Part shown: piece by piece, positions 1 through 64,000 of the stretch
How the letters are laid out: every line of letters starts with the position of its first letter
How positions within the stretch are numbered: position 1 is the stretch's first letter
Assembly: GCA_028279365.1 (NCBI GenBank)
Contig: JANQNX010000014.1
Coordinates: 331,921 to 395,920 of the forward strand
Length of the DNA: 64,000 nt
DNA from: Gammaproteobacteria bacterium
GTDB lineage: Bacteria; Pseudomonadota; Gammaproteobacteria; Eutrophobiales; Eutrophobiaceae
Direction of reading: 5' to 3'
The notes under the pieces: generated by a model
Told to the model about the DNA's origin: nothing
Seen by the model: the letters and a program-made list of their open reading frames with translations, nothing else
Databases searched by the model: none
Translations under genes and position numbers: made by a program

Positions 1-221
1 TGAGTGAATACAAGGAACCCAGACTACGTAATAAAAACTTTGCACCGCAGTTTGCATTAAAGAATATGCTAAAAGATGTGAGGCTTGCATTATCAACCGA
101 TAACACGTCACACGGTTTGCGATTACTCAAAGAAACAGAAAGAATTTATGCAGCTGGAGAAAAGGCAGGGCTTGGTGAAGAGGATATGATCGCGCTATAC
201 AAACTTATCCATCAGGTCTGA
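1..221 (+). CDS. C-terminal end of a 3-hydroxyisobutyrate dehydrogenase-like (beta-hydroxyacid) dehydrogenase, cut by the window edge
   Basis: The reading frame starting at base 3 is open from the window edge to TGA at 219-221 and gives 72 residues. It contains FALKNMLKDVRLAL followed by an amphipathic helical tail ending in EEDMIALYKLIHQV. This resembles the all-alpha C-terminal domain (NAD_binding_11 type) of NAD(P)-dependent beta-hydroxyacid dehydrogenases such as 3-hydroxyisobutyrate or tartronate semialdehyde reductases, in which the conserved Lys of the KDxxLAL helix sits near the active site. The N-terminal Rossmann domain lies outside the window, so the substrate cannot be read. The nearby HpcH/HpaI aldolase on the other strand would fit a sugar-acid or hydroxyacid theme, but that is inference. 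Its last 10 bases overlap the end of the convergent DUF2007 gene. Confidence 0.75.
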   Translation, partial: SEYKEPRLRNKNFAPQFALKNMLKDVRLALSTDNTSHGLRLLKETERIYAAGEKAGLGEEDMIALYKLIHQV

Positions 222-532
222 CAGCGATCGATATATTCTTTGCCACAGGCCCAACAGGTCTCAAACTGTCCCTCTATTAATTCGCCACATTGACAGCGCC
301 AATCCGCTGCGGCTTTTCTTAAACTTAATGCGTGATTAATCAAGTCTGTGGCTAGCTTGTAATCCCGTTCATCATTGATCCAGATTTCCGGCCAACATTC
401 CGTCATCGGTAAGTCACCGATACCACCGGCCAGCGACATATTTCTGGCATGACATGCTATGTTGCTGGCCTGAAGCAGACTCAGCACGTGCCCGGCCTGG
501 ATAACATTATCACTGGAATAGACTTTTTTCAT
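212..532 (-). CDS. DUF2007 (putative signal-transducing protein) with C-terminal zinc-ribbon-like tail
   Basis: The product is 106 residues. The N-terminal 70 residues (KKVYSSDNVIQAGHVLSLL, then a W-x-E-I-W strand and a DY-x-LA helix) match the DUF2007 family, a small alpha/beta fold related to ACT-like domains whose function is unknown. The tail holds CQC and CWAC pairs around residues 80-98, which could bind zinc. The ATG overlaps the TGA of the upstream membrane gene by four bases (ATGA), so the two are translationally coupled. Its 3' end overlaps the convergent dehydrogenase by 10 bases. Family assignment is by pattern; no function can be stated. Confidence 0.75.
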   Translation of the reverse strand: MKKVYSSDNVIQAGHVLSLLQASNIACHARNMSLAGGIGDLPMTECWPEIWINDERDYKLATDLINHALSLRKAAADWRCQCGELIEGQFETCWACGKEYIDRCQT

Positions 533-873
533 TGAAGCGCAATTATCAAGCTAATGCTGGCGACGACCAACGCAACGATGGCTATTATTGTCATTCGGTT
601 TTGTTGGGTGATGGTGGTTTTTAACTGTTCCGCCAGGCTTTCGTTTTGTTTGGCCAGCTCTTCAATCAATTTGATTTGTTCAACATTTGACTCATTGGTT
701 GTATCCAAACGTTCATGCAGTCTATCCACTTCCTGTTTGATACCCTCTATCGTATCGGGTATTTCCGGCCGTTCTTCTTCGCCCTGATTGCGAATCAGTT
801 TTATCAGACGCGTTGCTCCCTGAATCACGATCGGTGCGGTATTCAAGATAGTATTAATCGTTGCCAGACTCAT
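529..873 (-). CDS. Small coiled-coil protein with C-terminal membrane anchor, unknown function
   Basis: A 114-residue protein read from ATG at 873. A GTG at 891 would add six residues and overlap the aldolase stop, but AGGAAA lies about seven bases before the ATG, so the ATG is preferred. Residues about 30-85 are charged and rich in Glu, Lys, Gln and Leu, with heptad-like spacing suggesting a coiled coil. The last 20 residues (MTIIAIVALVVASISLIIAL) form one membrane helix, giving a tail-anchored layout. It is coupled to the downstream DUF2007 gene by an ATGA overlap and follows the aldolase gene closely, so the three probably form one transcript. I do not recognise a family. Confidence 0.65.
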   Translation of the reverse strand: MSLATINTILNTAPIVIQGATRLIKLIRNQGEEERPEIPDTIEGIKQEVDRLHERLDTTNESNVEQIKLIEELAKQNESLAEQLKTTITQQNRMTIIAIVALVVASISLIIALQ

Positions 874-883
874 GATCGGTTTC

Positions 884-1639
884 CTAGCCACGAATGGCCT
901 TTAATGTTGCAGTTGCAGATTGAATCAGAAAACCGCCATCGACACCAACAGTTAACAAAGTGAAACCTCTTGCTTTGTAAGGCAGCACCGCTTCAGCGCT
1001 GACACCAAAAAAACCCTGGCTAATCTTGGCTTGTTGGCAAGCATCAACAATGGTGTTGATGGCATCTTGTACAATTGCATTATTAATATCACCCGGCACA
1101 CCCAGACTGGCAGAAAGATCGTAAGGGCCAATCAAAATCGCATCGAGTCCTTCAAGCGATACGATGTCGCTTATATTATCGACGGCCTGCTGACTCTCGG
1201 CTTGCAGGATAACTGCCGTATCCTCGTTCGCATTTTTTAAATAGTTTTCAAATTCAATCCCGTACTTGTGCGCACGACCAATACCGATACCCCGGTCACC
1301 GACGGGAGAATATTTACAATGTCGAATAATGGCTTGCGCCTGTTCAGCGCTATGCACCTGCGGCACGATGATGCCAGCAGCACCGATATCCAATGCTTTT
1401 TTAATCCAGATGGCTTCGCCTTCAGGTACCCGAATGACACAGGGTGTTGGTGCCGCCGCTTGCAACATTCCTTGTGCCTGTTGCGGATTAAACGCACCAT
1501 GTTCAGCATCAATAAATAACCAATCAAAACCAATTTCGGCCAGACACTCACACACCTCAGGAGAGGGCAGACTGACAAGCGTGCCGTAAAGCGTTTCGCC
1601 GGCCCTGAGCCGGGATGTAAACTGCCTGGCTTGCGACAT
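884..1639 (-). CDS. HpcH/HpaI family aldolase (class II, pyruvate-type)
   Basis: A 251-residue protein of the HpcH/HpaI (2,4-dihydroxyhept-2-ene-1,7-dioate / 2-dehydro-3-deoxyglucarate) aldolase family, a TIM-barrel enzyme that makes or cleaves pyruvate-aldehyde aldol products with a divalent metal. Visible signatures are GTLVSLPSPEV near the start, the FIDAEHGAF motif (catalytic His), RVP, the IIVPQVHSAEQA strand, and ILIGPYDLSASLG near the C-terminus with its acidic metal ligand. Length is normal. A GTG at 1648 lies inside the AGGTGA ribosome site, so ATG at 1639 is chosen. It heads a minus-strand set with two small genes. The substrate is not readable; the neighbouring dehydrogenase fragment hints at sugar acids. 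Confidence 0.85.
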   Translation of the reverse strand: MSQARQFTSRLRAGETLYGTLVSLPSPEVCECLAEIGFDWLFIDAEHGAFNPQQAQGMLQAAAPTPCVIRVPEGEAIWIKKALDIGAAGIIVPQVHSAEQAQAIIRHCKYSPVGDRGIGIGRAHKYGIEFENYLKNANEDTAVILQAESQQAVDNISDIVSLEGLDAILIGPYDLSASLGVPGDINNAIVQDAINTIVDACQQAKISQGFFGVSAEAVLPYKARGFTLLTVGVDGGFLIQSATATLKAIRG

Positions 1640-1824
1640 AGTATTCACCTGTAAGTTTGATAAGTCAGGATTATATCGCTTGTTAGAAAATGGAGTAAAA
1701 CCTAAACGCGGCAGCAGTCAGTTACCATCTGGTAGAAACCGGTCTTTATGTTGATGTGGATCAATGATAAAACAGGAGGATTAAGTAAGTTATTAGTATC
1801 AACATTTAAAAAAGAAGGATAGTT

Positions 1825-2316
1825 ATGATTTATCAAGTTTCAGGTGACATCTTATTAAGTAAAGCCCAGCTGATTGCACACGGTATTGCAGCCAATGATC
1901 CAATGAATCAGGGCTTGGCCTTATCGCTACATGAAAAGTACCCATCAATGCATAAAGACTTTCATCATTGGTGTAATCAAAATCACCCGAAGCCGGGAGA
2001 GGCATGGTTATGGAGTGGCGCTGAGGGTGTGCGTATAGCAAACCTGATCACCCAGGAAGGCGGTTATGGTCATGGCGCTCGCCCAGGTAAGGCCACGGTT
2101 AAACACGTACGCGATTCTCTTAAAGCCCTGATTCGTATTATCAAGAAAGAAAAGATTGTCTCAGTTGCACTTCCCAAGATTGCAACAGGTGTGGGCGGAT
2201 TGGATTGGGATGATGTCAGGCCAGTGATTGAAGATAAATTTGCTGACATTGATATCCCGGTTTATGTTTACACCGAGTTTCACGCGGATCAGCAGGCGCA
2301 GGAACCGAATCAGTAA
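1825..2316 (+). CDS. Macro-domain (ADP-ribose-binding) protein
   Basis: A 163-residue stand-alone macro domain. It opens with the typical MIYQVSGDILLSKAQLIAHGIA strand-helix, and the ligand-binding loop is seen as LPKIATGVGGLDWDDVRPVI around residues 113-132, the usual P-x-I-G-x-G-GG-W/L-x-W form. This is the subgroup with an NxxDPMNQGLA segment in place of the classic GGG-VDG loop. Macro domains bind or hydrolyse ADP-ribose and its derivatives, so a role in removing ADP-ribose from protein or nucleic acid is plausible but not shown. It is a lone gene with AGAAGGATAG upstream and an inverted-repeat terminator just after it. Confidence 0.85.
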   Translation: MIYQVSGDILLSKAQLIAHGIAANDPMNQGLALSLHEKYPSMHKDFHHWCNQNHPKPGEAWLWSGAEGVRIANLITQEGGYGHGARPGKATVKHVRDSLKALIRIIKKEKIVSVALPKIATGVGGLDWDDVRPVIEDKFADIDIPVYVYTEFHADQQAQEPNQ

Positions 2317-2344
2317 GATAGATCAGAAAGTATTTAGTCTTTAA

Positions 2345-2370
2345 AACAGTGTTCCTTTATGAACACTGTT
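2345..2370. terminator. Bidirectional terminator hairpin
   Basis: A perfect 10-base inverted repeat, AACAGTGTTC at 2345-2354 and GAACACTGTT at 2361-2370, with a six-base loop. It is flanked by T-rich and A-rich bases and sits between the convergent macro-domain gene and the DUF3149-like gene. Confidence 0.75.
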
Positions 2371-2503
2371 ATTTTGATTCTTCTTTGGACTTATCGTAAA
2401 GGATATATAGCAGATAGCTGATGACGATAAATGTCGCGAAAATAACGATCATGGACATTAAACCAATCGGGTTACCAAAAAGCAGTTTCATCCAGAGTTC
2501 CAT
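2369..2503 (-). CDS. DUF3149-like small inner-membrane protein
   Basis: A 44-residue protein: MELWMKLLFGNPIGLMSM followed by one membrane helix (IVIFATFIVISYLLYILY) and a charged tail, DKSKEESK. The L-LFGN-P-GL-SM start is the signature I associate with the DUF3149 family of tiny proteobacterial membrane proteins, function unknown. The frame stays open upstream to an ATG at 2671 (100 residues), but AGGAGAGAG sits just before the ATG at 2503 and family members are about this size, so the short form is chosen. The upstream 56-codon extension could still be translated. Its end overlaps the hairpin shared with the macro-domain gene. Confidence 0.65.
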   Translation of the reverse strand: MELWMKLLFGNPIGLMSMIVIFATFIVISYLLYILYDKSKEESK

Positions 2504-2770
2504 ATCTCTCTCCTCATCATGGCTGGAGTATTCCTGTTTACAATAAAGCAGCCGGGCTAGTGATCCATGATCCAGATCAATTATTTCCGTTTTCATTGGA
2601 AATCCAGGGACGATTTCTGTATGCGCTGATGATTTGAACTTCCAGGGCGCGATGTACTTGAATTTAGACATTGCGAACCGACTTATAGCTATAATGGCGA
2701 AGCTTTCGGCTTTTGGAAATTTTTTCCGATTTTTCTGTCAATAAATCTATAACGATAAGAGTCTTGTATT

Positions 2771-3733
2771 ATGTCTGTGATTTCTGAAATTCAGCGGCTT
2801 CAGTCGCATATTGAGCAACATATTATTGGTCAGGAACTGCTAGTAAACCGGTTACTGATTGCCTTGTTGGCAGATGGTCATCTACTGGTGGAAGGGGCGC
2901 CGGGCCTGGCCAAAACTCGCGCAATCAAGGTGTTATCTGATGGCATTGAAGGTAACTTCCATCGTATCCAGTTTACACCAGACCTATTGCCAGCCGATCT
3001 GACCGGGACAGAAATTTATCGTCAGCAGGAAGGTGTGTTTGTGTTCCAGCAAGGACCGCTCTTTCATAATCTGGTTCTGGCTGATGAAATTAATCGTGCG
3101 CCGGCGAAAGTCCAGTCGGCATTATTAGAGGCGATGGCGGAACGACAAATTACGGTGGGTAAGGAAACCTATTCCTTACCGGATTTGTTTTTAGTGATGG
3201 CGACGCAAAACCCGATTGAGCAGGAGGGGACTTATCCGCTTCCGGAAGCTCAGCTCGATCGTTTCCTGATGCATGTCACGATCGATTATCCTGGTGCCGT
3301 TGATGAACAGGCAATCTTGAAGTTGGCCAGGGACGAAGCAAAACAGTCTGACGCAAAGCAAACCATGCAGGCAATTTCACAGGCATCGATCTTTGCCGCC
3401 CGTGAAGAAATATTGAATATCTACATGGCCGATAATATTGAGCAGTATCTATTACAGATCGTTCTGGCGACTCGCAATGCAGGTGTTTACGGTGATGATC
3501 TGGCTCAGTGGCTCCAATACGGTGCCAGCCCGCGTGCAAGTATTACCCTCGATCGTTGTGCTCGCGCACATGCCTGGTTGCAGCAGCGTGATTATGTTGG
3601 ACCAGACGATGTGCAGGCGATTGCACATGATGTGTTACGACATCGATTGATTCTAAACTATGAAGCTGAAGCTGACGGCATGACTACAGATGATGTGATA
3701 TCTGAATTAATTTCCAGGATTGCTGTTCCCTAA
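2771..3733 (+). CDS. MoxR family AAA+ ATPase
   Basis: A 320-residue MoxR-type AAA+ ATPase, a cytoplasmic chaperone-like ATPase that typically works with von Willebrand A proteins to assemble metal or periplasmic complexes or to aid stress survival. Walker A is EGAPGLAKT (residues 41-49), Walker B is LVLADE (101-106), followed by INRAPAKVQSALLEAM, then sensor 1 in MATQNP and the arginine-finger region EAQLDRF. The C-terminal lid has YGASPRAS. Length is standard. It opens an operon of at least seven genes: 14 bases to the DUF58 gene, then overlapping genes. This order is the classic MoxR-Bat arrangement. Confidence 0.93.
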   Translation: MSVISEIQRLQSHIEQHIIGQELLVNRLLIALLADGHLLVEGAPGLAKTRAIKVLSDGIEGNFHRIQFTPDLLPADLTGTEIYRQQEGVFVFQQGPLFHNLVLADEINRAPAKVQSALLEAMAERQITVGKETYSLPDLFLVMATQNPIEQEGTYPLPEAQLDRFLMHVTIDYPGAVDEQAILKLARDEAKQSDAKQTMQAISQASIFAAREEILNIYMADNIEQYLLQIVLATRNAGVYGDDLAQWLQYGASPRASITLDRCARAHAWLQQRDYVGPDDVQAIAHDVLRHRLILNYEAEADGMTTDDVISELISRIAVP

Positions 3734-3747
3734 CCAGAACGAGTCAT

Positions 3748-4671
3748 ATGTCGGCCATCAAACCTTCAGATTCAAGTCCTGTTTCTGTCTCCAAGTCTGA
3801 TCTGATAGCGCTCAGCCGCAAATGTCGTGGGCTGTCACTGAAATCAGGTCTGATTAGTGCCGTTCAGTCTGGTGATTATCAATCTGCCTTCAAAGGACGT
3901 GGCATGGAATACGATGAGTCGCGACTGTATCAACCGGGGGATGATATTCGTAATATCGATTGGCGCGTCACAGCGCGAAGCGGCAAGCCGCATACGAAAT
4001 TATTTCGTGAAGAACGCGAGCGACCGGTCCACCTTTGGGTCGATCTTCGTTCATCGATGTTCTTCGCAACACGCGGAAGATTTAAAGCCGTGCGCGCCGC
4101 TGAACTTGCCAGTCTGTTTGCATGGACGGCAGCACAGCAGGGGGACCGTATTGGCGGGATCGTATTCAGTGATCAACAACATCATGAATTAAAACCGCAA
4201 CGCGGAAAATCTGCTGTACTAAGGCTGATCAAATATATGATTGACGCGCCCGGTTGGGGACAGCAACAGTTTGATCAAACTAACGACACATTGGATTCCT
4301 TAGTGAACCTCAGGCGTATGGTGCGCCCGGGTAGCCTGGTTATTTTGTTAAGTGATTTTCGTGGTCTGGATGAAACTGCAAAATCACATCTGATTCGCCT
4401 GCGCCAACATAATGAAATTATTATGGTGCATATTTTTGATCCCCTGGAGCAACAGTTACCACCTGCAGGTCGATATCGAATGACTAATGGTAAACAGGAA
4501 TTGGAATTGGACACCCATAACGTGGCATTGATTGAGCGTTATCAAAATAAATTTCATCAGCAACAGACTAACTTGCTGGATTTGGCCCGGCGTCATCACA
4601 TTAACTTTCTTTCATGTCTAACCATCGATGACCCGGAAAAAATCATTCGCGAAGGCTTACGAATTCGATGA
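3748..4671 (+). CDS. DUF58 domain protein of the MoxR-Bat operon
   Basis: A 307-residue protein with the DUF58 signature GRGMEYDESRLYQPGDDIRN followed by IDWRVTARSGKPHTKLF-EER (residues about 50-90). The C-terminal half is a divergent von Willebrand A-like fold (LWVDLRSSMFF, then VILLSDFRGLDE around residue 200). DUF58 proteins nearly always follow moxR and are thought to be substrates or adaptors of the ATPase. No membrane helix or signal peptide is seen, so it is cytoplasmic. The next gene starts in its stop region (4-base overlap). Confidence 0.9.
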   Translation: MSAIKPSDSSPVSVSKSDLIALSRKCRGLSLKSGLISAVQSGDYQSAFKGRGMEYDESRLYQPGDDIRNIDWRVTARSGKPHTKLFREERERPVHLWVDLRSSMFFATRGRFKAVRAAELASLFAWTAAQQGDRIGGIVFSDQQHHELKPQRGKSAVLRLIKYMIDAPGWGQQQFDQTNDTLDSLVNLRRMVRPGSLVILLSDFRGLDETAKSHLIRLRQHNEIIMVHIFDPLEQQLPPAGRYRMTNGKQELELDTHNVALIERYQNKFHQQQTNLLDLARRHHINFLSCLTIDDPEKIIREGLRIR

Positions 4672-5168
4672 TGCCGAGTGTTGAGCCGAACAACTTACCG
4701 CTACGTGATATACATCTTCCGGGTAGCAGCCTTTGGTGGCCGCCAGCACCGGGCTGGTGGTTATTGTTGCTGTTGGGGATCATTATTGTTTTGGTGTGTT
4801 TATTCCTGCTAAAAAAACGCAAAGCAAACAAACTGTCCGCTATTTTTATCGCGGAGGGAGAACTGCAGCGTATTCAACAACAGTTTGCTACTGAGCAAGA
4901 TCGCATTTTACTCATTAGAGAATTATCGGAATTAATCCGACGACTAAGTATCAGTCAGTTTGCACGGGTTGATACGGCGGCATTAACTGGCGAGGCGTGG
5001 TTACAATTTTTGGACAAGCTAATGGATGATATGCCATTTAGTCAGGGCGTGGGTCGCGCATTGGTTGACGCGCCGTATCAACAACATCCCGAGTTTGATA
5101 GCCAGGCACTGTTGAAGCTGGTTGAGATCTGGATTGAACGTGTCAGCAAGCATAAGGACGACAGCTGA
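4668..5168 (+). CDS. DUF4381 domain membrane protein
   Basis: A 166-residue single-pass membrane protein. It begins NLPLRDIHLPGSSLWWPPAPGW, the usual DUF4381 opening, then has one membrane helix (about 28-47, LLLLLGIIIVLVCLFLL) with positive residues KKRKANK after it. The rest is a soluble helical domain. DUF4381 genes are found between DUF58 and the BatA-like gene in gammaproteobacterial moxR operons, as here. It overlaps the DUF58 gene by four bases and its TGA shares a base with the next ATG. The biochemical role is unknown. Confidence 0.85.
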   Translation: MMPSVEPNNLPLRDIHLPGSSLWWPPAPGWWLLLLLGIIIVLVCLFLLKKRKANKLSAIFIAEGELQRIQQQFATEQDRILLIRELSELIRRLSISQFARVDTAALTGEAWLQFLDKLMDDMPFSQGVGRALVDAPYQQHPEFDSQALLKLVEIWIERVSKHKDDS

Positions 5169-6160
5169 TGATTCATTTTGAATGGCCCTGGTCAGCATTA
5201 CTATTACCGCTTCCGTTACTTGTGCGTTACTTGCTCAAGCCGATAGAAACCAGTCATGAAGCGGCGCTTCGAGTCCCTTTTTTGCATCAGTTTAGTCAGC
5301 AGCAAGATGATGCTCGACATGTCGACATTAAACGCGGACTGCTGTGGTTCACAATCATTGCCTGGATATTGCTAGTGTTATCTGCTATGCGTCCACAATG
5401 GTTGGGGGACTTTATTGAAATTCCCGTTAGCGGTCGGGACCTGATGTTAGCTGTGGATTTATCCGGTAGCATGGAAGAGCAGGACTTCGTTGTTAAGGAT
5501 CAACAGGTTGATCGATTGACCGCAACCAAGTGGGTAGCGGGGCAGTTTATCGAAAGACGAGTAGGCGATCAGATTGGTTTAATTTTGTTTGGAGAACAGG
5601 CCTATCTGCAAACACCGTTGACCTTTGACCGTGTGACGGTAAAAACCCTGCTTTATGAGTCGGCCATTGGTCTGGCAGGACAATCGACTGCGATTGGTGA
5701 TGCGATAGGTCTGGCAGTCAAACGTTTACGCGATAAAGAAGAGCAGAGCCGGGTATTAATTTTATTAACCGATGGTGCCAATACTGCCGGTGCCGTTGAA
5801 CCGATTGATGCGGCTGAATTGGCTGCACGCGAGGGCTTAAAGATATATACCATCGGCATTGGTGCCGATGAAATGATTGTTCGTTCCATCTTTGGTTCGC
5901 GTCGGATTAACCCCTCGGCCGACCTGGATGAAAAAACTCTAAAAGCGATTGCCAGTAAAACCGGCGGGCAGTATTTTCGTGCGCGTGATACACAACAACT
6001 AGAGGAAATCTACGCTGTCCTCGACGAACTCGAGCCGCTCGAGAAAGACGTACAGCGATTTCGACCGCAGTCAGCATTATTTTATTGGCCGTTAGCATTG
6101 GCAACACTGCTATTCGGCATCAGTTTATTACTACGACAGCGAAGCGGAGCAGGGCAATAA
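5168..6160 (+). CDS. BatA-like von Willebrand factor A membrane protein
   Basis: A 330-residue protein with membrane segments at both ends (WSALLLPLPLLVRYLL near the start, a helix at about 58-75, and YWPLALATLLFGISLLL at the C-terminus) around a von Willebrand A domain. The metal-ion site is intact: D97-L-S99-G-S101, with LLTDGANTAG further on. This is the BatA/Aer1-type architecture, where the domain is held at the membrane. In other bacteria Bat proteins affect oxygen or envelope stress tolerance, though the mechanism is unclear. It sits between DUF4381 and BatB, overlapping both by one base. Confidence 0.88.
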   Translation: MIHFEWPWSALLLPLPLLVRYLLKPIETSHEAALRVPFLHQFSQQQDDARHVDIKRGLLWFTIIAWILLVLSAMRPQWLGDFIEIPVSGRDLMLAVDLSGSMEEQDFVVKDQQVDRLTATKWVAGQFIERRVGDQIGLILFGEQAYLQTPLTFDRVTVKTLLYESAIGLAGQSTAIGDAIGLAVKRLRDKEEQSRVLILLTDGANTAGAVEPIDAAELAAREGLKIYTIGIGADEMIVRSIFGSRRINPSADLDEKTLKAIASKTGGQYFRARDTQQLEEIYAVLDELEPLEKDVQRFRPQSALFYWPLALATLLFGISLLLRQRSGAGQ

Positions 6161-7986
6161 TGCTAAACGAAATGCATTTTCTCAGGCCTTATTGCTTGTT
6201 CGCTTTTATTCCGCTTTTGTTAGGTATTTGGTATTTACTCAGACAACATCGTATCAGTCGTCAATGGGAGTCGGTTTGTGACCCGGCCTTGTTACCTTAT
6301 ATATTGGTGGGTAAGTCCGGTATCACACACAATCGGTCCGTCGCGTTGATAGCCATTGCCGGATTATTCACTATCATCGCGTTAGCCGGTCCGACCTGGG
6401 AACGTTTACCACAACCGGTTTTTCAAAAAGAATCGGCATTGGTTATTGCGCTGGATCTGTCTTACTCCATGTTCGCCGACGATATCAGACCTTCTCGATT
6501 GGAACGTGCAAAATTTGAAATTACCGATTTACTCGATTTACGCAAAGAAGGGCAGACTGCATTATTAGTCTATGCCGGTGATGCCTTTATAGTGACGCCG
6601 CTGACGGATGACACCAAAACAATCAAATCACAGCTATCAGCCTTATCACCTTTTATTATGCCTGCTCCGGGAAGTCATACCGGTATTGCCCTGGAGAAGG
6701 CGACTGAGTTGTTACGTCAGGCGGGTATGCGTCAGGGACATATTTTGTTAGTGACCGATGAGATCAATGCACAATACTCAGACGTAATTAAAACAAGTCA
6801 GGCAGAGGGTTATCCGGTTTCTATCCTTGCTATTGGTACCGAAGCAGGTTCGCCAATCAAGTTACCCGACGGCAGCTTTTTCAAAGATCAGAATGGCAGC
6901 ATTGTCGTGCCAAAATTGGATCTGTCTTCACTATCAAACCTGGCGGCAACAGGCGGCGGGCGTTTTGAATTAAGTCGAATTCAGGACTCGGATACACAAC
7001 GGCTGAATAAACTATTCACGACTGGTTTTGACAGCGACGAGGAATCGGAGACAGATTTTCAAACCGATCAGTGGCGTGAGTTTGGGCCATGGCTAGTATT
7101 GTTGGTGTTGCCTTTAGCCGCATTGATGTTCAGGCGCGGTTTCCTGGTGATTATCGTCAGCGTGATGGTATTGAATCATGACGAGGCGGTTGCCTTTGAT
7201 TGGGATTCATTATGGTTAAATGAAAATCAGCGCGCTCAACGTGCATTACAAAACGATAAAGCCGAGCAGGCAGCTGAATTATTTCAAGATAATAACTGGA
7301 AGGCCGCAGCCAGTTATAAAGCCGGAGATTATGCAAAAACCGAGCAACTGTTAAAGGACTCAACGGATGTGACTGATATTTATAATCGGGCCAATGCGCT
7401 GGCAAGACAGGGACAGTATCAGCAAGCAATTGATGAGTATGATCGTGTGCTGGAGCAACAAGCAGATCATGAAGATGCAAAATACAATCGTGATCTGGTT
7501 AAAAAGGAATTAGAAAAACAACAGCAGCAACAATCTGAATCAAACGAAGACGAACAGTCCGAACAACAGGATGAGCAGCAGTCCGACTCTGATCAGCAGT
7601 CAGAACAGCAACAGTCGGATTCGGGTAAACAGTCTGATGAACAGGATTCCCAACAGCAGGATGCGCAACAATCACAGCAGCAGGAATCACAATCGCAACA
7701 AGCTCAACAGGAAAACCAGGAAGGGAAAGAACAAGAGCAAGAACAAAAACAATTAGATCAGCAACAAGAAGACGCATCTGAGGAGTCCGAGCCTGAGCAA
7801 CAGCAGGAAAAAGCGTCGAAGCAAATGGGTCAAACTCGGAATGAAATTGATGAACAGCAGCAATCAACCGAACAATGGCTACGGAGAATTCCGGATGATC
7901 CCTCCGGCTTATTGAAACGTAAGTTTAAATATCAATATCAACAACAAAAACGTGAACGTCCTGCTCCGGATGAACAGAATTGGTAA
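6160..7986 (+). CDS. BatB/BatC-type protein: von Willebrand A, TPR repeats and Gln-rich tail
   Basis: A 608-residue protein. The ATG at 6160 forms TAATG with the previous stop; an upstream ATG at 6085 lies inside batA and is rejected. Layout: membrane helices near 10-30 and 60-80; von Willebrand A domain with the metal site D99-x-S101-x-S103; a third membrane region around 310-345; TPR motifs (AQRALQNDKAEQAAELF, then IYNRANALARQGQYQQAIDEY) at about 350-440; then about 110 residues rich in Gln, Glu, Ser and Asp (450-560), and a conserved end, TEQWLRRIPDDPSGLLKRKF. So BatB and BatC parts are fused, as is common in gammaproteobacteria. The CAG/CAA-rich tail makes long false antisense frames. Confidence 0.9.
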   Translation: MLNEMHFLRPYCLFAFIPLLLGIWYLLRQHRISRQWESVCDPALLPYILVGKSGITHNRSVALIAIAGLFTIIALAGPTWERLPQPVFQKESALVIALDLSYSMFADDIRPSRLERAKFEITDLLDLRKEGQTALLVYAGDAFIVTPLTDDTKTIKSQLSALSPFIMPAPGSHTGIALEKATELLRQAGMRQGHILLVTDEINAQYSDVIKTSQAEGYPVSILAIGTEAGSPIKLPDGSFFKDQNGSIVVPKLDLSSLSNLAATGGGRFELSRIQDSDTQRLNKLFTTGFDSDEESETDFQTDQWREFGPWLVLLVLPLAALMFRRGFLVIIVSVMVLNHDEAVAFDWDSLWLNENQRAQRALQNDKAEQAAELFQDNNWKAAASYKAGDYAKTEQLLKDSTDVTDIYNRANALARQGQYQQAIDEYDRVLEQQADHEDAKYNRDLVKKELEKQQQQQSESNEDEQSEQQDEQQSDSDQQSEQQQSDSGKQSDEQDSQQQDAQQSQQQESQSQQAQQENQEGKEQEQEQKQLDQQQEDASEESEPEQQQEKASKQMGQTRNEIDEQQQSTEQWLRRIPDDPSGLLKRKFKYQYQQQKRERPAPDEQNW

Positions 7987-7995
7987 TATAATAAT

Positions 7996-9711
7996 ATGCA
8001 GCTAATGTACAAACTATTCTTTGTCAGTATCGCGACATTATTTATATCGACTCCGGTATTAGCGATGATTACCGTCAGCGCGGATCGAACGCCTGCCGTG
8101 ATAGATGAATCATTTCAGCTGGTGTTTTCCAGTGATAAAAATATTAGCGTAACACCAGACTTTAGCCCGTTAGAAAAGTCATTGACGATTTTGAATCGAA
8201 GCAACCAGAGTAGCACGCAAATTATCAATGGTCGTATGAGTACCTCGCAAAAATGGGTGCTGACTGTGTTACCGAACAAGATTGGTGATATCGTCATACC
8301 GGCAATTAACTTTGGCAATGAGACCTCACCGGTCAGTACGATTAAAGTTGTGGCTAATGCTTCTGCTGGCAAGTCATCGAATACCGATGATATCTTTGTT
8401 GAAGTCAGTGTCGATCAGCGAGCACCTTATGTGCAGGCGCAGGTGCTATATACGGTTAAATTGTTTCGTGCACTGAATACCACGAATTCTTCATTGTCTG
8501 ATCCCGAGATTATTGGTGGTCAGACAGTGATCAATCTATTGGGTGATGACAAAAGTTACCAGGTACAACGCAGCGGCAGACGCTATAGTGTCATCGAAAG
8601 ACAATATGCGGTATTTCCGCAAAACAGTGGTGAATTAACCATCGATCCAATCGTGTTTAAAGGGCAAACCGGTACGGCCGGTTTCTTTCGCTACGATCCC
8701 TTTGGGCCATCAGGCAAGACTATTGTCAGGCGTTCTGAAGCCATTTCTTTGACTGTTAAACCTATACCCGATGGGTTTACCGGTAGTAACTGGTTACCTG
8801 CCAGTCAATTAAGCATCCAGGAGCAGTGGTCTGTTGCGCCCGATAAATTAATTGAGGGTGAAGCCGTCACGCGTACATTAGTGATCAACGCCCAGGGACT
8901 TGCCGCCAGTCAGATACCTGAGATTACTGACACGATCCCGGATGGATTGAAACAATATCCGGATCAGCCGAAGTTTGAAGAAAGTCCGTCAGCAACAGGG
9001 CTAGCCGGTACCAGAAAACAAAAGCTGGCGTTAATCCCGACTAAAAGTGGAGTGATTACCTTGCCTGCGGTGAAATTACCCTGGTGGAATACGCAGACTG
9101 ATACGATGGAAATAGCTGAACTGCCTGAGCGAACGCTGACAGTTAAAGCAGCAGCAATGCAGCAGCAAACGCCTGTCAACAATTTACCGCAGCAAGATAT
9201 CCTGGTTGGTGATACTGATGACCAAGTAGCAAGCACATCAACAGTCGATAATGGCAAACAGATTGAAACAACTGAGAGCCTGATCTGGAAACTACTCAGC
9301 CTGATTTTTTTCCTGTTATGGCTGCTGACGATGCTGCTATGGATTCAGGCGAGAAAGAAAACGCCAGATAAAGTTAGTGCCAGGCAAACACAAACAACGA
9401 AGAAGCAGGACTATACGAAATTGCTGAAACAGGCATGCGATCAAAATAATGCAGCTGAAGCAAGACAGGCGCTTACCCATTGGGCCAATCAGCGCTGGCC
9501 TGATAAGCGTTTTACCAGCCTTTCGCAGCTTAAGGTGTTAGCGAATCCTGAGTTCCAGACCGCGCTGCAAGCACTTGATAGTGTGCTATACGGCAAACAG
9601 GATACTGATTGGAATGGTAAACAATTTTTTCAGCAGTTTTCTTCAGCCAGCTTTAATGAACAACAGCCAACTCACACGCAAGGCAAACTCGAACCTTTAT
9701 ATAAACTGTGA
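7996..9711 (+). CDS. BatD-like protein
   Basis: A 571-residue protein with a signal peptide (YKLFFVSIATLFISTPVLA, residues 5-23), a long beta-rich periplasmic part (MITVSADRTPAVIDESFQLVF, VSVDQRAPYVQAQVLYTVKL), one membrane helix near 430-455 (LLSLIFFLLWLLTMLLW) and a cytoplasmic tail of about 115 residues. This is the BatD (oxygen-tolerance) family layout and it is the expected last Bat gene after BatB. Ten bases separate it from batB, and the next gene starts inside its stop (GTGA). Two candidate starts (7996 and 8005) leave the signal peptide intact. The molecular role is unknown in the family. Confidence 0.88.
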   Translation: MQLMYKLFFVSIATLFISTPVLAMITVSADRTPAVIDESFQLVFSSDKNISVTPDFSPLEKSLTILNRSNQSSTQIINGRMSTSQKWVLTVLPNKIGDIVIPAINFGNETSPVSTIKVVANASAGKSSNTDDIFVEVSVDQRAPYVQAQVLYTVKLFRALNTTNSSLSDPEIIGGQTVINLLGDDKSYQVQRSGRRYSVIERQYAVFPQNSGELTIDPIVFKGQTGTAGFFRYDPFGPSGKTIVRRSEAISLTVKPIPDGFTGSNWLPASQLSIQEQWSVAPDKLIEGEAVTRTLVINAQGLAASQIPEITDTIPDGLKQYPDQPKFEESPSATGLAGTRKQKLALIPTKSGVITLPAVKLPWWNTQTDTMEIAELPERTLTVKAAAMQQQTPVNNLPQQDILVGDTDDQVASTSTVDNGKQIETTESLIWKLLSLIFFLLWLLTMLLWIQARKKTPDKVSARQTQTTKKQDYTKLLKQACDQNNAAEARQALTHWANQRWPDKRFTSLSQLKVLANPEFQTALQALDSVLYGKQDTDWNGKQFFQQFSSASFNEQQPTHTQGKLEPLYKL

Positions 9712-10049
9712 CGGAAACCTTAACCCGGCTCTACGCAATATTCACTCATGCTCAAACGTCATGGCTTATCAAACTGCTGCTGTTTTTATTGCTTGCTTAC
9801 ATCATTAGTCCGATCGACATTATTCCTGACTTTATTCCCGTCATTGGATTAGTGGATGAAATTATTCTGGTACCTGTTCTGCTGGGGGTGATATACAAGC
9901 TTGTGCCGAATCACATCAAGCAGGAGGTCACCAGTAGAGAAATCGATAGTCAAACGCGACAAAAACTTGTCATTACCGGAATCAGTATAAGTTTTTGTTG
10001 CTGGATGGTGATGGTGTTTATCGTTTGGTATGTCGTTTCAGTTATCTAG
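9708..10049 (+). CDS. DUF1232 (YkvA-type) small membrane protein
   Basis: A 113-residue protein beginning at GTG, overlapping the batD stop by four bases. It has the DUF1232 signature LLAYIISPIDIIPDFIPVIGLVDE (residues about 31-54), where membrane helices flank the SPIDxIPD-iPv-G-xDD/E loop, and a final helix (ISISFCCWMVMVFIVWYVV). DUF1232 proteins are small inner-membrane proteins of unknown function. Translational coupling suggests it belongs to the Bat operon. Its 3' end overlaps the convergent next gene by eight bases. Confidence 0.85.
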   Translation: MTETLTRLYAIFTHAQTSWLIKLLLFLLLAYIISPIDIIPDFIPVIGLVDEIILVPVLLGVIYKLVPNHIKQEVTSREIDSQTRQKLVITGISISFCCWMVMVFIVWYVVSVI

Positions 10050-10428
10050 CCCTTCGATCAATGCGCTTATGCCCATCTTTTTTGGGTTCGCTCTTAAACC
10101 AATCGGATACAGAGCTATCGTCATTATCCTCGTTATCCGTGTTGTTTTCAGTCAGCGTTTCTGCGCGGTTCTCTTTTACCTGCGTTACCGCATCCGGGTT
10201 AAGGCCAAATTCTTTTTTAAAGTAGGCTTCACAGGATTGCGTTGCCAGTTTTAATGCCTTTTCAGATTGGAATGCATCCATTTCTCCGACGACGTCTGAT
10301 TTTAATCTTGCCACCAGTGATATCGAATGGCGCATGCAAGCCTTGTCGATTTGTGTATTGAGTTCATTTGCCTGCAAGCTCGGTGTTAATAAAAGAAAGC
10401 TTAAAAATACGAGTAATGTTTTCATCAT
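10042..10428 (-). CDS. Small exported protein of unknown function
   Basis: A 128-residue protein with a clear signal peptide (MKTLLVFLSFLLLTPSLQA, cleavage probably after QANA-like residues near 20). The mature part has two cysteines about 36 residues apart (KACMRHS and QSCEAY) that could pair, then a low-complexity acidic stretch (NNTDNEDNDD) and a basic end, KKDGHKRIDRRAR. No family is recognised. It overlaps the DUF1232 gene tail to tail and lies nine bases after the DUF423 gene on the same strand. Confidence 0.6.
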   Translation of the reverse strand: MMKTLLVFLSFLLLTPSLQANELNTQIDKACMRHSISLVARLKSDVVGEMDAFQSEKALKLATQSCEAYFKKEFGLNPDAVTQVKENRAETLTENNTDNEDNDDSSVSDWFKSEPKKDGHKRIDRRAR

Positions 10429-10437
10429 TCTATCCGT

Positions 10438-10827
10438 TTATTGTTTAATCACTGCGACGCATAGGCTCGCCCAGGCCAGTATAAAGCATAGACCGCCGAT
10501 TGGCGTAATCATGCCCAGCCAGCGAAAATTGAGTATGCTCAGCAAATACAGGCTACCACAAAATATTGCCATGCCTGCCAGCATCAACCAGCCTGAGGAT
10601 TTTAGCCAGACATTGACTGGAAATTGTACGGCAATGATGCCAATCAATATCATTCCCAGCGCGTGGTAGAAATGATAGTCACTGCCTGTTTGATAAATCG
10701 TTAACAATTCTTCAGTCAGTCTTGCTTTCAGTGCATGTGCACCAAACGCACCGAGGATGACTGCCAGTATCGCATTGACAGAACCGAGCAACAGGAACAG
10801 TTTTGCCGTTGTATTTATCGTGTTCAC
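10438..10827 (-). CDS. DUF423 (YgdD-type) small inner-membrane protein
   Basis: A 129-residue protein with four predicted membrane helices. The signature near the start, AVILGAFGAHALKARL, followed by YHFYHALGMILIGI, is diagnostic of the DUF423 family (E. coli YgdD), whose function is unknown. Its ATG overlaps the stop of the preceding methyltransferase-like gene by four bases, so the genes are coupled. Confidence 0.88.
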   Translation of the reverse strand: MNTINTTAKLFLLLGSVNAILAVILGAFGAHALKARLTEELLTIYQTGSDYHFYHALGMILIGIIAVQFPVNVWLKSSGWLMLAGMAIFCGSLYLLSILNFRWLGMITPIGGLCFILAWASLCVAVIKQ

Positions 10828-11624
10828 AATTTAACAAAACGTAGCGTCATGCGATCACTTTCACCGATGGCGCTATATTTTTCCCGGTTGTTATCTTTTT
10901 CACGGTAAGACGGCGGTAACGACCAAACGCCTTCTTTATAATCTTTGGTGTCCTTAGGGTTGGCATTGACTTCTGATTTTGCCACTAGCTCAAAACCGAT
11001 ATCTTCTAATAGTTTGATTAAATAGGATTCCGGTACATAGCCTTTTTCAGCAGATTGCTTATGGTCGCTACCCGCTGCAGCTCGGTGTTGGACCACACCG
11101 AGTACCCCACCTTTCTTTAATACACGATGGAATGATTGGTAAATCTGTTCGATACCGCCATAGCGTATCCAGTTATGCGTATTGCGAAAGGTCACCACCA
11201 TATCCTGTGACTCATCAGCAACATCATTAAGATAACCGTTCTGTTCAAATACCACAGTATTAACATCGCCATAGAGGGTCTTGTTTGAATTCATTAACTC
11301 TTCGAAAGCCATGTGCACACTGCGTAAATAATCACTGGGATGATTAGCGCCGAAACTGGCGGCAGTCAATTTACCGCTGTCTTTAAGATAAGGCGCCAAT
11401 ATTTCGGTATACCAGCCGCGTCCTGGCAGAATTTCAAGTACCTGCATATCGGGTTTGATACCAAAAAACGCCAGGGTTTCCAGCGGATGGCGGAAACTGT
11501 CACGTGCAGTATTTTTTGCATTTCGATGGTCCGCATTAACGGCCGCTTTTAATGTGGCATGCTCGTCAGCCTGCACTGAACCAATCAATAGAAAGGCGAA
11601 AAAAAGTAAACCGATTTTTTTCAT
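10824..11624 (-). CDS. Methyltransferase-fold protein with a signal peptide (COG4798-like)
   Basis: A 266-residue protein read from ATG at 11624, preceded by AAGGAGT; the frame is open further upstream but that lies in the previous gene. The N-terminus MKKIGLLFFAFLLIGSVQA is a good signal peptide. The mature protein has a class I methyltransferase fold: MQVLEILPGRGWYTEILAPYL (motif I, with LPGRG in place of the usual GxGxG), MVVTFRNTHNWI and LKKGGVLGVVQHRA. Such proteins form a known family annotated as predicted methyltransferases, yet S-adenosylmethionine is not expected in the periplasm, so real activity is uncertain. It is in a minus-strand operon with a small exported protein and DUF423. 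Confidence 0.75.
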   Translation of the reverse strand: MKKIGLLFFAFLLIGSVQADEHATLKAAVNADHRNAKNTARDSFRHPLETLAFFGIKPDMQVLEILPGRGWYTEILAPYLKDSGKLTAASFGANHPSDYLRSVHMAFEELMNSNKTLYGDVNTVVFEQNGYLNDVADESQDMVVTFRNTHNWIRYGGIEQIYQSFHRVLKKGGVLGVVQHRAAAGSDHKQSAEKGYVPESYLIKLLEDIGFELVAKSEVNANPKDTKDYKEGVWSLPPSYREKDNNREKYSAIGESDRMTLRFVKL

Positions 11625-11628
11625 GTAA

Positions 11629-11988
11629 TTACTCCTTATTAATGAATAATGGTAGTTCTCTACCGCCATAATGATGAACGGAGTCATAAGCGCGAATAAT
11701 AACCTTATCGATATTGTCTGGGATGACAACAGTTGCTGAACGGGTAAACGGCTGTTCCTTTACATGCGGATGTCGTAATACGCGCACTCCCAGAACATTC
11801 CCGTCAGTATCAAGCACCTGCCAGCTCTGGACATAATGATCCCAACCTTCATCCTCATGCTTTACCGTGACACTGAATCGATAGAACTCCCCGCCCAGGG
11901 CTTCAACTTCAGCCGCAATCACATCGGCCTCACCTGCATGAGATAGAAAACTCAGGGTAATAATCAGATAAAACAAGGCAAAGCGCAT
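11629..11988 (-). CDS. Small exported protein of unknown function
   Basis: A 119-residue protein with a signal peptide (RFALFYLIITLSFLSHAGEA). The mature part looks beta-rich: FYRFSVTVKHEDEGWDHYVQ, VLGVRVLRHPHVKEQPFTRS, then IIRAYDSVHHYGGRELPLF. I recall similar small periplasmic proteins with the GWDHY and HPHxxEQPFTRS motifs in proteobacteria but cannot name a function. It lies four bases upstream of the exported methyltransferase-like gene, so the two are probably co-expressed. Confidence 0.65.
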   Translation of the reverse strand: MRFALFYLIITLSFLSHAGEADVIAAEVEALGGEFYRFSVTVKHEDEGWDHYVQSWQVLDTDGNVLGVRVLRHPHVKEQPFTRSATVVIPDNIDKVIIRAYDSVHHYGGRELPLFINKE

Positions 11989-12031
11989 TCGGTTCTGCTA
12001 TAACGTCAATAATTAAAATAAGTGTCTCATT

Positions 12032-12520
12032 ATGGACAAGACCGAACAACCACGAGTTCCTGTAACCTTGCTTCGCAACCCACTGCATTTATTGTCGCTA
12101 GGACTTGGCAGTGGGCTATCACCAAAGATGCCCGGTACTGTCGGTACGGTTGTGGGCGTTGGTCTTTATCTAATGTTGCCTTTATCAAATTGGCAGCTTT
12201 ATCTAGGTATTGTTGCCATCGCATTTGTCCTGGGCGTTTTTCTCTGTGGTTACACTGCCAAGGCGTTGGATGTGCATGATCACCCTGGCATTGTTTGGGA
12301 TGAGATCGTGGGTTATTGGATAACCATGCTAATGGTTCCTGCTACGTGGGTCTGGATTGGTGTCGGCTTTTTATTATTTCGCTTGTTTGATATCTGGAAA
12401 CCCTGGCCGATTTCGTTGGCTGATAAACACGTCTCTGGTGGTTTTGGTATCATGCTGGACGACTTGATTGCGGCACTATTTTCACTATTAATCATTCAAA
12501 TAATGCTTTATTTGTTATAA
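12032..12520 (+). CDS. pgpA: Phosphatidylglycerophosphatase A
   Basis: A 162-residue polytopic inner-membrane protein of the PgpA family, which dephosphorylates phosphatidylglycerophosphate to phosphatidylglycerol. Visible family motifs are GLGSGLSPKMPGTVGT near residue 30, HDHPGIVWDEIVGYWI in the middle (acidic metal or catalytic residues) and the ending GGFGIMLDDLIAALFS. Four membrane helices are apparent. Length is typical. In many gammaproteobacteria pgpA follows thiL; here it is a single gene divergent from the small exported protein. Confidence 0.92.
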   Translation: MDKTEQPRVPVTLLRNPLHLLSLGLGSGLSPKMPGTVGTVVGVGLYLMLPLSNWQLYLGIVAIAFVLGVFLCGYTAKALDVHDHPGIVWDEIVGYWITMLMVPATWVWIGVGFLLFRLFDIWKPWPISLADKHVSGGFGIMLDDLIAALFSLLIIQIMLYLL

Positions 12521-12575
12521 AGTTAGCGCATTCTTTTCAAGCATAGGCTAGATAAATCAAACGGTGAATCTAAGC

Positions 12576-13187
12576 ATGTCAGAGTCTTTCCCAAAATTAT
12601 TCGCTTTCGCTTTGCTTTGCTTACTGTCGTTAAACGCACATGCTGACATATACAAATATGTGGATAAACATGGTCGCGTCATCCTGACAGATAAACCGAC
12701 GCATAGTGGTTATAAGCGATTGGTAAAAACCTGGAAGGGTTGGGAAGAAGAAAAGAAATTACCGAAAAATTTCAACTGGAAAAAGAACCAGCAGAAGTAT
12801 GATCCGACTATTCGTAGCGTGGCAAGAATGTACCAGTTACCACATGCGTTGGTACATGCAGTGATTACTGCCGAATCCTCCTATGACCCGAATGCCATAT
12901 CCAAGGCAGGGGCAGTGGGTTTAATGCAACTGATGCCGGAAACGGCGAAACAATACGGCGTCAGTAATCGTCGCGATCCAAAAGAAAATATCTTTGGTGG
13001 TTCACGTTACCTTCGCTATCTGCTGCAATTGTTTAACAATAATTTGCAGTTAGCACTTGCAGCTTACAATGCAGGAGAAGGAACAGTTAAGCGTTATGGT
13101 TACAAGATCCCTCCTTATAAAGAAACACAGAATTACGTCAAGAAAGTCATCAAGTATTATCAGCAATACAAAAGCACGATGAGTTAA
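12576..13187 (+). CDS. Lytic transglycosylase (SLT domain) with N-terminal DUF4124-like segment
   Basis: A 203-residue exported peptidoglycan lytic transglycosylase. After a signal peptide (LFAFALLCLLSLNAHA) comes DIYKYVDKHGRVILTDKP, a DUF4124-like segment, then the SLT domain: VHAVITAESSYDPNAISKAG (catalytic Glu in AES), GLMQLMPETAKQYGV, and ALAAYNAGEGTVKRYG. These enzymes cleave the glycan strand with formation of 1,6-anhydromuropeptides in the periplasm. A GTG at 12564 is possible, but GGTGA stands eight bases before the ATG at 12576, which is preferred. The compact size suggests an MltE/Slt-like accessory enzyme. Confidence 0.88.
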   Translation: MSESFPKLFAFALLCLLSLNAHADIYKYVDKHGRVILTDKPTHSGYKRLVKTWKGWEEEKKLPKNFNWKKNQQKYDPTIRSVARMYQLPHALVHAVITAESSYDPNAISKAGAVGLMQLMPETAKQYGVSNRRDPKENIFGGSRYLRYLLQLFNNNLQLALAAYNAGEGTVKRYGYKIPPYKETQNYVKKVIKYYQQYKSTMS

Positions 13188-13229
13188 CGGTTTTTGAGTA
13201 TCACTTAACTCTGTTTACAGGATTACCAA

Positions 13230-13667
13230 ATGTCAGATGAGATTGAATTAACTGGTATTTGTCTCTGTAAAAAAATCCGCATTACAGTAAAGCATGCCAG
13301 CAGATTTATCGGTGCTTGTCATTGTAAAACCTGTCGACAGTGGAGCAGTGCCCCATTACTGGAAGTTGATTGTGGCACTGAGGTTGAAATCGAGGGTAAT
13401 GAAGCCTTATCGATCTACCAATCCTCCAACTGGGCGGAGCGTGGTTTTTGCTCGCAATGTGGTACGCATCTTTTTTATCGATTAAAAGCTGTACAGCATT
13501 ACATCATGCCTGCCGGTCTGTTTGATGGCGATAATGCGTTTGTTTTTACTAAACAAGTCTTTATCGAGGAAAAACCTGAATATTACTGTTTTGCGAATCA
13601 AACCACTGAGATGATCGGTGATGATTCGATTCAGGAATACATCGATGCCAGTTGTGATAGAGAATAG
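13230..13667 (+). CDS. GFA family (glutathione-dependent formaldehyde-activating-like) zinc protein
   Basis: A 145-residue protein of the GFA/CENP-V fold. Zinc ligands are visible as CLCKKI (C-x-C), CHCKTC after GA, and FCSQCGTHLFYR. The family is named after a glutathione-formaldehyde adduct-forming enzyme, but most members have no proven reaction. It is preceded by a weak GGA site and stands alone between the transglycosylase and the RNA methylase genes. Confidence 0.85.
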   Translation: MSDEIELTGICLCKKIRITVKHASRFIGACHCKTCRQWSSAPLLEVDCGTEVEIEGNEALSIYQSSNWAERGFCSQCGTHLFYRLKAVQHYIMPAGLFDGDNAFVFTKQVFIEEKPEYYCFANQTTEMIGDDSIQEYIDASCDRE

Positions 13668-13747
13668 TCTATCCAACTACAATGTTAATAAAATCAATAT
13701 AAAGAAAGTCGAAAGCTACATCTCATATCATTGATTAAATTGAAACC

Positions 13748-14215
13748 ATGTCACGTATCAAACAAATAGAAGAAGATTACGGTTTTTTCGGAATCGGTAT
13801 CGTTAATCATTCGGATGAAGTGAATATTGGTACGTTATGGCGTTCTGCTTATCTATTAGGTGCCAGTTTTATTTTCACTGTAGACAAAAAATACAAAAAA
13901 CAGGATAGCGATGTCACCAAGGCATGGACACGTATTCCACTCTATCACTATAAAACATTTGATGAGTTAACAACAAACTTACCTTATTCAACCCAGCTTA
14001 TTGCGGTGGAGATGGGCGAAGATTCAATACCGATAGAGGATTTCTCTCATCCACCCAGAGCGATTTATTTATTGGGCAGTGAAATTAGCGGCTTATCAAA
14101 AAGTCTGATGGAGAGGTGCCAATCTGTAATTAAGCTTCCGGGCGAATTTTCATTAAATGTGTCAGTTACAGGGAGTATCGTAATGTACGACAGAAAAATT
14201 AAATCGAAGTTATAA
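13748..14215 (+). CDS. TrmH/SpoU family RNA 2'-O-methyltransferase
   Basis: A 155-residue SPOUT-class methyltransferase. The trefoil-knot motifs are seen: GIVNHSDEVNIGTLWRSAYL (motif 1, N-x-G-x-x-R), AIYLLGSEISGLSKSLME (motif 2, LGxExxGL) and NVSVTGSIVMYDR (motif 3, N-S-x/A-x-G-x-x-x-Y). Size equals the minimal SpoU domain as in TrmL, which methylates the wobble base ribose of tRNA-Leu. Motif 3 is slightly unusual (VTGS for the common NVAVA). The exact RNA target is not deducible. Confidence 0.85.
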   Translation: MSRIKQIEEDYGFFGIGIVNHSDEVNIGTLWRSAYLLGASFIFTVDKKYKKQDSDVTKAWTRIPLYHYKTFDELTTNLPYSTQLIAVEMGEDSIPIEDFSHPPRAIYLLGSEISGLSKSLMERCQSVIKLPGEFSLNVSVTGSIVMYDRKIKSKL

Positions 14216-14222
14216 ATTATTG

Positions 14223-15824
14223 TCAGGTTTTGAATTTATCTACCGATTGATTCAGGTTATTGGCTAATTCACCCATCATCGACGCACTGTCGCGAGTCTC
14301 CTGACTACATTCAAATACCGAATCGCCGACTGATTTAAACTGATCCACTTCTGAACGCATGGCAATCACCTGATTACGCGAATCATTGGCTAAGGTCGCC
14401 ACTACTTCACTCTCGTCACTTAAAGAGAGTATGGTGGTTTTAATTTGTGACAGCGACTCGACTGTTTGTTTTGCAAGACTTACCGCTTTATTTGCCTGCG
14501 ATTCATTGTTTTCCATCGAATCAACAACCTTCGATATTGATGAAACAATGGTCTCTAACATGCTGTTGATTTCATTGGTTGAATCATGCGTTCGTGTCGC
14601 TAGTGTTCTGACTTCGTCAGCTACCACTGCAAAGCCTCTGCCTGATTCCCCCGCTCTGGCGGCTTCTATGGCCGCATTCAATGCCAGTAGATTGGTTTGC
14701 TCCGCAATTTCGGCAATGGTGCCAACGACGATAGAAACCTGATCGCCGGATGACTTTAATTGATTCAACATTTCGGAGGAATGCTCAATATCATTAGCCA
14801 AAGATGCAATCCCTTCTGATGTTTCTTCCACTTCCTGTGCCCCCCGATGTACTTCATCAGCACCGCGTTTTGCAATATCCGAAGCACCATGTGAACGCTC
14901 GAAGCTTTGTTCAATTTGCTGTTCCAACGCAAACATTTTTTCTACGATATATTCAATGCGGCTATGCAGTTTTTTAACTTGTGTATCTGCCTGCTCAGAC
15001 GAATTTCCCAATACCGAAACAAGCGAGCAGATATCGTTTGCTACCGTTCTGACTTCTTTAAGGCCCTCGTTAAATGCAGTAAGTAAACGGTTAACGCTTT
15101 GTGCGGCATCTCCAATTTCGTCGTTTGATACTTCTGGGACGCTAACAGTCAGGTCATAATTTTGCGCAACGGTATCGAGCTCTGATGATAGATTAACTAT
15201 CGGGTTAGCAATTTGCTTTCTGGTATAAAAATAGGCGAGAGCAGTAAAGGCAATTACTGATAATAGTAAAGCAACTATGAATAGCCGAATTTTACCAATA
15301 TCAGTGTTGATTCCTGCTGATGCGATCTCGGTATTATCATGAATCATGTCCTGCAAATGCATAAATTCTTCGTTAAGTGCCGAAGATTTTTTATCCATGC
15401 TGGCAAGCACTTCTCTGGCGGCATCCCAATTTACGCGCGACTTTGTCATTGTCGTTTCAAGTGCCACTAATTCAGCCAGCAATTGTTCTGCGTTTTTCAG
15501 GACATCTCCACGAATAGAATAACCAGCCAGGTTTCCATCGCTTGACAGGTTTCGCGTAATAGTTTGTTGCCCTTGTTTGAGACGTTTATTAAAGCTTTCG
15601 GCATTAAGCGTTGTGCCATAAAGAGCATAAGCATCAATTTGTAACTTATCGAGTATATTTTTTGTCTCCTGAATCGTAAGAAACTCGGGTAATGTACTAT
15701 CTCTGAAAAGATTAGACTGATGCTTAACATTATTAGTAGCGACAAATAAAACTGCGGAAGCGACAACTGTCGCTAGCAATACCAGAAGATAGCCTGCGAG
15801 GGCTTTTTTGCTTATTGAATTCAT
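14223..15824 (-). CDS. Methyl-accepting chemotaxis protein
   Basis: A 533-residue transmembrane chemoreceptor. The first membrane helix is at about 9-29, a periplasmic four-helix-type sensor domain follows (about 30-180), the second helix is near 183-202, then a HAMP domain (about 203-260, with [20 protein letters not shown]) and a long signalling coiled coil. The conserved hairpin tip reads [20 protein letters not shown] followed by [12 protein letters not shown]. It passes ligand signals to CheA/CheW. No CheR-docking pentapeptide is seen at the end (QSVDKFKT). It is an orphan receptor here; the ligand is unknown. Confidence 0.92.
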
Positions 15825-15922
15825 TATGCTGTCTCGCTCAGGAACAGAATTAGGCTGCTTGTTTGTTGGATATCTCTATATCGGTAGATATTCTTCAGGC
15901 TTTAATCCACATGCACATCATT

Positions 15923-15953
15923 CTGAAACAAAACTGACATTAAACTTTAATAT
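15923..15953 (+). promoter_or_regulatory. Candidate Pho box and -10 element for btaAB
   Basis: CTGAAAC at 15923-15929 and CTGACAT at 15934-15940 form two direct 7-mers separated by AAAA, matching the PhoB box layout (CTGTCAT, 4 A/T bases, CTGTCAT) at 4/7 and 6/7 positions. A -10-like TAATAT follows at 15948-15953. The position, about 50 bases before the btaA ATG, is right for PhoB activation. In alphaproteobacteria betaine-lipid genes are known to respond to phosphate limitation. Sequence match seen; regulation inferred. Confidence 0.45.
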
Positions 15954-15999
15954 AGGTCTAGTGAAATAAGCGCATTCTCATCAAGAGGTTGTTACACTT

Positions 16000-17172
16000 A
16001 TGACTCGAGCGCACAGCAAGTCACTGTTCAAACGTACTAACGATCTACTTTTCAAAACCGTTCACAACCGTTCTCTTATCTACAATGCCAGTTGGGAAGA
16101 TCCACGTATCGACCGGCAGTTACTCAATCTGGATGCAGATAGTCAGGTAGTGGTGCTGACCAGTGCCGGTTGTAATGTCCTCGATTATTTACTGGATAGT
16201 CCGGCTGCAATCAATGCGGTTGATGTCAATCCGCGGCAAAATGCTTTGCTGAACTTAAAACTCGCCTTGATTAAACGCGGCGATTACGATGATTTATTCG
16301 AGATGTTTGGTAAAGGCTCGCATACCGAGTTCGATAATATTTATCGGGATACCAAACAATACCTCAGCCAACAAGATATCGAATTCTGGAATAAAAAAAT
16401 CAAATACTTCGACGAGGATAGTAAAAAGAAGAGTTTTTACTATTACGGTACGTCTGGTTTATTAGCCTGGATCATTACGCGCTATCTCTCCCGTAACCCT
16501 GAATTAAAAGCAGAGATGTTCAGTTTGTTTGATACCAATACACTTGAGGAACAGACTGAGATTTACGATCGTATCGAACCGATGCTGTGGGGTAAGTTTA
16601 TGTCTTGGCTGGTTCGGCAATCTTTTGTATTAACACTGGCGGGTGTGCCTGAGCCGCAAATCCGATTGATTAAAAATCAATACCCTGGTGGCGTCGGTGG
16701 TTTTATCAGCGATAAATTACGGCATGTGTTTACGCAAATACTGGCACAGGATAATTATTTCTGGCATGTCTACATTACCGGTTCCTACTCGACGCATTGT
16801 TGCCCGAATTATCTAAAGGCTGAAAATTTCGCCACGTTGCAAAAAAATGTCGACAATGTGCATACGCATAATTCATCCGTGACCGAATTTCTCAAGCAAA
16901 ACCCCGGTCACTATTCTCATTTTATCTTGCTTGATCATCAGGATTGGCTGGCACAACACGATCCAGCTGCACTCGAAGAGGAGTGGCAGATGATCATGCA
17001 AAACAGTTTGCCCGGCACAAAGATACTAATGCGCTCTGCGGCGACTGAAGTGAATTTTCTTCCAACATTTGTCACAGACTCGCTGCGTTTCTTTCCCGAA
17101 ATGACCGACGCTTTGCATCCCACTGATCGCGTTGGTACTTACGGTAGTTTAACTTTTGCAGAAGTCGTATGA
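16000..17172 (+). CDS. btaA: BtaA-like S-adenosylmethionine:diacylglycerol 3-amino-3-carboxypropyltransferase (DUF3419)
   Basis: A 390-residue protein of the DUF3419/BtaA family. BtaA moves the 3-amino-3-carboxypropyl group of S-adenosylmethionine onto diacylglycerol to give diacylglyceryl-homoserine, the first step to the phosphorus-free betaine lipid DGTS. Family motifs are VHNRSLIYNASWEDPRID near residue 25, VVLTSAGCNVLDYLLDSP, AINAVDVNPRQNALLNLKLA, and the later NPGHYSHFILLDHQDWL. The next gene, ten bases on, is a methyltransferase that fits BtaB. A candidate Pho box lies upstream. Together these make the assignment strong. It acts at the inner membrane face. Confidence 0.88.
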   Translation: MTRAHSKSLFKRTNDLLFKTVHNRSLIYNASWEDPRIDRQLLNLDADSQVVVLTSAGCNVLDYLLDSPAAINAVDVNPRQNALLNLKLALIKRGDYDDLFEMFGKGSHTEFDNIYRDTKQYLSQQDIEFWNKKIKYFDEDSKKKSFYYYGTSGLLAWIITRYLSRNPELKAEMFSLFDTNTLEEQTEIYDRIEPMLWGKFMSWLVRQSFVLTLAGVPEPQIRLIKNQYPGGVGGFISDKLRHVFTQILAQDNYFWHVYITGSYSTHCCPNYLKAENFATLQKNVDNVHTHNSSVTEFLKQNPGHYSHFILLDHQDWLAQHDPAALEEEWQMIMQNSLPGTKILMRSAATEVNFLPTFVTDSLRFFPEMTDALHPTDRVGTYGSLTFAEVV

Positions 17173-17182
17173 GGTACCAAGT

Positions 17183-17821
17183 ATGAATACACAACAACTG
17201 ACGAACCATGATCCATTACAACGTTACTATCGATTTCATTCGCGTATTTATGATGCGACACGCTGGAGTTTTTTATTTGGTCGTAAACAAATCATTAATC
17301 TCGTTGCTAAAGAAATAAATCCACAGAGTATTCTGGAAGTCGGCTGTGGTACTGGCAGTAACTTAATGTTGCTATCAGAAAAATTTCCGAAAGCGGCTAT
17401 CACCGGCGTCGATTTGTCCGAACATATGCTCGACGTATCCAGAAAGAAAATTCGTGATAATAAGCCGGTATTGTTATTACAGGAAAAATACAATGCACCG
17501 CTGCGCGATAAGGAAGAAGACATTATCAAATACGATCTGATTTTGTTTTCATATGCTCTGAGTATGTTTAATCCGGGCTGGGGCAGTGCATTGGCGGCTG
17601 CTTCTAAACAACTCAGTGATAACGGTGTGATTGCGGTAGTGGATTTTCATCACAGTCGGTTTAAATCCTTTCGTGAGTGGATGTCAGTTAATCATGTGAG
17701 AATGGAAAATCATTTGTTACCGGGCTTGGAGGCGTATTTCGAGCCTGTGCAGTCTAAAATCAAATCTGCTTATTTTGGTTCCTGGCAGTATCTACATTTT
17801 ATCGGGCGCAATAAACGCTAG
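17183..17821 (+). CDS. btaB: BtaB-like diacylglyceryl-homoserine N-methyltransferase
   Basis: A 212-residue class I S-adenosylmethionine methyltransferase. Motif I is ILEVGCGTGSN (residues 50-60), followed by ITGVDLSEHMLDVSRKKI and DLILFSYALSMFNPGW. In DGTS synthesis BtaB adds three methyl groups to the homoserine amine made by BtaA. The N-terminal PLQRYYRFHSRIYDATRWSFLFGR segment is typical of BtaB-like enzymes. ATG at 17183 has GAGGT at the right spacing; an earlier in-frame ATG lies inside btaA. Placement directly after btaA is the main support for function. Confidence 0.85.
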   Translation: MNTQQLTNHDPLQRYYRFHSRIYDATRWSFLFGRKQIINLVAKEINPQSILEVGCGTGSNLMLLSEKFPKAAITGVDLSEHMLDVSRKKIRDNKPVLLLQEKYNAPLRDKEEDIIKYDLILFSYALSMFNPGWGSALAAASKQLSDNGVIAVVDFHHSRFKSFREWMSVNHVRMENHLLPGLEAYFEPVQSKIKSAYFGSWQYLHFIGRNKR

Positions 17822-17919
17822 TTTTCGTCCTGCACATTCGCCAGTAACTGTCGAGGTAGCTTTCTTTATTACTGACTATCTGTTTACACTTCGTTCATGT
17901 TATTCAATGAACGAGTGTG

Positions 17920-18282
17920 ATGATAAAAGTCTTCTACGATGGTAAGTGTGGGCTGTGCCGAAGAGAGATTGCGTACTATAAAAAACGTGATACGCAATCG
18001 CTTATCGATTGGATTGATGTCATGGAAGATCGGAAAATACTGCAACAACATCAAATAAGCGAAGCAACGGCATTGAAGCATATGCATGCGTTAATGGAAG
18101 ATGGTCAGTTGGTGAAAGGTATGGATGCGTTCATTGCTATCTGGCAGCGTATTCCTGGTTGGCAATGGGCAGCATCAACCGCAAATGTTAAACCGATTAA
18201 GATACTATTAGATTTGGTTTATGAAGTGTTTGCCTATGTTCGCTTTAAAAGTTATCGGCATTGTCGTATTGCTGGACGGTAA
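17920..18282 (+). CDS. DCC-family (DUF393) thiol-disulfide oxidoreductase-like protein
   Basis: A 120-residue protein of the DUF393 family, whose members start with a DCC or related motif: here VFYDGKCGLCRREIAYYKKRD, with the CGLC pair. A central MHALMEDGQLVKGMDAFIAIW and final RFKSYRH-RI segment also match. The family has a thioredoxin-like look, and a role in redox or membrane quality control has been proposed without proof. It may start at GTG 17917 or ATG 17920. It lies about 100 bases after btaB, and its stop codon overlaps the end of the inverted integron cassette attC. Confidence 0.82.
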   Translation: MIKVFYDGKCGLCRREIAYYKKRDTQSLIDWIDVMEDRKILQQHQISEATALKHMHALMEDGQLVKGMDAFIAIWQRIPGWQWAASTANVKPIKILLDLVYEVFAYVRFKSYRHCRIAGR

Positions 18283-18365
18283 CGCCCGTATTAACGGGCG
18301 GCTCGCCGCGAAGTGATGAGACGTCCCAGCAGCCAAAGGCTCTGACTTGAATTACTTGTTAGGGC
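18280..18365 (-). repeat. attC recombination site of the cassette
   Basis: About 86 bases. On the minus strand the left end reads GCCCTAACAAGTAATTCAAG, matching the common attC start (RYYYAACAAnnnnTTCAAG). The right end reads GTTAATACGGGCGTTA, close to the usual TTnAnnCnGGCGTTR. The interior is GC-rich and able to fold (TTCGCGGCGAG). The stop codon of the cassette gene (TAA, 18354-18352) lies inside the site, as is usual for cassettes. The right end also holds a perfect short hairpin, GCCCGT and ACGGGC, at 18284-18299. Confidence 0.75.
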
Positions 18366-19428
18366 TTTCCAGCCCAGAAAGTTCTTCGACAACACTTACT
18401 CCATACCAGCCATTCGTGATCAGTGCTTGGATGGATGCCAAAATAAGATTGAAGCCAAACTGTAGAAGCTCATAATTCTTAGCCATATCTTCGTCAATAC
18501 GTGGATCAACAGCTGTCCAATTCATTGGGTAATGCACCTTGTATCCCCCGTGAACAATAGAGCTCCTATGATCGTAAAGCTTGCGAAGATTCGTTCTCAT
18601 CCGCTTTTTTTCTCTATCATCTAACTTCAACAGAAGAGATACTCTGTTGACTAGGTTGCTAAAGCCTTCTCCAACACGGGTGCTGTAAATGGATTCCAAT
18701 GCGTGGAAAATCCATACAACAGCGGCTAAATCCCCATCAAGCTTGCAGAAGTGAAGTACCGAGAATAGAGCTTTTTCTATCTGACTTTCTGCGATTTGTT
18801 TAACGCCCAGCCCGAGACCGTTGTACCAGGAAAGAACATCTTCAATATCAATTTCCTTTGCGTAGGGAGACTGGCGCTCAAGTGCCTCATAGAGTGCTTC
18901 TTCGAAGTTATAGCTAGAGAGGAGTAGCCGGTTATCAGAAGACTTTTCGTCTGAAGAGACCCGCAAGTTTAGGAAATCGCAGGAACCGGGATTGGACAAA
19001 TTCATAATGCAGAAGAAGTCGTAAATGTACTTTTCCGCAAAAAACCTTGGATACCAAGCGTACTCTTTGAATTTGTTTTCACCGGTTATGGTGACTTGGA
19101 TTGATACGTTATTTTTATTTTCCGAAGCCAATATGCCGGAAAAAATATCGTCTAGAGGCTCCTTTCTAGTTAATTTTTTGTGGTACAGCTTGTTTATCTC
19201 AGCATGCGCTTCAATATGGGAAAGAGCATTGTGCCAGTCTGCTGTGACTTCGGCTTCACAGCCTAGGTGCTTGTATTGCCTATAACGGAGTAATGACACT
19301 GCCTTTCGCCAAATGGCTAGATCGGCAGCATCAACATGCTCCCAGGATGGGGACTCATTGGTACGCGTGAAGCGGCTTAAAGAGAAGGTAATAGTTTGAT
19401 TCAAATCGCCTATCCTTGTGTGCCCTAA
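18283..19428 (-). mobile_element. Single integron gene cassette in a non-integron location
   Basis: The cassette reads on the minus strand. It begins at a core site GTTAGGGC (19429 down to 19422), has an 18-base leader and one gene, and ends in an attC site whose first 8 bases (GCCCTAAC, 18365 to 18358) are the exact complement of the cassette start and whose last bases are GGGCG followed by TT (18287 to 18281). This is the rule for a cassette excised as a circle: the start of the cassette completes the attC. No integrase gene and no second attC are seen within this window, so the cassette was probably inserted at a secondary site by an integrase acting in trans. Length is 1,146 bases. Confidence 0.75.
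18352..19404 (-). CDS. HEPN-domain protein (ApeA-type C-terminus) carried by an integron cassette
   Basis: A 350-residue protein starting at TTG (19404) with AAGGA eight bases ahead. The C-terminal part reads LRKLYDHRSSIVHGGYKVHY, containing R280-x4-H285, the HEPN catalytic R-x4-6-H motif in the local context (YDhRSxivHG) typical of Apea-like HEPN domains. HEPN proteins are often metal-independent RNases in toxin-antitoxin, abortive infection and CRISPR-linked systems. The N-terminal 250 residues match nothing I know; they hold alternating helices with no membrane span. No antitoxin gene fits in the cassette. Being a cassette gene it should depend on host promoters. A defensive or toxic role is inference. 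Confidence 0.7.
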   Translation of the reverse strand: MNQTITFSLSRFTRTNESPSWEHVDAADLAIWRKAVSLLRYRQYKHLGCEAEVTADWHNALSHIEAHAEINKLYHKKLTRKEPLDDIFSGILASENKNNVSIQVTITGENKFKEYAWYPRFFAEKYIYDFFCIMNLSNPGSCDFLNLRVSSDEKSSDNRLLLSSYNFEEALYEALERQSPYAKEIDIEDVLSWYNGLGLGVKQIAESQIEKALFSVLHFCKLDGDLAAVVWIFHALESIYSTRVGEGFSNLVNRVSLLLKLDDREKKRMRTNLRKLYDHRSSIVHGGYKVHYPMNWTAVDPRIDEDMAKNYELLQFGFNLILASIQALITNGWYGVSVVEELSGLESPNK

Positions 19429-19429
19429 C

Positions 19430-19591
19430 TATATTTTAATAGACACTTTGTCAGATATGTTTATAAGTGTCATAAGTAGACATGATAGAAAACCTCCTTG
19501 TTTCAATAAGAGATAATATAATTTGATTATAGTAAGCCTATATCTAAGGTGTCCACTTGGAGTATAGAGAATACTAATACCGCATCCAAAA
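19430..19591. other. Intergenic segment next to the cassette start
   Basis: About 160 AT-rich bases between the cassette core site and the DUF188 gene. It holds an inverted repeat, GACACTT at 19442-19448 and AAGTGTC at 19465-19471, 13 bases from the cassette border. No gene is seen. It could supply a promoter for the cassette gene. Confidence 0.4.
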
Positions 19592-20044
19592 TCAGTTATT
19601 TGTATCTTTGATAAGAATCTTATCCAGCGTATTCGCAAACTGTTGTCGGTCGCGATGGCTGAATGCATTCGGACCACCGGTATTGACGCCACTGGATCGT
19701 AATGTGTCCATGAAGTCACGCATGGTGAGTCGTGATTTTATATTATCTAACGTATAAAGCTCGCCGCGCGGGTTTAAGGCTTGCGCCCCTTTTTCAATCA
19801 CTTCCGCGGCTAACGGGATATCCGCAGTAATGATAAGGTCACCTTCCTCGACCAGTTTAACGATCTCATTATCGGCCACATCAAAGCCGGCCTGTACGCG
19901 TATGAATTTGATATAGGGAGAGTTCGGAATCGTGAGTGTTTGGTTTGCGAGTAGAGTGGTCGTTATTTGAGTTCGCTCGGCAGCTCTGAACAAGATCTCT
20001 TTAATCACAACTGGACAGGCGTCCGCATCAACCCAAATCTTCAT
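19592..20044 (-). CDS. DUF188 / UPF0178 (YaiI/YqxD) family protein
   Basis: A 150-residue protein beginning [24 protein letters not shown], the diagnostic start of the YaiI/YqxD (UPF0178) family, followed by [29 protein letters not shown] and TRDF-like MRDFMDTLR, then [20 protein letters not shown]. The fold resembles PIN nucleases, with conserved Asp residues, but no activity has been settled. It stands between the cassette and the tetR gene on the minus strand. Length is normal. Confidence 0.92.
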
Positions 20045-20076
20045 TATTTATTCTGTCAGTTAGTATTATTTGCTAA

Positions 20077-20706
20077 TTAACTTTTATAAATGAGTATAAA
20101 TTGGTCAATGGTTTTTTCCGCATGCGCGCAATAGGCTTTTTTACTCATATCTAAAGGTAGGTTAAGCATACTGCGAAGCAGTAATTCACCGGCTACCATG
20201 TGAAAAAACTGGGAAGCGGCTTGTTTTGTGTCATCAATATTTAAATTTGATTTTGCGACATGCTGATCCAGATACTTGGCCAATGTCTTACTGGTTTTTT
20301 CCGGGCCGTTTTTAAAAAACAGTTTTGCCATGTCGCAATGGCGCGCACTCTCGCCAATGACCACCCGATGCATGGAAATGACCTGCGGGTCATTCAGTAA
20401 TTCATAAAAACGCATCGCGATGTAAGTCAGTCCTTGTTTTAACTCTTCCGGTGCATGCGTGTCGTCATTGAATTCATAGGATTCGACCTTTCTCTTAATG
20501 ATGGCCTGGAATAATTCGTCTTTACCGGGGAAATGTGAATAGACCGTTGCCTTCGAAACCCCTGCGTTTTCTGCAATCTTGTCGACTGATGTCCCTTCAA
20601 AACCGCTTTTAAGAAATTCACAACCCGCCGCTTCGAGAATCGCAGCACGCTTTTCTTCACTCTTGGGTCGGCCCATATGAGTTTTTTTACTATTCATACT
20701 TGACAT
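20077..20706 (-). CDS. TetR family repressor, probably of the adjacent RND efflux operon
   Basis: A 209-residue TetR regulator. The N-terminal helix-turn-helix domain is clear: RAAILEAAGCEFLKSGFEGT followed by SVDKIAENAGVSKATVYSHF. The C-terminal ligand domain resembles the AcrR/TetR_C type (DPQVISMHRVVIGESARHCD). It is divergent from the RND operon with two dyads in the shared 80-base gap, the usual layout for a repressor of a drug or metabolite pump. The ATG at 20706 has GAGCGG ahead; an ATG at 20697 is possible. The inducer is unknown. Confidence 0.9.
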   Translation of the reverse strand: MSSMNSKKTHMGRPKSEEKRAAILEAAGCEFLKSGFEGTSVDKIAENAGVSKATVYSHFPGKDELFQAIIKRKVESYEFNDDTHAPEELKQGLTYIAMRFYELLNDPQVISMHRVVIGESARHCDMAKLFFKNGPEKTSKTLAKYLDQHVAKSNLNIDDTKQAASQFFHMVAGELLLRSMLNLPLDMSKKAYCAHAEKTIDQFILIYKS

Positions 20707-20758
20707 ACTAAACCGCTCAGTTTACTTTTGTTTCTATACTGTACTGACTAGTTTAGTA
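20706..20758. promoter_or_regulatory. Candidate TetR operators in the tetR/RND divergent promoter
   Basis: Two dyads share the TACTAAAC half-site in opposite orientation. Dyad 1: TAAAC at 20709-20713 and GTTTA at 20720-20724. Dyad 2: TACTGACTAGTTTAGTA at 20742-20758 (imperfect). On the minus strand TTTACT and TATAGA are spaced 16 bases, a plausible tetR promoter lying across dyad 2. Repressor binding here would shut both directions; this is inferred from layout. Confidence 0.45.
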
Positions 20759-20793
20759 AATCGAAATTTCAATTGCAAGCATAGGTGATAAAA

Positions 20794-21474
20794 ATGTTAG
20801 TAAAAACGCAATCTTACGATAAAACAGGGAGTGGGTCTTTGTTGATTATTCCTGAGGCGCTTTTTAATGGGCTTAAAAAAGCAGGGCTTTTTACCATTTT
20901 ATTTCTATTAGCCGCATGTGGTGGAACAAGTAATTATATTGAGCAACCGTCATTGTCCATATCAGGAACTTCCGATCTGCCACAACAAGCATTGGAAGGT
21001 TTATATAGCAAAGTATCAGCACCTTATACGATCTCATTTTGCGAAGCAGATGAATCCAGTGGGGAATGCTTGCCTGATGAAGCTAAACCTTCTGCTAAAG
21101 GTATTGGAGGCATATTCATACCATTAGTAATGAATTTCTCAGCCATAGAAATGAAACAAATCGAAAATAAATCGGGAGTCATGGAATTTACGGCAAATAT
21201 AAAGACGACTGTAAATGGCATTCCTCCAGCATGTGGCACAGTCACTGGAACAATCAGTATGACGGGTGAGAACTCGGCTCTTCTCAAATTTTCTGACTTT
21301 TATTGTAATTGGGTCGTTATCGGAAATGTAGTCACTCAAAGTAAATTTTCTATTGATCAAATTGATTTGTCTGAAAGAAGTTTTACTGGATATTACGCTC
21401 TCTCTTTCTTTGGTACTGGTAACGCCAGTGGTTCCGGATATTACCGTGCAGTTATAACGTCGGAGGAAATCTGA
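20794..21474 (+). CDS. Putative lipoprotein at the head of the RND operon, unknown function
   Basis: A 226-residue protein from ATG 20794, with AGGTGA upstream. A hydrophobic stretch ends in LFLLAACGG, a convincing lipobox with Cys42, though the stretch before it is longer than usual, so an alternative start (for example TTG near 20840) could be real. The mature part has several cysteines (ISFCEADESSGECLP, PPACGTVTG, FYCNWV) and looks beta-rich. No family is recognised. It lies two bases before the adaptor gene, so it is expected with the pump and may be an accessory surface or periplasmic component. Confidence 0.6.
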   Translation: MLVKTQSYDKTGSGSLLIIPEALFNGLKKAGLFTILFLLAACGGTSNYIEQPSLSISGTSDLPQQALEGLYSKVSAPYTISFCEADESSGECLPDEAKPSAKGIGGIFIPLVMNFSAIEMKQIENKSGVMEFTANIKTTVNGIPPACGTVTGTISMTGENSALLKFSDFYCNWVVIGNVVTQSKFSIDQIDLSERSFTGYYALSFFGTGNASGSGYYRAVITSEEI

Positions 21475-21475
21475 A

Positions 21476-22639
21476 ATGAACACTGGGGATATAAAATTAA
21501 AATTCTGGTCTTTACGTGTGGCTGTGCTCCTTTTCTTTAGTTTTATTGCAGTATTTATAGCCCATGCAGGATTAGGGCGTGATACCGGAATGAATGAGCC
21601 GGTAGATTTGCTCACAGTAAAAACGGCAAAACTGAGTGTTGAATCAGGTTATACATTAAGTCGTCGCTTTACAGGTCAGGTTGAAGCCGCACAGATTAGT
21701 GCCATTGGTTTCGAGCTTGCCGGAAAAGTTGACGTGATTAATTACGATGAAGGGGATCACATCAATAAAGGTCAGTTACTGGCAGAACTGGATACTGAAA
21801 GACTGATAGTTAAGCGTAAAGAACTATTAGCCCGGCTTAAAGAAATGGAAACGCAGGCAAAACTTGCCGGTAGTACAGTTGAACGCTTAACCAGGGCGCT
21901 GGCTTATGATGGTGTCACACCACAACAGCTTGATGAAGGGCAACAACGCCTTGATTCTGCCCGTGCCAATATCGAAGTCATACGTTCCTCCATAAGTAGT
22001 ATTAACACGGATATTGAAAAATCTAATTTGTTTGCTCCTTATGATGCCATCGTTACTAAACGTCATATTGATTTAGGTCAGGTTATAGCATCAGGTTCAG
22101 CGGTATTCACCTTGCAGCAGCAAGCCAATGCGGAAGCCAGAGTGGGTGTTGCCAATGAGTTAATTAGAGAGTTAAGCGTAGGTGAAAAGGTTGATATAGA
22201 ACTTGAGGGCAAAAAGATGCAAGCGACCATACGTAGCATTTTGCCGGTAAGAGATAGTGTGACTCGTGTGGTCGATGTCATTCTTGATATCGATGCTAGT
22301 AATGTTCGACCGGGTGATCTTGTGAGTATGTTCATTCATCGTGACATCCAGCAACCAGGTTATTGGATTCCACTCAGTGCATTAGAAGAAGGAGAACGCG
22401 GTTTATGGAATGTATTTATAGCCGAGCCTCATACTGAATCTAATATAGAAACTAACCGCGCTGTGTTACGTCGACACTTCATTGAAATTATTCATCAGGA
22501 ATCGAATCGTGTCTTTATCAATGAATTTAATCATCAGAATAATGACTATGTCATCGATGGTCTGCAACGTGTTGTTGCCGGTCAGATCGTGAATGTTGAT
22601 AGACAAACAGGAAACACGATCGCGGGAGTTAAACCATGA
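21476..22639 (+). CDS. RND efflux periplasmic adaptor (HlyD/MFP family)
   Basis: A 387-residue membrane fusion protein. One N-terminal helix (VAVLLFFSFIAVFIAHAGL) is followed by the first half of the lipoyl-type domain (ISAIGFELAGKVDVINYDEG then DHINKGQLLAELD), a coiled-coil hairpin of moderate length, the second lipoyl half (SNLFAPYDAIVTKRHIDLGQ) and beta-barrel regions. It links the inner-membrane pump to the outer-membrane channel. The stop overlaps the permease start by four bases. Confidence 0.92.
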   Translation: MNTGDIKLKFWSLRVAVLLFFSFIAVFIAHAGLGRDTGMNEPVDLLTVKTAKLSVESGYTLSRRFTGQVEAAQISAIGFELAGKVDVINYDEGDHINKGQLLAELDTERLIVKRKELLARLKEMETQAKLAGSTVERLTRALAYDGVTPQQLDEGQQRLDSARANIEVIRSSISSINTDIEKSNLFAPYDAIVTKRHIDLGQVIASGSAVFTLQQQANAEARVGVANELIRELSVGEKVDIELEGKKMQATIRSILPVRDSVTRVVDVILDIDASNVRPGDLVSMFIHRDIQQPGYWIPLSALEEGERGLWNVFIAEPHTESNIETNRAVLRRHFIEIIHQESNRVFINEFNHQNNDYVIDGLQRVVAGQIVNVDRQTGNTIAGVKP

Positions 22640-25600
22640 GCGATAAATCTATAAAACTAACCTGGTCAGGTTTATTTGCCGCTGATCATTATCTGGTTAG
22701 TCTGACAATACTCATTATATTGGTCGCAGGTTTATCAGCGTTTATTAATCTGCCCAGGATAGAAGACCCGCGCATTACCACCCGAAATGCATTGATTACC
22801 ACTACATTAGCGGGCGCATCGGCAGAACGAATTGAGGCTGAAATCACTAAACCAATAGAAGATCGCATTCGCGAAATCTCTGAAGTTAAACGGCTGGAAT
22901 CGACCTCGCGTGCGAATATCTCTGTTATTACGTTGGAATTGCAGGACCGCATTAGCAAGGAAACGAATGAGGCAGTTTTTTCCAAGATTCGAAATAAACT
23001 GACTGAAGCTGAGACAGAACTGCCAGCTGAGGCGAGTAAGCCGCTATTCGACGATAAGCGTGGCGCTGTGGCCTATACGTTAATTACTGCTGTGCAATGG
23101 AATAGCAATACACAAGTTGAATTAGGCATTATGAATCGTGTTGCAGAAGAGCTCGCCGATCGACTTCGTAATGTCCCCGGTACGGAATTCGTCCGTAACT
23201 TCGGTGCACCGGAGGAAGAGATCACTGTTACCTTGGATATGGGCCGTGTTAATCAGCTGGGTTTAACCGCGCAACAGATAGCTTCATTATTAAACGCTGC
23301 CGATAGTAAAGTGGTCGCTGGTGTATTGCGTGATCAAAAGCACGATATACAGATCGAAGTCGTGGGTGAATTTGAAACAACACGTCGCATATTGGATATC
23401 CCATTACTGAGTGCTAACGATAATACCGTGGTGACATTGGAAGATATCGCTACGATAAATCGTGAATGGCGAACACCTGAAACGGAAATCGCTTTGCTTA
23501 ATGGAAAACGTGCAATTTTTATCTCTGCGCGTATGGATAGTGGTTTACAAATTAGTGAATGGTCGAGAGAAGCCAAACAACGCGTTGCTACCTACGCAGC
23601 CAGCCTTGACCCAAGGTTGAATCTTGAGATTACCTACGATGAGAGTCATTACACACTAGCACGCCTATCTACTCTTGGTAGCAACCTGTTACTTGGCGCA
23701 CTGGTTGTCATGGCTGTCATCATGTTGTTCATGGGGTGGCGCAGCGCGTTGGTTGTTGGTTCAGCTTTACCGTTAAGTATGGGGCTGTCGCTATTCAGTA
23801 TGAGTGTGTTTGGTGTTGAACTGCATCAAATGAGTATCTTCGGCTTGATCGTCGCCATCGGCTTACTCATTGATAACGCCATTGTCATGACAGAAGAGAT
23901 CCGTAAAAACATGCGTCGCGGCTATGATGCACTTGCAGCGATTAATCAGTCTGTTCGGCATCTGTTTGTGCCGCTATTTGCTTCGACTTTTACCACGGTA
24001 TTAGGTTTTATGCCGGTCTTTCTATTACAAGGCAATGTCGGAGATTTTGTCGGTCCGATAGCAATTAGTGTGGTTTTGGCGTTGATCTCTTCTTTTTTTA
24101 TTGCACTGTTGGTTATCCCGGCATTAACGATACGTTTTGCCAAACCGACAGAACGAACTAACAATATCTGGTGGCGCGATGGTGTTAAACCCATGTGGCT
24201 GATTGATTGTTATCGACGTTTCCTAACATGGGCAGTAACAGCACCGCTGTTTAATATGGTACTCATAACAGTACTTGCCTTTAGCGGTTTTTATCTGGCG
24301 AGTAAGCTTGGTAACGAATTCTTTCCAACAGCTGATCGCGATCAGTTTCAGGTTGAAGTATGGATGCCGGGCGATTCATCGATCAGTGGTACCCACGATG
24401 TTGTGAAATCAATCAATCAGTCTATTGAAACCAGGGTTGGCGTAAAAAGGATTACCTGGTTAGTGGGTGGCAGTACACCTCCCGTGTATTACAACGCGAT
24501 ACAAACTCAGGATCAAAATCCATCCTATGCACAGGCAGTTGTCTATGCAGATAGTACAACACGTGCTGTGAAGCTGATTGCCGAGTTACAAACTGAATTG
24601 AATAAACAATTCCCTGGTGCGCAGATCGTGGTGAGTCCCTTTGGTCAAGGACCGCCAATAGAAGCGCCGATAGGTTATCGCATCTCAGGTCCTGATATGG
24701 ATAAGTTGAAATACTGGGGCGATGAATTACGGCGTTTAATGAATACAGTGCCACACATTACTCATACTCAAGGCACGATCACAGGTGGCAATCCCAAGCT
24801 TTGGTTTAACGCTGATGAAATACGGGTCAAACAGGCTGGTTTGACTCTACGGGAAATCGCAGCACAGTTGCAGTTTGGTCTTGAAGGCACAACAGGCGGT
24901 TCTGTGCTTGAAGACCTGGAAGATTTACCCGTGCGTTTGCGTGCCGATCAAGCTACGCGCGCATCATTAAATGATATCGCTTCCTTATCGGTAGTTTCAT
25001 CAAAAGTTGCGGGCAGGGCAGAGTGGATACCGCTATCTGCGCTAGGTGAATTCGAGATAAAACCGGAACCATCGAGTATCACGCGACGTAATGGTGAACG
25101 AGTGAACTATATCTACGGTTATGTCGAACCGGGTTACTTACCGATTGATATTATGCGTGCGATAGAAAAGCGGTTAGAGCAAGAAAACTTTGTATTGCCA
25201 TATCCTTATCGATTAGAGATCGCTGGTGATTCAGAAGAACAAAAACGTGCCGTAAGTCAATTGATCACCTATCTGCCGGTATTACTCACGCTAATGTTGA
25301 CAACCATCATTCTGTCTTTCAAAAACCTGGGACTATCGATGGTGATTGGTATGGTTGCGTTGCAATCGGTTGGTTTTGGTATGTTTTCATTATGGCTGGG
25401 TGGCTATAACATTGGCTTTAATCCTTTAATCGGTACCGCAGGTCTGATCGGCGTTGCAATCAACGGTACGATTGTCGTATTGGCAGCACTAAAAGCAAAC
25501 GTGCAGGCTAGTGCTGGAGAATTGGAACATATCGTCACGGTTACAATTGAATCAGGCCGACATATCATTTCAACCACTGTGACAACAGTCGGCGGCTTTA

Positions 25601-25788
25601 TTCCTTTGCTCATGTTTACCGAAGGTCAGTTCTGGCCTCCGCTGGCAATCGTTATCGCCGGTGGTGTTGGTTTTTCTATCATTCTTTCAATGTTGTTTAC
25701 GCCTTGTGCCTTTGCTTTTTTAAGTCAATTTAACAAGCAGGCAAAGCAGCATTCAATTTATCCAGTAGTTGAAGGAGGTGCGGCATGA
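22636..25788 (+). CDS. RND efflux permease with altered proton-relay residues
   Basis: A 1,050-residue RND transporter with the standard twelve-helix, two-periplasmic-domain plan. Typical segments include PRIEDPRITTRNALITTTLAGA, WRSALVVGSALPLSMGLSLF, and the TM4 motif GLLIDNAIVMTEEIRKN. Here the second relay Asp of AcrB (D408) is Asn414 next to Asp413, and the TM10 position of AcrB Lys940 (SAKNA) reads AINGT, Asn943. This pattern recurs in a branch of AcrB-like pumps that I recall, so it is a subfamily trait rather than damage. The substrate is unknown. The gene overlaps both neighbours by four bases. Confidence 0.93.
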   Translation: MSDKSIKLTWSGLFAADHYLVSLTILIILVAGLSAFINLPRIEDPRITTRNALITTTLAGASAERIEAEITKPIEDRIREISEVKRLESTSRANISVITLELQDRISKETNEAVFSKIRNKLTEAETELPAEASKPLFDDKRGAVAYTLITAVQWNSNTQVELGIMNRVAEELADRLRNVPGTEFVRNFGAPEEEITVTLDMGRVNQLGLTAQQIASLLNAADSKVVAGVLRDQKHDIQIEVVGEFETTRRILDIPLLSANDNTVVTLEDIATINREWRTPETEIALLNGKRAIFISARMDSGLQISEWSREAKQRVATYAASLDPRLNLEITYDESHYTLARLSTLGSNLLLGALVVMAVIMLFMGWRSALVVGSALPLSMGLSLFSMSVFGVELHQMSIFGLIVAIGLLIDNAIVMTEEIRKNMRRGYDALAAINQSVRHLFVPLFASTFTTVLGFMPVFLLQGNVGDFVGPIAISVVLALISSFFIALLVIPALTIRFAKPTERTNNIWWRDGVKPMWLIDCYRRFLTWAVTAPLFNMVLITVLAFSGFYLASKLGNEFFPTADRDQFQVEVWMPGDSSISGTHDVVKSINQSIETRVGVKRITWLVGGSTPPVYYNAIQTQDQNPSYAQAVVYADSTTRAVKLIAELQTELNKQFPGAQIVVSPFGQGPPIEAPIGYRISGPDMDKLKYWGDELRRLMNTVPHITHTQGTITGGNPKLWFNADEIRVKQAGLTLREIAAQLQFGLEGTTGGSVLEDLEDLPVRLRADQATRASLNDIASLSVVSSKVAGRAEWIPLSALGEFEIKPEPSSITRRNGERVNYIYGYVEPGYLPIDIMRAIEKRLEQENFVLPYPYRLEIAGDSEEQKRAVSQLITYLPVLLTLMLTTIILSFKNLGLSMVIGMVALQSVGFGMFSLWLGGYNIGFNPLIGTAGLIGVAINGTIVVLAALKANVQASAGELEHIVTVTIESGRHIISTTVTTVGGFIPLLMFTEGQFWPPLAIVIAGGVGFSIILSMLFTPCAFAFLSQFNKQAKQHSIYPVVEGGAA

Positions 25789-27245
25789 CATCAAGCATTC
25801 AAACATCGTTAACGTTGTTATTTATTTTGTTTTTAAGTGCGTGTACGACTGTTGGGCCGGACTATATTAAACCTGATAAGCCGACTTCAATTGACTGGTC
25901 TAGTCAATCAGAGCATTTAGCGTTTGTAAATGATAATAATGCTTTACGTGAATGGTGGAAGCAGTTTAATGATCCGTTATTAACCAGGCTGATCAATAAG
26001 GCGATTGATAACAATCTAGATATTCAGATTGCGCGCACACGTCTGCTTGAAGCACGTGCAGGAAGAAAGTTGGCCAGATCGTTCTCGTTACCGCAGATTA
26101 ATAGTTCTGGTGAATTCCAACGCCGTTCATTAAGTCGTGAAGCTGCAACACCTGAAGCCGGACTCAATCAGGCTGGCATCATCGACCGACAAAACGATTT
26201 CTTCGAATTGGGATTCGATGCCAGTTTCGAAATCGATATCTTTGGTGGTAACCGTAGAAGACTTGAAGCTGCCAGGGCAAGAATCAGCGCAGCGGAAGAG
26301 GGCGTTCGTGAAATACAAACGGCAATCGTGGCAGAGGTTGGTCGTGCCTATATGGAAATACGTGGCACACAATATGAACGTCTTATCCTCAAGCAAAACC
26401 TGGCATTGCAACAGGAAACAGTAAACATCACTGAACAAAACAAACAGGCTGGTTTGGCGAATGCACTGGATGTTTCGCGTGCCTTAGCAAATCTGGAGGC
26501 AACGGATGCACGAATACCTGAGCTTGATGCACGGATTCGGGCAAACAGTTATGCGATTGCATTACTCACTGGTAATTTGCCTGAGGCCTGGTTGAATGAC
26601 TTACAGGACGATAAACGATTTGTTGGTTTACCAAACATTGTGCCAACAGGTTTACCGCCGGAACTCTTAAGACGCCGTCCTGACATACGGCGTAGTGAGA
26701 GGGAACTGGCTGCATCGAATGCTGAGGCCGGTGTTGCGATCTCTGATCTTTATCCAAAATTCTTTTTTTCAGGCCTGGGCGCGTTGCAATCGAATAACAC
26801 TGGCGCGTTGTTTAGTTCCTCTGCCTTTGCATTTGGTATCGGTCCAGCTATTTCATTACCCATCTTTCAGGGCGGCAAGATACGCGCAAATATTGAAGAC
26901 AAGAAAGCCGAACGTAGCCGTGCCGAGATCAATTACGAAAAGAGCATTCTCACTGCCCTTAATGAGGTCGAAACCAACCTTACTACTTATGCCAATCAAA
27001 AACGCGCGCTGCAAAGTCTGGAGCGATCTGTTGCCGCTGCAAGAGAAGCTGCAACATTAGCACGCAAATTATATCGCGATGGATTGGGGTTGTTTCTTGA
27101 CGTACTAGATGCTGAACGTCAGTTGCGCGATTTGGAAAATCAATTTGCCAAACAACAGACTTCAACGGCAGTTACCTTGATTGCTTTATATAAGTCACTT
27201 GGTGGCGGGTGGAACAATGAGATGACAATAGCGGGGAATACATGA
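25785..27245 (+). CDS. RND outer-membrane channel, NodT/OprM family lipoprotein
   Basis: A 486-residue TolC-like outer-membrane factor. The signal peptide ends in LFLSACTTVGPDY, a lipobox followed by the conserved VGPDY-PxxP opening of NodT proteins. LREWWKQFNDPLL, a hallmark W-x-x-F-x-DP-L motif, and the duplicated coiled-coil repeats (around ARTRLLEARAGRK and GLPPELLRRRPDIRRSEREL) are present. It completes a tripartite pump with the two preceding genes and overlaps both neighbours. Confidence 0.93.
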   Translation: MTSSIQTSLTLLFILFLSACTTVGPDYIKPDKPTSIDWSSQSEHLAFVNDNNALREWWKQFNDPLLTRLINKAIDNNLDIQIARTRLLEARAGRKLARSFSLPQINSSGEFQRRSLSREAATPEAGLNQAGIIDRQNDFFELGFDASFEIDIFGGNRRRLEAARARISAAEEGVREIQTAIVAEVGRAYMEIRGTQYERLILKQNLALQQETVNITEQNKQAGLANALDVSRALANLEATDARIPELDARIRANSYAIALLTGNLPEAWLNDLQDDKRFVGLPNIVPTGLPPELLRRRPDIRRSERELAASNAEAGVAISDLYPKFFFSGLGALQSNNTGALFSSSAFAFGIGPAISLPIFQGGKIRANIEDKKAERSRAEINYEKSILTALNEVETNLTTYANQKRALQSLERSVAAAREAATLARKLYRDGLGLFLDVLDAERQLRDLENQFAKQQTSTAVTLIALYKSLGGGWNNEMTIAGNT

Positions 27246-28042
27246 TGAATAAACAGGCGTATTTAAACAATTATGGTCCATGGGCGTTAGTAACAGGTGC
27301 TTCCAATGGAATAGGCAATGAATTAACGAAAGAACTCGCTGCTATCGGATTTAACCTGGTCATCGTGGCCAGAAGCGAAAAAGTATTGCACGAACTGGCT
27401 GATAGTCTGATGAAAAAATACAGTATAGAGGTAACACCTATCGTAGCGGATTTAGGCAAGCCAGAGGATATAGAGATGATAAATCGGGAAACCGAAGGTC
27501 ATGACATCGGCTTGTTTATTGGTTCAGCCGGTTTTGGCACTTCAGGCAACTTTATTAATTCCTATATCAAGAATGAATTAAACATGATTGATGTTAACTG
27601 TCGTGCACTTGCTATGCAGGCATATGAATTTGCCAGGCGTTTTAAGCAACGCGGTCGGGGCGGAATTATTTTATTGAGTTCTATTCTGGCATTTCAGGGT
27701 GTACCGCGTTCTGCAAATTACTCGGCTACCAAGGCTTATGTGCAAAGCCTTGCTGAAGGCCTGTATACCGAATTGAAACCACATCATATCGATGTATTAG
27801 CTGCTGCACCGGGTCCGGTCAAGACGGGTTTTGCCGATCGTTCCAATATGAATATGAGTATGGCGCAGAGTGCTAACGCAGTCGCCAAAGCAACACTCAA
27901 TGCATTAGGTAAAAAAAGAACGATGCTTCCAGGTTGGTTATCAAAATTATTGGGTTATTCATTAGCGACGGCACCAAGATGGCTAAGGACAAAAATATTA
28001 ACGTTTGTCATGGGTGACATGACTAAACATCAGGTCAATTAA
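27242..28042 (+). CDS. Short-chain dehydrogenase/reductase
   Basis: A 266-residue classical SDR. The NAD(P) motif is TGASNGIG (residues 18-25), the catalytic pair Y160-x3-K164 lies in YSATKAYVQS, and the serine comes from IILLSSILAFQG. The C-terminus is of the DltE/fatty-acyl-type SDR group (LLGYSLATAPRWLRTKIL). It overlaps the channel gene and is part of the pump operon. A role in modifying the pump substrate or a lipid is possible; the substrate cannot be read. Confidence 0.88.
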   Translation: MMNKQAYLNNYGPWALVTGASNGIGNELTKELAAIGFNLVIVARSEKVLHELADSLMKKYSIEVTPIVADLGKPEDIEMINRETEGHDIGLFIGSAGFGTSGNFINSYIKNELNMIDVNCRALAMQAYEFARRFKQRGRGGIILLSSILAFQGVPRSANYSATKAYVQSLAEGLYTELKPHHIDVLAAAPGPVKTGFADRSNMNMSMAQSANAVAKATLNALGKKRTMLPGWLSKLLGYSLATAPRWLRTKILTFVMGDMTKHQVN

Positions 28043-28055
28043 ACAGGAGAGAGTC

Positions 28056-28481
28056 ATGAAATATTTTATGTTTATATTAGTTATGCTTGCACAGTCATTT
28101 TCTGCATTTGCAAATCAAGCAGAAGATATTGAGGGAGTTTGGTTAAACGAAAGAGGTACTGGTTATATTGAATTTAAAATCACAAATGATGTATTAAATG
28201 GCACAGTTATAGGTAGTCCCCGACCTGAAGACGATCTTCGCAAAGATACATTAAACCCTGATCCAAATTTAAGAGAGCGTTTAATAAAAGGTGTCACCAT
28301 TCTTCAAGGGTTTAACTATGTTGGAAAGGGAAAATGGACTGGGGGCACTATTTACGACCCAGACAATGGTAAAACCTATGACTGCAAGATTACGGTAATT
28401 AATGATAATGAAATCAAGATTCGTGGTTTTGTCGGGATATCTTTATTTGGCCGTACAGAAATTTGGAAAAGAGAGAGCTGA
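28056..28481 (+). CDS. DUF2147 exported protein
   Basis: A 141-residue protein with a signal peptide (FMFILVMLAQSFSAFA) and the DUF2147 features: IEGVWLNERGTGYIEFKI at the N-terminus, LIKGVTILQGFNYVGKGKWT in the middle, then GGTIYDPDNGKTYDCKI and GFVGISLFGRTEIWKR at the end. Members form a lipocalin-like beta barrel in the periplasm, with no known reaction. It lies 13 bases after the SDR gene with AGGAGAG ahead, so it likely closes the operon. Confidence 0.88.
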   Translation: MKYFMFILVMLAQSFSAFANQAEDIEGVWLNERGTGYIEFKITNDVLNGTVIGSPRPEDDLRKDTLNPDPNLRERLIKGVTILQGFNYVGKGKWTGGTIYDPDNGKTYDCKITVINDNEIKIRGFVGISLFGRTEIWKRES

Positions 28482-28513
28482 TACGTTTTCATGTTTTGTT
28501 GAAAAATTACTTC

Positions 28514-28561
28514 TGCACCATATTAATACTTTCCGGTTAATCTTAGTACGAAAGCGGTGCA
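28514..28561. repeat. Extended inverted repeat upstream of bdhA
   Basis: TGCACC at 28514-28519 pairs with GGTGCA at 28556-28561, and inside it CTTTC pairs with GAAAG. The 36-base interior makes it a loose hairpin. It could end the pump operon or be regulatory for the next operon; neither is shown. Confidence 0.35.
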
Positions 28562-28680
28562 AAATATTTCTATAACCGACAAAAAAATTTATCTATTTTT
28601 TTTGTTTGTCATTAAACTGTAAATATTTTCATTCAATTTGTTTGATAGTTATAACACGTACTTTTACAGGAGAGATTCTA

Positions 28681-29463
28681 ATGTCAGCGGAGGGTAAAGT
28701 TGCCGTTATTACAGGTTCAACCAGTGGAATTGGATTAGGCATTGCCAAAGGATTTGCCGATGCCGGTATTCATGTGGTGATTAATGGTTTTGGCGATGAA
28801 TCAGAAATCAAAAAAGAGCTGGATGAGTTACAAGCTAAAGGTGTCACAGCGATATACAACGATGCAGATATGACTAAACCGGATGAAATTAGCCAGCTCG
28901 TTGAAGATACGGTTAATGAACTTGGTTCAATCGACATTGTTATTAATAATGCGGGTATTCAAAATGTTCAACCGGTTGAGGAGTTTCCTGTAGAAAAGTG
29001 GGATGCCATTATTGCTATTAATATGTCGTCAGCTTTTCATACTGTCAGAGCAGCAATCCCATACATGAAGAAACAAGGCTGGGGGCGCATAATCAATATT
29101 GCATCAGCCCATGCGCTAGTCGCTTCGCCTTACAAAAGTGCCTATGTCACGGCGAAACATGGTGTGCTTGGCTTTACCAAAACGATTGGACTGGAAGTGG
29201 CCAAAGACAATATTACCTGTAATGCGATCTGCCCTGGCTATGTCTGGACGCCGCTGGTTGAGGGACAAGTGAAAGATACAGCCAAGGCACGCAACCTTAC
29301 TGAAAACGAGGTGATTAATGATGTATTGTTAGCCGCGCAATGGACCAAGAAATTTGTGACGGTGGAACAACTGGCAGGTACCGCATTATTTTTGTGCAGC
29401 GATCACGCAGAGAACATCACCGGTACGCATATTGCGGTCGATGGTGGTTGGACTGCTGCGTAA
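28681..29463 (+). CDS. bdhA: 3-hydroxybutyrate dehydrogenase
   Basis: A 260-residue SDR that oxidises (R)-3-hydroxybutyrate to acetoacetate with NAD+. Nucleotide motif TGSTSGIG at 11-18, NNAGIQNVQPVEEFPVEKWD (the NNAGIQ-V-P-E-FP run is characteristic of BdhA), catalytic Tyr155 and Lys159 in YVTAKHG, and CPGYVWTPLVEGQ. The ATG at 28681 follows AGGAGAG; an upstream in-frame ATG adds a poor 25-residue extension. It is followed by acetoacetate decarboxylase and patatin genes in the same direction, which supports the ketone-body assignment. Confidence 0.93.
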   Translation: MSAEGKVAVITGSTSGIGLGIAKGFADAGIHVVINGFGDESEIKKELDELQAKGVTAIYNDADMTKPDEISQLVEDTVNELGSIDIVINNAGIQNVQPVEEFPVEKWDAIIAINMSSAFHTVRAAIPYMKKQGWGRIINIASAHALVASPYKSAYVTAKHGVLGFTKTIGLEVAKDNITCNAICPGYVWTPLVEGQVKDTAKARNLTENEVINDVLLAAQWTKKFVTVEQLAGTALFLCSDHAENITGTHIAVDGGWTAA

Positions 29464-29497
29464 ATTATTCCACATTATTTAATTCAGGAATTCCTCT

Positions 29498-30283
29498 ATG
29501 AAAGAAACCGACATTCTTGCATTGCCTTCGATGCCGTTAGCCAGTCCGAGCTATCCAAAAGGCCCTTATCGTTTTATTAATCGAGAATATTTTATTGTTA
29601 CTTATCAAACTGACCCAGATATAATTCGTGAACAATTACCTGAACCTTTGGAACCCGACGGTTCGAATACAGTGTTATTTGAGTTTATTAAAATGCCCGA
29701 TAGCTCTGGTTTTGGTGACTACACTGAGAGCGGCATAGTGATTCCGGCTAAATTTCAAGGTGAATCTGTTAACTTTACCTCACAGATGTATCTGGATGAT
29801 GACCCACCTATTGCGGGTGGTCGTGAAATCTGGGGCTTCCCAAAGAAACTGGCCAAACCGAATCTCGAAACTTATGAAGACACCTTAACCGGTACGCTCG
29901 ATTATGCGGGGCAGCGAGTTGCGATGGGCACCATGCGTTATAAACAAGAGCAGATAACATATGATCTGAATGGTGAGACTGTATGCACATCCTGTGTTGA
30001 ATCCTTAGCCAAAAAAATGAGTAAAACCCAGGTTAATTTAAAATTGATTCCTGATGTTGATGGTTCGTTAAAAATCGCACAGTTGGTAGCTTACAATTTA
30101 ACCGATGTTACTATAAAGGGTGCCTGGTCAGGATCAGCACGACTGCATTTGATTCCACATGTTAACGCTCCTGTCGCCGACTTACCCGTACTAAAAGTAA
30201 TAGGCGGTATGCACTTTATTGCAGATCTGACGCTACCTTATGGTCGCGTGCTGCATGATTACCTAGAGAAAACATCAAACTGA
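29498..30283 (+). CDS. adc: Acetoacetate decarboxylase
   Basis: A 261-residue protein of the acetoacetate decarboxylase family, which forms acetone and CO2 through a Schiff base on lysine. The active-site segment GGREIWGFPKKLAKP is intact, with the paired lysines of the known Clostridium enzyme. Also visible are the N-terminal LPSMPLASPSYPKGPY and REYFIVTYQTDPDIIREQLP. Length is near the family norm. It lies between bdhA and a patatin gene and would consume the acetoacetate made by BdhA. Some family members act on other beta-keto acids, so acetone output is likely, not certain. Confidence 0.9.
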   Translation: MKETDILALPSMPLASPSYPKGPYRFINREYFIVTYQTDPDIIREQLPEPLEPDGSNTVLFEFIKMPDSSGFGDYTESGIVIPAKFQGESVNFTSQMYLDDDPPIAGGREIWGFPKKLAKPNLETYEDTLTGTLDYAGQRVAMGTMRYKQEQITYDLNGETVCTSCVESLAKKMSKTQVNLKLIPDVDGSLKIAQLVAYNLTDVTIKGAWSGSARLHLIPHVNAPVADLPVLKVIGGMHFIADLTLPYGRVLHDYLEKTSN

Positions 30284-30295
30284 TAAACATTCATT

Positions 30296-31390
30296 ATGGC
30301 TAAGAAAAAAACAACAAAGGCAGGTTCCAAAGACTGCAAGACAATCAATCTTGCTCTACAGGGTGGCGGTGCACACGGTGCCTTTGCCTGGGGCGTACTG
30401 GATATGTTACTGGAAGACGGGCGTCTTGACGTTGAAGGGCTATGCGCCACTAGCGCCGGTACCATGAATGCCTGTGCTTATGCGTATGGCAGGATGATGG
30501 GCGGCAATGACATGGCCAGGGAAACGCTGCATGATTTCTGGTGGAACATTCATCAGGCTGGAAAGATATTTAACCCGGTACAACAATTACCCTGGGAAAA
30601 AGAATTTGGCATCAATATGGATAATTCACTGGCGTTCTTCTTTTTTGATTCGTTTACTCGACTGTTGTCTCCGTATCAATCGAACCCGCTTGATTTGAAT
30701 CCGCTCAGAGATGTGTTGTCGAAAACCGTCGACTTTGAAGCATTGCGAAAGTGTGAGTGTGTTGAACTATTTATTAGTACAACACATGTCCGTACTGGCA
30801 AAGTACGCGTGTTTAAAAACCGGGAAGTCACACTTGATGTGGCGATGGCCTCTGCCTGTTTACCCTTTTTGTTTAAGGCTGTTGAAATCGATGGCGAGGA
30901 ATATTGGGACGGGGGCTATGTAGGAAACCCTGCCTTGTTTCCCCTTTTCTATCATACAAAAGCCAGAGATATAATGGTATTACATATTAACCCGCTTGAC
31001 CGGCCAGAAATTCCGCGTTCTGCCCCCGATATTATGAACCGTATCAATGAAATTACATTTAACAATTCGCTGTTAAAAGAAATGCGATCGATTGCATTCG
31101 TTAAGAAATTGATTGAACACGATATGCTAAAGGAAGAACATAAAGATCATTTCAAAGATATACTGATGCATTCTATCCGGGCAGATGAGGCGATGCTCGA
31201 TTATTCTGTTGCCAGTAAATTTAATTCCGACTGGGATTTCCTGACGTCACTGCGTGACAAAGGGCGTGACACGATGGCTGCCTGGTTAGATGAAAATTAT
31301 AAGCATATCGGTGTTAAGGATACGGTTGATCTGGATACTAAATTTTTGACTTCGGTCACCAAACTATTTGAGAATATGCAGCAAGCATGA
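30296..31390 (+). CDS. Patatin-like phospholipase/hydrolase (PatD-like)
   Basis: A 364-residue patatin-fold lipid acyl hydrolase. The oxyanion motif GGGAHGAF is at 23-30, nucleophile Ser53 sits in CATSAGT (a variant of GxSxG with Ala first), and the catalytic Asp205 is in YWDGGYVGNP. The start is rich in lysine (AKKKTTKAGSKD). In Legionella a bdhA-patD pair is known and tied to polyhydroxybutyrate use and infection. A comparable role in 3-hydroxybutyrate or lipid turnover is likely here, with adc inserted between the two genes. Confidence 0.88.
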   Translation: MAKKKTTKAGSKDCKTINLALQGGGAHGAFAWGVLDMLLEDGRLDVEGLCATSAGTMNACAYAYGRMMGGNDMARETLHDFWWNIHQAGKIFNPVQQLPWEKEFGINMDNSLAFFFFDSFTRLLSPYQSNPLDLNPLRDVLSKTVDFEALRKCECVELFISTTHVRTGKVRVFKNREVTLDVAMASACLPFLFKAVEIDGEEYWDGGYVGNPALFPLFYHTKARDIMVLHINPLDRPEIPRSAPDIMNRINEITFNNSLLKEMRSIAFVKKLIEHDMLKEEHKDHFKDILMHSIRADEAMLDYSVASKFNSDWDFLTSLRDKGRDTMAAWLDENYKHIGVKDTVDLDTKFLTSVTKLFENMQQA

Positions 31391-31481
31391 CAATACACAG
31401 TTCTTTAATATATTGATCGACGACCTTACTTGCACGTGTTCCATGATTCTTCTAGTAATGAATCTCGTACAAACCTGATAC

Positions 31482-31535
31482 GCCTATACCGACAAATAAA
31501 AAACTGAAGCTTAATAATGCTATGTCGGTATAGGC
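31482..31535. terminator. Perfect 13-base inverted repeat between convergent genes
   Basis: GCCTATACCGACA at 31482-31494 pairs exactly with TGTCGGTATAGGC at 31523-31535, separated by 28 bases that are AT-rich. It lies between the ends of the patatin and ilvD genes, where a two-way terminator is expected, but the loop is long and there is no strong T run, so it could also be a small mobile or protein-binding repeat. Confidence 0.5.
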
Positions 31536-31557
31536 TAATTTATTACCGGGCATGAAG

Positions 31558-33240
31558 TTATTCGTCTGTTATACAACCTTCAGAAGCTGATTTCACATTT
31601 TTGATGAATTTATAAAGCGTACCGCGGCTGGCTTTATATGGTGGCATTGTCCATTTTTCCTGCCTTGCTGCCATTTCTTCAGCCGATATATCGACAGAGA
31701 TTTCATTGGTCTCGGCATTGATATGTATCATGTCACCGTTTTCTACCAATGCGATTGGTCCACCTTCCTGTGCTTCGGGTACGACATGACCGATGATAAA
31801 ACCATGCGATCCGCCAGAGAAGCGACCGTCGGTAATCATCGCGACATCATTACCAAGCCCGGCACCCATGATCGCCGAGGTCGGTTTCAACATTTCTGGC
31901 ATGCCCGGTCCACCTTTCGGGCCTTCATAGCGTATAATGATGGCATCGCCTTTTTCGATACGGTTCTCTTCCAGCGCCAGCAACATATCCTCTTCACAGT
32001 CATAAACTTTGGCTGGTCCGTTGAAATGCAGACCTTCCTTGCCTGTGATTTTGGCAACCGAGCCCTGTGGCGCGAAATTACCTTTTAAAATACGAATATG
32101 TCCGCTGTCTTTTAATGGTTTATCAATCGGCGCAATGATTTGTTGACCATCGCTAAGACCCGGCAGGTCAGCCAGGTTTTCCCGGATGGTTTTCCCGGTC
32201 ACCGTCAGGCAGTCTCCTTCGATCAATTTTTCATCCAGCAGAAATTTCATTACCGCAGGCGTGCCACCAACTTTATGTAAGTCTTCCATGACGTACTTGC
32301 CGCTCGGTTTCAAATCGGCAAGATAGGGAATCCGATCGCTGACGGTTTGAAAATCATCAATTTCTAACGGTACATTTACAGCGCTTGCCATCGCCAGTAG
32401 ATGCAGCACAGCGTTAGTTGAACCACCGAGTACAATTAACAATACCATTGCATTTTCGAATGCCTCGCGCGTCATGATATCGCGTGGCTTGATGTCTTTC
32501 TCCAGCAGATGATAAATGGCCTGGCCGGCATTAAAACATTCTTCCAGTTTTTCCGGTTCGACCGCCGGTGTCGAAGAACTGTAGGGTAAGGACATGCCCA
32601 TTGCTTCAATGGTCGATGCCATCGTGTTGGCCGTGTACATGCCACCACAGGCACCGGGTCCGGGACAGGCGCGCTTTACGATTTCCTTACGCGTATCATC
32701 ATCGATCTTGCCGGATAAAAATTCGCCGTAGCTCTGGAAAGCAGAGATGATATCGAGTTTGTCATTTTCTTTAAAACGGCCCGGTTTGATTGTGCCGCCA
32801 TAAACCATGATAGACGGGCGGTTGAGTCGGCCCATGGCAATGATACAACCTGGCATGTTCTTATCACAGCCGGGTAGTGAGATATTGGCGTCATACCAAT
32901 GGGCTCCCATCACTGACTCAATCGAATCGGCAATCAACTCGCGTGATTGTAGCGAATAACTCATACCATCCGTGCCGTTGGGGATGCCATCACTGACGCC
33001 AATACTATTAAATCGATATCCGACCAGGCCAGCTGCCTGTACACCTTCTTTGACCTTACTGGCTAGGTCCAGTAGATGCATATTGCAGGTATTGCCCTCA
33101 AACCAGATGCTGGAAATACCCACCTGAGCTTTACTCATGTCTTCTTCGCTTAGCCCTGTTCCATATAGCATGGCCTGTGATGCTCCCTGGGATTTCGGTT
33201 CAGTGATTCGGGAGCTGTATTTGTTCATTTTGCTACTCAT
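31558..33240 (-). CDS. ilvD: Dihydroxy-acid dehydratase
   Basis: A 560-residue IlvD/Edd family dehydratase of branched-chain amino acid synthesis, making 2-keto acids from dihydroxy acids. Cluster-binding cysteines appear in [12 protein letters not shown], in [20 protein letters not shown], and earlier in [29 protein letters not shown] near the C-terminus is the IlvD signature. ATG at 33240 has AAGGAAG upstream; an in-frame ATG at 33312 is unlikely. It is divergent from argE. Confidence 0.95.
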
Positions 33241-33350
33241 TTCGATCTTCCTTCTAACAACGCTATATAATGTATCGTGATGCAGTTTTAAGCTGCGATA
33301 GAATACATGCACTCGTCATAGACATAAACATAAAGTTCAAACAAATACTC

Positions 33351-34517
33351 ATGCGTAACACACCGGATTTCGAAACCTGCTTTGCTGAATTAATCGGTTT
33401 GCCATCGGTAAGCAGCATCGATCCTGCTCACGATCAAAGTAATCAGGCGGTTATCGACTGTTTAGCGAACTGGTTAGACGCGCTCGGTTTTGAATGCGAA
33501 ATCATGCCGGTCAGTGATTCCCCGCAAAAGTCGAATTTAATTGCGCGACTGGGTCATGCTGATGACACACCCAATCAGGGATTAGTGTTATCCGGACATA
33601 CTGATACGGTGCCTTATGATGCCAGTGGTTGGGATAGTGATCCGTTTCAGTTAACTGAGCGTGACGGCAATTATTACGGTCTGGGTACCGCGGATATGAA
33701 AAGTTATTTCCCGATTATCCTGGAGACGTTGGAGCGCATGCAGGCAGTGAATTTTGATCACCCAGTTACGGTCATTGCCACCGCTGATGAAGAAAGCACG
33801 ATGTCGGGTGCCAGATTACTTGGTGAAAGCGGTTACAGTCTGGGTCGTTATTGCGTTATTGGCGAACCAACCGGCCTAAAACCCATACGCGCACATAAAG
33901 GCATTATTATTGAGTCGTTTCGTCTTGAGGGCAGGTCCGGTCATTCCAGTAATCCACTATTGGGTAATAGCGCGTTGGAAGGCATGACCGATGTACTCAA
34001 CGCACTAAGAGATTGGCGCGATAAATTACAAAAGCAATATTCAGATTCAGAGTTTGCTGTACCGGTTCCAACGTTGAATCTGGGTCGCATCCATGGTGGC
34101 GATAGCCCGAACCGTATATGCGCAAATTGTGAATTATCGCTTGATATCAGAATGCTGCCCGGTATGGATGTCGATGAAATATCGCAACAGCTAAGAAACG
34201 TTGTTGAAAGTACTATTGCCGCTAGCGGTCTAGAGATTTTTTATACCGGGCAGGTGCCTGGTATTCCTCCGATGCAAACACCAATGGAGAGTGAAGTCGT
34301 GAGAACCTGCGAAAAACATACGGGACATGGTTCTGAATGTGTCGCATTTGCCACAGAAGGGCCGTTTTTTAATGACATTGGGATTGAAACGGTTATCCTT
34401 GGCCCCGGTGATATTGATGTCGCGCATCAGCCGAATGAATATCTACCGATAAAACGTATTGAACCCATGATAACGATATTAACGAATTTGCTGACTGATT
34501 TTTGCGTAACGAAATAA
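33351..34517 (+). CDS. argE: Acetylornithine deacetylase
   Basis: A 388-residue M20-family zinc deacetylase. Metal and catalytic signatures are LSGHTDTVPYDASGW, YYGLGTADMKSYFP, TADEESTMSG and GEPTGLKPIRAHKG. It releases acetate from N-acetylornithine to give ornithine. The start at 33351 matches the usual N-terminus (NTPDFETCFAELIGLPSVSS). The next gene, argA, begins in its stop codon (TAATG), so the linear arginine pathway genes are coupled. Confidence 0.93.
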   Translation: MRNTPDFETCFAELIGLPSVSSIDPAHDQSNQAVIDCLANWLDALGFECEIMPVSDSPQKSNLIARLGHADDTPNQGLVLSGHTDTVPYDASGWDSDPFQLTERDGNYYGLGTADMKSYFPIILETLERMQAVNFDHPVTVIATADEESTMSGARLLGESGYSLGRYCVIGEPTGLKPIRAHKGIIIESFRLEGRSGHSSNPLLGNSALEGMTDVLNALRDWRDKLQKQYSDSEFAVPVPTLNLGRIHGGDSPNRICANCELSLDIRMLPGMDVDEISQQLRNVVESTIAASGLEIFYTGQVPGIPPMQTPMESEVVRTCEKHTGHGSECVAFATEGPFFNDIGIETVILGPGDIDVAHQPNEYLPIKRIEPMITILTNLLTDFCVTK

Positions 34518-35836
34518 TGGATACTACATTTTCCTTTACAGACTGGTTTCGACAAGCTGCGCCTTATATTCATGCGCATCGCGGTCGCACGTTCGTGATT
34601 CAGATCAGTGGTGATGTGATTTCGTCAAGTCATGTCTCGCAGCTTATCCATGACATTGCGTTATTGAATAGTCTTGCAGTGAAGCTGGTGATCGTTTTTG
34701 GTGCCAGGCCCCAGATCGATGGGCTTTTAAAAGAACGAAATATTGTGGCTGAATACAATGAATCGCTACGCGTAACGACTGAAGCGTCGATGAGTTCGGT
34801 TAAGCAGGCTGTCGGTGATATAAAAATTCAGATCGAATCACTGTTATCGATGGGCTTGCCCAATTCACCGATGCAGGAAGCGTCAATCAAGGTTGCATCC
34901 GGTAATTATGTCTCCGGTCGACCCATCGGCATATTGAATGGGGTGGATTTTCAAATGACCGGCCGCGTCAGGAAGATTAATACTGTCGGTATTAATCAAC
35001 GCCTGGATGTAGGTGAGATTGTATTAATACCTCCACTGGGCTATTCACTGACCGGAGAGATATTTAATTTAAGCTCTTTCGAAGTGGCATCACAGGTGGC
35101 GATAGAACTCAATGCCGATAAATTGATCATGTTAACGCATTCCCCCGTGTTTGAAGATGAGCATGGCGGGTCAGTTAAACAATTGATCTGTGCACAAGCA
35201 AAGGCGGCGATTGAGCAGAGAACTGGTAATGCCGTTGATGAAAATCCTTCCAGTGCCATCCTGCAAGGTATCGCCGCCTGTGATGGTGGTGTAAAACGTG
35301 TGCATTATATTGAAGACAATATTGATGGCGGTTTATTACAGGAATTATTCAGTCGCGATGGTGTGGGTACCTTATTGAGTGATGTGCCGTTCGATACCAT
35401 TCATCATGCCAACGCATCAGACATAGGTGGCATACTGGAATTAATCCAGCCGCTGGAACAACAAGGTGTCTTGGTCAAACGTTCACGGGAAAAGATCGAA
35501 GTGGATATTGATGATTATATTGTGCTGGAGCGAGATGGCACGGTGATCGCCTGCGCGGCACTACACTTTTATCCTGATGATAACGTGATTGAACTCGCCT
35601 GTCTGGCGGTTCACAAAGACTATCGCAATCAGTCCTATGGCGATACCTTGTTTCAATACGTTGAACAACTGGCAAAGGAAAAACAAGTGGCCGATATCCT
35701 GGTGCTCACTACTCAGACAGAACACTGGTTCATTAGTAAAGGCTTTGTCGAAACGGATATCGAAAACTTGCCGGTAGAAAAACAACACTGTTATAACTAT
35801 CAACGTAATTCAAAAGCCTTGATTAAACATCTCTGA
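34517..35836 (+). CDS. argA: N-acetylglutamate synthase (ArgA)
   Basis: A 439-residue enzyme with an N-terminal amino-acid-kinase-like domain (about 1-290: LAVKLVIVFGARPQIDGLLK, VLIPPLGYSLTGE-like strand, GGVKRVHYIEDNIDGGLLQE) that senses arginine, and a C-terminal acetyltransferase domain (LACLAVHKDYRNQSYGDTLF). It starts arginine synthesis by acetylating glutamate. ATG at 34517 overlaps the argE stop by one base. Length matches proteobacterial ArgA. Confidence 0.95.
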   Translation: MDTTFSFTDWFRQAAPYIHAHRGRTFVIQISGDVISSSHVSQLIHDIALLNSLAVKLVIVFGARPQIDGLLKERNIVAEYNESLRVTTEASMSSVKQAVGDIKIQIESLLSMGLPNSPMQEASIKVASGNYVSGRPIGILNGVDFQMTGRVRKINTVGINQRLDVGEIVLIPPLGYSLTGEIFNLSSFEVASQVAIELNADKLIMLTHSPVFEDEHGGSVKQLICAQAKAAIEQRTGNAVDENPSSAILQGIAACDGGVKRVHYIEDNIDGGLLQELFSRDGVGTLLSDVPFDTIHHANASDIGGILELIQPLEQQGVLVKRSREKIEVDIDDYIVLERDGTVIACAALHFYPDDNVIELACLAVHKDYRNQSYGDTLFQYVEQLAKEKQVADILVLTTQTEHWFISKGFVETDIENLPVEKQHCYNYQRNSKALIKHL

Positions 35837-35844
35837 TTTAAGCT

Positions 35845-35861
35845 ATGCGCTGCATGCGCAT
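35845..35861. repeat. Short inverted repeat after argA
   Basis: ATGCGC at 35845-35850 and GCGCAT at 35856-35861 with a five-base loop, followed by an A/T run. A possible weak terminator nine bases after argA. Confidence 0.4.
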
Positions 35862-35920
35862 TTAAAAATTAGCTTTTTATTTTCATTTCGATTTCACATC
35901 GTCATACCTAAGCTTTGCCA

Positions 35921-35944
35921 ACGACTAAACAGAGTCGTGTTTTT
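35921..35944 (+). terminator. Rho-independent terminator after argEA
   Basis: Stem ACGACT (35921-35926) and AGTCGT (35933-35938), six-base loop, then GTTTTT. It lies in the roughly 300-base gap before the oxidoreductase gene; the rest of that gap (35945-36133) should carry its promoter. I see no clear operator or riboswitch there. Confidence 0.6.
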
Positions 35945-36133
35945 GCATCACATCTGTTTCATATCGCAACACTTTTCGTAACAAAACGATCAGTTATTTG
36001 CATATTCAAAATTAATATTTTAATCATTAGCGATGATGCTATATGATGCGCCGCACAAGTAGTATGTCATTAATTTATATAAAGTTTTCCAGAACGTTAG
36101 ATTAGCCACACAGGATTGGTTTGAGTTAAATTT

Positions 36134-37954
36134 ATGTCACAGACAACAGGAAAAAACGCCGCCAACACGTTTAGCTATCAGCAGTGTGTAGTCGACCTAA
36201 GTAACGGCAGCATTGAACTTAAGCAAGTTCAATGTAACAAGCTGGAAGATATGCTGGGCGGGATTAGCCGCTCCTATCGCATCTTGTCTGGACGAAATGT
36301 CAGTGATGCTTATAGTGAAGACAACCCGCTTATTGTATCGACCGGTTTACTTACCGGTACGCCGGTAATGACGGGCCTAAGAACTTACTTCTCCAGTTAC
36401 AGCCCGTTAAAAAAATCGAATAAAGGCTTGCCCGGTGCCATGTGGTCTGCTGCGAGTGGCAAGTTTGGTAGTAAATTACGCTGGACTGGTATCGACGAAA
36501 TCATTTTCGAAGGTCGATCAGAACAACCGGTTTTATTACATGTTAGACAAACAGACGGCTTGCCAGAGATAGCGTTATTACCGGCAGAAAAACTGGTGGG
36601 ATTAAGTTGTCACGGAAAAATTATGGCTCTGCGCGAGGATTATCAAGATTGCCATTTTGCTGTGATCGGTCAGTCCGGTGAAAATTATCAGCACTGTTAC
36701 TTCGCGTCTGTCGGTTGCAGTACTGAAAATTTATTCAAATCCAATGATGATAAATGTCGCTGGGCCGGTCGTGGCGGCATGGGCTCTATCATGGGTTACA
36801 AAAATATTTTCGGCATTATTGCTGACTCACGCGATCCCAAAGCAAAGCTACAAAGTGAGATTAAAGAATTAAATAAATTTATCTCAACCGGGCCGGGCTC
36901 GCGTAAATATCGCGAAGAAAAGAAAGGTGGCTTAGGCGGAACTTGGTCAAACTACGTGGCATTAGGAAAATTAAATATTGTCCCGGAGAACAACTTTCGC
37001 CCGCCGGAAAAAAGTCAGGCGCACAAACTGGAACGCGCTGAGGTTGAAAAAACACTCAGCGTCAAAGCAGAAAACTGCTTTCGCTGTGCGATTGCCTGTC
37101 ATAAAAATATTTATGAAAAAAATCCGGACGGAACTCGTGGGAAGTTCCTGGCCAAGTTTGATTATGAACCGCTTAACTTAATGTCGACTAACCTTGGCGT
37201 GCATGACAGTCAACAGGCTGCCGAACTGGTTGGTTTATGTGATCACTATGGCATGGACTCTATCTCCATGGGCGGCACCCTGTCTTATCTGTTGGATTAC
37301 AACGAAAGGCATCCTGAAAAAACATTGCTAAACGGCGCTGTGTTTGGTGACTATGAAAAGATTCGTGAATTAGTTGTCCAGACTGGCACAGGCCAGTGTC
37401 CAGAGTTGGGTCAGGGTGTAAAAGTCTTGTCAGAGTCAGTTAATGACACCAGCTATGCCATGCATGTCAAAGGTCTGGAGTTGCCTTCCTATCTACCTGA
37501 AACCAACCCCGGTTATATATGGGCAATAGCCGGTGGTCATATGAGTATGCAGACTTATAGTTTATTGGCCGCCGACAATGATACGTCGATGGAGTATTGG
37601 GAAAATGCGATTGTCGAAAAAGGTTTGTACATGATTCGCGACGATTTAACCGGCATGTGCAAGTTTGCCAATCTGGATAATCAACGATTGGTCGATGCCA
37701 TCAGCAGTTTAACCGGTTTGTCTTTTACTGAAGAAGAGATACGACAAACAGTGCGTAAGACATTTATCCGCGGACTTTGGCTGGAGAGAAAGCAGGGTTT
37801 CGATGAAACGGATTACGCGTTACCGGAACAGGTTTATACCGAACCCAATACTGCTATTGGGACGCCTAATTTCCTGACGCGAGATTATGTCGATGAACTT
37901 AAGCAGCGGGTGTTTCAACGCTTTAATCAGGAGATTGATGCACTATGCGATTAA
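36134..37954 (+). CDS. aor: Aldehyde ferredoxin oxidoreductase (tungsten/molybdenum bis-pterin enzyme)
   Basis: A 606-residue AOR-family enzyme that oxidises aldehydes (or runs in reverse) with ferredoxin-type electron exchange. The [4Fe-4S] ligands are in the family pattern: C315-x2-C318-x3-C322 in ENCFRCAIACHK, and C509 in TGMCKFAN. Pterin-binding segments include WAGRGGMGSIMGYKN and LGVHDSQQAAELVGLCDHYG. The N-terminus has TGLLTGTPVMTGLRTYFSSY. It is cytoplasmic, with no Tat signal. The next gene, overlapping by ten bases, is a MoaD/ThiS-like protein, a common AOR partner. Whether it uses tungsten or molybdenum cannot be read. Confidence 0.92.
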   Translation: MSQTTGKNAANTFSYQQCVVDLSNGSIELKQVQCNKLEDMLGGISRSYRILSGRNVSDAYSEDNPLIVSTGLLTGTPVMTGLRTYFSSYSPLKKSNKGLPGAMWSAASGKFGSKLRWTGIDEIIFEGRSEQPVLLHVRQTDGLPEIALLPAEKLVGLSCHGKIMALREDYQDCHFAVIGQSGENYQHCYFASVGCSTENLFKSNDDKCRWAGRGGMGSIMGYKNIFGIIADSRDPKAKLQSEIKELNKFISTGPGSRKYREEKKGGLGGTWSNYVALGKLNIVPENNFRPPEKSQAHKLERAEVEKTLSVKAENCFRCAIACHKNIYEKNPDGTRGKFLAKFDYEPLNLMSTNLGVHDSQQAAELVGLCDHYGMDSISMGGTLSYLLDYNERHPEKTLLNGAVFGDYEKIRELVVQTGTGQCPELGQGVKVLSESVNDTSYAMHVKGLELPSYLPETNPGYIWAIAGGHMSMQTYSLLAADNDTSMEYWENAIVEKGLYMIRDDLTGMCKFANLDNQRLVDAISSLTGLSFTEEEIRQTVRKTFIRGLWLERKQGFDETDYALPEQVYTEPNTAIGTPNFLTRDYVDELKQRVFQRFNQEIDALCD

Positions 37955-38214
37955 CACTACGTTTATCTCCATCGTTACAGATCGATGCAGGGGAAGCGCT
38001 TGAGTATGAAGTGCCGGGCACGACCCTGGGTGAGTGTTTTCATAATATTCGAAACGAACTACCCGAGATAAAAGAAAAAATATGGAAAGGGGAGCGATTG
38101 AACCCTCAAATATTATTTTTTCATAACAACACCGTAGTCAGGGAAAGCAGTTTCTCCGATATTGTCAGGCAAAATGATGTACTGGATGTGATTCCAGCAA
38201 TCGAGGGTGGTTAA
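37945..38214 (+). CDS. MoaD/ThiS-like ubiquitin-fold protein linked to aor
   Basis: An 89-residue beta-grasp protein ending in IEGG, the C-terminal di-glycine needed to be activated and loaded with sulfur. The internal VRQNDVLDVIPAIEGG segment is typical of MoaD/ThiS. It overlaps aor by ten bases, so it is made together with it. MoaD-like proteins paired with AOR genes are thought to supply dithiolene sulfur for the metallopterin; no MoaE partner is seen here, so it may rely on one elsewhere or have a dedicated role. Confidence 0.85.
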   Translation: MRLTLRLSPSLQIDAGEALEYEVPGTTLGECFHNIRNELPEIKEKIWKGERLNPQILFFHNNTVVRESSFSDIVRQNDVLDVIPAIEGG

Positions 38215-38219
38215 ATGAG

Positions 38220-38247
38220 AAAAGACGGTTTAACTAAACCGTCTTTT
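38220..38247. terminator. Bidirectional terminator between moaD-like gene and clpA
   Basis: AAAGACGGTTTA (38221-38232) and TAAACCGTCTTT (38235-38246) form a near-perfect hairpin with A and T runs on the two sides, suitable for stopping transcription from both directions. The clpA stop codon lies in it. Confidence 0.75.
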
Positions 38248-40498
38248 CCAGGTTTTCTTCTTCGACAATGACTTTGAGTTTGTTGTCTTCCAGTTCAACC
38301 ACGACATGACCGCCATGTTCCAGTTTGCCAAACAACAGTTCTTCGGCCAGCGGTCGTTTGATTCTCTCCTGAATCAGTCGCGACATTGGGCGTGCGCCCA
38401 TGATCTTGTCATAGCCATGTTCGGCTAACCAGGTTCTGGCCTCGGTCGTGACTTCCACGGTAACCTTCTTCTCATCTAACTGTGCTTCCAGTTCGACCAG
38501 GAATTTATCCACGACATTAGCAATCGTTCGTTCATCCAGAGGATTAAACTGAATAATGGCATCGAGTCTGTTCCTGAATTCCGGACTGAACATTTGCTTG
38601 ATACTTTCCATGGCATCGCCGGAATGATCCTGTGGCGTAAAACCAACCGACGCTCGGCTCATGCGTTCAGCACCGGCATTGGTGGTCATGACGATGATGA
38701 CATTACGAAAATCGATCTTGCGACCGTTGGTGTCTGTTAAGGTACCGTGATCAAATATCTGCAGCATTAAATTGAACACATCAGGATGCGCCTTTTCAAT
38801 TTCATCCAGCAACAATACGCTGTGTGGTTGTTTATTGATCGCATCCGTTAAAAGACCACCTTGATCAAAACCCACATAACCTGGAGGTGCACCGATTAAG
38901 CGAGACACGGTATGGCGTTCCATGTATTCCGACATATCAAACCTTACTAACTCGACACCCATCTGAATAGCTAACTGTCGGGTGACTTCGGTCTTACCGA
39001 CACCGGTGGGGCCGGCAAACAGGAAACTACCGATTGGTTTATTCGGTACGCCAAGTCCGGAACGCGACATCTTGATTGCATAGGATAGGGTATCAATCGC
39101 CTCATCTTGTCCAAACACGACCATCTTTAAATTGCGATCCAGGTTTTTAATCACGTCTTTATCAGAAGACGTCACGGTCTTCGCCGGGATACGTGCGATC
39201 TTGGCAATAATGTTCTCAATATCATTAACACTGACGGTTTTCTTTCTTTTCGAGGGGGGTAACAGCTGTTGTGCCGCACCGGCCTCATCAATCACATCAA
39301 TCGCTTTATCCGGTAGTTGACGATCATTAATGTAGCGCTCGGTTAACTCTGCCGCGGTACGCAAGGATTGATTGGTATAGCGAATATGATGATGTTCCTC
39401 AAAGCGTGATTTCAAACCTTGCAATATCTTAACGGTTTCATCGATAGAGGGTTCGACCACATCAATCTTTTGAAAGCGCCTTGCTAACGCCCGGTCTTTT
39501 TCAAAGATGCCGCGGTATTCCTGATAGGTCGTCGAGCCGATACATTTTAATTCACCGGAAGCGAGTACCGGTTTAATGATATTGGATGCATCCATGACGC
39601 CACCCGATGCAGCACCTGCACCAATAATGGTATGTATCTCGTCAATAAATAATACCGAAGAAGGTTGTTTCTTTAATTGAGCCACCACGCCTTTCAAACG
39701 TTTTTCGAAATCACCGCGATACTTGGTACCTGCCAACAGTGCACCCAGGTCTAATGAATAAATAACGCTATCCATCAGTACATCCGGTACATCACCGTCA
39801 ACAATCATCTTTGCCAGTCCTTCGGCAATTGCTGTCTTACCGACGCCTGCCTCACCGACATATAATGGATTATTTTTTCGACGACGACATAAAATCTGAA
39901 TCGTACGTTGTACCTCTAATTGACGGCCGATGAGTGGATCAATCTTGCCCTGCATTGCCTGTTCATTCAGATTCACCGCGAATGATTCAAGCGGACTGGA
40001 GCCTGCTTCTTCAGGGCTGGTTTCGTCTTCCAGGTCGTTAAGCTGTTCTTCGCCTTCACTGTCTTCGATTTTGGCAATGCCGTGCGAGATAAAATTCACT
40101 ACGTCCAGTCGACTCACATTTTGTTGGCTGAGGAAGTAGGCGGCGTGGGATTCGCGTTCGCCGAATATCGCGACCAGTACGTTGGCACCGGTGACTTCTT
40201 TTTTACCGGATGACTGTACGTGAAAGACAGCTCGCTGCAATACGCGTTGAAAGCCTAAGGTCGGTTGTGTCTCTCTGTCTTCTCCTTCTTCAATGATGGG
40301 AGAGTTCTCCTGAATAAATTTGATTAACTCGCTGTGTAAGCTATTCAAATTCGCTCCACATGCTTTCAGCACGCGCGATGCAGACGGGTTATCAAGTAAT
40401 GCCAATAACAGGTGTTCAACCGTCATGAATTCATGACGTTGTTCACGTGCATCTCTAAATGCATCATTAAGGGTTTGTTCCAGTTCTTTATCTAGCAT
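38234..40498 (-). CDS. clpA: ATP-dependent Clp protease ATPase subunit ClpA
   Basis: A 754-residue Hsp100 unfoldase that feeds substrates to ClpP. Two AAA+ modules are seen: [15 protein letters not shown] (about residue 216) with [15 protein letters not shown], and [15 protein letters not shown] (about 495) with [15 protein letters not shown]. The N-terminal repeat domain [20 protein letters not shown] binds ClpS. The ATG at 40498 follows AAGGT; an in-frame upstream ATG is inside clpS. It follows clpS by 11 bases, the standard pair. Confidence 0.96.
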
Positions 40499-40509
40499 AG
40501 GACTTACCT

Positions 40510-40830
40510 TCAGGCTTTCTCCATTGTACAAAGGAGTGGGTGATTATTTTCGCGAGAGTAGTTGTTGACTTGTGCCACCTTGGTTTCAGCAATCTCGTGG
40601 GTGAAAATTCCACAGACGCCTTTACCACTGGTATGCACTTCTAACATGATGCGTGTCGCGTTTTCACGATCAATGTTAAAAATGGATTCAAGGATATGCA
40701 CAACGAATTCCATCGGTGTGTAATCGTCGTTGATGAGTATGACTTTATATAAAGGAGGGCGCTTGAGCTTCGGCTCTGCCTCTTGCAGCGCCAGGTCATC
40801 ATCTAGGTGCTTGTCAGTATTGTCTGACAT
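40510..40830 (-). CDS. clpS: ClpS adaptor of the ClpAP protease
   Basis: A 106-residue adaptor that delivers N-degron substrates to ClpA. The N-degron-binding residues lie in [19 protein letters not shown] (the N-D-D-x-T/TPMEFV signature) and [16 protein letters not shown]. The flexible acidic N-terminus is typical. It precedes clpA on the same strand. Confidence 0.96.
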
Positions 40831-40947
40831 AAATACAACTCTTCATGGTTAACTATAAAATAGATTTTCCATAAGCTAATAATGATACCTTGTATGGGGG
40901 TTTATCAAGTGCTTTTTTCAATTAATCTGAACGCAGGTTTTATGCCA

Positions 40948-41925
40948 TTAATTCAGGTAATTGTAGCCAGCAACAATATCGTTTTGTCCAATACTTTCAG
41001 CGTCATTTTCTGACATAAATTCATCTATCGCTTTCGGGTCGATACACATAATAAACTCACGTGCGGCAGGCGATAACACCTTGCCCTTTCTCAGGAACAA
41101 CCCATAAGTTCTTATTGGAAAATACTTGGTTAAGGACACTCGGCCCAGCTTTTCTTTACCAGACAAACAAATGTCTGTGACAATCGATATGCCCAGACCA
41201 TTTTCGACGTACTTTTTCAGGACTTCCCAACCGCCAGCCTCCAGGTTGACCTTATATTCCACGTTATATTGCTTGAACACGAAATCCACCATTTGCCAGG
41301 TCGACATATGCTGCGGTGACAGAATCAGGCCATATTCGCTAATATCCTGCATACTGATGTCATGCTTTTTTAATAAAGGGTGACCGATTGGCGTAATCAG
41401 GACCGGTTCGAACGTGTAAACCGGAATATAAAGGACATCATCAGGCACATTAAGCGTTGAGCCTATCGCGAAATCCACTTCGCCATTACGGACTTTTTCC
41501 ACGCCATCGGCGGCGCTACCATTATCCAGCTTGATGTGTATATCCGGATAATTATCGGTGTAGCGCTTAATAATATTTGGCAATGTATACAAAATAACCG
41601 CCTCAACCGCAGCGATATTCAGGCTGCCGACGATAGAATGCTTACACTTCTCCTCGAAATTTTCAGGCAGGGTCTCCAGGCCTTCAATTAGTGGTAATGA
41701 CATTTCAAACAGCGTTGCGCCTTCTGCCGTTAGCGCGATGCGCGGGCCTTTTCGGAGGAACAGTTTTTGCCCGAGATCTTTTTCAAGTGATTGAATTAAA
41801 AGGGAAATAGAAGGCTGGCTGAGGAACATCTGTTCGGCCGCACGCGACATGCTTTGTAGCTGGGCGGCATAACAAAAGGCGCGTAATTGCTTCAGACGAT
41901 TTTGTTTATAGTAGAAACGACTCAT
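40948..41925 (-). CDS. LysR family regulator, CysB-like, divergent from aceA
   Basis: A 325-residue LysR regulator. The winged helix-turn-helix is at about 10-70 (LKQLRAFCYAAQLQSMSRAA then QPSISLLIQSLEKDLG), and the effector domain follows (HSIVGSLNIAAVEAVILYTL, DFAIGSTLNV). It is read away from the isocitrate lyase gene across a 200-base gap containing an AT-rich dyad, so it is a candidate regulator of aceA. Target and ligand are inferred from position only. The start ATG at 41925 gives a normal N-terminus. Confidence 0.88.
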   Translation of the reverse strand: MSRFYYKQNRLKQLRAFCYAAQLQSMSRAAEQMFLSQPSISLLIQSLEKDLGQKLFLRKGPRIALTAEGATLFEMSLPLIEGLETLPENFEEKCKHSIVGSLNIAAVEAVILYTLPNIIKRYTDNYPDIHIKLDNGSAADGVEKVRNGEVDFAIGSTLNVPDDVLYIPVYTFEPVLITPIGHPLLKKHDISMQDISEYGLILSPQHMSTWQMVDFVFKQYNVEYKVNLEAGGWEVLKKYVENGLGISIVTDICLSGKEKLGRVSLTKYFPIRTYGLFLRKGKVLSPAAREFIMCIDPKAIDEFMSENDAESIGQNDIVAGYNYLN

Positions 41926-41944
41926 AAGTCATTATTATAGTTTA

Positions 41945-41965
41945 AGTATTAATTTTTTAAATACT
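41945..41965. promoter_or_regulatory. Candidate LysR-type site in the lysR/aceA intergenic region
   Basis: AGTATT (41945-41950) and AATACT (41960-41965) form a dyad of LysR size near the regulator start, followed by two TAATTA copies at 41965-41970 and 41977-41982. Binding is inferred. Confidence 0.3.
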
Positions 41966-42127
41966 AATTATTAACATAATTAGCTTGCTAAATAGTAGTG
42001 ATCTCATTATTTTTAGCCTCCCTTAAATTTGGCGCCATAATTTATGACTGTGGCGGATTCGAAAACATTGGGACATCGGTCGGCATAGGGCGACTTGTCT
42101 TTACACTATCTAGCAGGAGGATATTCC

Positions 42128-43447
42128 GTGAGTACTAGAGAACAACAGATTAAAGAGTTAGAAAAAGATTGGGCGGAAAACCCACGCTGGGCAAACGTCA
42201 AACGCGGCTATACCGCTGAAGATGTCGTTCGCCTGCGCGGCAGCATCCAGCCTGAATACACTATCGCCAAGCGTGGTGCCGAAATACTTTGGGAAAAAGT
42301 TAACGGCACGGCTAAAAAAGGTTACGTGAATGCCTTTGGTGCGATTACCGCAGGTCAGGCAATGCAACAAGCAAAAGCCGGTCTTGAAGCGGTGTATCTG
42401 TCAGGTTGGCAGGTTGCAGCTGACGGTAACACCTCTGAAACCATGTATCCTGATCAATCTCTTTATGCTTACGATTCGGTCCCAACCATGGTTCGTCGTA
42501 TTAACAATACCTTCAAGCGCGCTGATGAGATCCAGTGGAAGAATATTGCTGACGGTAAAGTGGCTGAAGAAGATGCAATTGATTACTTCCTGCCTATCGT
42601 TGCTGATGCGGAAGCCGGTTTCGGTGGTGTCCTGAATGCCTATGAATTAATGAAAAACATGATCGCTAATGGTGCGGCCGGTGCTCACTTTGAAGACCAG
42701 CTTGCTGCTGTTAAGAAGTGTGGTCACATGGGCGGTAAAGTATTGGTTCCGACTCAGGAAGCGGTACAAAAACTGATCGCTGCACGTATGGCAGCCGACG
42801 TCATGGGTGTCCCAACCATCGTATTGGCACGTACCGATGCGGAAGCAGCGAATCTGGTTACCAGTGACTTTGATGAAAATGACAAACCATTCCTGACCGG
42901 TGAACGTACCCAGGAAGGCTTCTACCGTGTTAACAATGGTCTTGAGCAAGCGATCAGCCGTGGTGTGGCTTATGCGCCTTATGCGGATCTCGTTTGGTGT
43001 GAAACTGGTACGCCTGATATTGGCTTTGCACGTGAATTCGCACAAGCGGTTCGTGCAGAGGTGCCAGGTCAGTTATTGTCTTACAACTGTTCACCTTCCT
43101 TTAACTGGAAGAAGAACCTGAGCGATTCACAGATTGCCAGCTTCCAGGAAGAGTTGTCTGAACTCGGATACAAATTCCAGTTTATTACCCTCGCCGGTAT
43201 TCACTTGAACTGGTACCGCACCTTCGACTTCGCCTACAACTATGCACGTGGAGAAGGTATGAAGCACTACACCGAAATGGTTCAAGAACCTGAATTTGAA
43301 GGTCGTGAGCGCGGTTACACTTTCGTATCGCATCAGCAAGAAGTGGGTGCAGGTTACTTTGATGATGTCACCACCGTTATTCAAGGCGGCGCATCTTCAG
43401 TTACTGCATTAACCGGTTCTACCGAAGAAGCACAGTTCGAAGACTAA
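42128..43447 (+). CDS. aceA: Isocitrate lyase
   Basis: A 439-residue isocitrate lyase of the glyoxylate bypass, splitting isocitrate into glyoxylate and succinate. The catalytic motif K196-K197-C198-G199-H200 lies in AAVKKCGHMGGKVLVPTQEA. NWKKNLSDSQIASFQEEL and WCETGTPD are also conserved. Length fits the short proteobacterial form. It starts at GTG 42128, with GCAGGAGG eight bases ahead; an upstream ATG is less likely. The bypass lets the cell grow on acetate or 3-hydroxybutyrate, consistent with bdhA in the window. A strong terminator follows. Confidence 0.95.
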   Translation: MSTREQQIKELEKDWAENPRWANVKRGYTAEDVVRLRGSIQPEYTIAKRGAEILWEKVNGTAKKGYVNAFGAITAGQAMQQAKAGLEAVYLSGWQVAADGNTSETMYPDQSLYAYDSVPTMVRRINNTFKRADEIQWKNIADGKVAEEDAIDYFLPIVADAEAGFGGVLNAYELMKNMIANGAAGAHFEDQLAAVKKCGHMGGKVLVPTQEAVQKLIAARMAADVMGVPTIVLARTDAEAANLVTSDFDENDKPFLTGERTQEGFYRVNNGLEQAISRGVAYAPYADLVWCETGTPDIGFAREFAQAVRAEVPGQLLSYNCSPSFNWKKNLSDSQIASFQEELSELGYKFQFITLAGIHLNWYRTFDFAYNYARGEGMKHYTEMVQEPEFEGRERGYTFVSHQQEVGAGYFDDVTTVIQGGASSVTALTGSTEEAQFED

Positions 43448-43470
43448 TCATTAGTCCTTCATGAAAACAA

Positions 43471-43495
43471 AACCCCGCGCAATGCGGGGTTTTTT
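43471..43495 (+). terminator. Rho-independent terminator of aceA
   Basis: AACCCCGC (43471-43478), a five-base loop, GCGGGGTT (43484-43491) and a T run. A textbook hairpin 24 bases after the aceA stop. Confidence 0.92.
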
Positions 43496-43511
43496 ATGAG
43501 CTATATAATTT

Positions 43512-45008
43512 TTAAAAGTTATAACCAGGTTTTTTTCTTCTTTTTAAGATAATTGGTATGGCAATAGAAACTGAGAATAAGCAAAGAATTAGCGTTACTA
43601 TAATTAAACTGTCTCTTTTTTCTCTACCTATTAAAGGAAATAAGTGATTCCATTTATGTATTAGTGAAAATGAAAGGGTTTCATAACGATCTATAGCGCG
43701 ATTCTGATCAACCAGAATACTTGTTACTGGATCAATAAAGACTATTTGCTTATCTTCGTTATCTATATTTACTTGCCATACAGGCAAGCGTTTATTTCTA
43801 AAATCATAATCAGGTCCGAATCTGGACACTATTTTTATATTTTCTATTTTATCAACAGAGACATCAGCAAATTTGCTTGCCAGATCGATAACTTGCTTTT
43901 TATCGTTTAAGTCGGAATGCTCACCTGTTAAGGCATTAATATAAATTGAATTTCTTTCCTTACTTATGCCATCAAACCTATGATTGCGGTCAGGTATTTG
44001 TTCTCTTTTATCAACAGCGAGGCTTAAGCGATAATATTGATTGCCTTCTATATCTTCTACCAACGATATAGCATTAAGGTTTATTTTTACGAGTTTTGAA
44101 GTTGTTTCGTTATTTACGCTCGCAAGTTGCTTTGCCCGAGTCCAGGCCTGTAGATTAATGCTTTTCCCTAGTCGTAATCCTGCCTCACGGTCGACATAAT
44201 GGGATTGTAATAAATGATAAAAACCACTTGCTGACCAACCTAGTAAAGGTAACCATATTATATAGCCAAATAATCTATGCCAATGACGCCCCTTATTGGG
44301 GATTCGTCTTTGTTTTAACATGATGACCATCATTAAACCTGTCAGAGACATAAAGAGTAAAGTTAATATTAAAAAACCAATGATAATAACCCGACCTTGT
44401 CCCGTTATATCTAGAAAGTTCCATGTATGCAGTGTTTGGAAAATGTTTTGTAGTAAAGCCTTTGTATTGTCATTCAGACTAGCTAAGGCATTGGTTTCTG
44501 TGTAAATGAATGCCGATGTTTTAGAATTGTTATGATTAAATGTGATTTTGTATACTGGTAATAGTCGATTTACCCAAGGGTACTCATAATTAAACTCATT
44601 AATAAATTCTATATTCTGAATAAACGATTCATCAATATCCGTATAGTAGCTTGCTAACCATTTAGCATGTTGTTGATCAAACCCAGGTAACTCTTTATGT
44701 GTATCTAGATCAAAATAACGACGTGGTTCATTATTATTTTCTGTTATTTGAAAAACTGAGCCGCTACTGGAAGCAATGAGTTTTGCTATTTTTACTTCTG
44801 CAATCTGATTTTGATAAATAATATTTTTGATACTTTGCGTATTTTCAAAATTAAATTGCATGTTTGGCGGATACATCTTGCTTGCTTGCGGCCCTAGCCA
44901 TGTCATCATAGGATGAGTTATTCCAGACAAGGCCCAACAAAAAATTGTGAAGACACCGAACCAGGCAAATTTATTATGCCAATAAATAATTGTCTGTTTT
45001 TTTAACAT
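43512..45008 (-). CDS. PepSY domain transmembrane protein, iron-uptake associated
   Basis: A 498-residue protein of the PepSY-associated TM family. Membrane helices are seen at about 15-33 (FAWFGVFTIFCWALSGITH), near 205-228 (GRVIIIGFLILTLLFMSLTG), near 248-263 and near the end (LIIVTLILCLFSVSIAIPII). PepSY-like periplasmic segments lie between. Some relatives next to siderophore receptors act as inner-membrane reductases that release iron from siderophores in the periplasm. It lies 23 bases after a TonB receptor gene on the same strand. The AT-rich codon use differs from most of the backbone. Confidence 0.8.
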   Translation of the reverse strand: MLKKQTIIYWHNKFAWFGVFTIFCWALSGITHPMMTWLGPQASKMYPPNMQFNFENTQSIKNIIYQNQIAEVKIAKLIASSSGSVFQITENNNEPRRYFDLDTHKELPGFDQQHAKWLASYYTDIDESFIQNIEFINEFNYEYPWVNRLLPVYKITFNHNNSKTSAFIYTETNALASLNDNTKALLQNIFQTLHTWNFLDITGQGRVIIIGFLILTLLFMSLTGLMMVIMLKQRRIPNKGRHWHRLFGYIIWLPLLGWSASGFYHLLQSHYVDREAGLRLGKSINLQAWTRAKQLASVNNETTSKLVKINLNAISLVEDIEGNQYYRLSLAVDKREQIPDRNHRFDGISKERNSIYINALTGEHSDLNDKKQVIDLASKFADVSVDKIENIKIVSRFGPDYDFRNKRLPVWQVNIDNEDKQIVFIDPVTSILVDQNRAIDRYETLSFSLIHKWNHLFPLIGREKRDSLIIVTLILCLFSVSIAIPIILKRRKKPGYNF

Positions 45009-45031
45009 GGTTATGCACTAAAGCTATGAAT

Positions 45032-47149
45032 CTAGAATAGGCTGATGTTAATTCCTGCGAAGACAGCTCGGCCTTGACCGGGAGTGAATTGCGTTGAGTT
45101 CGGATCCTGACTGCGGTCAGCAATAGTGGTGACATTAGAGATGTAATTCTTATCTAGCATATTTTCACCAGAAACATAAAGACTTATATTGTTAGTGATA
45201 TCCAGACCAGCAGTAAAACCTAACAACTCAAAGCCATCTACCTGAAAGGTGTTTGCATAATCAGCATAAGGACCGTTAGGGACCCAACGAACATTCACAC
45301 CGGCATACCATTTGTCACTATCTAAACGGAGTTCTGTAACGTATAAAGCATCGGGCACACCCGCAAGTGTGTTGTCGTTATAGGTAGCATCATTATCAAA
45401 ATTAAAATCATTAATAGTGATAACATTTCGCCATATTAGATCTAGGCCATTATCTTTAATAAAACTTGGTGCAATAAATAGATCTATACCGGCTTCCAGG
45501 CCCTGATGAATGGTATCGTTTGCATTTGTAGTATTTGTTACCGCGGCACCAAAACCAGGTGCAGCAACATCAATAAGCTCGTTTTCAATCCAGCTTTTAT
45601 AGATTGCTAAATCCCAGCTAAAGTATTCAGTTTGACCACGTGTACCTAATTCAACGGTCCAAGCATCTTGCGCTTCAAGTGGTGTAAAATCTAACGCGCC
45701 GCCGGCTGTTAAATCACTCATGGCAGGTGGTTCAAAACTACGACTTATATTAAAGAAGTGCTGAGCAGAGTCGGTCGGTGTCCATAATAAACCAAAACGA
45801 GGGTTAATCTGATTATAGCTCTCTGCCCCAGGTCCTGGTGATGAATCGAATATGACATCGTTACTTCGGGTAGCATAATTATATTGAACGCCTGCTAATG
45901 CCTTAATTTTTTCACTTAATGCGATATCTGTTTCTAGATAAATAGCCAGGTTTTCCGAGTCTTGATCATTATGCGTTCTTAAAGCACCTTCTTTACCAAA
46001 GACATTTGCAAACGTTTTGGCATCGTTATCACCAATATTAACCTGACCGCCGAGTGTCCAGTTAAATGGAAAAGAGGCAATATTTGTATTACCGGTAAGA
46101 CGACTATACGCACCATATTCATCTTCAATTTGGTTAATGATTCCTGCAAAGCTAGTGATTGCATGATCCAGATCTCGATAGCTATACCAAAGTCCACCTT
46201 CTAATTGCAGATTATCCTTAATCTTAAAAGCTGTTTTATTCGCCAAGCGTAAAACATCCAGGTTGCGATCCCAATCATCTTCAATAGCACTATTAGCGAG
46301 GGTAACTGGACCAGCAGTTACAGCACGTGCACTTTGTTTCCGGTTTGTTAATGCATCTTCAAGTGAAACACTTCCAGCCAGTTCAAAGTTATCGCTCAGA
46401 CCGGTGTAATAGAATCGGGTTTCAAGCCTGTCCGATAGTTGAATTCCAATATTGGCAAAACTATAAGCACTCTCTACATCTGAATGATCGCGAAAGCCAT
46501 CAGAATGTAATCCGGTAACTCCAACATAATAATCAATATTATCGACGGCATTGGCATAACTCAGATTAAGACGCTGGGAATTAAAACTGCCACCTTCAAA
46601 TCGTGCCTTAAACGTATCCTCAGAATTTAAACCGGTAGGTGTTACTATATTAATTGCGCCCCCCAATGCTGTTGCACCATAACGAAATGCGTTAGCACCT
46701 TTATAGACTTCGATATATCGGATCGATGTCGGGTCAACTTCCTGGAATTCTGTTGAACCACTGGCACGTGTAATAGGAATACCATCTCTAAACACAGTTA
46801 TACCGCGTCTCTCAAATGAAGAATTTAAACCTGAACCACGAATTGAAATACGATTTTCTCTTTGTGCAGAGGTGTCAGCATAAACACCTGGTGTAAATAC
46901 CAGTGTATCTCCCAGGCTCTGCGCAAACTCGTCCATAAATATTTCAGCTTCGACAAAGCCAATAGCTCCCGGTATTTGTTCTAGTTTTGCTCTTGCTTGC
47001 TCAATAGTTGGGGAAGTTAGGTTGCGAGGGGCACTACTCGCAACAACTTCCATGTCATTAAGCTTAATGGCATTATCTTTTTGTCCCAAGCCAACGGCAA
47101 AACTTTGTAATGGCAAAAGTATTATAATTGCCGTTATTGTTTTCAACAT
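45032..47149 (-). CDS. TonB-dependent outer-membrane receptor
   Basis: A 705-residue receptor. Signal peptide LKTITAIIILLPLQSFA; plug domain with SLGDTLVFTPGVYADTSAQR, NRISIRGSGLNSSFERRGIT and RYIEVYKGANAFRYGATALG; 22-strand barrel ending in aromatic Phe (INISLF). It takes up a metal chelate or similar ligand; the pairing with a PepSY protein suggests a ferric siderophore. ATG at 47149 follows AAGGGAA; an in-frame ATG at 47167 is less well placed. I saw no clear Fur box upstream. Confidence 0.9.
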   Translation of the reverse strand: MLKTITAIIILLPLQSFAVGLGQKDNAIKLNDMEVVASSAPRNLTSPTIEQARAKLEQIPGAIGFVEAEIFMDEFAQSLGDTLVFTPGVYADTSAQRENRISIRGSGLNSSFERRGITVFRDGIPITRASGSTEFQEVDPTSIRYIEVYKGANAFRYGATALGGAINIVTPTGLNSEDTFKARFEGGSFNSQRLNLSYANAVDNIDYYVGVTGLHSDGFRDHSDVESAYSFANIGIQLSDRLETRFYYTGLSDNFELAGSVSLEDALTNRKQSARAVTAGPVTLANSAIEDDWDRNLDVLRLANKTAFKIKDNLQLEGGLWYSYRDLDHAITSFAGIINQIEDEYGAYSRLTGNTNIASFPFNWTLGGQVNIGDNDAKTFANVFGKEGALRTHNDQDSENLAIYLETDIALSEKIKALAGVQYNYATRSNDVIFDSSPGPGAESYNQINPRFGLLWTPTDSAQHFFNISRSFEPPAMSDLTAGGALDFTPLEAQDAWTVELGTRGQTEYFSWDLAIYKSWIENELIDVAAPGFGAAVTNTTNANDTIHQGLEAGIDLFIAPSFIKDNGLDLIWRNVITINDFNFDNDATYNDNTLAGVPDALYVTELRLDSDKWYAGVNVRWVPNGPYADYANTFQVDGFELLGFTAGLDITNNISLYVSGENMLDKNYISNVTTIADRSQDPNSTQFTPGQGRAVFAGINISLF

Positions 47150-47649
47150 TACTGTTCCCTTGAACATATAGACTATAATTTTCCTTTTAAGAGCTTTATG
47201 CCCGCGAAGCTTATAGCAGAGAATTACTGATCACAATATGGCAAATTGTCGCAGTAGGATTAGAGAAGAACTGTTATTTATATCTCTCACTAGAAATAAA
47301 AAACGCTCTGTCCGTTTTTTTACGAAATGTAGTAAATGTTTAATTATTTATAAGTGGTAAAGCTCATCACTCTTTGTCTATTACTAAACAAACCATGATA
47401 TTTAAAGGAACACTTAATAGTAAGCTTGTAAAAAAATAATGCCGGGCTTACAAGGATATGTTTATCTAGTAATGTGAAGATGTGAGTTAAAACGCTGAAA
47501 ATAAAAAACTGAATCACAAAAGCTTAAACCATTAAAGCGTGATTCTGCAGATGTAAAGTTCTTTTATTGCTGATATGTTTCTTTGATTAAAACGCTATTA
47601 CTTTTCTAATATAAGAAAAGAAAAAAGTTATTAATATGAAAATATATGT
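47150..47649. other. 500-base gap upstream of the TonB receptor
   Basis: AT-rich with no gene seen. It holds a 17-base dyad, ACAAT (47233-47237) and ATTGT (47245-47249), which may be an operator for the receptor; a weak A/T hairpin at 47298-47321 (AAAAAACG and CGTTTTTTT); and an inverted repeat GAATCAC (47511-47517) with GTGATTC (47539-47545). I looked for a cobalamin riboswitch and a Fur box and found neither. Confidence 0.4.
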
Positions 47650-48156
47650 CTAGTGTTCCCGATGGCTGGAAAAAGCAAGTTTATCTAACACAGCTAGTAA
47701 TAGTGCAGAAAGTACAAAAGTCATATGAAAGATGACATACCATTTCAAATGCTCCGGATCGGTATTTTTGATCTCCATAAATTTTTGTAACAGGTGGATC
47801 GAGGATATCGCAACAATGGAAGCCGCGACTTTAAGCTTAAGACTGCCTGCGTCGAGTTTGCCGAGCCAGTCCAGCTTTTCATCACCTTCATCCAAATCAA
47901 TCTTGGAAACAAAGTTTTCATAGCTACTGAACATCACCATTACGATCAGGCTACCTACTAACGCAAGATCAATTAATGATAGCGTAGACAGAACTAAATC
48001 GGCCTCACTCATTACGATAATATCGGTGAAGGTATGCAGTAATTCCTGAAAAAATTTAACCGCAAGTGCAACTAGCGCAAGCGCGAGTCCAAGATAAACC
48101 GGTGCCAGCAACCAGCGACTGGCGAACATGGTTCTTTCAATTAATCTTTCCATCAT
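47650..48156 (-). CDS. yqhA: UPF0114 / YqhA family membrane protein
   Basis: A 168-residue inner-membrane protein of the YqhA (UPF0114) family: [20 protein letters not shown] at the start, [26 protein letters not shown] in the middle, and [19 protein letters not shown] near the end, with four helices. Function is unknown; a role as an ion or small-molecule channel-like protein is unproven. It starts one or two codons from the dapE stop on the same strand. Confidence 0.92.
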
Positions 48157-48157
48157 T

Positions 48158-49297
48158 TTATTCCGACGAATTATTTAATAATGTGTTCATAATATGCAAA
48201 TAGGTGTCTTTTAGTTTATCCAAATCGTCAACTTTTACACATTCATTAATTTTGTGAATGGTTTTGTTTATAACACCCAATTCGATCACTTCGGCTCCGG
48301 TTGGTGCAATAAAACGCCCATCAGAAGTGCCGCCGCCGGTTGAGCATTCCGTTTCAATATCACAGATTGATTTGATTGCATCGCAGGCAGCATCAACCAG
48401 CTTGCCGGAGTCGGTAAGAAATGGCAGACCGGAGAGCTTCCAGCGAATATCATAATCAAGCTGGTGTTTCTCAAGTAATGCAGTCACTGTCTGTTTAATT
48501 TTCTGCTCACTGGTTTCAGTTGAAAAACGAAAATTAAATAATACTTCAACCGTTCCGGGGATAACATTTTCAGCACCAGTACCGGCATTGATATTCGATA
48601 TCTGAAAGGTTGTCGGCGGAAATGACGCATTACCTTGATCCCATTCTATTTGTGTTATCTCGGAAAGAAACGGACTGACACGATGCACCGGGTTATCGGC
48701 AACATCAGGATAGGCAACGTGACCTTGTATACCCTTTATTGTTAATACACCATTCAATGAACCGCGACGGCCAATGCGAATGACATCGCCCAATTGTTTA
48801 TCACTGGAAGGTTCACCCACGATGCACCAGGTAATCATGATATTGTTATCATTAAGATAATCGATCACTTTACGTGTCCCGTTAATTGATGGGCCTTCTT
48901 CATCGCTGGTAATTAAGAATGCAATCGTACCTACATGATCAGGATGTTGAGTCACAAACTCCTCGGCCGCAATCGTCATTGCCGCAATGCCGCCTTTCAT
49001 ATCAGCCGCGCCGCGTCCATAAAGATAACCATCCTTGATCGTGGCTTTAAAAGGATCGGTATCCCACTTCTCTATTGGACCTGTAGGGACGACATCCGTA
49101 TGCCCGGCAAAACAGAATATCGGATCGCCATTGCCATGGGTTAACCAAAGATTATCGACATCATCAAAGCGCAGGCGTGTGGCTTCAAACCCTAACGGGC
49201 TCAAGCGTTCGATAATGGTTTCCTGACAGCCAAAGTCTTCTGGTGTTACCGATGGCCGTTCAATCAGGTTTTCGGTCAGTTCACGTGTGTTCGACAT
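48158..49297 (-). CDS. dapE: Succinyl-diaminopimelate desuccinylase
   Basis: A 379-residue zinc enzyme of lysine and peptidoglycan synthesis. Metal sites are visible in [42 protein letters not shown] and the late [10 protein letters not shown]. Length is standard. It lies between dam and yqhA. Confidence 0.95.
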
Positions 49298-49301
49298 AGT
49301 A

Positions 49302-50132
49302 TTATTGAAACACTGCGAGCAGTTCTTCTACCTGATTACGTTGATTGGTTTTGCAACTGATGGTGCGTCTTACCAGGAACTTCTCTGTGCTGGCACCGGC
49401 ATTTTTATAAAGCTTTGCAGTATTAGTCGTATGATGATTCGAGATAATTACCTGGATGCCTTTTTTAGCTAATTGACTAGCACAATCACTTAGCTCGGTT
49501 TGTTGTTCCCAGCCAAACCCACCGGAAAAGTAATCGGTAAAATAAGCGGTTTTTGATAACGGCGCATAAGGGGGATCGCAATACACTACATCGCCACGTT
49601 TGGCCAGCTTCATTGTGTCGATAAAACTGGCATGAATAAATTTGGCTGACTTTGAAGCAGTGTAAAACGCCTGCATTTCTTTTTTCGGGAAATACGGCTT
49701 CTTGTAGCGACCAAACGGTGTGTTGAAACCATTGCTTGAATTATAACGGCAGAGTCCGTTATAGCAGTGCCGGTTTAAGTAAAGAAACAATGCCGATTTA
49801 AGCCGCACATCCTCGGTTGTATTAAACGTGTGTCTTAATTCGTAATAACGTGATTCATTATTATTGTCAGCGATAAAAAAAGAACGGCAATAGTCGATAA
49901 AAGGTTCGCCTTCTTTTTTTAAGGTCTGGTAAAGCGAAATCAAGTCAGGGTTGGTATCCGCCAGTAAATATTTTTTATAAGAGGTATTTAAAAACACCGC
50001 CCCCGAACCGACAAAGGGTTCGATCAAACGTTTGCCCGGTGATTGGCTATCAGACTCAAGATGGTTATGGATGCGATCCAGTACCCGATATTTACCGCCA
50101 GGCCATTTCAGGAAAGGTTTGATTAAGGTCAT
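49302..50132 (-). CDS. dam: DNA adenine methylase (Dam)
   Basis: A 276-residue adenine N6-methyltransferase expected to act on GATC. Motif I is [12 protein letters not shown] at the start, motif IV is [17 protein letters not shown] (DPPY), and the target-recognition region contains [20 protein letters not shown]. It would mark DNA for mismatch repair and replication timing. No restriction partner is near, which favours a housekeeping Dam. It is five bases from dapE. Confidence 0.93.
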
Positions 50133-50134
50133 AC

Positions 50135-50410
50135 TTAGCCAAGCTCATTCGGTGTGATGGCCTCAATACTCAAGGCATGAATTTCCTGTGGCATTAAACT
50201 ATCTACCGCTGCATAAACCCGTCGATGTCTGGCGATAGGTGTTTCGCCATCAAATTTTTCAGAGACAATACGCACTTTGAAATGACCAGCACCACCATGT
50301 CCGCTATGGCCTGCATGCAGGTGTGATTCATCAATAATATCCAGTTCAATCGGCGCGAGTGCCTTTTCTATACAGGCGCGGATCATTTCGGAGCGGTCAG
50401 CGGCAGACAT
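50135..50410 (-). CDS. bolA: BolA family protein
   Basis: A 91-residue BolA-fold protein. It has AHSGHGGAGHFKVRIVSEKF with the family His and Cys-like ligand region and ARHRRVYAAVDSLMPQEIHALSIEAITP, the conserved C-terminal segment. BolA proteins partner with monothiol glutaredoxins in Fe-S handling and stress control. It overlaps yciI by one base. Confidence 0.92.
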   Translation of the reverse strand: MSAADRSEMIRACIEKALAPIELDIIDESHLHAGHSGHGGAGHFKVRIVSEKFDGETPIARHRRVYAAVDSLMPQEIHALSIEAITPNELG

Positions 50411-50706
50411 TAAAATACCTTCTTATAAGGTTTAACAATGACCTTTTCATAGACGCCAGCAGCAATATACGGGTCATCATCCGCCCAGCTTTGGGCCTGT
50501 TCCAGCGAATCAAACTCGGCCACAATCAGACTGCCGCTAAATCCGGCCGGGCCGGGATCCTCACTATCAATCCTCGGATGCGGTCCGGCAGTGAGCAAAC
50601 GACCCTCATCACGCAGGGCTTGCAAACGAGCGATGTGATCATTGCGAACGCTTTTACGTTTTTCCAGGCTGTCCTCAACATCCTGACTAATGATGGCATA
50701 GTACAT
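50410..50706 (-). CDS. yciI: YciI-like protein
   Basis: A 98-residue dimeric alpha/beta barrel protein of the YciI family, with [20 protein letters not shown], the conserved His near the start, and [34 protein letters not shown]. Family enzymes include muconolactone isomerase-like folds, but YciI itself has no settled function. It sits between yciB and bolA as in many gammaproteobacteria. Confidence 0.93.
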
Positions 50707-51285
50707 TTAGGATTCTTCCTGTGTGTCTATTTCTTCTTCTTTTAGATACTTATACATATAAATAAAGATACCGATTAAAAAGATAAAATTGATTAATGTC
50801 ATACCCCAGGCCTTGAAGTTAACCCAGAATTCAGTCGAGAAACTGTAAGCCACGTAGAGGTTAACAAAGCCCAGGAAAATAAAAAATATTGCCCAGCTGA
50901 TATTAAGGTTGCGCCATACATGATCAGGAAACTCTAATTTATGATCCGCCATTGTCACCATCCGCTGAAACAGCACTTTTTTACCAATAAAGTGACTACC
51001 AATAAACGCTAATGAAAAACACCAGTTGACGATGGTCGGTTTCCACTTAATAAATACCTCATCCTGCAGATATATTGTTAAGCCACCAAATATGAGTACC
51101 ACGACAAAGGTGATAATGTGCATTTTTTCGAATTTTTTATATAGCAACCAATAGGCGCAAATCTGTATGAACGACGCAATTATGATCGTGTAAGTCGCCA
51201 GATAAATGCCTTGCTCGCGCTCTTCAGGCAGATAAAAGGCAATAAAAAAGGCGATAACCGGGAAAAAATCGAACAGAAATTTCAT
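50707..51285 (-). CDS. yciB: YciB / intracellular septation protein A family
   Basis: A 192-residue inner-membrane protein with five or six helices. It starts MKFLFDFFPVIAFFIAFYLP, the diagnostic KFLFDFFPV-F segment of YciB/IspZ, and has WKPTIVNWCFSLAFIGSHFI and NLYVAYSFSTEFWVNFKAWG. YciB affects envelope synthesis and division. It is followed directly by yciI. Confidence 0.95.
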   Translation of the reverse strand: MKFLFDFFPVIAFFIAFYLPEEREQGIYLATYTIIIASFIQICAYWLLYKKFEKMHIITFVVVLIFGGLTIYLQDEVFIKWKPTIVNWCFSLAFIGSHFIGKKVLFQRMVTMADHKLEFPDHVWRNLNISWAIFFIFLGFVNLYVAYSFSTEFWVNFKAWGMTLINFIFLIGIFIYMYKYLKEEEIDTQEES

Positions 51286-51345
51286 TCTAATTATTTACAG
51301 TGATAACAGACATTTATCATAACCTAAATTAATGATTCAGACAGT

Positions 51346-51969
51346 ATGGCGCAGTTTTTTACAATTCACCCTGACAATCCGCAGCCGAGATTAATTAGCC
51401 AGGCGGTAAACATCCTTAGAGACTCGGGCGTGATTGTTTACCCCACCGATTCTTCCTACGCGCTTGGCTGTTGTCTGGGTGAAAAAACGGCATTGGATCG
51501 GATTCGTCGCATCAGAGATATTCCGGCGTCACAACCGATGACGCTGGTTTGTCGAGATTTATCCGAGATTGCGCTCTATGCGCAGTTAGACAACGCCGCG
51601 TTTCGATTAATGAAATCAATGACCCCGGGGCCTTACACGTTTATTCTGAAGGCAAAGAAAGATGTGCCCAAACGACTGCAGCACCCGAAACGCAGGACCA
51701 TTGGTATACGCGTGCCGGAGAATAATGTTGCCCAGGCCTTGCTGGAAGAATTGGCTGAACCGATGATTAGTATTAGCCTGGTGTTGCCTGATGAAGCTTT
51801 GCCCGAAAACGAGCCGGATATGATTCGCGATAAACTGGATAAGCAACTGGACTTAATTATTGATGGCGGCGCCGGTGGCCTGGATTTCACTACGGTGATT
51901 GATATGTCTGATCGACAGCCGCAGATTGTTCGCGAGGGTAAGGGGGCCGAACAGCTGGCGCTGGACTAA
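51346..51969 (+). CDS. Sua5/YciO/YrdC family protein
   Basis: A 207-residue protein of the YrdC superfamily. Members such as TsaC make threonylcarbamoyl-adenylate for the t6A modification of tRNA; YciO members are related and may differ. Visible motifs: GVIVYPTDSSYALGCCLGEK, RDIPASQPMTLVCRDLSEI, TPGPYTFILKAKKDVPKRLQ and RTIGIRVPENN. The PTDSSYALGC form and KKDVPKRL point to YciO rather than TsaC. It is divergent from yciB and sits before trpS. Confidence 0.9.
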   Translation: MAQFFTIHPDNPQPRLISQAVNILRDSGVIVYPTDSSYALGCCLGEKTALDRIRRIRDIPASQPMTLVCRDLSEIALYAQLDNAAFRLMKSMTPGPYTFILKAKKDVPKRLQHPKRRTIGIRVPENNVAQALLEELAEPMISISLVLPDEALPENEPDMIRDKLDKQLDLIIDGGAGGLDFTTVIDMSDRQPQIVREGKGAEQLALD

Positions 51970-52049
51970 CATACTCCTGTCAGGATTGTCGGCAATCGGT
52001 ATAATGCAACCTAATTCATTTCTGAAACTATCCTCTCGGGAGATTTTGA

Positions 52050-53261
52050 TTGGCTAATAGTGGTAAACAGCGGGTGCTGTCGGGAATGCGTCCTACAGGC
52101 CAGCTGCATTTGGGCCATTATCATGGCGTACTAAAAAACTGGCTAGAATTACAACAAGAATATGAATGTTTCTTTTTTGTCGCTGACTGGCATGCGTTGA
52201 CGACAGAATATGAAGACCCCAGCATCATTGAAAAAAGTGTTTGGGATATGGTTATCGACTGGCTCGCCGTAGGCGTGAACCCCGGTGCCGCGAAACTATT
52301 CATCCAGTCACGTATCCCGGAACATGCTGAACTGCAATTGCTATTATCCATGTGCACGCCGCTGAGTTGGCTCGAACGTGTCCCCAGTTATAAAGACCAG
52401 CAGGAAAAGCTCTCTAATAAAGACTTAACCACCTATGGTTTTCTTGGCTATCCGCTATTACAAACGGCCGACATTATTATCTACAAGGCCGGCTTTGTGC
52501 CAGTAGGCGAAGATCAGGTCGCGCATGTCGAATTGGCTAGAGAAGTCGTCAGACGCTTTAATCATTTATACGGTCGCGAAGCTGACTTTGAAGAAAAGGT
52601 CGAATCGGCGTTGAAAAAGATGGGTAAAAAGAATGCGCGTCTTTATCACCAGCTGCGTAAGAGTTACCAGGAGCAGGGCGAAGTCCAGTCGCTGGAAAAG
52701 GCGCAGGCATTACTGGAATCACAACAGAATATTAGTATTGGCGATCGTGAACGTTTGTCCGGTTTTCTCGATGGTTCAGGCAAAGCGATATTTCCGGAAC
52801 CCAAGGCATTATTAACTCCAGCCTCAAAGATGCCCGGCCTTGATGGGCAGAAGATGTCGAAGTCCTATGGCAACACAATTTCACTACGCGAGAATCCCAG
52901 TGCGGTTGAGGATAAATTAAGAACCATGCCGACCGATCCGGCCCGGGTAAGACGTACTGACCCGGGAGAGCCGAGTAAATGCCCGGTCTGGAGTCTGCAT
53001 GAAGTGTATTCAGATAAAGACACCAAAGACTGGGTCGTTGATGGTTGTACAAGTGCTAAAATTGGTTGTATTGATTGTAAAAAACCGTTGATTCAGTCGG
53101 TGCTGGAAGAACAGGGGCCGATCCGGGAACGTGCTGAAGAATATTTAAACGATCCCGAGACCGTTCGCGGTATTATTGCGGATGGTTGTGATGCCGCGCG
53201 TGACGTGGCCAGAGAGACAATAGAAGAAGTTCGCGACGCGATGCATCTTGTCTATCGATAG
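52050..53261 (+). CDS. trpS: Tryptophanyl-tRNA synthetase, long form
   Basis: A 403-residue class I synthetase. The HIGH-like signature is QLHLGHYHG and the KMSKS motif is GQKMSKSYGN. An insertion of about 70 residues before KMSKS (around 185-255) makes it longer than the E. coli enzyme, as in Pseudomonas-type TrpS. It probably starts with TTG at 52050, with CGGGAG ahead; no ATG fits before the catalytic core. Confidence 0.93.
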   Translation: MANSGKQRVLSGMRPTGQLHLGHYHGVLKNWLELQQEYECFFFVADWHALTTEYEDPSIIEKSVWDMVIDWLAVGVNPGAAKLFIQSRIPEHAELQLLLSMCTPLSWLERVPSYKDQQEKLSNKDLTTYGFLGYPLLQTADIIIYKAGFVPVGEDQVAHVELAREVVRRFNHLYGREADFEEKVESALKKMGKKNARLYHQLRKSYQEQGEVQSLEKAQALLESQQNISIGDRERLSGFLDGSGKAIFPEPKALLTPASKMPGLDGQKMSKSYGNTISLRENPSAVEDKLRTMPTDPARVRRTDPGEPSKCPVWSLHEVYSDKDTKDWVVDGCTSAKIGCIDCKKPLIQSVLEEQGPIRERAEEYLNDPETVRGIIADGCDAARDVARETIEEVRDAMHLVYR

Positions 53262-53287
53262 ACAGGGTTTTCTGAAAAATAAATACA

Positions 53288-54163
53288 ATGAACGATGAAG
53301 CAGAAAAGAAGGCAGTGAACAGCAGCGAAGTCGAGCCTGCACAGCAAACTGCTGCGGCAGATGGGAAGTCTGAAGCAAACAGCACTGAGCAAAAAGAAAT
53401 GCCGTTTGCTATCGTGCAGGGTGCGCCGGTAACTGAATTGCCAAAGGATCTTTATATACCACCAGACGCATTAGAAGTTTTCTTGGAGGCGTTTGAGGGT
53501 CCGCTCGACCTACTGCTGTATCTGATTAAAAAACAAAACCTGGATATCCTCGATATTCCACTGGCGAAGATCACCGAACAATATATGACTTATATTGAGC
53601 TAATGGATTTCATGCAGCTTGAACTGGCAGGTGAATATCTGTTGATGGCCGCGATGTTGGCCGAGATTAAATCCAGAATGCTGCTACCACGCCAGGTCGA
53701 GGACGAGGATGAAGAAGACCCTCGCGCCGAGTTGATTCGTCGCTTGCAGGAATACGAACGTTACAAACAAGCAGCTGAAAAACTCGATGAGTTGCCTCGG
53801 GTCGAACGTGACCTGCATAAAGTTGTCGCGGAGTTTCCCTATAAAAATACCAACCAGCCTCCACCCGACGTATCGATGGATTCTATCCTACGTGTATTTG
53901 CAGAGGTACTGCGCCGCGCCGATATGTTCAGTCACCATATGGTCCATCGTGAGGCACTATCAGTGCGGGAGCGCATGGCAAGCGTGCTGGATAAAGTGAA
54001 CCCCGAAACCTTTACCGACTTTTCTGATTTGTTCAAGGTCGAGGAGGGTCGGGCTGGCGTGATTGTGTCTCTACTCGCTATTTTACAATTGGTCAAAGAT
54101 TCATTAATTCATTTGGTACAAAACGAAGAAAACGGTCCTATTTACGTTAAGGCAGCAACATGA
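53288..54163 (+). CDS. scpA: Segregation and condensation protein ScpA
   Basis: A 291-residue kleisin of the SMC-ScpAB complex. After a polar head of about 50 residues, FLEAFEGPLDLLLYLIKKQN followed by LDILDIPLAKITEQYM is the family core, and the C-terminal winged helix region is VSLLAILQLVKDSLIHLVQ. It overlaps scpB by four bases. No smc gene is seen in the window. Confidence 0.95.
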   Translation: MNDEAEKKAVNSSEVEPAQQTAAADGKSEANSTEQKEMPFAIVQGAPVTELPKDLYIPPDALEVFLEAFEGPLDLLLYLIKKQNLDILDIPLAKITEQYMTYIELMDFMQLELAGEYLLMAAMLAEIKSRMLLPRQVEDEDEEDPRAELIRRLQEYERYKQAAEKLDELPRVERDLHKVVAEFPYKNTNQPPPDVSMDSILRVFAEVLRRADMFSHHMVHREALSVRERMASVLDKVNPETFTDFSDLFKVEEGRAGVIVSLLAILQLVKDSLIHLVQNEENGPIYVKAAT

Positions 54164-54969
54164 GTCAGGAAAAAGTTAAAAATATTATTGAAGCCGCATT
54201 AATGGTTGCCAGTCAGCCGTTAAACCTAACCCGATTACTGTATTTGTTTGAAGAGGACAAAAGCTTTGAGCTGGAGCGCAGTGATATCCGCGCCGCAGTC
54301 GAGGAACTGCAGCAGGATTATCTGGAACGCGGCATAGAACTGGTTGAAGTCGCCAGCGGTTATCGAATACAGGCGAAAGAGGATTACTCCGAATGGGTCA
54401 ACCGCCTGTTTGACGAACGTCCGCCGCGCTATTCTCGCGCCTTGCTGGAAACGCTGGCCATTATCGCCTATCGACAGCCGATTACCCGCGCCGAGATTGA
54501 AGAAATTCGCGGTGTCAGTGTCAGCAGTACCATCGTTAAAACATTACAGGAGCGCGAATGGATTAAAGTCGTGGGCCAGCGGGACGTGCCGGGCAAGCCA
54601 TCTTTGTTAGCAACGACAAAACTATTCCTCGATTACTTCAACTTAAAGAAGCTTTCCGATTTACCTGCATTGGCCGACATTAAGGATTTCGATTCGATTA
54701 ATCCCGATTTATTTGAGTCGCTGGAAAAAGAGGGGCAAGCAGAAGCTGCGCCGGCAGCGGAAAACAACGAAACGCAGTCAGAGACTGAAGTAACAGACGA
54801 AACTGATTCTGTGGAACTGGTTGATGAGCCAAACGAAACCGCTGAGCTTGAAGAGGTCGTTGATGAGGAATCAAACTCCCCGGAATCTGAACAAGCAGAT
54901 ACTAGCGAAGCAGAAGATAACGATTCTGATGCGCCGCAAACTGCCAAGGTCATTCCATTTAATAATTAA
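54160..54969 (+). CDS. scpB: Segregation and condensation protein ScpB
   Basis: A 269-residue protein with two winged helices: IIEAALMVASQPLNLTRLLY and RALLETLAIIAYRQPITRAE, with VSVSSTIVKTLQEREWIKVV. The last 80 residues are highly acidic (ENNETQSETEVTDETDSVEL), a known feature in gammaproteobacterial ScpB. It helps compact and separate chromosomes with ScpA and SMC. Confidence 0.95.
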   Translation: MSQEKVKNIIEAALMVASQPLNLTRLLYLFEEDKSFELERSDIRAAVEELQQDYLERGIELVEVASGYRIQAKEDYSEWVNRLFDERPPRYSRALLETLAIIAYRQPITRAEIEEIRGVSVSSTIVKTLQEREWIKVVGQRDVPGKPSLLATTKLFLDYFNLKKLSDLPALADIKDFDSINPDLFESLEKEGQAEAAPAAENNETQSETEVTDETDSVELVDEPNETAELEEVVDEESNSPESEQADTSEAEDNDSDAPQTAKVIPFNN

Positions 54970-54986
54970 TTTCTTTTGCCATCAGC

Positions 54987-55733
54987 ATGGCTGAGCGAAT
55001 TCAAAAAGTACTGGCGAATGCCGGCCATGGCTCTCGTAGAAAGATTGAGGATCTGATCCGCGCCGGCAAGATTACCGTTAACGGCAAGACAGCTGAGCTA
55101 GGACAACAAATTGGCGAACGCGACCGCATCGCAATCAACGCAAAACCCATACGCCTGAATTTAAAACGCGAAAAGGTGTGCAAGGTCATGGGGTATTACA
55201 AACCAACTGGTGAAGTCTGCACGCGCAAAGACGAAAAGGGCCGTGCTACCGTGTTTGATAATCTACCTCGCGTGCGTAACGCGCGCTGGATCAACATAGG
55301 TCGGCTCGATATCAATACCACCGGCTTATTGTTATTCACGACAGATGGCGAGTTGGCGAATAAGTTGATGCACCCGTCGAACCAGATTGAGCGTGAGTAT
55401 GCTGTGCGGGTATTGGGTACAGCTAGCAAAGAACAACTCGCCGCTTTAAGAGAAGGCGTTCAACTGGAAGATGGTCTGGCCAAATTCACGGATATTGTCG
55501 ATTCCGGCGGTGAGGGTGCTAACCATTGGTATCACGTTGTCATCATGGAAGGCAAAAATCGAGAAGTCAGGAGGCTGTGGGAATCGCAGGGTCTTGCTGT
55601 CTCACGTTTGATTCGCACGCGCTTTGGCCCGTACGTCTTACCGCGCAGAAAACGGGTTGGCCAACATTGGCGCCTGGAGGAGGCCGACATACTGGCGTTA
55701 CAACAGGCGGCGAACTCTGAAAAGGATGAATGA
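54987..55733 (+). CDS. rluB: 23S rRNA pseudouridine synthase RluB-like
   Basis: A 248-residue pseudouridine synthase with an N-terminal S4 domain (RIQKVLANAGHGSRRKIEDL) and catalytic motif IGRLDINTTGLLLFTTDGEL, with Asp in R-L-D. In E. coli RluB modifies U2605 of 23S rRNA. It lacks the long basic tail of E. coli RluB. It follows scpB, the usual context for rluB, and overlaps the next gene by four bases. Confidence 0.92.
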   Translation: MAERIQKVLANAGHGSRRKIEDLIRAGKITVNGKTAELGQQIGERDRIAINAKPIRLNLKREKVCKVMGYYKPTGEVCTRKDEKGRATVFDNLPRVRNARWINIGRLDINTTGLLLFTTDGELANKLMHPSNQIEREYAVRVLGTASKEQLAALREGVQLEDGLAKFTDIVDSGGEGANHWYHVVIMEGKNREVRRLWESQGLAVSRLIRTRFGPYVLPRRKRVGQHWRLEEADILALQQAANSEKDE

Positions 55734-56371
55734 AAAAAGCGGAAAAACTAAACGCGCTCTATCAACGCTTATATAAAGAATACGGCCCGCAATATTGGTG
55801 GCCGGCTGAGACGCCGTTTGAAGTCATGGTCGGCGCCATACTTACGCAAAATACCGCCTGGACCAATGTCGAAAAGGCGATTAGCAATCTGAAACAAGCC
55901 AATGCCCTATCTGCACGGTACATTCATCACGCTGGACACGTCGAACTGGCCGAGTTAATCCGTCCCTCCGGCTATTTTAATGTGAAGACCAAACGGCTAA
56001 AAAATTTTGTCGGCTGGTTTATTGAAAACGGCAAATTCAACGGATTGAATAAGTTTGACGATAATACGCTGCGTCAGCATTTACTGGGCGTCAACGGTAT
56101 CGGGCCAGAAACTGCGGATGACATACTGCTGTATGCCTTTCAGCGGCCAGTATTTGTCATTGATGCCTATACTCGTCGTTTATTGTTGGCACTCAAACTG
56201 ATTGTCGGCAATGAATCCTATGAGACTTTGCGGGCGTTATTCGAGAAGTCGCTAGAGCCTGATGTTGTCCTGTTTCAGGAATATCATGCCCTGATCGTCA
56301 AACATGCGAAACAGCGTTGTTCAAAGCTCGCGGATTGTGGCCACTGTCGAGTCGAAAACCGGCGGTTTTAG
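55730..56371 (+). CDS. Endonuclease III-related HhH-GPD DNA glycosylase with incomplete Fe-S motif
   Basis: A 213-residue HhH-GPD base-excision enzyme. It has FEVMVGAILTQNTAWTNVEK at the start, the helix-hairpin-helix LLGVNGIGPETADDILLYAF, and the catalytic Asp in VFVIDAYTRRLL. At the C-terminus CSKLADCGHC gives three cysteines with C-x5-C-x2-C spacing, and no fourth, so a [4Fe-4S] cluster of the Nth type (C-x6-C-x2-C-x5-C) is doubtful. The LTQNTAWxNVEKA motif recalls the MagIII/Nth-related branch that removes alkylated bases. Substrate is uncertain. Confidence 0.85.
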   Translation: MKKAEKLNALYQRLYKEYGPQYWWPAETPFEVMVGAILTQNTAWTNVEKAISNLKQANALSARYIHHAGHVELAELIRPSGYFNVKTKRLKNFVGWFIENGKFNGLNKFDDNTLRQHLLGVNGIGPETADDILLYAFQRPVFVIDAYTRRLLLALKLIVGNESYETLRALFEKSLEPDVVLFQEYHALIVKHAKQRCSKLADCGHCRVENRRF

Positions 56372-56474
56372 TGAGAATTTGGCCTATCCGGGTGAATATA
56401 TGACGAAAATATTGATTTCGCGTATTGCTCTCTGTAACCTTTGCGGCCTTTTAATGCAGAGGAAAGATTGAGCA

Positions 56475-57227
56475 ATGTCAGAGCGCCAAAAACTGGTCGC
56501 GGCCAACTGGAAAATGAATGGCTCTTTGGCATCGAATCAGCCTCTGATTGCCGAGATAGTGGCAGGTCTGGGCGAGACCTCAGGTAGTGAAGTGGCAGTA
56601 TGCCCACCGTTTATTTACCTGTCTCAAATCGCGGATAGTTTACAAGGTAGCTCGGTGGTTTTGGGCGCGCAAAATGTCTCGCATCTGGATGCGGGCGCAT
56701 ACACCGGCGAAACGGCTGTCAGTATGCTTAAGGATTTCGGCTGCCAATACGTGATTGTCGGTCATTCGGAACGACGCAGCTTGTATGCCGAAACCGATGA
56801 GCGAGTTGCCGAGAAATTTTTACAGGTCGTTCAATCCGGCTTGCGGCCGATACTTTGCGTTGGCGAACTATTGGAAGAACGTGAAGCGGGCGAAACCGAA
56901 GACGTTATTGCCAGACAGTTGGATGCCGTGATTGAGTTAGCAGGCATAGAGAATTTTAGTCAGGCAGTGGTAGCTTATGAACCGGTTTGGGCAATAGGCA
57001 CAGGTAAGACCGCGACACCGGAACAGGCACAACAAGTACATGAGTTTATACGCTTGAGACTGGCCAGACATGACAGTGATGTGGCGGATGCCATCAGAAT
57101 TTTATATGGCGGCAGTGTCAAAGCCGATAATGCAGAACAACTTTTTAACATGGCAGATATTGACGGAGGTCTAATTGGTGGGGCATCACTCATCGCGCAA
57201 GACTTTTTAACGATCTGCAAAGCTTGA
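56475..57227 (+). CDS. tpiA: Triosephosphate isomerase
   Basis: A 250-residue TIM barrel enzyme interconverting dihydroxyacetone phosphate and glyceraldehyde-3-phosphate. Catalytic residues are seen in AANWKMNG (Lys), VIVGHSERR (His) and AYEPVWAIGTGKTATPEQAQ (Glu and loop 6), with YGGSVKADN for phosphate binding. ATG at 56475 follows AGAGGAAAG. It is followed after ten bases by secG. Confidence 0.97.
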   Translation: MSERQKLVAANWKMNGSLASNQPLIAEIVAGLGETSGSEVAVCPPFIYLSQIADSLQGSSVVLGAQNVSHLDAGAYTGETAVSMLKDFGCQYVIVGHSERRSLYAETDERVAEKFLQVVQSGLRPILCVGELLEEREAGETEDVIARQLDAVIELAGIENFSQAVVAYEPVWAIGTGKTATPEQAQQVHEFIRLRLARHDSDVADAIRILYGGSVKADNAEQLFNMADIDGGLIGGASLIAQDFLTICKA

Positions 57228-57237
57228 GGAAATACAC

Positions 57238-57618
57238 ATGGAAACACTCCAGACATTATTATTTGTATTACAGGTACTGGTTGCCGTAGCGCTGATTGGT
57301 TTTATATTAATTCAGCACGGTAAAGGCGCGGATGCCGGTGCTGCATTTGGTAGTGGTTCGTCGTCTACCGTTTTTGGTAGTCAGGGGTCGGGTGGTTTCA
57401 TGGTCAAAGTGACGACTGCACTGGCCGTTGTGTTTTTATTGAATAGTCTGGCGCTGGGTTATCTTGCAACTCAGCAGATTAAAAGCGCGCCTACGAGTTT
57501 ACTGGATCAACCCGGTCTGGACTTGCGTCAGGAAATCGTTGAAGACGATATCCCTGTTGTCACTGAAGAAGTTGCACCAGCAGAAGACAGCGACTTGCCG
57601 GATATTCCGGTTGAGTAA
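57238..57618 (+). CDS. secG: Preprotein translocase subunit SecG
   Basis: A 126-residue protein with two membrane helices (LLFVLQVLVAVALIGFILIQ and VKVTTALAVVFLLNSLALGY) and the conserved loop QHGKGADAGAAFGSGSSSTV FGSQGSGGF between them. It aids SecYE in protein export. The tail is acidic. The tpiA-secG-tRNA-Leu order is common in gammaproteobacteria. Confidence 0.96.
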   Translation: METLQTLLFVLQVLVAVALIGFILIQHGKGADAGAAFGSGSSSTVFGSQGSGGFMVKVTTALAVVFLLNSLALGYLATQQIKSAPTSLLDQPGLDLRQEIVEDDIPVVTEEVAPAEDSDLPDIPVE

Positions 57619-57631
57619 TCATTTCAAATCA

Positions 57632-57717
57632 GCCGATGTGGTGGAATTGGTAGACACGCTATCTTGAGGGGATAGTGGGCTTAGCCCGTGCCGGTTCGAC
57701 TCCGGCCATCGGCACCA
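57632..57717 (+). tRNA. leuU: tRNA-Leu(GAG)
   Basis: An 86-base class II tRNA with CCA encoded. Acceptor stem GCCGATG (57632-57638) pairs with CATCGGC (57707-57713), followed by ACCA. The anticodon loop reads TTGAGGG, anticodon GAG. The long variable arm and TTCGACTC T-loop are clear. Its 3' 54 bases are duplicated at 59562-59615, so it is the insertion site of a mobile element and is restored intact by it. Confidence 0.95.
57664..57717 (+). repeat. Left attachment repeat (3' part of tRNA-Leu)
   Basis: 54 bases from the anticodon loop to the CCA end, identical to 59562-59615 except one base (A at 57672 versus G at 59570). This is the classic footprint of a tyrosine-recombinase element that integrates in a tRNA 3' half. 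Confidence 0.85.
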
Positions 57718-57768
57718 CCTTTAAAATCATATACTTACATTACTTTTTCAGTGGTTTTAAAAATATCC

Positions 57769-57814
57769 TGAGACATAACTGAGACAATAATTTATGTCTC
57801 AAATTGTCTCAGTT
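57769..57814. repeat. Interleaved inverted repeats at the island left end
   Basis: Two inverted repeats overlap in an A-B-A'-B' order: TGAGACATAA (57769-57778) with TTATGTCTCA (57792-57801), and AACTGAGACAAT (57777-57788) with ATTGTCTCAGTT (57803-57814). All four arms share the TGAGACA core. They cannot all pair as one hairpin; recombinase or accessory-protein arm sites, or switching structures, are possible. Confidence 0.7.
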
Positions 57815-57954
57815 TAATTTTTTCCTAAACTTACAAAGGTTTATAGCAAAAACCAAGGTAGTGGCCTTAAATTATCAGATAGTTAGAAATCACATAAATG
57901 CTTGTTTGTTCATGATTTATACATATTTATGTGTTATAAAAATTTAAGATTTAA

Positions 57955-59151
57955 ATGGAATGCAATGCTATGGGACTAGATGTAAGAGTAAATCTTTATA
58001 AAGAGCTAGAGAAACACAGAGGCAACCCTTTAATCGTTTACATTACAAGCGATCGAAGAAACGCTGAAGGTAGTATATCTGGTGATGCTGTTGGTGAACT
58101 TTTAGACCAAATTCAAAAATTACCGTCTAATACAGAAACAATTGATTTGTTATTAGTTAGTCAGGGTGGTGATCCGACTGTTGCCTGGAGAATTGTTTCT
58201 TTAATTAGAGAACAAGTTAAAACCTTAAATGTATTAGTTCCACAAGCTGCATATAGCGCAGCAACATTAATTGCATTAGGTGCGGATGAAATAGTCATGC
58301 ATCCACATGGTAATCTTGGACCTACGGATCCTCAAATTACTGGCCCTGCTCAAGATGGCTCAGGGCCGATAAGATTTGGATCTGAAGATTTAGGAGCATT
58401 TTTAAAATTTGCAAAAGACGAAGTTGGATTGACCGATCAAGGGTATATGCAAGAAGCATTCAGTATGTTTTGTAGACAAGTTGGAGCAGTCCCAATAGGT
58501 GTAGCAGCAAGGAGCCTACAGTTATCAATAAGTATGGGTGAGAAACTTCTCAAATTACATATGACTGATGACAGCCAACAAAAAGAAGCGAGAGCAATTG
58601 CAGAGAAATTAACAAAAGATTTTTTTCATCATGGCTACCCTGTGAACCGAACGGAGGCAAAACAAATCGGTCTAAATATTTCTAGTAGAGATAAGAAAGT
58701 CGAATCTCTAATGTGGAAAATATGGTGTGATATTTCACAGGAATTAAATTTACGTAGGCCGTTTCTTGAAATTGAGGTACTTAAAAATGATCCAAATTGT
58801 GCAGATTTGTTTTCTGCAATACCTCATGCAAATATACCGGCTAATGCACCTCCTCAAGTAGCACAGCAAGTAGGTGCTCAAGTTACGGCTCAGATTGCCG
58901 TTAACCAGATACCATCTAGTAAATTTGAGACTATACATGCATTGATGGAGAGTTCGAGAATTGCTTCAAGATTTGTAACAGCTGGCATGGTTTTTGGATC
59001 AAGAACACCAGATATGAAGTTTAATATATCCAAACTTCATACTTCTCAAGCTTGGGAGTCTGTAAACTTAAGTAGTATTAAATCTTCAGTATCAAAGAAG
59101 AAAACGGCAAAGAAAAAGACAGCAAAGAAAAAGACTATAGTGAGTAGTTAA
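57955..59151 (+). CDS. SDH_sah-type (ClpP/SppA fold) serine protease-like protein with Lys-rich tail
   Basis: A 398-residue protein (393 if ATG 57970 is used; no strong ribosome site for either). Residues about 25-240 form a ClpP/crotonase fold of the serine dehydrogenase proteinase (SDH_sah) family: LLLVSQGGDPTVAW as the oxyanion Gly-Gly strand, Ser101 in QAAYSAATLIALGADEIVMH as the likely nucleophile, and PHGNLGPTDPQITG after it. Then comes a helical part and a tail of KKKTAKKKTAKKKT (about 381-394), which could bind DNA or RNA. No membrane helix is seen. It is the main cargo of the mini-island; a role in host or phage interference is possible but unproven. Confidence 0.75.
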   Translation: MECNAMGLDVRVNLYKELEKHRGNPLIVYITSDRRNAEGSISGDAVGELLDQIQKLPSNTETIDLLLVSQGGDPTVAWRIVSLIREQVKTLNVLVPQAAYSAATLIALGADEIVMHPHGNLGPTDPQITGPAQDGSGPIRFGSEDLGAFLKFAKDEVGLTDQGYMQEAFSMFCRQVGAVPIGVAARSLQLSISMGEKLLKLHMTDDSQQKEARAIAEKLTKDFFHHGYPVNRTEAKQIGLNISSRDKKVESLMWKIWCDISQELNLRRPFLEIEVLKNDPNCADLFSAIPHANIPANAPPQVAQQVGAQVTAQIAVNQIPSSKFETIHALMESSRIASRFVTAGMVFGSRTPDMKFNISKLHTSQAWESVNLSSIKSSVSKKKTAKKKTAKKKTIVSS

Positions 59152-59201
59152 GTTAATAATTATTAAAAAGTGATATTTTTAAAGAAATGGAAGAGAATAA
59201 A

Positions 59202-59393
59202 ATGGTAAATTTAAAAGATATGAAAATTATTAACAGTCCGCATAGGCTGAATAATTCTGCCTCTGTTGAGGATTCTGTTAATGTAATTACACCGCAAAAA
59301 TTGGATGTCCATGAAGTAATTAAGGTCATTGATAATAATGTTCTCGAAATTACTCAGCATGAAGTGTCAACGCCTGATATTAATTCAGCCTGA
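59202..59393 (+). CDS. Small island protein of unknown function
   Basis: A 63-residue product from ATG 59202, with GGAAGAG ahead (an ATG at 59187 would give 68 residues). It is polar with many Asn, Val and Ile (NSASVEDSVNVITPQKLDVH), no membrane helix and no known motif. It follows the protease-like gene by about 50 bases on the same strand, so it could be a partner or substrate, but nothing in the sequence proves it. Confidence 0.45.
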   Translation: MVNLKDMKIINSPHRLNNSASVEDSVNVITPQKLDVHEVIKVIDNNVLEITQHEVSTPDINSA

Positions 59394-59784
59394 TCCCAAA
59401 TTAAGAAACAGTTAAATTTATTTCGTATCTACACATATTCGAGCATTTTACATAATTCAAGATGATGTATGATTTTGTTTTATAATGTCCGATTATGTTC
59501 TGTCACAAGGTCTTATTTTTAATATAAAAATCATTAATTTAACCTTAATAGTATCGCAATATTGAGGGGGTAGTGGGCTTAGCCCGTGCCGGTTCGACTC
59601 CGGCCATCGGCACCAATTTAAAATCATTAGTTAAATTTACTAAAAATTATGTATTAAAAAAAAACGCTTGTGGTAACCACTTTTGATAGCTGTTTCTACG
59701 TGCCTTTCAAAATAACTTTTACTTTTTAATTGATTTAGTATCGTATAAGCTAAATTAGATGTATATGAATAGTAAGAGATAAAA
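59394..59784. other. Gap holding the right attachment repeat
   Basis: About 390 AT-rich bases. The only structured item is the tRNA-Leu 3' copy at 59562-59615. Just after it TTTAAAATCAT (from 59617) matches the bases just after the intact tRNA (from 57720), so similarity goes past the tRNA end. No gene is seen in the rest. Confidence 0.6.
59562..59615 (+). repeat. Right attachment repeat: tRNA-Leu 3' fragment
   Basis: 54 bases, 53 identical to the tRNA-Leu 3' end at 57664-57717. It has no 5' half and cannot be a functional tRNA; it is the displaced end of the original gene or the element's own att copy. Confidence 0.85.
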
Positions 59785-60423
59785 GTGACTTACAGATTGA
59801 CAATTTGCACAATTTTATTTTTCTTTAAAATAACAACTTTAAATGCTGCAGTAGTAGATTTTGAATCTGGTATTGGCGCTGGAGCAAATCTTTCAAATCT
59901 CTTAAGTTCATCAAATTTTAACTATGCTGGCTTATTTTGGGAGCAAGGTTTGCCTGGAGGCGGATCTCGCGGTAGAACTGGTTATTGGACTATACCCAGC
60001 TCTGTAAATAATTATCCTATTGGAAAACAAAATGTAGTCAACGCATGGGGGGCACTATTTTTAGGTATTTCATTTGGTTCGACTGTTAATGTAGAGGGTG
60101 CTTATTTTTCTGAACAAGGTAATGCAGGTTTATCTACAGATGGCATTAGAGTACACGGGTATCTAAATGGCAATAAAGTTGGTAACACAGATTGGTTTAA
60201 TGATATTGATAAGACGAATTCATGGTTTTCAATGAATTTGTTGAATGTAGACAGAATCGTTATTGAAGCGCAAGAAGTAGCTAATGGTGCTGGTATTTAT
60301 GGGATGGATAACCTTACCTATTCTGAAAACATTTCAGTAGTTCCCATTCCTTCCTCTATTTTATTCTTAGGTTGTGCGGTTTTTAGTTTAATTGTGTGTT
60401 CTAGAACAAAAATTGTTGATTAG
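59785..60423 (+). CDS. PEP-CTERM-like exported protein
   Basis: A 212-residue protein starting at GTG 59785. It has a signal peptide (ICTILFFFKITTLNA), a Gly/Asn-rich beta-type middle (VVDFESGIGAGANLSNLLSS, IRVHGYLNGNKVGNTDWFND) resembling many PEP-CTERM proteins, and a C-terminal VPIPSSILFLGCAVFSLIVC followed by SRTK: motif, membrane helix and basic residues, as in VPxP/PEP-CTERM sorting signals. Such proteins are processed by an exosortase and linked to exopolysaccharide. No exosortase is seen here. It lies just beyond the right tRNA repeat and is AT-rich. Confidence 0.72.
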   Translation: MTYRLTICTILFFFKITTLNAAVVDFESGIGAGANLSNLLSSSNFNYAGLFWEQGLPGGGSRGRTGYWTIPSSVNNYPIGKQNVVNAWGALFLGISFGSTVNVEGAYFSEQGNAGLSTDGIRVHGYLNGNKVGNTDWFNDIDKTNSWFSMNLLNVDRIVIEAQEVANGAGIYGMDNLTYSENISVVPIPSSILFLGCAVFSLIVCSRTKIVD

Positions 60424-60873
60424 TGTTTAGTATTTACTGAGTTTATGAATTCAGTTAATCCAACTTTACTGAAGGATTAATTTACTTTTTCTATTTCGGA
60501 TCTTTAACGTAATAATTCAGATGTTCTTCTTTCAATGCATCGATGACCGGTATGAGTTTTTCCGGTAACACGTATTGTTGATAAACCAGCCCGTTTTCTT
60601 TCAACTGCTCACCCCTGTTTTTCTTTTGGTTTTGCACTATCTTGCAAAACAACTATACGAAACTGCTCGAATTAACGATTTGATTTGCAAGTCGGGACTT
60701 TGTCATCTTTTTATAGGGAAAAAACAACATCAGCACTGTTAGTTAGTACCCTATCTTTCTGTAAAGGCTAATTTACAAAATTTTCAATGGAACTTTTATG
60801 TTAGTTTTTTTCATGTGTCTTTTTTTGTATGTGTTTATAAAAAAAATAATGTTTGTACGGGGGTAGAGTTGTA
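60424..60873. other. Gap with a gene remnant, upstream of the second TonB receptor
   Basis: 450 bases. On the minus strand from about 60619 to TAG at 60493-60491 there is an open stretch of about 40 codons (including GLVYQQYVLPEKLIPVIDAL) that looks like the end of a real protein. The frame just upstream changes, so it is probably a frameshifted fragment. The remainder (60620-60873) is AT-rich with no gene seen; it should contain the receptor promoter. Confidence 0.5.
60491..60619 (-). pseudogene. Possible C-terminal fragment of a broken gene
   Basis: About 42 codons on the minus strand ending in TAG: EQLKENGLVYQQYVLPEKLI then PVIDALKEEHLNYYVKDPK. The composition is that of a soluble alpha/beta protein end. 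Upstream in another frame lies RIVVLQDSAKPKEKQ, which would join it after one frameshift. No start codon or ribosome site is seen. I do not recognise the family. Confidence 0.4.
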
Positions 60874-63141
60874 ATGATAAAAAATATTTCATTTTTAACA
60901 ATAAATAAAACCATTGCTATGGTAATAAGTTATTTATTACTCATGCATAGTCATCCAATTTATGCAGAAGACAATACTGACGAAACCATAAGACAGCTTC
61001 CATCGATCAGTGTTGATGAAATCTTTCCCGATGATATTCGCTACACGCCAGGTGCGGCGAGTAGTTTATTCTCTGAAGAGATTGAACAACTTCGACCCTA
61101 TACTTTACATGATGCATTTGATTTTACGCCTGGCGTAAGAACGATAGATGATGATGTCCTTGGCCGACGCTCTGGTATCGGTATACGAGGGGCCCCATCA
61201 CGTCGTTCACGCAAAACCTTGTTGCTTGAAGATGGTACACCGATTAACGGCTCTGCTTATCTTGATCCTAGTGCGCATTACACGCCTCCAATAGAAAGGC
61301 TGGAGAGTATTGATGTGCTTAAAGGTGCGGGTCATGTACTTTATGGTCCATTAAACAATCACGGTATTGTTAACTTTCGAACAAAGACAGCAACATTAAC
61401 GCCTCAAACAGATTTGGATATAACCGGTGGTACACAAGACACGATGAAGGCGCATTTAATGCATCGTCGAACCATTGGTCCAGTTGGTATGGTTTTATCT
61501 TATACCGGAGTAAATGCTGACGGTATATTCGATGTTGAAAATACGAAATTTCATGATTTCTTCGGCAATTTTAATTGGAAAGTCAATCCACAACACGAAT
61601 TAGATGTCTCATTTTTATATTTCACTGAACGTAGTGATGGATATGATGAGAGTAATTTATTACCCGCAGAGTTTAGTCGTGCACCTTTTAGTAAGGCTGG
61701 CCGTTTAGCGAGATTTGGTGGTAATACGACTGAAACGGGTTGGGGACAGCAGTTTAATAATATCAGTATTGAATATTACAAAACTGACCTTAAGCATGAT
61801 TTCCAGATAACTGATAAGCTATCAATGGTAAATCGATTCTTTGCTACCGACTTGGATCGCCCAAGGTTTACAGTTGATCCTGACGACATCACCTTTAATC
61901 CAAATTCAGCCGTGCTCGATTTTGATGGTGGTGGTGGTACGCCATTTATACAAGGAGCACAAGGTGAAATGGTTGGAAGGGAGAGACTCTATCGTACCTA
62001 TGGCGTTGAGTCCCGAATGGAGTATGCAGGTTTAGATGCATTGGGCTTAAACCATACCTTTCAATGGGGGGCTCGTTTCGAACGACATCTGCAAGATGAT
62101 AGACGCCGTGGCGGTGCAACGGGCGAGGTACTTGATATTGATAACCGTGGAAGATTAACCCGTGATGTAGAATTGCAAGCATGGGCCACATCGGTATTTT
62201 TCCAAGATATTGTCCAAGTTGGAAACTGGACAGTAACACCGGGATTACGTACTGAATATTACGAGCAAAAGCGACAACGAAAGAGTATTCCACTAGATCC
62301 AACTATACGAGATCGATTAACGACTAACAGAGCGCTATTATTACCAAGCATTAGTTTTCTTTATGATGGGCTTAACCAAACGCAGGTCTTCGCAAACGTG
62401 GCACGTGGTTATACGCCGGGTTTTGCAAGAACTGCCGAAGACGATCAGTTTCCATTAGAACCTGAAACCGGTATCAATTCACAGATTGGTTTACGTACAA
62501 TGGCATTTAGAGGTATCAGTCTTGAAACAGCTGTTTTTTATAACGTGATTACCGATACCATTGTACAGCTCCCATTTACCAATGATTTCCAGAACATTTT
62601 TATCAATGCTGCCAATTCAAGATCCTATGGCATGGACTTCAGCTTAAGGGCTGACTCGAATGCTTATATTGATTCCAAATATAACTGGTACGGTCAGGTT
62701 GCTTATAATTTTACCAATGCTGAATTTACTGAAGGCATAGTAGATGGTAATAGTGTACCTGAAATCCCTGAGCATGTTGCTGCTTTGACTCTAGGTGTTC
62801 AGCATACTTCTGGTTGGGACGTCAGTGCTACAGTAAGTCATTTTGGTAGTTTCTTTACCGATCCTAATAATACTGAAGCATTAACCGTTGCCAATGAAGA
62901 TGGGGATATACTCACTGCAGGCGATGACCTGGAAATTCGTGAGCCTATCGTCTTAGGTCGAGTAAAGAGTCATACCTTGTTATCGGCACGTGCCAGTTAT
63001 ACACCTCCTAGTTATGACAACCTTACCTTATGGGTGCAAGGCAGAAACTTGTTAGACAGGCTCTACATTGTTGATTTGGAAAACGGTATACGCCCAGGAG
63101 CAGAGCTAACCGTAACAGGTGGTTTCAGGCTGACATTTTAA
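60874..63141 (+). CDS. TonB-dependent receptor, FecA-like
   Basis: A 755-residue outer-membrane receptor. It starts at ATG 60874 (an ATG at 60853 is possible). Signal peptide (IAMVISYLLLMHSHPIYA), plug with SLFSEEIEQLRPYTLHDAFD, GRRSGIGIRGAPSRRSRKTL and RLESIDVLKGAGHVLYGPLN, then a barrel ending in TVTGGFRLTF. The plug wording (IRGxPxRRSRKTLLLEDGxP) recalls FecA/ferric citrate-type receptors. No FecI/FecR pair is near. The ligand is unknown but likely a ferric complex. Confidence 0.9.
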   Translation: MIKNISFLTINKTIAMVISYLLLMHSHPIYAEDNTDETIRQLPSISVDEIFPDDIRYTPGAASSLFSEEIEQLRPYTLHDAFDFTPGVRTIDDDVLGRRSGIGIRGAPSRRSRKTLLLEDGTPINGSAYLDPSAHYTPPIERLESIDVLKGAGHVLYGPLNNHGIVNFRTKTATLTPQTDLDITGGTQDTMKAHLMHRRTIGPVGMVLSYTGVNADGIFDVENTKFHDFFGNFNWKVNPQHELDVSFLYFTERSDGYDESNLLPAEFSRAPFSKAGRLARFGGNTTETGWGQQFNNISIEYYKTDLKHDFQITDKLSMVNRFFATDLDRPRFTVDPDDITFNPNSAVLDFDGGGGTPFIQGAQGEMVGRERLYRTYGVESRMEYAGLDALGLNHTFQWGARFERHLQDDRRRGGATGEVLDIDNRGRLTRDVELQAWATSVFFQDIVQVGNWTVTPGLRTEYYEQKRQRKSIPLDPTIRDRLTTNRALLLPSISFLYDGLNQTQVFANVARGYTPGFARTAEDDQFPLEPETGINSQIGLRTMAFRGISLETAVFYNVITDTIVQLPFTNDFQNIFINAANSRSYGMDFSLRADSNAYIDSKYNWYGQVAYNFTNAEFTEGIVDGNSVPEIPEHVAALTLGVQHTSGWDVSATVSHFGSFFTDPNNTEALTVANEDGDILTAGDDLEIREPIVLGRVKSHTLLSARASYTPPSYDNLTLWVQGRNLLDRLYIVDLENGIRPGAELTVTGGFRLTF

Positions 63142-63737
63142 TTTTTTAATTAGCAACAAACAACGAATGAATGTTTAACACATACCGGTTATCTAAAAGC
63201 AATTAGATAACCGGTATACTAACGATTTTCATTTTAAATTTTTTTATCGAAATTTTTACATCGAAAATTTGACTAATTACTTCCTCGCACTTGTAGTAAG
63301 GTTTTCATCTGCTTCGCAGTAGAGCTTCAGCTGAAAACTATAATGTCACCATTTGCTTTAATCTCAAATAAAGCGTTTTTTTGAACGGCAATGGACTGCC
63401 AGTAATTGAGACATAAGTAAGACCACTGTATATAACTGTAGTGTGCCACTTTATATGTCCACAAAATCTGCATCATAATTCAAATTTTTCTACATTTTTT
63501 TCAAGTCCCACTGTGTTACTCAGCATTGTTTTTAACCTCTGTTTTTTGTTTTAGTGAATAGGAAAAGTCAGTAAGAGATTGCTGCAACAGAAGCAAATCA
63601 AATTTCACATATAAATTGTAAGGAAAAGTGCCATAAAAGACGGGATTATTTCACTTTTTTATATATGCAATATGAATGATCTTGAAATTGATTTATATTT
63701 TATCGATTAGATTTGCTTAATATAAAGAGCTGTAAAA
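63142..63737. other. 600-base gap after the FecA-like receptor
   Basis: No gene seen. Apart from the terminator at 63182-63217 it has a hairpin-like segment with GTTTTCA and TGAAAAC arms at about 63299-63337 and is otherwise AT-rich. A promoter for the next gene is expected near 63690. Confidence 0.5.
63182..63217. terminator. Long perfect terminator hairpin
   Basis: ATACCGGTTATCTA (63182-63195) and TAGATAACCGGTAT (63204-63217), a 14-base perfect stem with an eight-base loop, 40 bases after the receptor stop. T-rich sequence follows after a short gap. Confidence 0.75.
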
Positions 63738-64000
63738 ATGTCTATTGCATATCGTCAATTTGATAATGGGGTAAAGAACCGAGCGAGCATCGATTTCATA
63801 ATAGGTAAAGCGGGAAAAAAATTTAAAGCTAGATATGATCTACTATTAGTCATAGCAATCAGTCTGTTTACTTTAGTTGTTTCTGCCTATTTTGATCTTT
63901 ACGAATTACTGTTTCATTGGACTCGCCAATATGACTGGTTTGAAATCGATGAGTTATTTATTACGACCCTGGTATTCTTCCCAGGTCTGGTTTGGTTTAG
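63738..64000 (+). CDS. N-terminal part of a membrane sensor protein, cut by the window edge
   Basis: From ATG 63738 the frame is open to the edge (87 residues). It begins MSIAYRQFDNGVKNRAS, has one membrane helix (LLLVIAISLFTLVVSAYFDL), a loop YELLFHWTRQYDWFEIDELF and a second helix starting ITTLVFFPGLVWF. This short two-helix opening, with the E-x-DE before helix two, is common in front of histidine kinase or GGDEF domains, but the output domain lies outside. Identity is therefore a guess. Confidence 0.55.
   Translation, partial: MSIAYRQFDNGVKNRASIDFIIGKAGKKFKARYDLLLVIAISLFTLVVSAYFDLYELLFHWTRQYDWFEIDELFITTLVFFPGLVWF

Follow-up and report, generated by a model that had tools for sequence, protein, structure and literature searches.

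The 64,000-nt stretch of a Eutrophobiaceae genome analysed here (the window) carries on its minus strand a one-gene integron cassette (18283-19428), most probably placed by a now-absent integrase at the attI site of a dispersed, integrase-less Pc-attI platform and encoding a candidate HEPN defence protein. The integron as usually described has one integrase gene, one attI, one promoter and one array, whose distal cassettes mostly stay silent; the occurrence in one genome of at least six attI-Pc modules, every one with a first cassette of its own, breaks this rule, and the dispersed integrase-less platform is a more important result than the cassette itself.

The cassette has G|TT at each border (the bar marks the crossover): its minus-strand crossovers lie at 19429/19428 upstream and 18283/18282 downstream, and it extends from the TT after the former to the G before the latter. 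The minus strand at the cassette start reads ...AAAATATAG|TTAGGGCACAC, with G at 19429 and TT at 19428-19427, and the 8-mer GTTAGGGC of the cassette start is complementary at every base to GCCCTAAC, which forms the R'' box of the attC site (18365-18358), giving the circular complementarity of a gene cassette. The attC site (18277-18365, minus strand) contains R''/L''/L'/R' boxes and GTT/AAC cores: GCCCTAAC is followed by a 5-nt spacer, L'' (ATTCAAG, 18352-18346), L' (GTTAAT, 18295-18290), a 6-nt spacer, and G|TTACC (G at 18283), with a hybrid R' at 18277-18283. Both spacer lengths and both L boxes agree with those of true attCs mined for comparison. The stop codon of the cassette gene (18354-18352) falls within the attC, and the end of the attC directly adjoins the TAA stop of a convergent gene for a DCC1-like thiol-disulfide oxidoreductase (17917-18282, plus strand; PF04134).

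These borders were examined with a covariance model built from 39 attCs mined beside integron integrases of other gammaproteobacteria, which recovers cassette arrays in its reference loci and was used instead of an earlier home-made scorer that was too permissive on AT-rich DNA. The model has a single match with E<=10 in the window (18277-18364, minus strand, 17.3 bits, E 0.018), which is weak when searched genome-wide (E 0.88), owing to poor pairing in the central stem and to an R' that is hybrid with the target. Folding of the single-stranded attC was not decisive, the central stem folding poorly; the attC has no match among the plasmids searched, and Rfam yielded zero matches for the window or for the module described below. 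As the attC is weak on its own, it is the borders and the upstream module that bear the case. A preliminary description of this DNA had proposed a lone cassette far from any integrase, and both parts are borne out: the borders, complementary 8-mers, enclosed stop codon and model match identify the cassette, and the whole genome contains no gene at the integron-integrase cut-off (TIGR02249), only split, low-scoring tyrosine recombinase matches, and hence no complete integron.

That description had missed a repeated module of approximately 150 nt directly upstream of the cassette (19425-19580, minus strand), which consists of a promoter (TGGACA-18 nt-TATAAT, 19526-19555, with 11 of 12 consensus matches), a ribosome site and short leader ORF (AAGGAGG followed by MSTYDTYKHI and a stop, 19451-19499), and the crossover TAG|TTA at its end; a DUF188 gene lies upstream on the same strand (19592-20044; PF02639). 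Both promoter boxes are among the most conserved columns across 29 module copies. Most other copies have a leader ORF of 16-20 aa with a strong ribosome site, the window leader having been cut to 10 codons by a 2-nt deletion, and in ten of the copies examined the TAG that stops the leader has the crossover G as its last base. A search for a conserved RNA fold of the module was negative, and the module has no match in the plasmids or phages searched. Excision of module and cassette together as one circle is unlikely in the window, where no GTT lies between the stop of the upstream gene and the module.

At least six copies of the module are present in the genome, each heading a cassette or array. 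A BLAST search with window positions 19421-19600 identified six strong copies (the window, C3, two on C7 and two on C16), all of which end at ATAG|TTA and are then followed by different genes. On C3 the covariance model delineates eight attCs that lie on a single strand and are accompanied by typical cassette genes, and the module immediately precedes the first cassette of this array. Exact complements join the cassette start and the R'' of the downstream attC at the C7 copy at 332 kb (GTTAGGGG and CCCCTAAC) and at the C16 copy at 93 kb (GTTATGC and GCATAAC); at the C16 copy at 69 kb the R'' partner is degraded. A second lone cassette, on C7, is preceded by approximately 130 nt nearly identical to those upstream of the window cassette. 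Two of these loci have features of their own: the eight-attC array headed by a module copy (C3, ~400000-410515; L082) is without an integrase, and the second lone cassette (C7, 123986-125446; L083) has at least two ORFs, one of which (247 aa) contains LRNRCGHPGKY and may encode another HEPN-type protein, with an attC that likewise adjoins the stop of a convergent gene.

Across the family, a model of the module matches 28 of 53 genomes, which represent 14 of 18 genera, the maximum being 26 copies (genome G018); outside the family it matches 3 of the 365 further genomes sampled from the class, one of them strongly. This strong copy outside the family (G054, C6, 64259-64395; L270) lies upstream of a ferritin-like gene and has the junction TAGCTA instead of TAGTTA. 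Conservation across module copies falls off right after G|TTA, and an exact 7-mer complement is present downstream in 16 of 31 copies, compared with 2.7 expected from letter permutations. In G019, a module (C5, 77496-77632, minus strand) lies beside an intact integron integrase gene that starts divergently at 77806; the same divergent layout is found in G029 (C86) and G011 (C1), and in G028 (C110) a module lies beside an integrase fragment. By this arrangement the module is identified as the Pc-attI region of the Eutrophobiaceae integron. The upstream border of the window cassette is thus a G|TT core that follows a promoter and shares homology with the attI region of an integron that has intI, and the cassette therefore occupies position 1 of an integrase-less attI-Pc platform, not the secondary site at which the preliminary description had placed it. 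A search for an empty platform by way of the DCC1-like neighbour yielded none, this gene being without a homologue in the 40 relatives searched. The proposed sequence of events is that an integron integrase, since lost from the genome, inserted the cassette at the G|TT crossover of attI; any cassette in first position should then be expressed, since the platform would provide a promoter and most copies also have a leader ORF with a TAG stop that abuts the crossover.

The scatter of the modules might instead be the product of decay, each module being what is left of an independent, once complete integron that had moved as a whole before losing its intI, an account to which we give not quite an even chance. 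Consistent with decay, G018 and the genome studied here have modules but no intact intI, and immediately upstream of 2 of 20 modules in G018 (L251, L263) the final 47-60 residues of an integron integrase (~77% identity to G019 IntI) survive, while a third locus of G018 has an N-terminal integrase piece. Against it, none of the six modules of the genome studied here has a convincing integrase remnant upstream, the promoter and crossover are retained in approximately 29 module copies, and four genomes (G019, G029, G011 and G051) have an intact intI together with further modules elsewhere. Decay of several integrons accounts for part of the scatter, and where intI is intact, loading of the modules in trans by one integrase is possible. 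A distributed integron, in which dispersed attI-Pc-leader docks, up to 26 per genome and each with its own first cassette, are filled in trans or kept after loss of the integrase, is a tentative reading that we likewise hold at slightly under even probability. If it is correct, many first-position cassettes would be expressed at once in each cell, instead of one.

The gene in the window cassette (18352-19404, minus strand) begins with TTG at 19404, preceded by an AAGGA ribosome site, and encodes a protein of 350 aa. A C-terminal HEPN domain (residues ~206-332, encoded at 18409-18789) is supported by an AlphaFold model built from eight sequences (pLDDT 73, pTM 0.79), a first run on a two-sequence alignment (pLDDT 49) having been set aside. 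Comparison of the model with the PDB by VIA-align returned HEPN proteins as all of the top five matches, over residues 206-332 (Z 6.9-8.0), with the HEPN domains of Csm6 (Z 5.3) and RnlA (Z 4.6) at lower ranks; Foldseek found nothing significant for the model in the PDB or BFVD, and the integron cassette HEPN structure 3jrt was absent from the sequence matches and from the fold matches listed. For a helical bundle, a Z of approximately 8 is a modest value that needs support, which is given by a motif of the R-x4-6-H type, R280-SSIV-H285 (encoded at 18550-18567), that is invariant across 8 homologues. This motif closes the third long helix of the bundle (263-286), and the end of a long helix is the position of the HEPN motif (PMC3710099). 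The N-terminal 160 residues are predicted to be alpha/beta and have weak matches only. The HEPN segment with R280-x4-H285 had been recognized in the preliminary description, which had also remarked that the first 250 residues match no known family and that the protein may be a new type; no family among the Pfam, PADLOC and NCBIfam profiles matches it, and none of the eight family members matches Pfam or PADLOC, ApeA included.

Homologues of the HEPN protein are rare, occurring on Alteromonas plasmids (33%), in Photobacterium malacitanum (31%) and on prophage contigs (35-43%). Several of them lie in prophage cargo hotspots alongside defence genes, a setting found for the homologues only. At four prophage loci (L065, L066, L070 and L071) the HEPN gene directly follows the integrase, and at a fifth (L063) it adjoins a phage repressor. 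Of 80 prophages whose integrase is closely related, 79 share the next gene, separated from the integrase by 352-4770 nt of varied cargo, and 3 of the 80 carry the HEPN gene; ten cargo proteins were tested, among them Septu PtuA, an AriA-like ATPase, a type II methylase with helicase, and an NsnA-like protein. The hotspot as a whole (L084-L163, 0.35-4.8 kb of cargo after the integrase) contains many diverse, partly unclassified genes and is promising ground for new defence systems. Elsewhere, the P. malacitanum homologue (L009, 1981-10742) lies within a gene array spaced by repeated elements of 138-174 nt and truncated tyrosine recombinases, adjoining the PADLOC candidate system PDC-M02B, and the homologue of Alteromonas plasmid pMIT1002 (L007, 3274-6903) lies downstream of a divergent non-integron tyrosine recombinase and of a two-gene unit that weakly matches PD-(D/E)XK.

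This pattern of lysogen-encoded defence, combined with the defence cassettes that integrons are known to carry (PMC12409362), makes a candidate RNA-cutting anti-phage protein the best guess for the cassette product. It is unlikely that the protein is not a defence RNase and that its HEPN-like bundle is a non-enzymatic scaffold or serves an unrelated stress function: helical bundles match widely, a Z of approximately 8 alone is not decisive, and the gene has no partner toxin or antitoxin gene, but the invariant R280 and H285 lie where a long helix ends, the five best structural matches are all HEPN, and the neighbours in the prophage hotspot are defence genes. In other HEPN defence proteins, RNA cutting stops growth. 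The two-part cassette product would act similarly: its N-terminal alpha/beta domain would most likely sense phage infection, whereupon the HEPN domain, as a dimer, may cut RNA and halt growth. The trigger, the dimer and the RNase activity are extrapolated from the predicted fold and motif, and the abortive infection suggested in the preliminary description would be the outcome.

Among known systems, attI1 of the class 1 integron with its Pc and ORF-11 (PMC8876359) invites comparison, as it also has an upstream promoter, a short ORF with a strong ribosome site that reaches the crossover, and insertion at G|TT; ORF-11 enhances translation of the first cassettes (PMC8876359). The Eutrophobiaceae module differs in being mostly untied to intI, with up to 26 copies per genome, and in its leader of 16-20 codons in most copies, often with its own TAG at the crossover. 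CALIN and SALIN elements (PMC9024848, PMC12690207) resemble the present loci in that cassettes with an attC occur where neither the vicinity nor the genome contains an integron integrase, but those labels cover attC alone, whereas each single cassette of the present kind comes with an attI and a promoter of its own. No description of dispersed orphan attI-Pc platforms was found in the open-licence literature searched, and such platforms explain some of the "lone" cassettes that are listed as single orphan sites by tools confined to attC. The attG insertions of Loot 2024, as cited in PMC12444791, are similar in that a cassette lies outside the main array, but the target here is a conserved attI-like module and not a loose G|TT. 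Random insertion at an attG, with only incidental similarity upstream, is accordingly very improbable, even though the cassette stands alone at a distance from any integrase and cassettes are known to integrate at attG sites (Loot 2024, as cited in PMC12444791 and PMC12690207), since the 150 nt upstream are a conserved repeat whose conservation ends right after G|TTA and which also flanks the integron integrase in relatives, making the target an attI homologue where an attG is neither attI nor attC. The Delta-attI-type gene cassettes of mobile integrons (PMC12901181), going by their description, likewise place pieces of attI away from intI, whereas the Eutrophobiaceae elements are whole promoter-leader-attI modules, chromosomal and family-wide.

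The cassette product, for its part, has in its predicted model the helical bundle and the R-x4-6-H at the end of a long helix known from HEPN proteins such as HepT, AF_0298, RnlA and Csm6, a group to which ApeA and the "integron cassette HEPN" also belong, and some known HEPN proteins are likewise found in integron cassettes or defence loci (PMC3710099); it differs from them in its N-terminal alpha/beta part and in being encoded by a single gene without MNT or another partner. Anti-phage genes also occur as cassettes in the integron phage-defence cassettes of Darracq 2025, Getz 2025 and Kieffer 2025, as cited in PMC12409362 and PMC12444791. In contrast to these, the candidate HEPN family described here also travels in prophages and plasmids, and the gene thus represents a new candidate defence family common to integron platforms, prophages and plasmids.

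Follow-up and report, generated by a model that had tools for sequence, protein, structure and literature searches.

A tRNA-Leu(GAG) gene in the gammaproteobacterial genome G000 is followed by a 1.9-kb island that carries a protease gene and no integrase gene, and that is bounded on its far side by a displaced copy of the tRNA 3' half. Displaced 3' ends with other cargo recur at the same tRNA in other genomes of the family. We conclude that the island is probably an integrative element that does not encode its recombinase and that would be mobilised in trans, or in cis together with a helper. The analysis covered a stretch of 64,000 nucleotides (‘the window’ in short), which corresponds to positions 331921-395920 of contig C6 of G000 (3.14 Mb in 17 contigs). 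Other G numbers denote the genomes that were compared.

The tRNA gene, its repeats and the island boundaries

The window contains a single tRNA gene according to ARAGORN, the tRNA-Leu(GAG) gene, which lies after tpiA and secG (named from translations). An earlier note, made from the letters alone, had described this gene as intact and the island as bordered by 54-base direct repeats of the tRNA 3' half. Both descriptions proved correct (Table 1), and the repeat core, read off the sequence, is identical at 53 of 54 positions, a match with a chance expectation of ~3e-26 in 64 kb. Aligned without gaps, the repeat covers 69 nt at 91% (57657-57725 and 59555-59623), and with one gap it covers 84 nt at 90.5% (57657-57740 and 59555-59636), reaching ~20 nt beyond the CCA. 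The sole mismatch in the core is an anticodon-stem base, which is A in the functional tRNA and G in the displaced copy; G is also found at this position in every other listed tRNA-Leu(GAG) of the family. No trace of a tRNA 5' half was found at the right-boundary copy, and the G000 flank beyond it had no match among the other tRNA-Leu flanks.

Table 1. Features of the island and its target tRNA in the window, and loci of the multi-hairpin elements
Feature	Position	Strand	Basis or remark
tRNA-Leu(GAG), intact, proposed integration target	57632-57717	+	ARAGORN
Proximal repeat, functional 3' half of the tRNA from the anticodon loop through the CCA	57664-57717	+	similar up to 57740 if one gap is allowed
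Nested inverted repeat, left end	57768-57812	+	z -6.4 against shuffles
SDH-type ClpP-fold serine protease, 398 aa	57955-59151	+	PF01972
68-aa ORF, no family match	59187-59393	+	Pfam, PADLOC and NCBIfam searched
Right-end motif, candidate recombinase arm site	59464-59490	+	common to the G019 and G070 islands
Displaced tRNA 3' half (53/54), right boundary	59562-59615	+	similar up to 59636 if one gap is allowed
Multi-hairpin elements in G000	L189, L190 (two), L195, L204, L205 (tandem), L206, L208
Multi-hairpin elements in relatives	L214-L243, e.g. L228:1111-1957

The segment between the repeats had been described as AT-rich and as holding just two genes, and this was confirmed. Its G+C content is 0.337 as against 0.433 for the window, a value reached by only 1.3% of segments of the same size, and it holds two ORFs of 398 and 68 aa. 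At the left end, the inverted repeat is far more stable than shuffled sequence and is followed by a T-rich run. It would probably serve the tRNA as an intrinsic terminator that came with the island; the only overlapping site in the terminator scan was on the minus strand. A related palindrome with a compensatory change is present 3' of tRNA-Leu(GAG) in G070, and the island of G019 has no left-end palindrome.

Cargo of the island

The protease scored 67 bits for its Pfam family, for which the gathering score is 31.3, and stayed below the NCBIfam equivalog cut-off (75.8 of 250). Residues S101, D125 and H226 were invariant across eight homologues, which fits a predicted Ser-Asp-His triad; we take this triad to be what the family name (SDH) refers to. 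The gene is rare, with homologues in 11 of 96 genomes at E <= 1e-3 and in 3 of 398 genomes of a phylum sample at E <= 1e-20, G000 being counted in both cases. It was not found in viral contigs, and PADLOC did not match it to a named defence family.

One homologue is located on a phage-like plasmid of E. coli, where it lies alone on the opposite strand within the lysis region, flanked by the genes for holin and antiterminator Q. The lysis region of phages often houses accessory phage genes. Among plasmid relatives, one only covered at least 80% of the protease (40.5% over 91%, on a Chlorohelix plasmid), and the small neighbour gene on that plasmid looks, by eye, unrelated to the 68-aa ORF. Neither ORF of the island matched a phage family in Pfam or NCBIfam, except for a sub-threshold match to the Clp-fold head-maturation protease. 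The earlier note had proposed a search for the cargo gene at the same tRNA in other genomes; the 11 homologue loci gave no such case, as none has a tRNA within 1.5 kb.

Displaced tRNA 3' ends in related genomes

The same note had proposed a search for the repeat itself at this tRNA, and here the architecture was found again with other cargo. Displaced 3' ends at tRNA-Leu(GAG) were present in 7 of the 42 family genomes scanned (G000, G019, G070, G033, G065, G003 and G016) as against none of 53 loci outside the family, a count for which misses near contig ends are possible, the downstream stretches ranging from <100 bases to ~18 kb, and in which loci with the tail cut one to several bases off (L127, L149, L150, L163, L167 and L168) are entered as misses. 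The minus-strand control gave no displaced end. The 42 genomes are G000, a set of 34 and a set of 7; of the 53 family genomes, 11 were left out of the tail scan, among them G060, which was covered by BLAST only.

The displaced copies have two kinds of core. Long cores, which begin in the anticodon loop, were found in G000, G019 and G070, and short cores, which begin in the T-loop, in G033 and G065 (22-27 nt) and in G016 and G003. As Williams reportedly described in 2002, integrase families prefer particular sublocations within tRNA genes.

Among the long cores, the 61-nt repeats of G019 (98%) lie 851 bp apart and enclose a Gp49-family toxin with an HTH antitoxin. The G070 copy, which was located by pattern and BLAST rather than by the tail scan, matches the right end of the G019 island at 81% over 157 nt; HipBA is found just beyond it, followed by acnB. 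The tRNA and its copy are on different contigs in this genome, and the island is not closed. Among the short cores, 27-nt repeats 2.7 kb apart flank AbiEi/AbiEii in G033. G065 has two displaced copies of the T-loop type in tandem (+777 and +1677), the first interval with an HTH protein and the second with a BrnT toxin, a small partner ORF and a sub-threshold UPF0150/HicB-like ORF; no further displaced copy was found in 19 kb. The short copies of G003 (+176) and G016 (+112) have no genes between them and the tRNA, and that of G003 stems from a multi-hairpin element of the kind described below. In the genus of G065 and G033, the region after tRNA-Leu(GAG) appears rich in toxin-antitoxin genes (L129 and L054), with BrnT and AbiE assigned by family search and several VapBC-like and DUF1778-like genes recognised by eye. 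An 81-nt match between the displaced copy of G019 and the tRNA region of G004 was dropped for its weak similarity past the tRNA.

The right ends of the G000 and G019 islands have a 27-nt motif in common (81%, E 6e-4), which starts 85-99 nt before the core. Used as a pattern with up to three mismatches, it matched 3 of the 53 family genomes, once in each and always at the right ends of G000, G019 and G070, a result whose independent part is the absence of the motif elsewhere, the motif having been defined from the islands that it then found. The reversed pattern, used as a control, gave one match. A wider collection of genome contigs yielded seven matching stretches, of which one was G019 and six were AT-rich matches in unrelated organisms that apparently arose by chance. 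In viral contigs, the motif had no match.

Search for an integrase or an autonomous relative

A tyrosine recombinase was sought with an HMM made from the five such recombinases of G000 and one of a relative; the island gave no match, nor did the 37 kb that separate it from nuoA. With two ORFs only and no match to the HMM, the absence of an integrase that had been noted earlier holds for the island. A full-length island with an integrase on the same att core, also among the searches proposed earlier, was looked for in the 53 family genomes, the wider collection of genome contigs, viral contigs, phages and plasmids without success: the motif pattern led to no element in the 53 genomes that combines these ends with an integrase, the tRNA 3' half was not found in viral contigs, and the search of phages and plasmids for an attP-like sequence returned only short tRNA-like matches.

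An integrase gene is present at this tRNA in G071, which belongs to the genus of G019. There, a gene for a 404-aa P4-type integrase lies beside tRNA-Leu(GAG) and is followed by an IS3-like transposase and acnB (L103 / L083); in G035, acnB comes directly after the tRNA. The integrase-transposase locus of G071 is probably a broken integrative element, and neither a second repeat nor the right-end motif was found at this tRNA. Outside the family, G207 carries an integrase similar to that of G071 at tRNA-Leu(GAG). The P4-type integrase of G071 was considered as the helper of the island and was rejected, as it has no relative in G000, G019 or G070 at E <= 1e-10.

Proposed origin of the island and alternative explanations

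We hypothesize that an external tyrosine recombinase joined a circular cassette, which carried a tRNA-Leu(GAG) 3' half, to the tRNA gene, with an exchange point near the anticodon loop, where the identity starts. The 3' half brought by the cassette would rebuild the tRNA, and the original 3' half would move to the right boundary. If the exchange took place no further 3' than the anticodon loop, the displaced copy would be the ancestral host half and the functional half would be island-borne; the displaced copy retains the ancestral base of the family at the position of the mismatch. Such a cassette would consist of its ends and cargo only, namely the terminator-like hairpin, the protease gene with its small ORF, and the right-end motif, a candidate for the probable binding site of the recombinase. 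The island would be one of a small set at tRNA-Leu(GAG) with a common end architecture and different addiction or defence genes. Such cassettes would move in trans or, through accretion with a helper, in cis, and would probably owe their persistence to their cargo. In a wider reading, which we regard as tentative and rather unlikely, tRNA-Leu(GAG) serves the family as a docking site for non-autonomous, stackable cassettes consisting solely of a tRNA 3' half, an arm site and an addiction or defence module that can be exchanged, with the integrase provided in trans, resembling an integron with tRNA ends as recombination sites.

The earlier note had left the choice between a minimal satellite moved in trans and a decayed remnant that kept its cargo. 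A tRNA-targeted element without an integrase and with intact cargo agrees with our results; the satellite part of the proposal gained no support, neither a packaging or phage feature nor an attP-like sequence in viral contigs having been found. As for decay, a larger integrase-bearing island or prophage may have been reduced by deletion to its att sites and a useful cargo, leaving a fixed remnant that is now immobile. Integrase-bearing elements use the same tRNA in G071 and, outside the family, in G207, the E. coli phage-like plasmid encodes a protease homologue, and CIMEs are described, in the accessible part of PMC7563491, as products of such decay. This explanation is possible, though somewhat unlikely: it requires loss of the integrase in each of three genomes, with both repeats (at 98% in G019) and the same right-end motif kept, and neither an integrase remnant nor any other phage gene is left in the island.

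That the tRNA-Leu gene was simply duplicated and its second copy then decayed is barely credible. Such duplication does occur outside the family, where G046 carries a second complete tRNA-Leu(GAG) gene at a distance of 1.1 kb from the first; it is the only genome with two complete copies, and the second repeat was never found inside a complete tRNA-Leu gene within the family, which the earlier note had named as the sign of a duplication. The boundary lies instead at the anticodon loop in three genomes, with no residue of a 5' half, and the DNA between the copies is AT-rich, foreign-looking and different in cargo from genome to genome. Duplication was rejected, as the displaced copy does not lie within a complete tRNA. 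It also seems very unlikely that the displaced 3' end of G000 originated from a multi-hairpin element and that the protease gene was captured later. Elements of this type follow at least eight other tRNAs of G000, and in G003 one of them accounts for the short displaced copy found at tRNA-Leu(GAG). However, neither of the two covariance models matches within the window, and the tRNA copies of the elements are ~14-22 nt long and from the T-loop side, as against 54 nt from the anticodon loop in the island.

Comparison with known elements

An integrase-less cassette at tRNA-Leu(GAG) would, by analogy, work like CIMEs and like the ssrA islands that lack an integration module, and would thus be of a known kind. 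The new aspects are the exchangeable defence-like cargo, the common end motif and the tandem stacking (in G065) at so small a size. The literature search brought up known CIMEs and ssrA islands, and no recognised description of the tRNA-Leu(GAG) site.

In the accessible part of PMC7563491, CIMEs are integrase-less elements flanked by att sites, classical ones measuring 1.2-13 kb and microCIMEs 130-220 bp; they occur in Streptococcus salivarius and S. agalactiae, in the latter with a tRNA-Lys CTT site. According to the same part of that source, they have att flanks, cargo, a tRNA site and composite tandems, and lack recombination genes, all of which they have in common with the cassettes. The G000 island itself is flanked by att repeats, and its two ORFs include no recombination or conjugation gene. 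In contrast to the island, for which no ICE or IME relative was found, CIMEs are defined there as derived from an ICE or IME (PMC7563491). The cassettes at tRNA-Leu(GAG) differ further in that their cargo is mainly of the toxin-antitoxin or Abi type. We do not apply the CIME label to the island, because it could not be traced back to an ICE or IME. With no integrase of its own, it is not an autonomous island or IME either.

Of the Dehalococcoides ssrA islands, 15 lack the integration module, as far as the accessible part of PMC3146451 describes them. These islands likewise form tandems after one RNA gene, are bounded by displaced 3' ends and have a conserved motif left of the displaced repeats; they differ in having a tmRNA target and a serine recombinase helper on sister islands (PMC3146451, same part). 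The P4-type integrase element of G071 uses the same tRNA gene in the same family, but has its own integrase, and no second repeat or right-end motif was found with it. PICI, tycheposons and CALIN arrays also rely on the functions of another element, as outlined in the accessible part of PMC11389934; no packaging signal or satellite gene was identified in the G000 island.

The TIGER/Islander catalogue requires an integrase gene and drops elements <2 kb, according to the accessible part of PMC12424338, and cassettes of the present type would therefore be absent from it. If common, they would constitute a hidden route for the spread of defence and addiction genes. The tRNA-Leu(GAG) site would offer a compact system in which to seek the recombinase that serves cassettes without a recombinase gene of their own.

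Surroundings of the island in G000

In several relatives nuoA lies close behind this tRNA, for instance after 878 bp in G001, a genome of the same genus as G000 that has no displaced copy, and after 701 bp in G029; in G000 the distance is ~39 kb. The stretch from the tRNA to nuoA in G000 contains a TonB receptor, regulators and a XoxF-like PQQ dehydrogenase cluster, as judged by eye from translations. Part of it, 28 kb with the XoxF-like cluster and no integrase found, is bordered by a 133-bp direct repeat (94.7%) at 60482-60614 of the window and at C6:420509-420641 (L052:9509-9641). Of its two copies, the right one forms the 3' end of an intact KorA/TrfB-like gene (PF16509) and the left one is a displaced fragment; judging from this layout, the segment would resemble an island located in the korA 3' end. 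Directly right of the tRNA-Leu(GAG) island, a 212-aa ORF (59785-60423) in DNA with a local G+C of 0.32 has a PEP-CTERM-like C-terminus by eye and no match in Pfam or NCBIfam.

Displaced 3' ends at other tRNAs and multi-hairpin elements

When the other tRNAs of G000 were scanned, 5 of 34 had displaced 3' ends within ~6 kb, and the minus-strand control gave 0 of 34. At tRNA-Phe(GAA) on contig C7, the displaced 3' end lies 1246 bp downstream (35 nt, 88.6%, E 5e-9; L194:185-1455), and the mini-island so formed holds two opposite-strand ORFs of 161 and 111 aa, which are not integrases by Pfam and gave sub-threshold matches only.

Four of those five tRNAs, and no fewer than four others whose copies are shorter, are followed by a multi-hairpin element. 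These elements are 110-150 nt long and sit immediately 3' of tRNA genes, among them genes for Lys, Arg, Gln, Ser and Pro; the last 14-22 nt of each repeat the 3' end of its own tRNA. They sometimes form tandem arrays. Compensatory changes were present at 23 of 28 pairs when the sequences were aligned to the model. The covariance model matched in 35 of the 53 family genomes, with up to 43 copies, often in tandem, at E-values that come from a short calibration. Among the 30 loci returned, a tRNA was present within 100 nt at 14 and absent from that range at 16, in a model whose tRNA-tail columns favour matches on the tRNA side. As the models give no match in the window, the elements are separate from the island finding. 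Six loci tested against Rfam had no match, and the literature search gave no recognised description of tRNA-tail hairpin elements; the family is apparently undescribed, and may be a more unusual object than the tRNA-Leu(GAG) mini-island. One tRNA-Gln carries three displaced tails in a row.
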